20,133 nt of DNA, taken from a virus. The stretch spans positions 1 through 20,133 of IMG/VR virus record IMGVR_UViG_3300009488_000105; one strand, given 5' to 3'. This document shows, one piece after another, positions 1-20,133 of this stretch. Below the pieces are notes generated by a model that saw only the letters and a list, made by a program, of their open reading frames with translations, was not told the origin of the DNA and made no database searches. Numbering within the stretch: the stretch's first letter is position 1; each line of letters starts with the position of its first letter. The translations under genes and the position numbers were made by a program.

Positions 1-295
1 CAGTGCGGAGGTTCCCAAGGACCACATTGACTCCGCCCCCGACCGCCTGCGTGAGCTGCGTCATCGCATTGCGCACAACGATTGTGGCCCCGCTACCTCC
101 GTTGTCCGTAGCCTGCACAATGTCAAAGTTCACGGTGCCTGTGGCCGTGATGTCTCCGACCAGGATTTCCCACCATGTCTTGTGAGCAAGGCTGTGGTCG
201 ATCCAGGGCGTGTAGTATTCGCCCGGACCATGCAGATCGGGATGGATGACCGCGAGTAGTTCCTCGCGTTCGGTTGAAAGCTCAGTGTACGGCAT
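1..295 (-). CDS. Partial virion-associated protein downstream of capsid (N-terminal 98 residues)
   Basis: The frame is open from an ATG at 295 to the left edge, so only the N-terminal 98 residues are visible. The start is well supported: GGAGGTGAAAACAC lies directly upstream, the best Shine-Dalgarno site in this part of the window, in the 16-base gap after the capsid stop. The protein begins MPYTELSTEREELLAVIHP, then has an aromatic-rich patch (YYTPWIDHSL, KTWWEI), then an extended Thr/Val/Gly-rich stretch that looks like beta structure. A gene directly after the capsid gene in HK97-like phages is often a decoration, head-completion or other minor virion protein, and that role is inferred from position only. 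I recognise no catalytic motif. The C-terminus and true length lie outside the window. Confidence 0.8.
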   Translation of the reverse strand, partial: MPYTELSTEREELLAVIHPDLHGPGEYYTPWIDHSLAHKTWWEILVGDITATGTVNFDIVQATDNGGSGATIVVRNAMTQLTQAVGGGVNVVLGNLRT

Positions 296-311
296 GTGTT
301 TTCACCTCCGT

Positions 312-2786
312 CTAGGTTGTGCCGACTGCGGCGTCAAGGACGATGAACGGCGAGACTTCCGTGACGCCGTCTTTCAAGAAGATCGGCGCGCTCAGTTTCT
401 CTTGCCCGTCCACCCTCATCACAAACTTTATGACAAACTGGTTCAGCAGGAACCGAACGTGTCGGCTGGATGCGATGCTGAGTTCTTGCTTGTTGCCGAT
501 ATAGTACCATTGCCAATCGGCCAGGATCACGTCACCACGCGTGCCAAGCGTCTGGGTTTTCTCCGTGAACATGTACGGGAATCCGAGGATTCGAGGCGGC
601 TCACCGTCGCGAGCGTTGTCGACCCAGATGTAGTGCCCCGCCGGGTCCTGCAACGTCCGCAAACTGGTGTAACAGCTCTGGTGGAACACCCACATGGCGT
701 CGGTCCAGCTTGAGGGCAACAGATGTTGCTTCATATTCACGAGATCGAGATACGTTATTGCCCCAACACCGATACGGGCCTGTGCAAACGTACCTGTTGC
801 GTCGATCACGCCCTGCGGCATGCCTGCGCCGTGTCCGTCCAAGAAAGCTTCATCGCGATAGAAGCGCACCGCGTCGCGCATGGTTTTGCGCACGATGCTC
901 TCGACGCTGATCGGGCTATCCTGCATGAGTGCGTCTTTGATGGCCATCCACCCGCTGTATTCATGCACCACGAGTTCAATCTGCGTAAAGTCGATGTCCT
1001 CTTCGTGTTTCTGCGTACCCGTCTCAATCCAGCTCCCCACCATGCCGGGGATCATGTTAGTTTCGCCAGGCGTTGAGCCAGCCGTGCTCAGGCCAGGGAC
1101 CTGTACCGCACGGTTCGTCATGGGGATGACGTCAGCACGCGGCCAGACGATTTCCCGCTCCGGCTCCACCCTGATGATGTCGGTCAAGAACTGCGTTGGC
1201 ACGAGGAACCCACCCGATGCGCCGGTCTGATCGCCAAGGACCTTTTCACCATCTGAATACTGATTATCGTATTCAGTCCACTCAGAGCCCATGGCTTTCA
1301 GGGTCGCGCGGTCATCGGCGATTACGGCCTTGAGGAAATCCACAAAGCCCTTCCGGGGCTTCGTAGGCTCGCCGTTGTACGAAAAGCCCTTGCCATCGGG
1401 GGCGGTCTGCGCAGCCATGGCGGCGAACATCTTATCGTAGCGTTCGTCGGTAGCTTTCTGCTGCTCTTGCATAAGCGCGCGGGTGTCAGCCGCCGACCTC
1501 ATGATGGCCTTGAGCCATGGCGGCTGGAGCTCAGCCGCGATAAACTCAAGGGCCTTTTCAGCGCTGTCGAACAAGCCGCGCGGGTCGCCCCGCGTGCCGT
1601 CCTCAGCTACATCGAACACGTACTGTTGCCCATTGATCGGAATGACTTTTAGTGTCACTTTGCCACCTCCTGTGGCTGATTTCTGTTTCGGTTTCGGCGC
1701 CCGTTTTGGCGCCGGTTTCGGTGTTGGCTTCGCGGGTTTCTTAATCGCGTCTGCCGACACGCCCTTTTTCGGCGGGTCCTCTGGCAAGAGCGCCTTGATC
1801 TCGAATCCCTCGTTAGCCTCGATATATGCCTTCAGAGTGATGACTCGCGTCGTCGGCTCTGCCGGTGTCGGTGTGATGCTGGCGTCGAGGCGTAGTGGCC
1901 AGCGCTTGATCCATACGGCCTTCTCCATCGGCTCGCGTTCCACGATATGGGGCGCAGTGCCAGAGGAGAGGCCAAAGTTCTCTTTACTCTCTGCTTGGTC
2001 CTGTTCTATCCTGCGCCCAAGTGCAGCAATATAGCGATTCCGCATCTCAAGCTGCCCATCAAGCCAGATGCCCTCATCTAGCATCTTTAGGGTTCCATCG
2101 CCAATGGGCATCTTGCCCAGCGTCGGGTCTTGCCCGTGATGGTAGTAGAGCGTGGTGCGCTCGCCGTCTACCAGGTCAAAGTCGGTGTCTTTGGTGAAAT
2201 ACTCGCCCTCAAGGTCCGGCGTGTCTTGGTCGGTAAAGCGCACCAGGTAGCCGCCGATCTTGCCGCCCGCTGTAGCTTTGATAGCGCCGCCGTAGGCGAT
2301 GAGGGTCTCGCCTAGCATCTTCTCGACGAACTCCTGCTCGACCTCTGTCCACTCGTCGCGCTCGGCGAAGGTGATGTTGTCGTCTGCGTCCATGGTGTAC
2401 GGAACGCGCCAATACTCGGAGCCTCCACGCGCTATGACATGCTCGTCGAATACATCCCGCACCCAAAAGTCAGGCGGCGGATCGGGCGCAATCTCGCGCT
2501 GAGGCTTAGCGAAGGTCAGCCGAAAAGCCTCACGGATGCTCTCAATCTGTTCATCCAGGCTCTCGGCTTTCGCGGCGTCGTCTTTGTTGTCTTGCTCGTC
2601 TGTCATGGCTTTACCCCCTACCGCGCCGTTGGCCTGGATGATGGCCCGTGGCGCGCATGTCTCGTCAGTGCCGCCGTCAGCGATGCACTTGGAGAGGACG
2701 CTATTTGCTATCGCGACCCACTGGCGCTTTTGCTTGGCGTCGAGGCCGCGCTTGTGCTTGTCTACGTCGGCGGTTTGAAATGGCAT
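312..2786 (-). CDS. Fused HK97-type prohead protease, scaffold and major capsid protein (824 aa)
   Basis: One uninterrupted frame encodes a head polyprotein. Residues 1-58 (MPFQTADVDKHKRGL, two Cys) resemble a small domain often found at the start of phage protease-type proteins. Residues about 175-315 look like an HK97-type serine protease: GGYLVRFTDQDTPDLEGEYF, the His pair in YYHHGQDP (H216/H217), the Ser of GLSSGT (S274/S275), and the closing SITPTPAEP. Residues 348-375 are a Pro/Lys linker; 376-460 is a helical segment in the scaffold (delta) position. Residues about 465-824 look like an HK97-fold major capsid protein (GASGGFLVPTQF, ending near SPFIVLD). Separate protease and capsid genes are the norm, so self-cleavage after assembly is inferred. 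The ATG at 2786 has GAGG six bases upstream and overlaps the DUF551 gene by 25 bases. Family calls are from memory of motifs. Confidence 0.9.
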   Translation of the reverse strand: MPFQTADVDKHKRGLDAKQKRQWVAIANSVLSKCIADGGTDETCAPRAIIQANGAVGGKAMTDEQDNKDDAAKAESLDEQIESIREAFRLTFAKPQREIAPDPPPDFWVRDVFDEHVIARGGSEYWRVPYTMDADDNITFAERDEWTEVEQEFVEKMLGETLIAYGGAIKATAGGKIGGYLVRFTDQDTPDLEGEYFTKDTDFDLVDGERTTLYYHHGQDPTLGKMPIGDGTLKMLDEGIWLDGQLEMRNRYIAALGRRIEQDQAESKENFGLSSGTAPHIVEREPMEKAVWIKRWPLRLDASITPTPAEPTTRVITLKAYIEANEGFEIKALLPEDPPKKGVSADAIKKPAKPTPKPAPKRAPKPKQKSATGGGKVTLKVIPINGQQYVFDVAEDGTRGDPRGLFDSAEKALEFIAAELQPPWLKAIMRSAADTRALMQEQQKATDERYDKMFAAMAAQTAPDGKGFSYNGEPTKPRKGFVDFLKAVIADDRATLKAMGSEWTEYDNQYSDGEKVLGDQTGASGGFLVPTQFLTDIIRVEPEREIVWPRADVIPMTNRAVQVPGLSTAGSTPGETNMIPGMVGSWIETGTQKHEEDIDFTQIELVVHEYSGWMAIKDALMQDSPISVESIVRKTMRDAVRFYRDEAFLDGHGAGMPQGVIDATGTFAQARIGVGAITYLDLVNMKQHLLPSSWTDAMWVFHQSCYTSLRTLQDPAGHYIWVDNARDGEPPRILGFPYMFTEKTQTLGTRGDVILADWQWYYIGNKQELSIASSRHVRFLLNQFVIKFVMRVDGQEKLSAPIFLKDGVTEVSPFIVLDAAVGTT

Positions 2787-2995
2787 GTTACCTCAACTCG
2801 CGGCGGCTCTGGCTTGCAACATGGCTGCCAATGCGTAACGCCTTGAATTAGATAGGGGTCTCCTTGCTCATCCCAGCGCACCCAGCCCCCCGCCCATCTT
2901 GCATAGTTGCCTATTCTAACGGCACCATACCTTACGATCCATACCTCATCTATGCTTTGCGGAGGGCGCATCCCAACGCTGATCCATTCTCCCAT
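2762..2995 (-). CDS. DUF551-like small protein (77 aa)
   Basis: The protein opens GEWISVGMRPPQSIDEVWIV and later has VTHWQPCCKPEPP. This matches the usual DUF551 layout: W-I-S-V near the start, a central Trp-containing strand, and a closing VTHW.P...P.PP. DUF551 proteins are small and common in phages and prophages, and their function is unknown to me. The ATG at 2995 follows GAGGAGAGAC, a strong ribosome binding site. The 3' end overlaps the start of the head polyprotein gene by 25 bases, so the two are probably translationally coupled. Family assignment is by motif recognition, without a search. Confidence 0.8.
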   Translation of the reverse strand: MGEWISVGMRPPQSIDEVWIVRYGAVRIGNYARWAGGWVRWDEQGDPYLIQGVTHWQPCCKPEPPRVEVTCHFKPPT

Positions 2996-3004
2996 GTCTC
3001 TCCT

Positions 3005-3484
3005 CTACCCTATCACCTTGTCTATCGCCGCTAGCACCATGTTCTGAATATCAGTAGCGCGCCGCTCCACCACGTCCTCGGCGGTGGGCCAGCCGGTGAT
3101 CTTGTGCATCGGGCTTTGTAGCTGGCGCGTCTGCACGAACCGCGCATACGTGACCTTGTTGCCCACAGTGGCGCTCATCCCGTCAAGCGCGACCGCCGTG
3201 GTCCAGCTCGGCCCGAGTCGCTGCGACATAGGGTCGCTCTGGCGTGTATACCGCGACGGCAGCCCCGCTGCATGTCGTTTCGCAAAGTAAGCCTTGCGCT
3301 GGTTCGCGCTCGCCCACTGTAGCGGGTAGTTTGTGTTGCGCGGCGGGTATTCAGCCATGTCGGCCTTGACGGTCTCGGCGGCCTGGCGCAGCACGGCACC
3401 CATGAACTTGCGGGCTCGAAGGTCGCCCAGCGTGTCGATGAGCTTGGGTATGCCTGAGACGTCGATCTTGATGCTAGCTACCAT
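3005..3484 (-). CDS. HK97 gp10-like head-tail/virion morphogenesis protein (159 aa)
   Basis: The protein begins MVASIKIDVSGIPKLIDTLG and continues with a long helix (ARKFMGAVLRQAAETVKADM). It then has a basic aromatic segment (YPLQWASANQRKAYFAKRH) and a strand-rich part ending in TVGNKVTYARFVQTRQ. This helix-then-barrel layout, with a late YARFVQ-like motif, is typical of phage HK97 gp10/tail-completion proteins acting at the head-tail junction. Length fits the family. The ATG at 3484 overlaps the preceding gene by 11 bases and has GAGGACACCG just upstream. Position between the portal fusion and the capsid fusion suits a virion assembly role. The family call is fairly confident; the exact position in the virion is inferred. 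Confidence 0.75.
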   Translation of the reverse strand: MVASIKIDVSGIPKLIDTLGDLRARKFMGAVLRQAAETVKADMAEYPPRNTNYPLQWASANQRKAYFAKRHAAGLPSRYTRQSDPMSQRLGPSWTTAVALDGMSATVGNKVTYARFVQTRQLQSPMHKITGWPTAEDVVERRATDIQNMVLAAIDKVIG

Positions 3485-3692
3485 CGGTGTCCTCTAGCGG
3501 CTCGAACTGGATGCCGTTGTCGCCGGGGAAGGGCTCGGTGTGATCGTTCTCACCTAGCCAGATTTCCTCGGGTATCTTCTCTGGGAATGCCTTACAAGTA
3601 TAGTCACCGTCTGTTAGCCAATTACGGCAAAATGTGCAGATAGTGCTATAGACTGGCAATGCAACAACGGTATCATCTAGGACAACAACCAC
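3474..3692 (-). CDS. Small Cys-containing conserved phage protein (72 aa)
   Basis: The start is GTG at 3692, overlapping the portal-fusion stop by one base (TAGTG), with GGAGG seven bases upstream. Cys residues sit at C19, C22 and C33 in CTFCRNW...YTC, followed by KAFPEKIPEEIW, a His, and PGDNGIQFEP. I have seen this pattern (CxxC, CxAFP.xIPxxI, then H..P..GDxGIxFE) in small uncharacterised phage and bacterial proteins. Three Cys plus a nearby His could bind zinc or iron, but that is inference. The CxxCxxW start resembles the repeat unit of the Cys-rich protein at 12735-14120. Function unknown. Confidence 0.75.
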   Translation of the reverse strand: MVVVLDDTVVALPVYSTICTFCRNWLTDGDYTCKAFPEKIPEEIWLGENDHTEPFPGDNGIQFEPLEDTDGS

Positions 3693-6535
3693 TACATTGC
3701 CTCCCTGCTGTAGCCCACATCAATTCCCCATGTCTCAATATAGTCCTTCGCAAAACGAGTCATAACCTCATGCCAATGATCCCTGTTTGCGTCTTCCATA
3801 GTCAAAGATCCTTGTACGATCCGTGGTCCCCAATCATCTTTGACTTTGCGGTCCTGTTCCCTTATATCCTCATCCACATCTTGTGGCCGTGCAGCTAACG
3901 TGTAAAACTTGGCGTCTGGATGTAGCCTGTAAAGCCGTGTTACTCCATCGGGTGCGGTTCCAACTGCTCGAATCTCTACGAGGTTATTGCGGCGCAACAT
4001 AGCCACGTCGCCAGGCGAGAACGAAGTCCCGCCTGGATGGTTATGCGTCAACGTAGCCCCACGCATAAGTTTCACCTCATCATCGGTAAACGTCACTGAG
4101 TTATGGGTGCCTGTTTTTGATAAGAGCACTTCCCCGCGTTCGTCTATAATGACAGCCGTCTCTATGTCGTGTCCGACGATAGTGTTCTCCGCGACCTCTA
4201 ACGCGCGTATCCTGGTTCGTTCCCGTAGACCGACAGACGGCGCGAATGCTGGCGCTAGCTCCACCGGCGCCCTCTCCACCCTCGGCACTTCCCACTTTTG
4301 CGTTATAAAACAGCGACAACGCGGATGACCTGGCGGCCAGTCTACCGTCCATCCTTGCTTCTTTGTCTTGCGGTGATTCGGCCAACATATCGGGCACTCC
4401 CGTACAATCTCATCGTTGGTTGTCTGCCAGACCGGCTCGACTCTGAGTCCTGCTTGCGTCGCCCTATCAATCAGTACCCGCTGGCCTTCTGAGTAGGCCG
4501 CCGTCGTCTCCGTCACGGCTATCATCTGCGCGCGAATCTGGTTAAACCATGGGAGCAGGCTGTTGCGCAGGTCCCCTATCGTCATCCCTGGTGTGCGCAC
4601 AAATGCGGCCACTTTTTTGGTGACGATGCGCTGCGTAGTATCCTCAATTCCCGTAATGAGCTCTCCGCCGTATCTCTCCGCCCATGCCGCCGCCTCTTCA
4701 GCTATGAGCGTCCAGTCAAACGCAAGCATCATCTCGCTCTGCTTGCTGCCACTACCCCCCGTCACAGGGTTCGTATCGTAGGCCGTCAGCGCCCCAGCCT
4801 CTACCATGCGGTCGATGTGTGGCTGTAGCACCGCACCTAGCGCCTCTTTCTCCTTGCGCCAGAACTCGAAATCTAGTCTGTTAATGTCCGGCTTCTTGCC
4901 CAGCTTTTTGATGATCCTCGCAAGCTGGACCTTGAAAAAGCGGCGCATGTCGAGCCCGATGCGTGCCTCGTCGCGGTCCTTCGCCGCGGCGTTCGGGTCC
5001 TGGTCTCCCTCAGCGGTCTCTCTGACCGCTTTAGCAAAAGGGTGTTCGAATATCTCCAGGGCCTCTTCAGTCGTGTCGGCTAGTTCAAGGTGCATGCGCA
5101 CGTACTGCTGCGTGTCCTCTGTGAGCACATCACTCTCGAAGCCGCGCGCGAGCGCCTTTTCAGGGCCTAGCCGCTTGACCACGCGGCGCCATTTGTGTAC
5201 ATCCTCCCACATGGCCTCGATGCTGGGCTGTAGCGCCTTCGTGGGCGGCGCGGGCAGCATGAGCGGCGGCGTTACTGCGCGTGCAAAGCCCTCTATTTCC
5301 TCTTGTGGCGCTGGCTGTGGCAGCATGACAATGGGCTCGGGCTTCTCAGGTCCCGGCAGCTCCTTAGGGAATGGCGTCCCCATCTGCGAGTAGTATTCGG
5401 CAACGACCCATGCACCTTGCTCGTGTGAAATCAGCTTTGCCTCGAAAGCCTCGATGGCCTTGCCGATCATCTCGGAGACACCTTCGGCTTTTACCGCCTC
5501 GTTTTTCTGAATCGCCTCGATCTCACCAACGAGGTATTCCCAGCGCAGACCCATACCGTCCCAAAGCTGTGTGTTCATGCCCGACTCGAATAGCTCAGCG
5601 TCGGGCACGAGGGCGCCGGTCACGAACTTGAGCGTCTCTTGCTCGTCTGTCGCCCTGTTGGCTGTCTTGCCCTCCAGGAACGTCACGCTCATACCATACG
5701 CGGCGGCAATCTCAGCAATCACGACGGCATGCAGGTCGGGGATGGCCAGGTCTTTGGTACGCTGGCCAATCGTCACCGGCTTCAAACCCCTGCGCAGCAC
5801 CGCCGTCCGCCACGCATTGCGCACAGAACCATGCATACGCTGCCAGACCGTTTTGACACGTTGAATCTCTATGTCTGGTAGGTTCTGGTCCGTCGTGAGC
5901 AACAGCGGCGGAATCGCGCCATGCTCGAAAAAGTTGGCCGCATAGCGCAATGCGTTTTCATTCAAGCCCGCAGCCATCGTTGCTACCGCGGCCGGTGCGA
6001 CGCCTGGCTGGATGTCGTTGTCGGGTCGCCATAACGGCTGGTAGACGATCTCGCGCGGTAACCACGTTGCCCGAACGATTCCCTCGATGCGTTGTTCGAA
6101 GCGCTTGATGCCTATCTTCGGGTCCCCGACCACCTCCATCGTCAGCGGGTTAAGGCGCCGTAGGTTCGTTGGCATCATCCAGTTGCCGACCTTTTCCCAG
6201 TAGGAGGCCCCCCACAGCATCCTATCAGCCTGCGAGCGCCAAAGGAGTTGCACCAGGTCCGTCTCGGGGAACCACGGCTGCATGGCACCCTCGACGCGGC
6301 TGTCGAAAACCTCTGTCTCGCCCTTGAACACCTTGTACTTGAGGCCCTGCAGCGCGTTGGCGCGTATCTGCGTCGCGCGATAGATCCAGGTGACAGCGCC
6401 GTATAGGTGCTGCGTGGTCTTGGCTTCCATCTTCTCAAAGAGCTCGGGAAAGAACACGTTGAGCTCGTTGAGCGAGATGGTCTTGCCGAAGCTGCCACCC
6501 ATGATGTATGTGTTGTTGAGGAGCGCTTTGTTCAT
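3692..6535 (-). CDS. Fusion of phage portal, MuF-like head morphogenesis and JAMM-like metalloprotease domain (947 aa)
   Basis: Residues about 40-385 look like an HK97-family portal (YGAVTWIYRATQIRANAL; WGASYWEK; VYQPLWRPDND; IAAAYGMSVTFLEGK), the dodecameric ring through which DNA enters the head. Residues 390-440 are a Pro-rich linker; 440-600 is mostly helical. Residues about 600-745 look like MuF/SPP1 gp7: VTETTAAYSEGQRV, then CPIC (C714, C717) and PPGHPRCRC (C740, C742). Residues about 785-870 resemble a JAB/MPN (JAMM) domain: E792 in IETAVIID, then HNHP (H831, H833), S840 and D843, fitting E...HxHP-x5-S-x2-D. Canonical spacing after HP is usually one residue longer. The start at 6535 has only a weak AGGA upstream; ATG at 6502 is an alternative. 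Portal and MuF are normally separate neighbours, so the triple fusion is unusual. Metalloprotease activity is inferred. Confidence 0.9.
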   Translation of the reverse strand: MNKALLNNTYIMGGSFGKTISLNELNVFFPELFEKMEAKTTQHLYGAVTWIYRATQIRANALQGLKYKVFKGETEVFDSRVEGAMQPWFPETDLVQLLWRSQADRMLWGASYWEKVGNWMMPTNLRRLNPLTMEVVGDPKIGIKRFEQRIEGIVRATWLPREIVYQPLWRPDNDIQPGVAPAAVATMAAGLNENALRYAANFFEHGAIPPLLLTTDQNLPDIEIQRVKTVWQRMHGSVRNAWRTAVLRRGLKPVTIGQRTKDLAIPDLHAVVIAEIAAAYGMSVTFLEGKTANRATDEQETLKFVTGALVPDAELFESGMNTQLWDGMGLRWEYLVGEIEAIQKNEAVKAEGVSEMIGKAIEAFEAKLISHEQGAWVVAEYYSQMGTPFPKELPGPEKPEPIVMLPQPAPQEEIEGFARAVTPPLMLPAPPTKALQPSIEAMWEDVHKWRRVVKRLGPEKALARGFESDVLTEDTQQYVRMHLELADTTEEALEIFEHPFAKAVRETAEGDQDPNAAAKDRDEARIGLDMRRFFKVQLARIIKKLGKKPDINRLDFEFWRKEKEALGAVLQPHIDRMVEAGALTAYDTNPVTGGSGSKQSEMMLAFDWTLIAEEAAAWAERYGGELITGIEDTTQRIVTKKVAAFVRTPGMTIGDLRNSLLPWFNQIRAQMIAVTETTAAYSEGQRVLIDRATQAGLRVEPVWQTTNDEIVRECPICWPNHRKTKKQGWTVDWPPGHPRCRCFITQKWEVPRVERAPVELAPAFAPSVGLRERTRIRALEVAENTIVGHDIETAVIIDERGEVLLSKTGTHNSVTFTDDEVKLMRGATLTHNHPGGTSFSPGDVAMLRRNNLVEIRAVGTAPDGVTRLYRLHPDAKFYTLAARPQDVDEDIREQDRKVKDDWGPRIVQGSLTMEDANRDHWHEVMTRFAKDYIETWGIDVGYSREAM

Positions 6536-6568
6536 GCTATAGCTGTCCTAGTGGCATGTACGCCCTTG

Positions 6569-6781
6569 TCAGACTACTTCGATAACGCCATCTGTGACGA
6601 GGTTGTCGCGAAACGCCGCGAGCTCGGGGCCGGTGTACTCTGTCGCCAGAAGCCGCTTGAGCAGCCGCGCAAGCCCTGCTTCGGCGATCCCCGTCCTATC
6701 CAGCCGGTGCGTCAGTACCGACTTGATGCGGGCATACTCTCGGTCATACCATGTTGGTTGCGTAAGTTTGATCGTTGCCAT
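6569..6781 (-). CDS. Small uncharacterised protein upstream of portal (70 aa)
   Basis: The ATG at 6781 has GGAGG ten bases upstream. The protein opens with a short extended region (ATIKLTQPTWYDREYA) and continues as amphipathic helices rich in Leu and Arg (LTHRLDRTGIAEAGLARLLKR), ending GVIEVV. I do not recognise a family and see no catalytic motif or membrane segment. It lies between the propeller gene and the portal fusion, so it probably belongs to the late operon. The compact helical character could suit an adaptor or chaperone for a neighbouring virion protein, but nothing in the sequence shows this. Confidence 0.7.
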   Translation of the reverse strand: MATIKLTQPTWYDREYARIKSVLTHRLDRTGIAEAGLARLLKRLLATEYTGPELAAFRDNLVTDGVIEVV

Positions 6782-6797
6782 ATGAGTTTCGCCTCCG

Positions 6798-7406
6798 CTA
6801 GTTCACAGCGATTTGGTAGATCAGCGACGTAGCTCGCCCTGCAATCCAAAGAGTGCGTCCATCTATCACCATTCCTAACATCAACGCTTCTGGTCCTAAA
6901 ACGCTAGCTATTACCCGCCCATTTTGTGGGCTCAATTGATAAATGAGGCTGGTCACACTATCAGTATGCCAGAAGCTTTTGCCATCCCATGCGAGAGCTC
7001 GCGGGTTGCCTGCTGGCGTAGGAAAACTGCTCAATGTAGTTCCAGCCGTGGGGTCAATCTCGTAAATGCGGCCAGTACTAAATCCCACCGACCACAATGA
7101 CCGCCCATCCCAAGCTAATCCCTGCGGTTGAGTATCAGGAGACGCGAACGTTCGCACCACTACCCCCCTTACCGGATCAAATTTCTGTATAGTGTTCGTT
7201 GGATCATTCGAAATCCACAGGAAACGCCCGTCCCAGACTAGCCCATTGACAAAGGGGCTAGCGATTAGTCTTATATCTGCGCCTGTTTGCGGACTGATTT
7301 GCTTCAGTGGGGGCGGTGTGTTGTTCCACAATGCACGGCCATCCCAGTCCAATCCACTGCTGTCCGCGTCAATTGGGAAACTCCGAATCACCGTCCCCAG
7401 CGCCAT
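6798..7406 (-). CDS. Five-bladed beta-propeller protein (202 aa)
   Basis: The protein is built from a repeat of about 42 residues with the core GLAWDGRSLW...IYEIDPTAGTTLSSF. Four complete copies begin near residues 18, 55, 96 and 137 (GLDWDG, GLVWDG, GLAWDG, ALAWDG), and a final half copy begins near 178 (GMVIDG). The N-terminal GTVIRSFP supplies the strand missing from the last copy, which implies a closed five-bladed propeller with velcro closure. Trp-Asp-Gly recurs in each blade. The start overlaps the upstream stop (TAATG at 7406-7408). Such propellers typically bind ligands or surface polymers; among virion genes, a receptor- or glycan-binding role is inferred. There is no signal peptide. 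Confidence 0.85.
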   Translation of the reverse strand: MALGTVIRSFPIDADSSGLDWDGRALWNNTPPPLKQISPQTGADIRLIASPFVNGLVWDGRFLWISNDPTNTIQKFDPVRGVVVRTFASPDTQPQGLAWDGRSLWSVGFSTGRIYEIDPTAGTTLSSFPTPAGNPRALAWDGKSFWHTDSVTSLIYQLSPQNGRVIASVLGPEALMLGMVIDGRTLWIAGRATSLIYQIAVN

Positions 7407-8245
7407 TATGCGTGCGCCGCCGCAAAATTGCCGCGGAATGCGCGAACGATAATCGTCACATCAAAGAAGTTTGTGGCATCTGTCCCCGTGCCTATAACGC
7501 GGAAGCGGATCAACTCGATGCCGCCGCATGGCAGCATAAACGCCTTGTTGATACCCGCGGCCGTGTCGGTGTCCTCCCAACCGAGCGATGCCCACAGCCC
7601 CTCCTCAAAGTCCCACCATGTCGTGCCACCGTCATCCGAAAACTGCGCCAGCACTCGCAAATGCGTGGGCGCCAGCGTGCTGTCGATGTCAATGAGCACC
7701 CACACGGCGTTGTAGTCAGTGACCTCCAGGACAGTGCTATTGTAAGCGGTAGGATCATCGTCGATCCGAATGTTATTGATGAGGGTGGCCCAAACTGCCG
7801 CGGTTAGCATCAACGTGTCTGTGTCTAGCCCGAGATCGGCGCTTACTGCCGCGCCACGTTCCGCGCCTGCGCCGTCACGAATCATGCCATACAGCACGCG
7901 GTTATCAGACATGCGCGGCGCGCCTATGTCGTCCTCGTTGACCGCATCCGGGGCCACATCGTCAAAAAGCGCACCCATCGGTGTGACTCTGTCGACGTTG
8001 ACCTCGAATGGCGAGTCATCGCGCTTCGTGATGCCAGGGGCAGTCACGACGTTGACATCCGCTACGCCAGTGACGCTGACATCCACAGGACCATCGGTAA
8101 TGGCCACGACGCCAGGATTGTCCTCCGTGAACAGCGCGTTCTCTTCCGCGTCAACGATGAACACTGCGCGAACCAGCGCCCAGTAGTTCGTGGCAAATCT
8201 GACGAACCGCGCCGAGAAGCTCGTGTCGTTTGGGTTGAATGACAT
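7406..8245 (-). CDS. Putative virion/baseplate or fibre protein with VDxxxxxLFTEDNPG motif (279 aa)
   Basis: The ATG at 8245 has AGGAGCATAGAC upstream. Residues 31-46 carry VDAEENALFTEDNPGV, a peptide that recurs in two other proteins of this cluster (9339-9449 and 8669-9337). Next is a Val/Thr-rich extended stretch (VDVSVTGVADVNVVTAPG) and a region typical of phage tail and baseplate proteins. The C-terminal 110 residues look like a beta-sandwich (VWVLIDIDSTLAPTHLRV, QFSDDGGTTWWDFEEG, RFRVIGTGTDATNFFDV) that could be a carbohydrate-binding or jelly-roll module. It overlaps the propeller gene by one base and probably works with it. Exact function is not identifiable. Confidence 0.75.
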   Translation of the reverse strand: MSFNPNDTSFSARFVRFATNYWALVRAVFIVDAEENALFTEDNPGVVAITDGPVDVSVTGVADVNVVTAPGITKRDDSPFEVNVDRVTPMGALFDDVAPDAVNEDDIGAPRMSDNRVLYGMIRDGAGAERGAAVSADLGLDTDTLMLTAAVWATLINNIRIDDDPTAYNSTVLEVTDYNAVWVLIDIDSTLAPTHLRVLAQFSDDGGTTWWDFEEGLWASLGWEDTDTAAGINKAFMLPCGGIELIRFRVIGTGTDATNFFDVTIIVRAFRGNFAAAHA

Positions 8246-8255
8246 GTCTATGCTC

Positions 8256-8612
8256 CTATACTATCGCGGCCGTAATGAGCAGGTCGTCGTAGCCAAAGTT
8301 GGGCACGCTGATCTGACCTTCGGGTGGCGGCAGGTCGATCTCCCAGTCTATCGCCATCCAGCCCGCCTCGTCAGTGTCGCCCACAAGCCACGAATACTCG
8401 ACGCGGCCACTTGCGCCGCCACCAAGAACTGTCGCCGCGGCGTTGACGACAACGAGGCCCGTGTTCATCGATTTCATGTGGAAGATGACATCGGCGGCGC
8501 TCAGGTCGATCACATCACCAGCACCGTCGCGCAGCGTCGCCCTAATAGGCGGCTCCGTATCGCCTTGTTTGATAGAAAAGACAGCCTTGGCGAGACCGAC
8601 GCGCTCAGTCAT
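8256..8612 (-). CDS. BppU N-terminal-like (DUF2479-type) virion protein (118 aa)
   Basis: The pattern FSIKQGDTEPPIRATLRDG, then VIDLSAADVIFHMK, VNAAATVL, GRVEYSWLVGDTDEAGWM and a closing PNFGYDDLLI is that of a common phage beta-sandwich domain. It resembles the N-terminal domain of the baseplate upper protein BppU, which attaches receptor-binding proteins to the baseplate. Here the domain stands alone at about its usual length, suggesting a small connector or adaptor protein. The ATG at 8612 has AAGGCGGA just upstream and overlaps a possible mini-ORF (8605-8676). The fold assignment rests on motif layout only. Confidence 0.75.
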   Translation of the reverse strand: MTERVGLAKAVFSIKQGDTEPPIRATLRDGAGDVIDLSAADVIFHMKSMNTGLVVVNAAATVLGGGASGRVEYSWLVGDTDEAGWMAIDWEIDLPPPEGQISVPNFGYDDLLITAAIV

Positions 8613-8676
8613 ATTCCGCCTTGGTCTGGCTCCGGTCGTAGGTGGCGCTGTTCTTGCTGTCGCTGTCGTTAGGCAT
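8605..8676 (-). CDS. Possible 23-residue mini-ORF
   Basis: Between the genes at 8669-9337 and 8256-8612 there is an ATG at 8676 with GAGGG nine bases upstream. It opens 23 codons and overlaps both neighbours by 8 bases. The peptide is very hydrophilic (begins MPNDSDSKNSATYD). It may be a real tiny protein, or a spacer whose translation couples the flanking genes. Overlap at both ends and the upstream Shine-Dalgarno element are the only support; no family is recognised. Confidence 0.3.
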   Translation of the reverse strand: MPNDSDSKNSATYDRSQTKAEYD

Positions 8677-9337
8677 ATGGTAAATCCCTCACTGGATAGC
8701 CGTGGACACCGATGAAAAACGAAATCGTGTCACCCAGCGTCACATTTCGGCACTGCGCCCAGACGATGTAGCCTAGAGGTAACACCCGCATCCGAATGTC
8801 GCTCGGCCCCGCCCCGATGTTGCTGCCAACGCCCGAGGCGATGGACATCGTCTGCGTCCAACGGTATGCGTTGCGTGCCTCCAAAAACGATTGGTTGCCA
8901 TACAAAAACCGTATCTTCCAGGGCAGCACGTTGTCAACGGCTGAGATAGCGATGCGGTGCATGTCGAACTCGATCTGCCATGGCTTGACAGGGTTATCGA
9001 GGCGCCCGATGATTGGCACCGCGACGCCCCAGTCGTTGTTGCCACTGGTCAACGTATAGGGACGGTTCGTGTTGTCGTCAATGGCGTGATCCTGCGTCGG
9101 CCCAGCTACCCGGCCCCACCACAACTCGTCATTGTGAAAGTGCTCCTCGATCTCTGTGACCTCTTCGAGAATCTCGTCAACGATGGGCGACAATACGGCC
9201 AGCGACGCTTGTGTGACAAGGTCGACAATGTAGCCGGGATTGAACTCACTGAATAGCTGCTGGCCGTCCTCATCTACCGGAACTGCCACGCGGTCAAGCC
9301 GGTGGCGAATCATCTCAGAGATGCTGCGAATAGACAC
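8669..9337 (-). CDS. Putative virion/fibre protein with VDEDGxxLFSEFNPGY motif (222 aa)
   Basis: The N-terminus carries VDEDGQQLFSEFNPGY (residues 21-36), shared with the 36-residue ORF directly upstream and related to a motif in the 279-residue protein downstream. A helical, acidic segment follows (IVDEILEEVTEIEEHFHND). The rest is strand-rich with many Trp and Asn (NNDWGVAVPIIGRLDN, KPWQIEFDMHRIAIS, ISFFIGVHGYPVRDL), consistent with a beta-sandwich tail or fibre domain. I chose GTG at 9337, just after the upstream stop; ATG at 9313 is equally possible, and neither has a clear Shine-Dalgarno site. Position among structural genes supports a virion role; specific function unknown. Confidence 0.7.
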   Translation of the reverse strand: MSIRSISEMIRHRLDRVAVPVDEDGQQLFSEFNPGYIVDLVTQASLAVLSPIVDEILEEVTEIEEHFHNDELWWGRVAGPTQDHAIDDNTNRPYTLTSGNNDWGVAVPIIGRLDNPVKPWQIEFDMHRIAISAVDNVLPWKIRFLYGNQSFLEARNAYRWTQTMSIASGVGSNIGAGPSDIRMRVLPLGYIVWAQCRNVTLGDTISFFIGVHGYPVRDLPYA

Positions 9338-9338
9338 G

Positions 9339-9449
9339 CTACGTACCGTAGCCAGGGTTGTCCTCTGTGAACAGCATGACGCCGTCCTCATCTACCAGGA
9401 TGTAGAGGCGGGTGAGGAGCAAGGCGATTAGGATAGCGATGATGCGCAT
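9339..9449 (-). CDS. 36-residue hydrophobic peptide with VDEDGxxLFTEDNPGY tail
   Basis: ATG at 9449 follows ATGAGGACCTGAC, giving AGG seven bases upstream. The peptide has a hydrophobic N-terminal half (MRIIAILIALLLTRLYIL) that could span a membrane or act as a signal anchor, then VDEDGVMLFTEDNPGYGT and a stop. The second half is almost the same peptide as in the two larger downstream proteins. It could be a genuine small membrane-attached protein, or a truncated copy left by duplication of the 5' end of the next gene. Spacing is tight on both sides (1 base each), which favours expression. Confidence 0.55.
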   Translation of the reverse strand: MRIIAILIALLLTRLYILVDEDGVMLFTEDNPGYGT

Positions 9450-9450
9450 G

Positions 9451-9666
9451 TCAGGTCCTCATGCCTATGCCCATGCCCTCAAGAGCATCCCCGCTATGGG
9501 GATCAAGTAAGCTCATTATCCCTGCCTTTGTGCCGTCGTTTTCTTTCCAATAGGCGAAGCATCTTCGGTCAATCTCTGTCGTGAGCGGAACTTTGGTCAC
9601 AAGTTTGCGCATTTCCTTTGCTGACTTAAAGCCCCTCTCTCTTGCGCTTTTATGCCAGAATGCCAT
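9451..9666 (-). CDS. Small basic uncharacterised protein (71 aa)
   Basis: The ATG at 9666 has AGGAGCAGAG immediately upstream. The N-terminal half is basic and helical (AFWHKSARERGFKSAKEMRK), followed by DRRCFAYWKENDGTKAGI and a Gly/Met-rich end. No family is recognised and no catalytic motif is visible. The single Cys argues against zinc binding. It sits in the run of very small genes between the large terminase and the structural cluster, with one base separating its stop from the next ATG. Function unknown. Confidence 0.6.
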   Translation of the reverse strand: MAFWHKSARERGFKSAKEMRKLVTKVPLTTEIDRRCFAYWKENDGTKAGIMSLLDPHSGDALEGMGIGMRT

Positions 9667-9682
9667 CTCTGCTCCTAGTCCC

Positions 9683-9880
9683 TCACCGGGTCACTGCACT
9701 TCCGCTTGCGACCGCGCTTGGCTCGCACAGCTTGGGCTCCCATGACATACAAGGCGCTACCCATTCCTCCTCTAGGCATTGCGCCGGAACAACTATCTGG
9801 AGAGGGCTTGTAACACTGCAAATCAGGGCCACGCCATCCTCATGCCCCGCCGCACGATGTACACATGTCGCGCATTTCAT
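9683..9880 (-). CDS. Small Cys-rich protein, paralogue of 10106-10360 (65 aa)
   Basis: The ATG at 9880 overlaps the upstream membrane-protein stop (ATGA). Six Cys residues occur in 65 residues: C3 and C6 (CATC), C21, C35, C44 and C52. The CxxC opening and the closing W-E-x-x-LCEPS match the gene at 10106-10360, indicating tandem duplication. The arrangement suggests a small metal-binding (zinc) fold, which is inference. Translation is probably coupled to the upstream gene because its own Shine-Dalgarno site is poor. A second short frame (9675-9764) overlaps its 3' half, as in the other copy. Confidence 0.6.
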   Translation of the reverse strand: MKCATCVHRAAGHEDGVALICSVTSPLQIVVPAQCLEEEWVAPCMSWEPKLCEPSAVASGSAVTR

Positions 9881-10035
9881 ATCTCTTCCCGCTGAGTCAT
9901 CATCGCACAACTAACCATCGCAAAGAGGGCAAACCATATTGCGACCCCTATAGGTAGACCCAGGATGAGGGCCAGCACCCCAATCGCCAATCCTATTCCT
10001 ATATTGATGCGTATCATTAACGACTTAGTATCCAT
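9877..10035 (-). CDS. Small two-helix membrane protein (52 aa)
   Basis: The ATG at 10035 is preceded by GAGGAGGAGAG, one of the strongest ribosome binding sites in the window. The peptide begins MDTKSLMIRI and then is almost entirely hydrophobic (INIGIGLAIGVLALILG; PIGVAIWFALFAMVSCAMM), ending TQREEI. Two short membrane helices separated by a Gly-Leu-Pro turn are likely. Size and topology would allow a holin-like or envelope-modifying role, but no lysis partner is visible, so this is not asserted. It overlaps the ORFs on both sides. Confidence 0.7.
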   Translation of the reverse strand: MDTKSLMIRINIGIGLAIGVLALILGLPIGVAIWFALFAMVSCAMMTQREEI

Positions 10036-10220
10036 CTCTCCTCCTCATCCCTCACCGGATTACTGCGCTTCCATTTGCGACACGTCCGCGTCCTTACGTA
10101 GCGCTTTAGCCAGTTACGGATGCGCGGGCTGTCGGGTTTGTCGCGCTTGTAGCCGGGCTTGGCTCGCATAAGCTGGCCTCCCATTCTTGCCGTGTCGCTA
10201 GCAGCTCTGGCCATTTGCAT
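10017..10220 (-). CDS. Possible small basic protein overlapping a Cys-rich gene (67 aa)
   Basis: The ORF starts at ATG 10220 with GGAGAG nine bases upstream and lies in a different frame from the gene at 10106-10360, which it overlaps by 115 bases. The product is strongly basic (MRAKPGYKRDKPDSPRIRN, LKRYVRTRTCRKWKRSNPVRD), as for a nucleic-acid-binding protein. A shorter copy of the same reading frame occurs at 9675-9764, keeping RAK.G and S-[DN]-PVRD. Conservation of this frame in the duplicate argues it is coding. The long overlap keeps confidence low. Confidence 0.4.
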   Translation of the reverse strand: MQMARAASDTARMGGQLMRAKPGYKRDKPDSPRIRNWLKRYVRTRTCRKWKRSNPVRDEEERWILSR

Positions 10221-10360
10221 TTGCGCCAGCTCTCCAGCCAGTACAGGCGTCCCCTCTTCTGAGCGTTTGCACGCAACAGACACGCACCTCTTATCTGGTT
10301 TTCATGTTGCCGGTTCCCTCGATCCCGCCAAAAGTTACAATGTCCGCAAGCTAGTCCCAT
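10106..10360 (-). CDS. Small Cys-rich protein after terminase (84 aa)
   Basis: The ATG at 10360 follows TAGGAGGAGAG, an excellent ribosome binding site that starts at the TerL stop codon. The protein begins MGLACGHCNFWRDRGNRQHE and has Cys at C5, C8, C27 and C48, then LCEPS further on. CGHCNFW matches the CxxCxxW start of the repeat in the 461-residue protein (12735-14120), and the W-E-x-x-LCEPS end matches the paralogue at 9683-9880. Four Cys suggest one zinc site (inferred). The Ser/Thr/Ala-rich C-terminus is probably disordered. Function unknown. Confidence 0.65.
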   Translation of the reverse strand: MGLACGHCNFWRDRGNRQHENQIRGACLLRANAQKRGRLYWLESWRKCKWPELLATRQEWEASLCEPSPATSATNPTARASVTG

Positions 10361-10368
10361 CTCTCCTC

Positions 10369-11787
10369 CTATATCATCACCATCGCTGGCATGATGGCCT
10401 CCATTGCCAACACCACCGCGTCGGCGCAGTCGGGGGATCGACCAATGCGCTTTTTGATGTCCTCTTTGCTCTCGATCAGGATGCCGTTGCGTTGCATCTT
10501 CCACCGCGGCGCGCGTAAGTCGCCCAACAGCTCTGGGTCGTTAGGGAGAGCGATTTGCTCCGTCTCATCGCGCTTTGGGTCCAGCGCCTCTCGCATGCGC
10601 CAGTAATACTCGGCGCGCTTGTTGACCATCTTCATTGTGCCAGATGCGTCGGTCTCATTGCTTCCCGCCGCAAAGTTCACGTCGTATATCTCTAGTCCTG
10701 CTTGTATACACGAGTCGTAAGCCGAGGAGCCGATGCCGATGACGTCGATGTTTGCGCAGCCACCGTCCAAAAGCGCCAGGCTGACAAGAGCCGCAACACT
10801 TGCTCCGTCAGGCGTGGTTCGTCCAGGATGCTTTTCGAGCTCATCAAACCGATTACCACATCGTCGTGCGAGTACAGTCTGATCCATTCCCCCTCGGGCC
10901 ACATCCACGCCAACAACATCGAGCGGAGGCGTCTCCTCAGTGCCATTGAGCTTCCACCTCTTCATCGCTTCCTTGATCCATAGTGTCGGTATGACCTGGT
11001 ACGCGTCGTCGGTGAGGCCAGCGGTCCAGTCGCCATTCATAAGCTGAGAGCGGTAGGGCTCAGGAAGCAATGCTAGCCGTTTGCGATAACCCGGATCAAT
11101 CTTGGGATTCTCACTCAATGGTGCCGGGAAGAACGTCCGTGATAGTGCGTCTGGGTGCGTTGCTTCACACTCCACATCATGCCCATCTTCATCACGCCTA
11201 AACCATCTCAACTCACCGGGCTCTGCTGGGTTCGGATAGCCCTCGTCAAGCCAAGCCGCCCAGCGTTCCATCACCCAATCGTTGCCCTCGCCGCCGGGGT
11301 TGGTGCCTGCAACGACGCGGACACGTTGACCGGGCCGTGTCGTGCGTGCGCGGGAAAGCAAGTAAATGTACTGAAACTGAGTGAACCCTGTCAGTTCGTC
11401 AAAGCCAATCAGATCATACTGAGCCGACTTGTGATCCTCAACGTCTTTCTCGTGCTGGAGGTGCCGAAAGCGGACCTCTTTGCCGTCTGGCAGATGCCAA
11501 ATGTGCTTGCTCTGGTTGTAATGTCGTTTTTCGCCATAGAACTCCAGGCTACGCGAGATTAGCGAATCCTCGAGCTCAGTGTAGGTCCGGCGCAACAACA
11601 GCGACCGCGTGTGTTCGGTGCGCGCCAATCCAAGGATCAGGTCGCTCTTGCCACCACCTGCGCAACCTCCATACAGCGTCTCAAACGCCTCAGTATGGAG
11701 GGCCTCCGTCTGCCGCCCTGGGTTGGGTGTCCAGATCAGGGGCGCTTTCGGTTGCGGCTTCGGCGCTACTCTCTGCGCCTCCTTCAT
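10369..11787 (-). CDS. terL: Terminase large subunit (472 aa)
   Basis: This is the packaging motor: an ATPase that pumps DNA into the prohead plus a nuclease that cuts the concatemer. From the ATG at 11787: adenine-contact region IWTPNPGRQTEAL (18-30), Walker A YGGCAGGGKSD (39-49), Walker B DLIGFDE (125-131, E131 catalytic), and coupling motif AGTNPGG (160-166). The RNase H-like nuclease has VVGVDVARGGMD (D295), DVIGIG (D348) and DCADA (D453/D456). Length is normal. I chose 11787 because the family starts shortly before W.PxPGxQ; the open frame extends to 11859, but those residues look spurious. The chosen start overlaps terS by 98 bases, an unusually long overlap. Confidence 0.95.
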   Translation of the reverse strand: MKEAQRVAPKPQPKAPLIWTPNPGRQTEALHTEAFETLYGGCAGGGKSDLILGLARTEHTRSLLLRRTYTELEDSLISRSLEFYGEKRHYNQSKHIWHLPDGKEVRFRHLQHEKDVEDHKSAQYDLIGFDELTGFTQFQYIYLLSRARTTRPGQRVRVVAGTNPGGEGNDWVMERWAAWLDEGYPNPAEPGELRWFRRDEDGHDVECEATHPDALSRTFFPAPLSENPKIDPGYRKRLALLPEPYRSQLMNGDWTAGLTDDAYQVIPTLWIKEAMKRWKLNGTEETPPLDVVGVDVARGGMDQTVLARRCGNRFDELEKHPGRTTPDGASVAALVSLALLDGGCANIDVIGIGSSAYDSCIQAGLEIYDVNFAAGSNETDASGTMKMVNKRAEYYWRMREALDPKRDETEQIALPNDPELLGDLRAPRWKMQRNGILIESKEDIKKRIGRSPDCADAVVLAMEAIMPAMVMI

Positions 11788-12154
11788 TATCGATCTCTGT
11801 CTGTGCTGCCAAATCCTTAAAGAGAGAGGAGAGGTCGAGCTTTGCGCCATCGGTCTCACTTTGTGCTAGTTTCAACCATTCGAGAATGTCCCGCTTTGTC
11901 TGAACGGTTCCCGTCTCTGCTTCGATCTTTTGTCGGACCACTTGCATCACAATACGCATGCGCTCAGCACGCGTCGAAATGCCGGTGAGGAGGGTGAGTC
12001 GGTCGACCTCCATTGCGAACTCAAGCTTGCTGTACCAGCGATTGACAGTGCGCTCCGAGACCTTTGCCTTTTCGGCGGCCACTGCCTGAGTGTAGCCCGC
12101 AGCCAGCGCCAGCGCTACCTTTTCGCGACGGCGAGTCCACCTAAAAGACGCCAT
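11690..12154 (-). CDS. terS: Terminase small subunit, HTH type (154 aa)
   Basis: The N-terminal region has a helix-turn-helix (VALALAAGYTQAVAAEKAKV followed by SERTVNRWY), as in phBC6A51-like small terminases that recognise the packaging site. A central helical region (STRAERMRIVMQVVRQKIE) would form the oligomerisation part. The last 40 residues are acidic and low in complexity (EGGAESSAEAATESAPD) where the gene overlaps terL in another frame. The ATG at 12154 has no clear Shine-Dalgarno site, so translation may depend on the leader. It is the first gene after the promoter at 12262-12291. The neighbouring TerL makes the assignment fairly secure. Confidence 0.85.
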   Translation of the reverse strand: MASFRWTRRREKVALALAAGYTQAVAAEKAKVSERTVNRWYSKLEFAMEVDRLTLLTGISTRAERMRIVMQVVRQKIEAETGTVQTKRDILEWLKLAQSETDGAKLDLSSLFKDLAAQTEIDNEGGAESSAEAATESAPDLDTQPRAADGGPPY

Positions 12155-12163
12155 TTCTACGCC

Positions 12164-12193
12164 AACACAAAAGCCGCGTCACAAAGACGCGGC
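12164..12193 (-). terminator. Intrinsic terminator-like hairpin in the terS leader
   Basis: Read on the minus strand, GCCGCGTC and GACGCGGC form a perfect 8-bp GC-rich stem around the 5-base loop TTTGT, followed by TTTTGTGTT. This fits a factor-independent terminator, though the T-tract is interrupted. It lies downstream of the promoter and only 10 bases before the terS ATG. It would therefore stop transcripts from that promoter unless antiterminated, or it ends read-through from the upstream accessory operon. Confidence 0.7.
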
Positions 12194-12261
12194 CCACAAG
12201 CAAACGCAAACTGCCGATCCCAGGTCAATCGGAGTCGTTCATGCTTTCCCATATCCTACAC

Positions 12262-12291
12262 ATTATACACCCTACCGGGGTATGGTGTCAA
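12262..12291 (-). promoter_or_regulatory. Sigma-70-type promoter for the packaging/structural operon
   Basis: On the minus strand TTGACA (12291-12286) and TATAAT (12267-12262) both match consensus exactly, separated by 18 bases. Transcription would begin near 12255 and run into terS. The -35 box overlaps the stop codon of the upstream gene. A match this good in a tightly packed phage genome is unlikely by chance. It lies where late genes begin. Confidence 0.8.
12267..12288. promoter_or_regulatory. 22-bp inverted repeat in promoter spacer, candidate operator
   Basis: Minus-strand ACACCATACC and GGTAGGGTGT are inverted copies (9 of 10 positions) flanking CC. The repeat begins within the -35 box and ends at the first base of the -10 box, so a bound protein would block or reshape RNA polymerase binding. 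An activator that reshapes an 18-bp spacer, as MerR-type proteins do, is another option. No regulator gene is identified in the window. Confidence 0.6.
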
Positions 12292-12674
12292 GCATCTAGC
12301 CCAAACTGTTGCAGGCAAGCAATGGCGCGCGCCGCAACATAGATCAGCTCTAGCGTGTTGTCCGGATCTTTCAGGCACAAAGCCAAGGCCCCCTCAATGC
12401 TTTGGAGAAACGCCCCCACGCTGTCCCGCTTTGATTCATATTCTCTAACGTATTTCACTCTTTCAATCACGCTTGACAGCGCCTGGTTACTCTTCCCGAT
12501 GTCTCTCAGCCGCGCCCACTCATCAAACGCTCCTTTGCCCTTCACGCTAAGGTAGAAAGCCTCTTCTCTTCCTCCCGTCCAGATTCGGGTCCGCTCGTCT
12601 TTGAGTCCTACGCCTCCCGTAAAGTCAATCGCATCAACATCAACAAGCGAATCGCCAAACAACATTCTATTCAT
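12288..12674 (-). CDS. Accessory protein with shared N-terminal domain and helical tail (128 aa)
   Basis: The ATG at 12674 follows GTAGGAGGAGACA, a strong site. The first 60 residues (MNRMLFGDSLVDVDAIDF ... KGKGAFDEWARLRD) match the N-termini of the proteins at 12735-14120 and 14136-14423: a start like MNxxxFG, a D-V-D-x-I strand, then K-x-AFD-x-WA-x-x-RD. The rest is helical (VIERVKYVREYESKRDSV; GALALCLKDPDNTLELIYVA) with no metal ligands, unlike its paralogues. It is the last gene before the late promoter, which overlaps its stop. The shared domain looks like a small beta fold plus helix; I do not recognise its family. Function unknown. Confidence 0.75.
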   Translation of the reverse strand: MNRMLFGDSLVDVDAIDFTGGVGLKDERTRIWTGGREEAFYLSVKGKGAFDEWARLRDIGKSNQALSSVIERVKYVREYESKRDSVGAFLQSIEGALALCLKDPDNTLELIYVAARAIACLQQFGLDA

Positions 12675-12734
12675 TGTCTCCTCCTACGTCCTCCACGCTG
12701 CATTCTTCTCCTTCAGCATGTCGCTGTCACTATG

Positions 12735-14120
12735 TCAAGCATAATGACAATCAAACTCCTCACATCTGCGCTCGCTTCCATGCCAATTGAGACACTGGCC
12801 GCACTCTGCGGGCTCATCTAGCACGTAACACTCAGGATAGCCGAGTTCCTCAAATCTCTGCTTTCCGGCACAAAGTTCCGTCTCCCCATTATAGAAGCGG
12901 CATCCCTTGCACATAGACGCTACGCCCACCTTCGGTTCTTTGTGGCATGTGGGGTAGCTCTGTGATAGGCCCATACAGAGATCTATCGCGGCATTGTAGC
13001 GCCGGCACGTTCTGCATTCGGGATGCTGATAGATCGCTCGCCATTTCCTGCTTGTCGGATGATCACGGATGCCAGGCAGTGCAGCCTTTGTCTCCCGCTC
13101 CTCTTCCTCATGATGCGACCCTTTCTCGCACGGCACACCTGCTACATCATTACCGACATTACGGCAACCGCTCGTTGCGACGTTCAAATAACGACACCCC
13201 GCGCAAGATTCGACGCCTAGTTGGGGCAATTCAGGCTCTTCTTGGCCAAAGTACACCCCCCACTCATACTCACGGCAGCATGCTAGACAAGTTACTCTCA
13301 CGGTGCCATTCGGCCTTACCCAGACGTGGCCATAGACTTGACTCCCCCATGTTCTGGTACGAGCCAGCTCTGCCCCGCACGAGCATTTCCACACGCCCAA
13401 CAGGTTGATCTTATCCACCGCTTCGGATGGCACCCCCGATTCAGATCTAGGGCAATCCATCCACGGCTCCATTGCTTTATGACAGCGGCTCTCCGCCACA
13501 TTCCAGTGAGTACAACCGACGCAGTTCTCCCAAAACGAGCGCTCAGGCTTCTTCGCTACCCAGCACTCCGGGTAGTGGTTCCCGGCGAACTCTGTGCAAT
13601 TCTGGCTCTCCGCATCATAGCAGGCGCAGGTCTTGCAGCGGGGCTTGTTGACTTTCGTCTTTCTTTCCATATGACACTCTGGCTGTATTAGACAGAACCA
13701 TTCTGCCGCATGCCAGTGACGACACTTTTCGCAGTCTATCTTGTTCGCAACCTCCGCCACTGCCCTAGCCAACGGGCCATCGCATGACTCCTCTTCCCTC
13801 GCCACAAAGCACTCACGTAGCCACTCACGCCATTTAGCATCCCCCACCCCAACATCATCCCAATCCTCGATCTGAGCGATGATGCGGTCGATGATCTGCT
13901 CTGTATCGCACCCCGCATTGCCTCTCCCCTTCGCCCACTTATCAAACGCCTCTTTCGCCTCGCCGCGCAGAATTGCCTCCTTGCCGTTCCTGAACTGGAC
14001 GCGTGTCTGTGGCCCCTCTTCTGTTCCTGCAAACGTCGGTGAGTCTCCCTCTCGCATCTCCCAATACTGCACGTGGTCCGTGTCGATGCCCGCGTCAGGG
14101 CCTAGCGCTATCTGGTTCAT
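12735..14120 (-). CDS. Cys-rich repeat protein: seven CxxC-x9-C-x(4-13)-C modules (461 aa)
   Basis: The ATG at 14120 follows GGAGGAGAGAGCG. Residues 1-68 are the domain shared with the genes at 12288 and 14136 (MNQIALG ... AKEAFDKWAKGRG). Residues 70-128 are acidic and helical. Seven modules then follow, with Cys at 130/133/143/149, 162/165/175/186, 200/203/213/223, 306/309/319/331, 369/372/382/392, 404/407/417/431 and 440/443/453/458. Spacing CxxC-x9-C is invariant, with an aromatic or Leu usually two or three residues after CxxC (CRHWHAAEWFC, CTHWNVAESRC). Between modules 3 and 4 is a different zinc-ribbon-like unit (C246, C248, C278, C281). Each module has four Cys, enough for one zinc or Fe-S site. 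There is no signal peptide, so it is probably cytoplasmic. I know no named family for it; scaffolding, metal sequestration or nucleic-acid binding are guesses. Confidence 0.8.
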   Translation of the reverse strand: MNQIALGPDAGIDTDHVQYWEMREGDSPTFAGTEEGPQTRVQFRNGKEAILRGEAKEAFDKWAKGRGNAGCDTEQIIDRIIAQIEDWDDVGVGDAKWREWLRECFVAREEESCDGPLARAVAEVANKIDCEKCRHWHAAEWFCLIQPECHMERKTKVNKPRCKTCACYDAESQNCTEFAGNHYPECWVAKKPERSFWENCVGCTHWNVAESRCHKAMEPWMDCPRSESGVPSEAVDKINLLGVWKCSCGAELARTRTWGSQVYGHVWVRPNGTVRVTCLACCREYEWGVYFGQEEPELPQLGVESCAGCRYLNVATSGCRNVGNDVAGVPCEKGSHHEEEERETKAALPGIRDHPTSRKWRAIYQHPECRTCRRYNAAIDLCMGLSQSYPTCHKEPKVGVASMCKGCRFYNGETELCAGKQRFEELGYPECYVLDEPAECGQCLNWHGSERRCEEFDCHYA

Positions 14121-14135
14121 CGCTCTCTCCTCCTC

Positions 14136-14423
14136 TCAGTGATCGTGATGATGCGCATGTTCATGATTGTGCTCCACGCAACCGGCGTGTACACGAGTCT
14201 CATAATGCTTGTGTTGGTGAGTATGCGTTGCTAGGGGGTCCCTGCCGGCCGCCCATACATCAAAGGCACTTTTCGATTTGTCCCAAAGAAGGCGGCTATG
14301 CCCATCTCGAAATCTTACCTCTGTCGGAATTTTCTGGTCCCCAACTAATGATGCGTCTATCCCCCTTGCGTCCACGATCTCATCCACGTCGATCAATACT
14401 TCACCGAATAGAATCTGGTTCAC
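14136..14423 (-). CDS. Accessory protein with shared N-terminal domain and His-rich tail (95 aa)
   Basis: The start is GTG at 14423, overlapping the upstream stop (GTGA), with GAGGGGAGGGG just before it. Residues 1-62 (VNQILFGEVLIDVDEIVD ... SAFDVWAAGRD) are the domain shared with the two following genes. Residues 67-95 hold 12 His and one Cys in 29 positions (THTHQHKHY; HNHEHAHHHDH), a pattern typical of zinc, nickel or copper binding tails in metallochaperones. Metal binding is inferred from composition. It lies 15 bases upstream of the Cys-module paralogue, so both are probably co-expressed. I know no phage family with this layout. Confidence 0.8.
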   Translation of the reverse strand: MNQILFGEVLIDVDEIVDARGIDASLVGDQKIPTEVRFRDGHSRLLWDKSKSAFDVWAAGRDPLATHTHQHKHYETRVHAGCVEHNHEHAHHHDH

Positions 14424-14701
14424 TGGCCCCTCCCCTCGCACGGATCATCTCGCGCTATCAGGTTGCCCTCCATGTCAAATATCTCAGTCACCTCGCGAAC
14501 CGTCTCTAGTTCTACCGGAAGCCCCTCCCCTTTGCCCATTCCAGACCCCCAACACGAGCGCACAACGACGACCTGCTGAATTTCTACGCTATTGACCCAA
14601 GACGGGCGCGATCTTGCGCGAAACAGCCTCTTGATAGCACCAACTCGCGCTTGCCGTTCCATTTCAAGCATCTGCCCAGAAGTATACTTCAGTTCATCCA
14701 T
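14420..14701 (-). CDS. Uncharacterised small protein (93 aa)
   Basis: The ATG at 14701 follows GAGGAGGGGAGCG. The N-terminal 40 residues are basic and helical (MDELKYTSGQMLEMERQARV; GAIKRLFRARSRPSW). The remainder is strand-rich (VEIQQVVVVRSCWG, LETVREVTEIFDMEGNLIA). The gene overlaps both neighbours by a few bases and clearly belongs to the accessory operon. I recognise no family, and no catalytic or metal-binding pattern is visible. Confidence 0.65.
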   Translation of the reverse strand: MDELKYTSGQMLEMERQARVGAIKRLFRARSRPSWVNSVEIQQVVVVRSCWGSGMGKGEGLPVELETVREVTEIFDMEGNLIARDDPCEGRGQ

Positions 14702-14900
14702 CGCTCCCCTCCTCTACCCAACGATAAGTAGCCTTAATCGTTGGTGTATCATACCCGTTTCTCATTTCGTCCAAGATGGCCTCCGTCTCCTCATCGTCAA
14801 TAGCAAAATACTCGCGCAGAAATTCACGCAGCTTTGTCTCTGTGATCTCTTCCCAATTTACAGGTCTAAGCCCAAACGGATTGTACGATACTTGCCACAT
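14694..14900 (-). CDS. Uncharacterised small acidic protein (68 aa)
   Basis: I chose the ATG at 14900, which has GAGGAGGGGAACG directly upstream; the open frame reaches 14945 but those codons lack a site. The protein begins MWQVSYNPFGLRPVNWEEIT and has an acidic helix (LREFLREYFAIDDEETEAIL), ending RWVEEGSDG. It overlaps the next gene by 8 bases. No family recognised. Small acidic phage proteins can be inhibitors of host enzymes, but nothing specific shows this. Confidence 0.65.
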   Translation of the reverse strand: MWQVSYNPFGLRPVNWEEITETKLREFLREYFAIDDEETEAILDEMRNGYDTPTIKATYRWVEEGSDG

Positions 14901-14911
14901 CGTTCCCCTCC

Positions 14912-15223
14912 TCACCGTCTCCCATACATCGGATTCCACCGCCACTGTCGCACCTGCCGCGTCCTCATAGCGTTGTGTCTACCCAGTGTTCTTGGCGCTC
15001 GGCGGGTGATCGTTGGCCAACTATGATAGCGCTTTGCTGCCTTGGCGACATCTCCCATCCAATCCAGAACATGCCAACACGTCTCGCGGATTGCTTTCAC
15101 AAATCGCTGCCACGCCTGAACGATGATGTCGCATAGCTCACGGATTGCCTCAGCGAACTTGTATAGAGCCTCACATGCCTGGTCGATTAGCTCTTGTGAG
15201 ATAGAGATGTCAGCGTTATCCAT
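14912..15223 (-). CDS. Uncharacterised helical protein with basic tail (103 aa)
   Basis: The ATG at 15223 overlaps the upstream stop (TGATG) and has GAGGGAG five bases before it; GTG at 15226 is less well spaced. Residues 1-65 form long amphipathic helices with an internal repeat (AIRELCDIIVQAW and AIRETCWHVLDWM, 17 residues apart). Residues 66-103 are basic and low in complexity (RRAPRTLGRHNAMRTRQVRQ), as in proteins binding nucleic acid or acidic lipid. Small phage proteins of this general build are common. It follows a small membrane protein. Function unknown. Confidence 0.65.
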   Translation of the reverse strand: MDNADISISQELIDQACEALYKFAEAIRELCDIIVQAWQRFVKAIRETCWHVLDWMGDVAKAAKRYHSWPTITRRAPRTLGRHNAMRTRQVRQWRWNPMYGRR

Positions 15224-15357
15224 CACGGCTCCCTCTTCTTGCGCAGTTTACAGACGCTCATCATTGCTACCACCAGGTTTATCACCATAGCCACTACCAC
15301 AGGGGTAGCGAATCCTATCGCGGCAACGGTCAAGCCAATCTGCATTGATGCCGACAT
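15223..15357 (-). CDS. Small single-span membrane protein (44 aa)
   Basis: The gene starts TAATG at 15357, sharing a base with the upstream stop, with GAGGAGGGGAGCG just before it; its TGA overlaps the next ATG. The peptide begins MSASMQIGLTVAAIGFATPV, is hydrophobic to about residue 36 (VVAMVINLVVAMMSV), then ends in a positive cluster (KLRKKREP). One membrane helix with a cytoplasmic basic C-terminus is likely. Perfect stop-start coupling on both sides is strong support despite the size. A holin-like role is possible but unproven. Confidence 0.65.
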   Translation of the reverse strand: MSASMQIGLTVAAIGFATPVVVAMVINLVVAMMSVCKLRKKREP

Positions 15358-15599
15358 TACGCTCCCCTCCTCAATCCCTCCAGCAACTTAATCGCCTCGT
15401 CCCTCTCCGCCTCAACAACGCTCAGGGTAGCCTCAAAGTCCCATATCAGGTGCGCGGTTCGAATCGCCCGCACATCGTCCCTGTCCTCTATGACATCCTG
15501 GCACCACTCCAGCAATTGTAGCCGTTGCCTCTTCACCATGGGGATACCCTTGCCGCTCGGGCACCTCTCTCCTGAATGCGCATCCTTGGGTAACCTCAT
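15357..15599 (-). CDS. Uncharacterised helical protein sharing its C-terminus with the upstream nuclease (80 aa)
   Basis: The start is ATG 15599 (GTG 15602 is an alternative), overlapping the upstream stop, with GAGGAGGGG six bases before it. The protein is largely helical (LQLLEWCQDVIEDRDDVRAI; FEATLSVVEAERDEAIKLLE). Its last residues, EAIKLLEGLRRG, are nearly identical to the C-terminus of the VRR-NUC-like protein directly upstream. The two genes share a 42-base imperfect repeat covering this tail, the stop and the next Shine-Dalgarno site. No family recognised. The shared tail may be a DNA-level duplication or a small functional helix. Confidence 0.65.
   Translation of the reverse strand: MRLPKDAHSGERCPSGKGIPMVKRQRLQLLEWCQDVIEDRDDVRAIRTAHLIWDFEATLSVVEAERDEAIKLLEGLRRGA
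15360..15401. repeat. Direct repeat copy A (gene-tail plus ribosome binding site)
   Basis: It matches 15602-15643 at 36 of 42 positions. Each copy encodes the last codons of a gene (EAIKLLEGLRRG) and the GAGGAGGGG tract of the next gene's ribosome binding site. Confidence 0.75.
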
Positions 15600-15916
15600 C
15601 ACACGCCCCTCCTCAGTCCCTCCAACAGCTTAATCGCCTCTTCGAGCGAGTGCAGTACGTAGCACAACGCCCCGGCCTCACGCAACTCATTGATGAACGT
15701 GTGCTCCGCTGGCGTCAGTTTCTTGTCAAAGCCGTCCTTGATCTCGATGAACAGCACAGCCGGCGTCTCGGTCCACGGCAGTATCCATTGCATATCCGGT
15801 AGCCCTTTCACGAACTGCCCGCATTGCCACAAGTCAATGATGAATACGCCGAACGACTGTGCAGCGCGTTTGATGGGGCCATGGTTGGCGTCGCGCTTGA
15901 CAGCGTAGCTAGGCAT
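15599..15916 (-). CDS. VRR-NUC-like PD-(D/E)XK nuclease (105 aa)
   Basis: The layout G-L-P-D-M (D41), then a strand with FIEIKDG (E58, K60) and KLTPAEHTFINELREAGA, matches the VRR-NUC branch of PD-(D/E)XK nucleases. D41, E58 and K60 would form the active site. Phage members are stand-alone and near this length; some cut branched or flap DNA, which suits a role in recombination or replication intermediates. The ATG at 15916 follows GAGAGGAG with six-base spacing. The last 14 residues (EEAIKLLEGLRRGV) recur in the next gene. The 78 bases upstream hold no well supported gene. Family call is confident; substrate is inferred. Confidence 0.85.
   Translation of the reverse strand: MPSYAVKRDANHGPIKRAAQSFGVFIIDLWQCGQFVKGLPDMQWILPWTETPAVLFIEIKDGFDKKLTPAEHTFINELREAGALCYVLHSLEEAIKLLEGLRRGV
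15602..15643. repeat. Direct repeat copy B (gene-tail plus ribosome binding site)
   Basis: Partner of 15360-15401, 242 bases away in the same orientation. Differences fall mainly at third codon positions, so the encoded tail is nearly unchanged. Confidence 0.75.
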
Positions 15917-15994
15917 GTCGTACTCCTCTCGAATCTGACGGTAGTCAAGCTACTGCTCCACTCCGGGTGCTGCTCGGTGTAGTAGAGCATGTGG

Positions 15995-16294
15995 TCAGGT
16001 AGGGCTACCATCATTCTCTTGCGCCTCTCGCTCTACCCACAACTCGCGCAGTCGGTCCATCGCTGGCCAATACGCTGGGCCTGCGTAACCACCGCTGTTT
16101 GCCCTCATGATCTTTCCCAGCTCTTCAATGTCTCTGTAGGCTACCCGTCGCTTTTGTCTCCCCACCCGCCGCCACGCCCACCGCGTCGCCATGAACGCGA
16201 CGAGTGCGCCCCCAATGCGCAGCGCCCAGAGGGCGCACCACAGCAGGAACACGGCATCGGGGGCGAGGTCGAGGCGGTCAAAGAGGGGTATCAT
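15995..16294 (-). CDS. Small membrane protein (99 aa)
   Basis: I chose ATG 16294, which overlaps the upstream stop (ATGA) and has AGAGGTGA five bases before it; the open frame to 16480 is mostly a shadow of the upstream gene. Residues about 12-36 are hydrophobic (PDAVFLLWCALWALRIGGAL), giving one long or two tight membrane helices. A basic stretch follows (RWAWRRVGRQKRR), then a soluble helical tail (AYWPAMDRLRELWVEREAQE). The positive-inside rule puts the tail in the cytoplasm. No family recognised. Confidence 0.7.
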   Translation of the reverse strand: MIPLFDRLDLAPDAVFLLWCALWALRIGGALVAFMATRWAWRRVGRQKRRVAYRDIEELGKIMRANSGGYAGPAYWPAMDRLRELWVEREAQENDGSPT

Positions 16295-16608
16295 GGCGTC
16301 ACCTCTGGCAGCGACAGAACTCTCGCCGCCTTGATAACTAGCCGGCGCGCCGGGGATAGCTTGCGCAGATCGGCTTTTGCAAGCCGCGCTAGCCCCGTCG
16401 GGCTGTAATGCCAATCTACAATCGTGCGGAGCGCGTCCCGTTCTTCTGTCATCTTGGCAAGCCGGGTCTCGACCTGGCACACCGTGGCCTCATATTCACG
16501 CAGATCTCGGCGATGCATGTCGTGTGACGTGTGGCCATAACCCTTCCCTGCTACATCTCGGATCACATTGCGTCGCCGCTCTGCTGTCAATGGCTGTGTC
16601 TCGCTCAT
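16291..16608 (-). CDS. Coiled-coil protein of unknown function (105 aa)
   Basis: The ATG at 16608 follows GGAGGGAGAGG and overlaps the preceding stop by 4 bases. Residues 30-65 form a probable coiled coil (REYEATVCQVETRLAKMTEE, then RDALRTIVDWHY). The C-terminal third is basic (ARLAKADLRKLSPARRLVIK). No known motif is recognised. The gene lies within the chain of overlapping accessory genes downstream of the helicase. Confidence 0.65.
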   Translation of the reverse strand: MSETQPLTAERRRNVIRDVAGKGYGHTSHDMHRRDLREYEATVCQVETRLAKMTEERDALRTIVDWHYSPTGLARLAKADLRKLSPARRLVIKAARVLSLPEVTP

Positions 16609-16802
16609 CCCTCTCCCTCCTTAGCTTTTCTCCTCAGGCAATCTGCACATAGATATTCAGGCACCGGCGGCAGCGGCGCCTCTTCGCGACGCGGAGGATA
16701 GTGGCCCTTGCATGCGCTCACGGTGCTACCTTGTTCGTACCAGTGCATCTTGCTCGCAAACCCTGAATTCCAACGCCATCCTGAGACCGCTGTTTTCGTC
16801 AC
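16605..16802 (-). CDS. Small Cys-containing protein (65 aa)
   Basis: The start is GTG 16802, overlapping the upstream stop (GTGA), with AGAGGAGGGGAC immediately before it. A possible metal site is formed by CKGH near residue 31 and CADC near residue 52 (a CxxH...CxxC pattern), with a Pro-rich loop between. The C-terminus is charged (RRKAKEGEG). Small zinc-knuckle-like proteins are frequent in phage early regions. No family recognised; metal binding is inferred. Confidence 0.65.
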   Translation of the reverse strand: MTKTAVSGWRWNSGFASKMHWYEQGSTVSACKGHYPPRREEAPLPPVPEYLCADCLRRKAKEGEG

Positions 16803-17221
16803 GTCCCCTCCTCTGGCTCATGGCCCACGGCGACAGGGATTCCGTCAACGGGAGTCTCCTCTTCCCAATAGTCACAATCTGCACATCGCTGTACTAGACA
16901 GGTTGTTGTCAGTGTTTTGGGCGTATCGTCCAGCATCTCGCCGCCGCAGAGCGGGCAGGTGTCACTCATCCCCCGTCCTCCCTCTAGCCGCATCACGTGG
17001 TCCGGGTTGTGCTCCGCCGTCCACTGCGCCGGCCCATATTTGTCTCTAGCAACACAGATGGGACACTTGTCTTTCCCGTTGGTATGTTGCCATGCCGCCG
17101 CGGGCATCTGGTCTCTCACGACTGAGCTTGCCTCTGCAGGGCTCTGCGCGCCCTTGGGCCATTTCACAATCTCGCACCTGCCACATGAGTCACACCAAAG
17201 ATTGGCTTCAAAAACGATCAT
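16799..17221 (-). CDS. Protein with two zinc-ribbon-like halves, possible internal start (140 aa)
   Basis: The ATG at 17221 follows GGAGGGTGAGGGG. Two Cys sets are visible: CDSC (C10, C13) with CPIC (C53, C56), and CPLC (C89, C92) with CADC (C113, C116). Each fits one zinc ribbon. At M85 (position 16969) there is a second start candidate with GGAGG seven bases upstream, beginning MSDTCPLCGG, exactly at the boundary between halves. The second half may therefore also be made alone, or two former genes have fused in frame. Zinc ribbons of this size often contact nucleic acid or protein partners; no specific role is shown. Confidence 0.75.
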   Translation of the reverse strand: MIVFEANLWCDSCGRCEIVKWPKGAQSPAEASSVVRDQMPAAAWQHTNGKDKCPICVARDKYGPAQWTAEHNPDHVMRLEGGRGMSDTCPLCGGEMLDDTPKTLTTTCLVQRCADCDYWEEETPVDGIPVAVGHEPEEGT

Positions 17222-17245
17222 CCCCTCACCCTCCTAGCTGCTTCG

Positions 17246-18652
17246 CTACTCAGAACTGCATTTCCGGTTCTGGCTCGCGCTGCCTCTCCGTCTGGCGCGC
17301 CACCCCCACGAACCGAAAGCGGCCCAGTTGGTGATATAGCTCCAGTCGCCCCATGTCGCCCGTGGTGTTCTTTTCCACGGCCACCTCGATTGTCTCTGTG
17401 CTGCCCCGCCTCTCCTATCCTCGCGTTCCTGTTGCCGGTGCAGCACCACGGCCTGGTTGCATTTCTCATGCACCTCACCCGAGCTGCGCAGATCCTCGAT
17501 ATGCGGCCGTTTATCAGCGTTGCCCTTCCAGCTTCGGTTCACCTGCGCCGCTGTGATCACGGATATGCCCAGGTTCTCGGCGACGTTTTTCAGCGTCTCC
17601 GCCATGATGCCCATGATAGCGGCAACGTTCGCACCCTTGTGCTCAGGCCAGCGCAGCTTTTGCAGATAGTCGATGACAGCAACATCGCACTCGCCCTTGG
17701 CGCGGAGCCTCACCATGTCAGCCGCTATGCGCTCTGCAGACCAGCCTGCGCAGTGGATGTAGGTGATGCGGTGGTGCCAGGGACGTATCTCATCCAGCGC
17801 ATGCGCAAGCTCTGGCCCCTGGTAGCCACGCCGCAAGCGACCGATCGGTATGCCAGAATAGCGCGCCATGCGTCTGTTGAGCATGAGCGAATGCGACAAC
17901 TCGAGGTGGTAGAGCGCAACCGTGTGCCCCCGCCGCGCGTTGTGCTCCGCTACACCCTCAAGATAGATCGTCTTGCCTACGCCGGGACGCGCTACAACAA
18001 CATGCAGCATCCCCGCTTCGATATCGCCCAGATAGGCGTCCAGATCCGCCCAGCCCGTGGTGATCAGCGCGTCGGGGTTCGCGGCGAGCTTGTCCTTGAT
18101 ACGCTCCTGGTTGGCCAGATACTCCGCCAAGGAATCGTCATCGCCTCGCAGGTGTGACGCGGGCGCCGACACATCCACCGCGTCGAAAAACTGGCGGCTC
18201 ACCTCATCGTACAGCGTCTCGATAGGACCGTCGTGAGCCTGGGCCGCTGCTGCGATGTCGCCCGAGACGGCGATGAGCTGGCGCTGCTGGGCGAGGCGGT
18301 GGACGATCTCGGCGTAGTGGCCAGCGTGAATCGAGGTAGGCGTACAATTGATGAGCCGCGTCAACTCCTGGTCGCCGCCTATCATGGCGAGTTGCGAACC
18401 GGCGCCATTCTGCCGACTCTCCAGCATGTCGCGTATGGTGACGTAGTCGGTGACGCTGTACGCCTCTGCGAGGGTGATAGCCGCTCCATAGATGGCGCGG
18501 TTGGCCACTCTGAAAAAGTCACTGGCCACGAGGCCCTTCTCTTGCGCCCGCAGAATAGCGTCGGGGTCGATGAGGATGGACCCGAGCACGGCATCCTCAG
18601 CTTCGATGCTATGGGGGAGGTGGTCGAGCTGGGCGGCGGCTACACGGCTCAT
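17246..18652 (-). CDS. dnaB: DnaB-family replicative helicase with C-terminal frameshift
   Basis: The hexameric helicase unwinds DNA at the phage replication fork. Residues 10-160 are the DnaB N-terminal domain (HLPHSIEAEDAVLGSILIDP). The RecA-like domain has Walker A ARPGVGKT (221-228), LELSHS (H1a), Walker B AVIDYLQ (325-331), ITAAQVNRS (H3, Q370) and DLRSSGEVHEKCNQAVVLHR (H4, 387-406). After about residue 412 this frame becomes unlike DnaB. The -1 frame instead continues with TIEVAVEKNTTGDMGRLELY and ends at 17250, as expected for the family. The shift falls near the GGGG run at 17404-17407, so either one G is missing or the gene is frameshifted. The start overlaps the upstream stop (ATGA) with a weak ribosome binding site. 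Confidence 0.9.
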   Translation of the reverse strand: MSRVAAAQLDHLPHSIEAEDAVLGSILIDPDAILRAQEKGLVASDFFRVANRAIYGAAITLAEAYSVTDYVTIRDMLESRQNGAGSQLAMIGGDQELTRLINCTPTSIHAGHYAEIVHRLAQQRQLIAVSGDIAAAAQAHDGPIETLYDEVSRQFFDAVDVSAPASHLRGDDDSLAEYLANQERIKDKLAANPDALITTGWADLDAYLGDIEAGMLHVVVARPGVGKTIYLEGVAEHNARRGHTVALYHLELSHSLMLNRRMARYSGIPIGRLRRGYQGPELAHALDEIRPWHHRITYIHCAGWSAERIAADMVRLRAKGECDVAVIDYLQKLRWPEHKGANVAAIMGIMAETLKNVAENLGISVITAAQVNRSWKGNADKRPHIEDLRSSGEVHEKCNQAVVLHRQQEREDRRGGAAQRQSRWPWKRTPRATWGDWSYITNWAAFGSWGWRARRRGSASQNRKCSSE

Positions 18653-18882
18653 TGCGGCTTCGATATAAGCGACTCGGCTGCCGCTTGGTGGGCTTTCTCT
18701 CTTAGCTCAAGAGCCAAAAGCCAACACCGCAATTCTTTGAGCGTCATCCTCTTGCACAGCTCAGCGACGGCTTTATACACCCACGCCTCCACCCGCTCAC
18801 GCGGCAGGTCTGGAATGCACTGTGTGAAGTGTGCCTTGATGTGCAGCCGCACACGTTCCTTTTGCACTGTTATCTCTGCCAT
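18649..18882 (-). CDS. Small helical protein between initiator and helicase (77 aa)
   Basis: The ATG at 18882 shares a base with the upstream stop (TAATG), with GGAG ten bases before; the open frame to 18927 has no better start. The protein is helical and basic (QKERVRLHIKAHFTQCIPD; ERVEAWVYKAVAELCKRMTL). It lies between a DnaD-like initiator and DnaB, where phages often encode a helicase loader or primosome accessory protein. No ATPase motif is visible, so a DnaC-type loader is unlikely. The role is inferred from position only. Confidence 0.7.
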   Translation of the reverse strand: MAEITVQKERVRLHIKAHFTQCIPDLPRERVEAWVYKAVAELCKRMTLKELRCWLLALELREKAHQAAAESLISKPQ

Positions 18883-19700
18883 TATCCCACCGTCTCCTCT
18901 GTGATGTTGCCCTGCTGATCGACGCATCTGATGGTGCGTAGCGGGCCGTCGCGGGCCTTCCCGTTACGGCTCGCCCATGTGCGCGCAATGCCGACGGTCT
19001 TGCCAATGTCCTCTGGTTTCGGCGGCTCTCCCTTGACCCCGCGCCAATCCTGGGACCACCACCAGCTTCTATCGCCCTCGTAGAATCGCCGGATCTCGTC
19101 TAGCGTCACATTTGCGACTCGGAGCTCCTTGGCTGCCCGATTCATACGGCCTGCGTTGGATTTGATCTTGGAATCGAGTTGGCATATGTCTCGCAATGTC
19201 GTGAAGTAGGCACCATGGGGCGGCGGGGGAGTTGAGTCTGCATCTGCATCTGCATCTGCATCTGCATCTGACCCGGACTTAGTCGCGACTAGCTCCGGAG
19301 TAGGTCCAGACTTACTCTGGAGTAGGTCGGGAGTAGGTCTCGACTCGTCATCATGGAAGTCGGGCGGAGCGGGATAGTAGCTCTCGGCTTCCTTAGCCGT
19401 GTCTCCCTGGTAACGAGGGAATGAGGGAACGTGAAAGTAGGGACGTTCGTCTACGTGGTAGGTAACGACCATGTCGTGCATCGCGTACCAGCCGAAAGCC
19501 GTTTCGACTTGCTCAATCGTTACGTCTGTACGCAGAGGGAATACTTTGCTACGGACCCAGGCCGCGCTATAGCGGCCACGGCCTTCGCGGTCTAACACAA
19601 GCGGCAGTAGTATCCAGAGAAAGCGGGTAAAATCGTCCGGCATCTCGTGGATGTCCTCAGACTCTAGCGCCTTGACGTGCAGCTTACGCCATTTTGGCAT
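18882..19700 (-). CDS. DnaD-like phage replication initiator/replisome organiser (272 aa)
   Basis: I chose ATG 19700 (GAGGG four bases upstream) over GTG 19739. The first 110 residues (MPKWRKLHVKALESEDIHEM, FLWILLPLVLDREGRGRYS, VRSKVFPLRTDVT) match the winged-helix N-terminus of phage replication proteins that bind the origin. The middle, about residues 113-156, is a disordered linker with two copies of an 11-residue unit (PTPDLLQSKSG, PTPELVATKSG) and then Asp-Ala repeated six times. The C-terminal part (LDEIRRFYEGDRSWWWSQDW) resembles a DnaD-type helicase-contact domain. Its place two genes before dnaB supports recruitment of the helicase. Family call is by layout. Confidence 0.75.
   Translation of the reverse strand: MPKWRKLHVKALESEDIHEMPDDFTRFLWILLPLVLDREGRGRYSAAWVRSKVFPLRTDVTIEQVETAFGWYAMHDMVVTYHVDERPYFHVPSFPRYQGDTAKEAESYYPAPPDFHDDESRPTPDLLQSKSGPTPELVATKSGSDADADADADADSTPPPPHGAYFTTLRDICQLDSKIKSNAGRMNRAAKELRVANVTLDEIRRFYEGDRSWWWSQDWRGVKGEPPKPEDIGKTVGIARTWASRNGKARDGPLRTIRCVDQQGNITEETVG
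19237..19270. repeat. Hexamer microsatellite (CATCTG)5 plus partial copy
   Basis: Five perfect CATCTG units preceded by TCTG encode an Asp-Ala run in the linker of the replication initiator. Because the unit is a multiple of three, slippage would change linker length without breaking the frame. Confidence 0.9.
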
Positions 19701-19770
19701 TAGCCCTCGCTTCCGCTTCCATGATGCACCGCCCCACACACGACAAAGCCCGCGGCCGCATCGGGTGATG

Positions 19771-20133
19771 TCACGCCCCGCCTCGCGCCCAGTCCTTGTA
19801 CTTGATCTTTGTGATGACTCGACCTCCGCGCCGAGTAAGCAGCTCCGTCTCTGGTCGCATCACCAAGCCCTCCATAATGAGTGTTGCATTCGATGCAATG
19901 CGCGAGAACTCGCCAAGGCGCACGAACTCTATGGCCTCCGCGAGCGTCCCGCGCCCAACGATGGGCACGATCCGAATGTTGAGTTTCTTGGCAATGTCCT
20001 CGACGTTCTCACGTTCCAGCCATGCCCCAGCCCACACATCGAACAGGATAAAATCGACGCTGTCCGGCAGATAGTTGCCACCGCCCTTTTGGATTCGCGC
20101 ACCATAGCCCTCACCGCAAAGCATCATCTCGCC
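19771..20133 (-). CDS. RNA ligase, C-terminal part (5' end outside window)
   Basis: The frame is open through the right edge, so the N-terminus with the adenylated Lys (motif I) is missing. Visible are GEGYGARIQKGG, the motif III-like strand FILFDVW, motif IV EGLVMRP and motif V KIKYKDW, the ordered nucleotidyltransferase motifs of T4 Rnl2-like RNA ligases. These enzymes seal nicked or cleaved RNA; in phages they can repair tRNAs cut by host defence nucleases. No kinase/phosphatase partner is visible here, so that role is inferred. The stop is 70 bases upstream of the replication initiator ATG, with nothing evident between. Confidence 0.85.
   Translation of the reverse strand, partial: GEMMLCGEGYGARIQKGGGNYLPDSVDFILFDVWAGAWLERENVEDIAKKLNIRIVPIVGRGTLAEAIEFVRLGEFSRIASNATLIMEGLVMRPETELLTRRGGRVITKIKYKDWARGGA

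Follow-up and report, generated by a model that had tools for sequence, protein, structure and literature searches.

Three adjacent phage paralogues with an apparently orphan N-terminal domain and unlike tails

Three neighbouring genes share one N-terminal domain

The DNA analysed here (the window) is the 20,133-base IMG/VR virus record IMGVR_UViG_3300009488_000105, whose genes lie on the minus strand. Three adjacent ORFs, designated A, B and C, were confirmed in it, each opening with the same kind of domain (the N-domain):

14136..14423, minus strand: gene A, 95 aa, N-domain and His-rich tail; starts with GTG and overlaps the gene upstream by 4 bp
14238..14423, minus strand: A N-domain, residues 1-62 (alignment, shuffles, profiles, AlphaFold2 model)
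12735..14120, minus strand: gene B, 461 aa, 37 Cys
13920..14120, minus strand: B N-domain, residues 1-67 (alignment, shuffles, profiles)
12288..12674, minus strand: gene C, 128 aa
12501..12674, minus strand: C N-domain, residues 1-58 (alignment, shuffles, profiles)

To the right of A are small ORFs, followed by an endonuclease-like gene, a DnaB-like helicase, a replication initiator and a fragment of an RNA-ligase-like gene. The fragment (19771-20133, minus strand) encodes part of a protein truncated by the window end and matches phrog_548 (E 4e-11). To the left of C lie a terS-like gene and TerL, and farther left a portal-MuF fusion and a capsid gene. The portal protein (3692-6535, minus strand) has 947 aa, with a fused MuF-like domain and an additional C-terminal part. 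The 824-aa capsid protein (312-2786, minus strand) has a long N-terminal part and is probably a protease-capsid fusion, the protease being presumed. The window TerL is 64% identical to that of the nearest relative found (locus L003) and at most 43% identical to those of the isolated phages listed, with Bordetella phage BPP-1 at 41%.

Purine-rich ribosome-binding sites precede B and C, while A is tied to its upstream gene by a GTGA overlap; a second GTG start for A lies in frame at 14441. Gene order and spacing fit the single operon proposed in an earlier note on this DNA, co-expression being suggested by the spacing only. The annotated frame was favoured by codon statistics for the whole of A, B and C, but not for the His tail of A alone.

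The same note had described three adjacent paralogues with a common N-terminal domain, and this was borne out by the ORFs and by two kinds of sequence comparison. The domains (62, 67 and 58 residues in A, B and C) align with 14 invariant columns. The local alignment scores were 89 for A/B, 75 for A/C and 47 for B/C, where the best shuffles gave 54, 59 and 50, and the observed score was reached by 0 of 5,000 shuffles for A/B, 0 of 5,000 for A/C and 1 of 5,000 for B/C. When profiles were trained on two of the domains and the third was sought, the left-out paralogue was the best non-training ORF among 11,082 (E 3.5e-8 for A, 2.6e-4 for B and 9.7e-4 for C), with the next ORF at E of at least 0.7. 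The shuffle tests and the leave-one-out profiles rule out chance likeness of the N-termini. Judged from these comparisons, the three N-domains are paralogues beyond reasonable doubt.

The motifs reported earlier could be read off the translations. The starts NQILFG, NQIALG and NRMLFG are exact in A, B and C, as is the closing K-x-AFD-x-WA-x-x-R. The D-x-D-x-I strand needed an amendment: B has D-T-D-H-V instead, which widens the motif to D-x-D-x-[IV].

The three N-domains are 47-50% identical as DNA over aligned codons, and the third base is common to identical residues in only 10 of 24, 9 of 22 and 10 of 20 pairwise cases (41-50%). The low DNA identity and the disagreement of third bases indicate that the duplication is old; at only about 48% identity, an assembly repeat is ruled out. 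Since the protein motifs are kept while third bases agree so rarely, and since neither the reading frames nor the ribosome sites nor the codon statistics show decay, all three genes seem to be selected at the protein level. The net charge of the N-domain is acidic in each protein (-4, -3 and -2).

An AlphaFold2 model of the A N-domain, with B and C supplied as the alignment, reached a mean pLDDT of 74, with a poor loop at residues 21-27. It has strands at 2-6, 9-13, 15-17, 34-37 and 43-46 and a helix at 51-61; the predicted fold is a small sheet followed by a helix at the C-terminus. Searches with this model in two Foldseek libraries, and a second fold comparison, gave no convincing match (E in the PDB no better than 2, highest Z 2.9), and the top PDB and viral rows of the fold searches were weak and mixed.

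The tails are unrelated

Beyond the N-domain, the three proteins part company:

14139..14237, minus strand: A tail, residues 63-95, 12 His in 29 residues
13734..13919, minus strand: B linker, about 60 residues, helical-looking, unrelated to the C tail
13674..13733, minus strand: B Cys module 1, residues 130-149, C-x2-C-x9-C-x5-C
13563..13637, minus strand: B Cys module 2, residues 162-186
13452..13523, minus strand: B Cys module 3, residues 200-223
13275..13385, minus strand: different Cys cluster of B, residues 246-282, C-x-C ... C-x2-C-C, zinc-ribbon-like as read from the sequence
13128..13205, minus strand: B Cys module 4, residues 306-331
12945..13016, minus strand: B Cys module 5, residues 369-392
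12828..12911, minus strand: B Cys module 6, residues 404-431
12747..12803, minus strand: B Cys module 7, residues 440-458
12291..12500, minus strand: C tail, residues 59-128, helical-looking, no metal-ligand cluster

The earlier claims that the tails are entirely different and that A has 12 His in 29 residues were both confirmed, the former by shuffle comparisons. The B linker and the C tail showed no resemblance (796 of 3,000 shuffles were as good), nor did the A tail and B (2,879 of 3,000). The tails of A, B and C are thus unrelated, and the N-domain is the only common part. Because the B linker and the C tail are unlike, the idea that C is B minus its Cys part was ruled out. The tails are acidic, like the N-domains.

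The histidines of the A tail are encoded by six CAT and six CAC codons, and are not a codon repeat. Given that both codons are used equally, the histidines look selected at the protein level. From its composition, the His-rich tail is a probable ligand of divalent metal, such as zinc, nickel or one like them.

The seven four-Cys modules of B described previously were recovered, but an eighth cluster (C246-x-C248 ... C278-x2-C281-C282, between modules 3 and 4) and the linker of about 60 residues before module 1 had been missed. The modules follow C-x2-C-x9-C-x(4-13)-C; the x9 spacing is constant in all seven, and the second Cys is followed by W/Y/L and then N/H/D. C-x2-C-x9-C occurs 7 times in B against 0.2 expected, with a maximum of 4 in 20,000 shuffles. 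The fixed Cys spacing and the conserved residues after the second Cys fit zinc knuckles under selection. The modules are most likely structural zinc sites, with Fe-S or disulfide as alternatives; a structure model of a module was of low confidence (pLDDT 59).

The 70-residue tail of C has 2 Cys and 0 His. The proposal that the shared domain carries different metal-binding payloads can therefore hold only for A and B, which have ligand patterns, and not for the C tail, which lacks a metal-ligand cluster.

A strong promoter-like element follows gene C

Three elements lie between the end of C and terS:

12262..12291, minus strand: sigma-70 promoter matching the consensus at 12/12 positions, with a spacer of 18 nt; the C stop codon is overlapped by the -35 box
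12267..12288, no strand assigned: inverted repeat, arms of 10, gap of 2, 9/10 complementary, from the -35 to the -10 box
12171..12195, minus strand: terminator-like hairpin of 10 pairs, between promoter and terS

The next-best sigma-70 promoter in the window scores 10/12, and the 10-2-10 inverted repeat is the only one of its form there. Lying between the hexamers, it is a candidate operator of late genes. The closest relative, L003, likewise has a terminator-like hairpin before terS, of 14 pairs (L003:377-408), and a leader terminator is possibly conserved between the two. No comparable promoter was found in the short stretch upstream of terS in L003 or in a further related locus, L004. The arrangement after C suggests a late promoter that is regulated and followed by an early terminator. 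The trio had been placed just before the late promoter; a strong promoter does follow C, but 'late' is read from its position before terS and terL.

Searches for relatives of the N-domain

No N-domain relative was found in Pfam, PHROGs, NCBIfam, PADLOC or the PDB. The same was true of GenBank phages, plasmids, IMG/VR and GTDB contigs, where the scans reach close relatives only. IMG/VR was scanned with B, C, the trio alignment and two motif patterns, and the GTDB contigs with B and the alignment; both scans were seeded by short exact or degenerate patterns, which distant relatives could escape. As a positive control, the B sequence recovered A within the window (E 2.4e-5). The closing motif K-x-AFD-x-WA-x-x-R occurred in 10 stretches of the whole IMG/VR collection as against 3 in the window, and F-x-[DN]-G-x11-AFD-x-W occurred in 14 IMG/VR stretches; none of these IMG/VR stretches was related. 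In 80 viral loci with a related TerL there was no ORF like the N-domain and never more than one module of the B type, and 22 whole related records held no N-domain relative either. Like the scans, this survey would miss distant relatives, and the collections may lack some very near records.

Several candidate matches were rejected. A Microbacterium phage match in the GenBank phage search was antisense to an annotated gene. The matches of B to DUF7297 (E 0.013) and phrog_2813 (E 0.028) were weak and confined to the linker and the first module, and matches to phrog_16621 and phrog_15580 covered 13-14 residues, each in a single paralogue. By sequence, the PDB held nothing usable for the N-domain or B; a beta-microseminoprotein match of a B module (E 0.07) rests on Cys spacing. 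FlbD (PF06289) and KTSC (PF13619) presumably resemble the N-domain in size and in a strand pattern T-x-V-x-F-x-D-G followed by a helix. Neither gave a window match at E <= 10 in a search that detects both families in control genomes.

The view that no named family has the layout of the trio was upheld, as Pfam, PHROGs, NCBIfam and PADLOC gave no usable match. The survey of the domain's tails in other phages that had been suggested with it came back empty, as the domain turned up in no other genome searched. As far as these searches reach, the N-domain appears to be an orphan in one phage contig, in a layout that fits no family tested.

Comparison with known systems

HypB, UreE and CooJ are proteins with His-rich metal-binding tails. 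SlyD is another; its C-terminal nickel-binding domain supplies nickel-enzyme biogenesis (PMC11198818). Like SlyD, Hpn and similar proteins, A consists of a folded part and then a His-rich, metal-binding type of tail. Unlike SlyD, HypB and UreE, it has no FKBP, GTPase or urease-accessory domain by Pfam, and the tail sits on a 62-residue orphan domain. Set beside a SlyD- or HypB-type metallochaperone, A therefore offers the His-rich tail and no Pfam domain.

B resembles phage multi-zinc-knuckle and zinc-ribbon proteins in its repeated four-Cys modules with a CxxC start, and differs from them in having seven copies in one chain behind an orphan domain; the modules had no Pfam, PHROGs or NCBIfam match. 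A metallothionein is a short, very Cys-rich chain with metal-thiolate clusters, whereas B has 461 aa and 37 Cys spaced in modules, with no family match. In domain shuffling of the BRO-N and KilA-N type, phage paralogue sets keep one conserved domain and exchange its partner domains. The trio differs from such sets in that its domain is another one, is not a recognised DNA-binding domain and was found in one contig only. Nothing comparable emerged from the literature searched on metallothioneins and His-rich proteins of phages or on domain shuffling.

Possible function of the trio

Given that only the N-domain is common to the trio, a common function should be the domain's. The net acidic charge of the N-domains argues against direct nucleic-acid binding, and a small, acidic domain with unlike tails fits docking or assembly better than DNA binding or catalysis. 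We tentatively favour, at somewhat less than an even chance, the reading that duplication of an orphan docking domain, and its fusion to unlike tails, gave rise to three proteins with one common target. One domain, with strands, then a helix and the K-x-AFD-x-WA-x-x-R end, would have been duplicated into a small lineage-specific family, the copies being fused to, or gaining, different tails. Through protein-protein docking or assembly, the N-domain would recruit each tail to one and the same host or phage protein. The B tail would form a row of eight small Cys clusters, a long interaction scaffold of structural zinc sites; the His-rich tail of A would bind zinc, nickel or a similar metal; and in C the work would fall to a metal-free helical tail. 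We infer metal binding from the ligand patterns and docking from the fusion of a small acidic domain to unlike tails, and the common target is a supposition as well. Against docking stand the lack of a convincing fold match and that of any relative found, hence of a recurring partner or a second tail set as independent evidence. A bolder form, in which the domain would unite three parts on one host target (the His-rich tail as metal carrier, the multi-zinc scaffold, and a helical effector free of metal) and the phage would so control the metal supply or activity of that target, is unlikely.

The strong and apparently selected metal-ligand patterns of A and B also suit a metal-handling set, in which A would buffer or deliver a transition metal, B would sequester zinc and C would be a metal-free partner or adaptor, the domain docking them on a common target that depends on metal, for instance a host enzyme or transporter. 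The SlyD nickel-binding domain (PMC11198818) is a precedent. However, C has no ligands, so that metal handling is probably not the common task of the trio; the Cys density of B (37 of 461) and its fixed spacing look structural rather than metallothionein-like; the neighbouring genes scanned included no recognisable transporter, metalloenzyme or metal sensor; and no literature on comparable phage systems was found. We regard this set as improbable, and the trio is no evidence of a phage metal system.

A further reading starts from position. The lambda Q protein, which contains zinc, acts at the spacer of the promoter, and the trio is placed where lambda Q sits: C ends in the -35 box of the 12/12 promoter directly downstream, with the palindrome from -35 to -10, found once in the window, and terminator-like hairpins before terS here and in L003 as candidate elements. 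C or another member could then act on that promoter or on RNA polymerase, the zinc modules of B being a polymerase or nucleic-acid contact. Yet A, B and C have no Pfam, PHROGs or NCBIfam match to a lambda Q-like antiterminator or a DNA-binding family, no helix-turn-helix was recognised, N-domains and tails are acidic, and the short stretch upstream of terS in L003 and L004 shows no counterpart of the promoter, so late-transcription regulators seem quite unlikely. Finally, copies of an accessory ORF may have acquired unrelated 3' sequence by lineage-specific drift, with no joint function and with separate roles for the His and Cys richness. The detection of the family in one contig only, as far as the searches reach, and the three tails without anything in common agree with this, but N-domain motifs kept against 41-50% third-base agreement, together with intact frames, ribosome sites and codon statistics, do not; drift is doubtful.

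Should the N-domain prove to serve docking, its 62-residue form used as bait in a single pull-down could identify the target of all three proteins at once, and comparing metal-binding with metal-free tails would reveal whether metal matters. Already now, the orphan domain offers a three-way comparison within a single phage.

Other cysteine-containing ORFs in the window

Three further minus-strand ORFs carry Cys motifs. A Cys-rich 140-aa ORF (16799-17221) has two zinc-ribbon-like halves and weakly matches phrog_17511 and the Lar family. A 75-aa ORF (9683-9910), which has no Pfam or PHROGs match, contains a small four-Cys module C-x2-C...C...C (KCATCVHR...ICSV...QC). In a 72-aa ORF (3474-3692), CTFCRNW...C resembles the start of the B modules, and this ORF matches phrog_33375, of unknown function.
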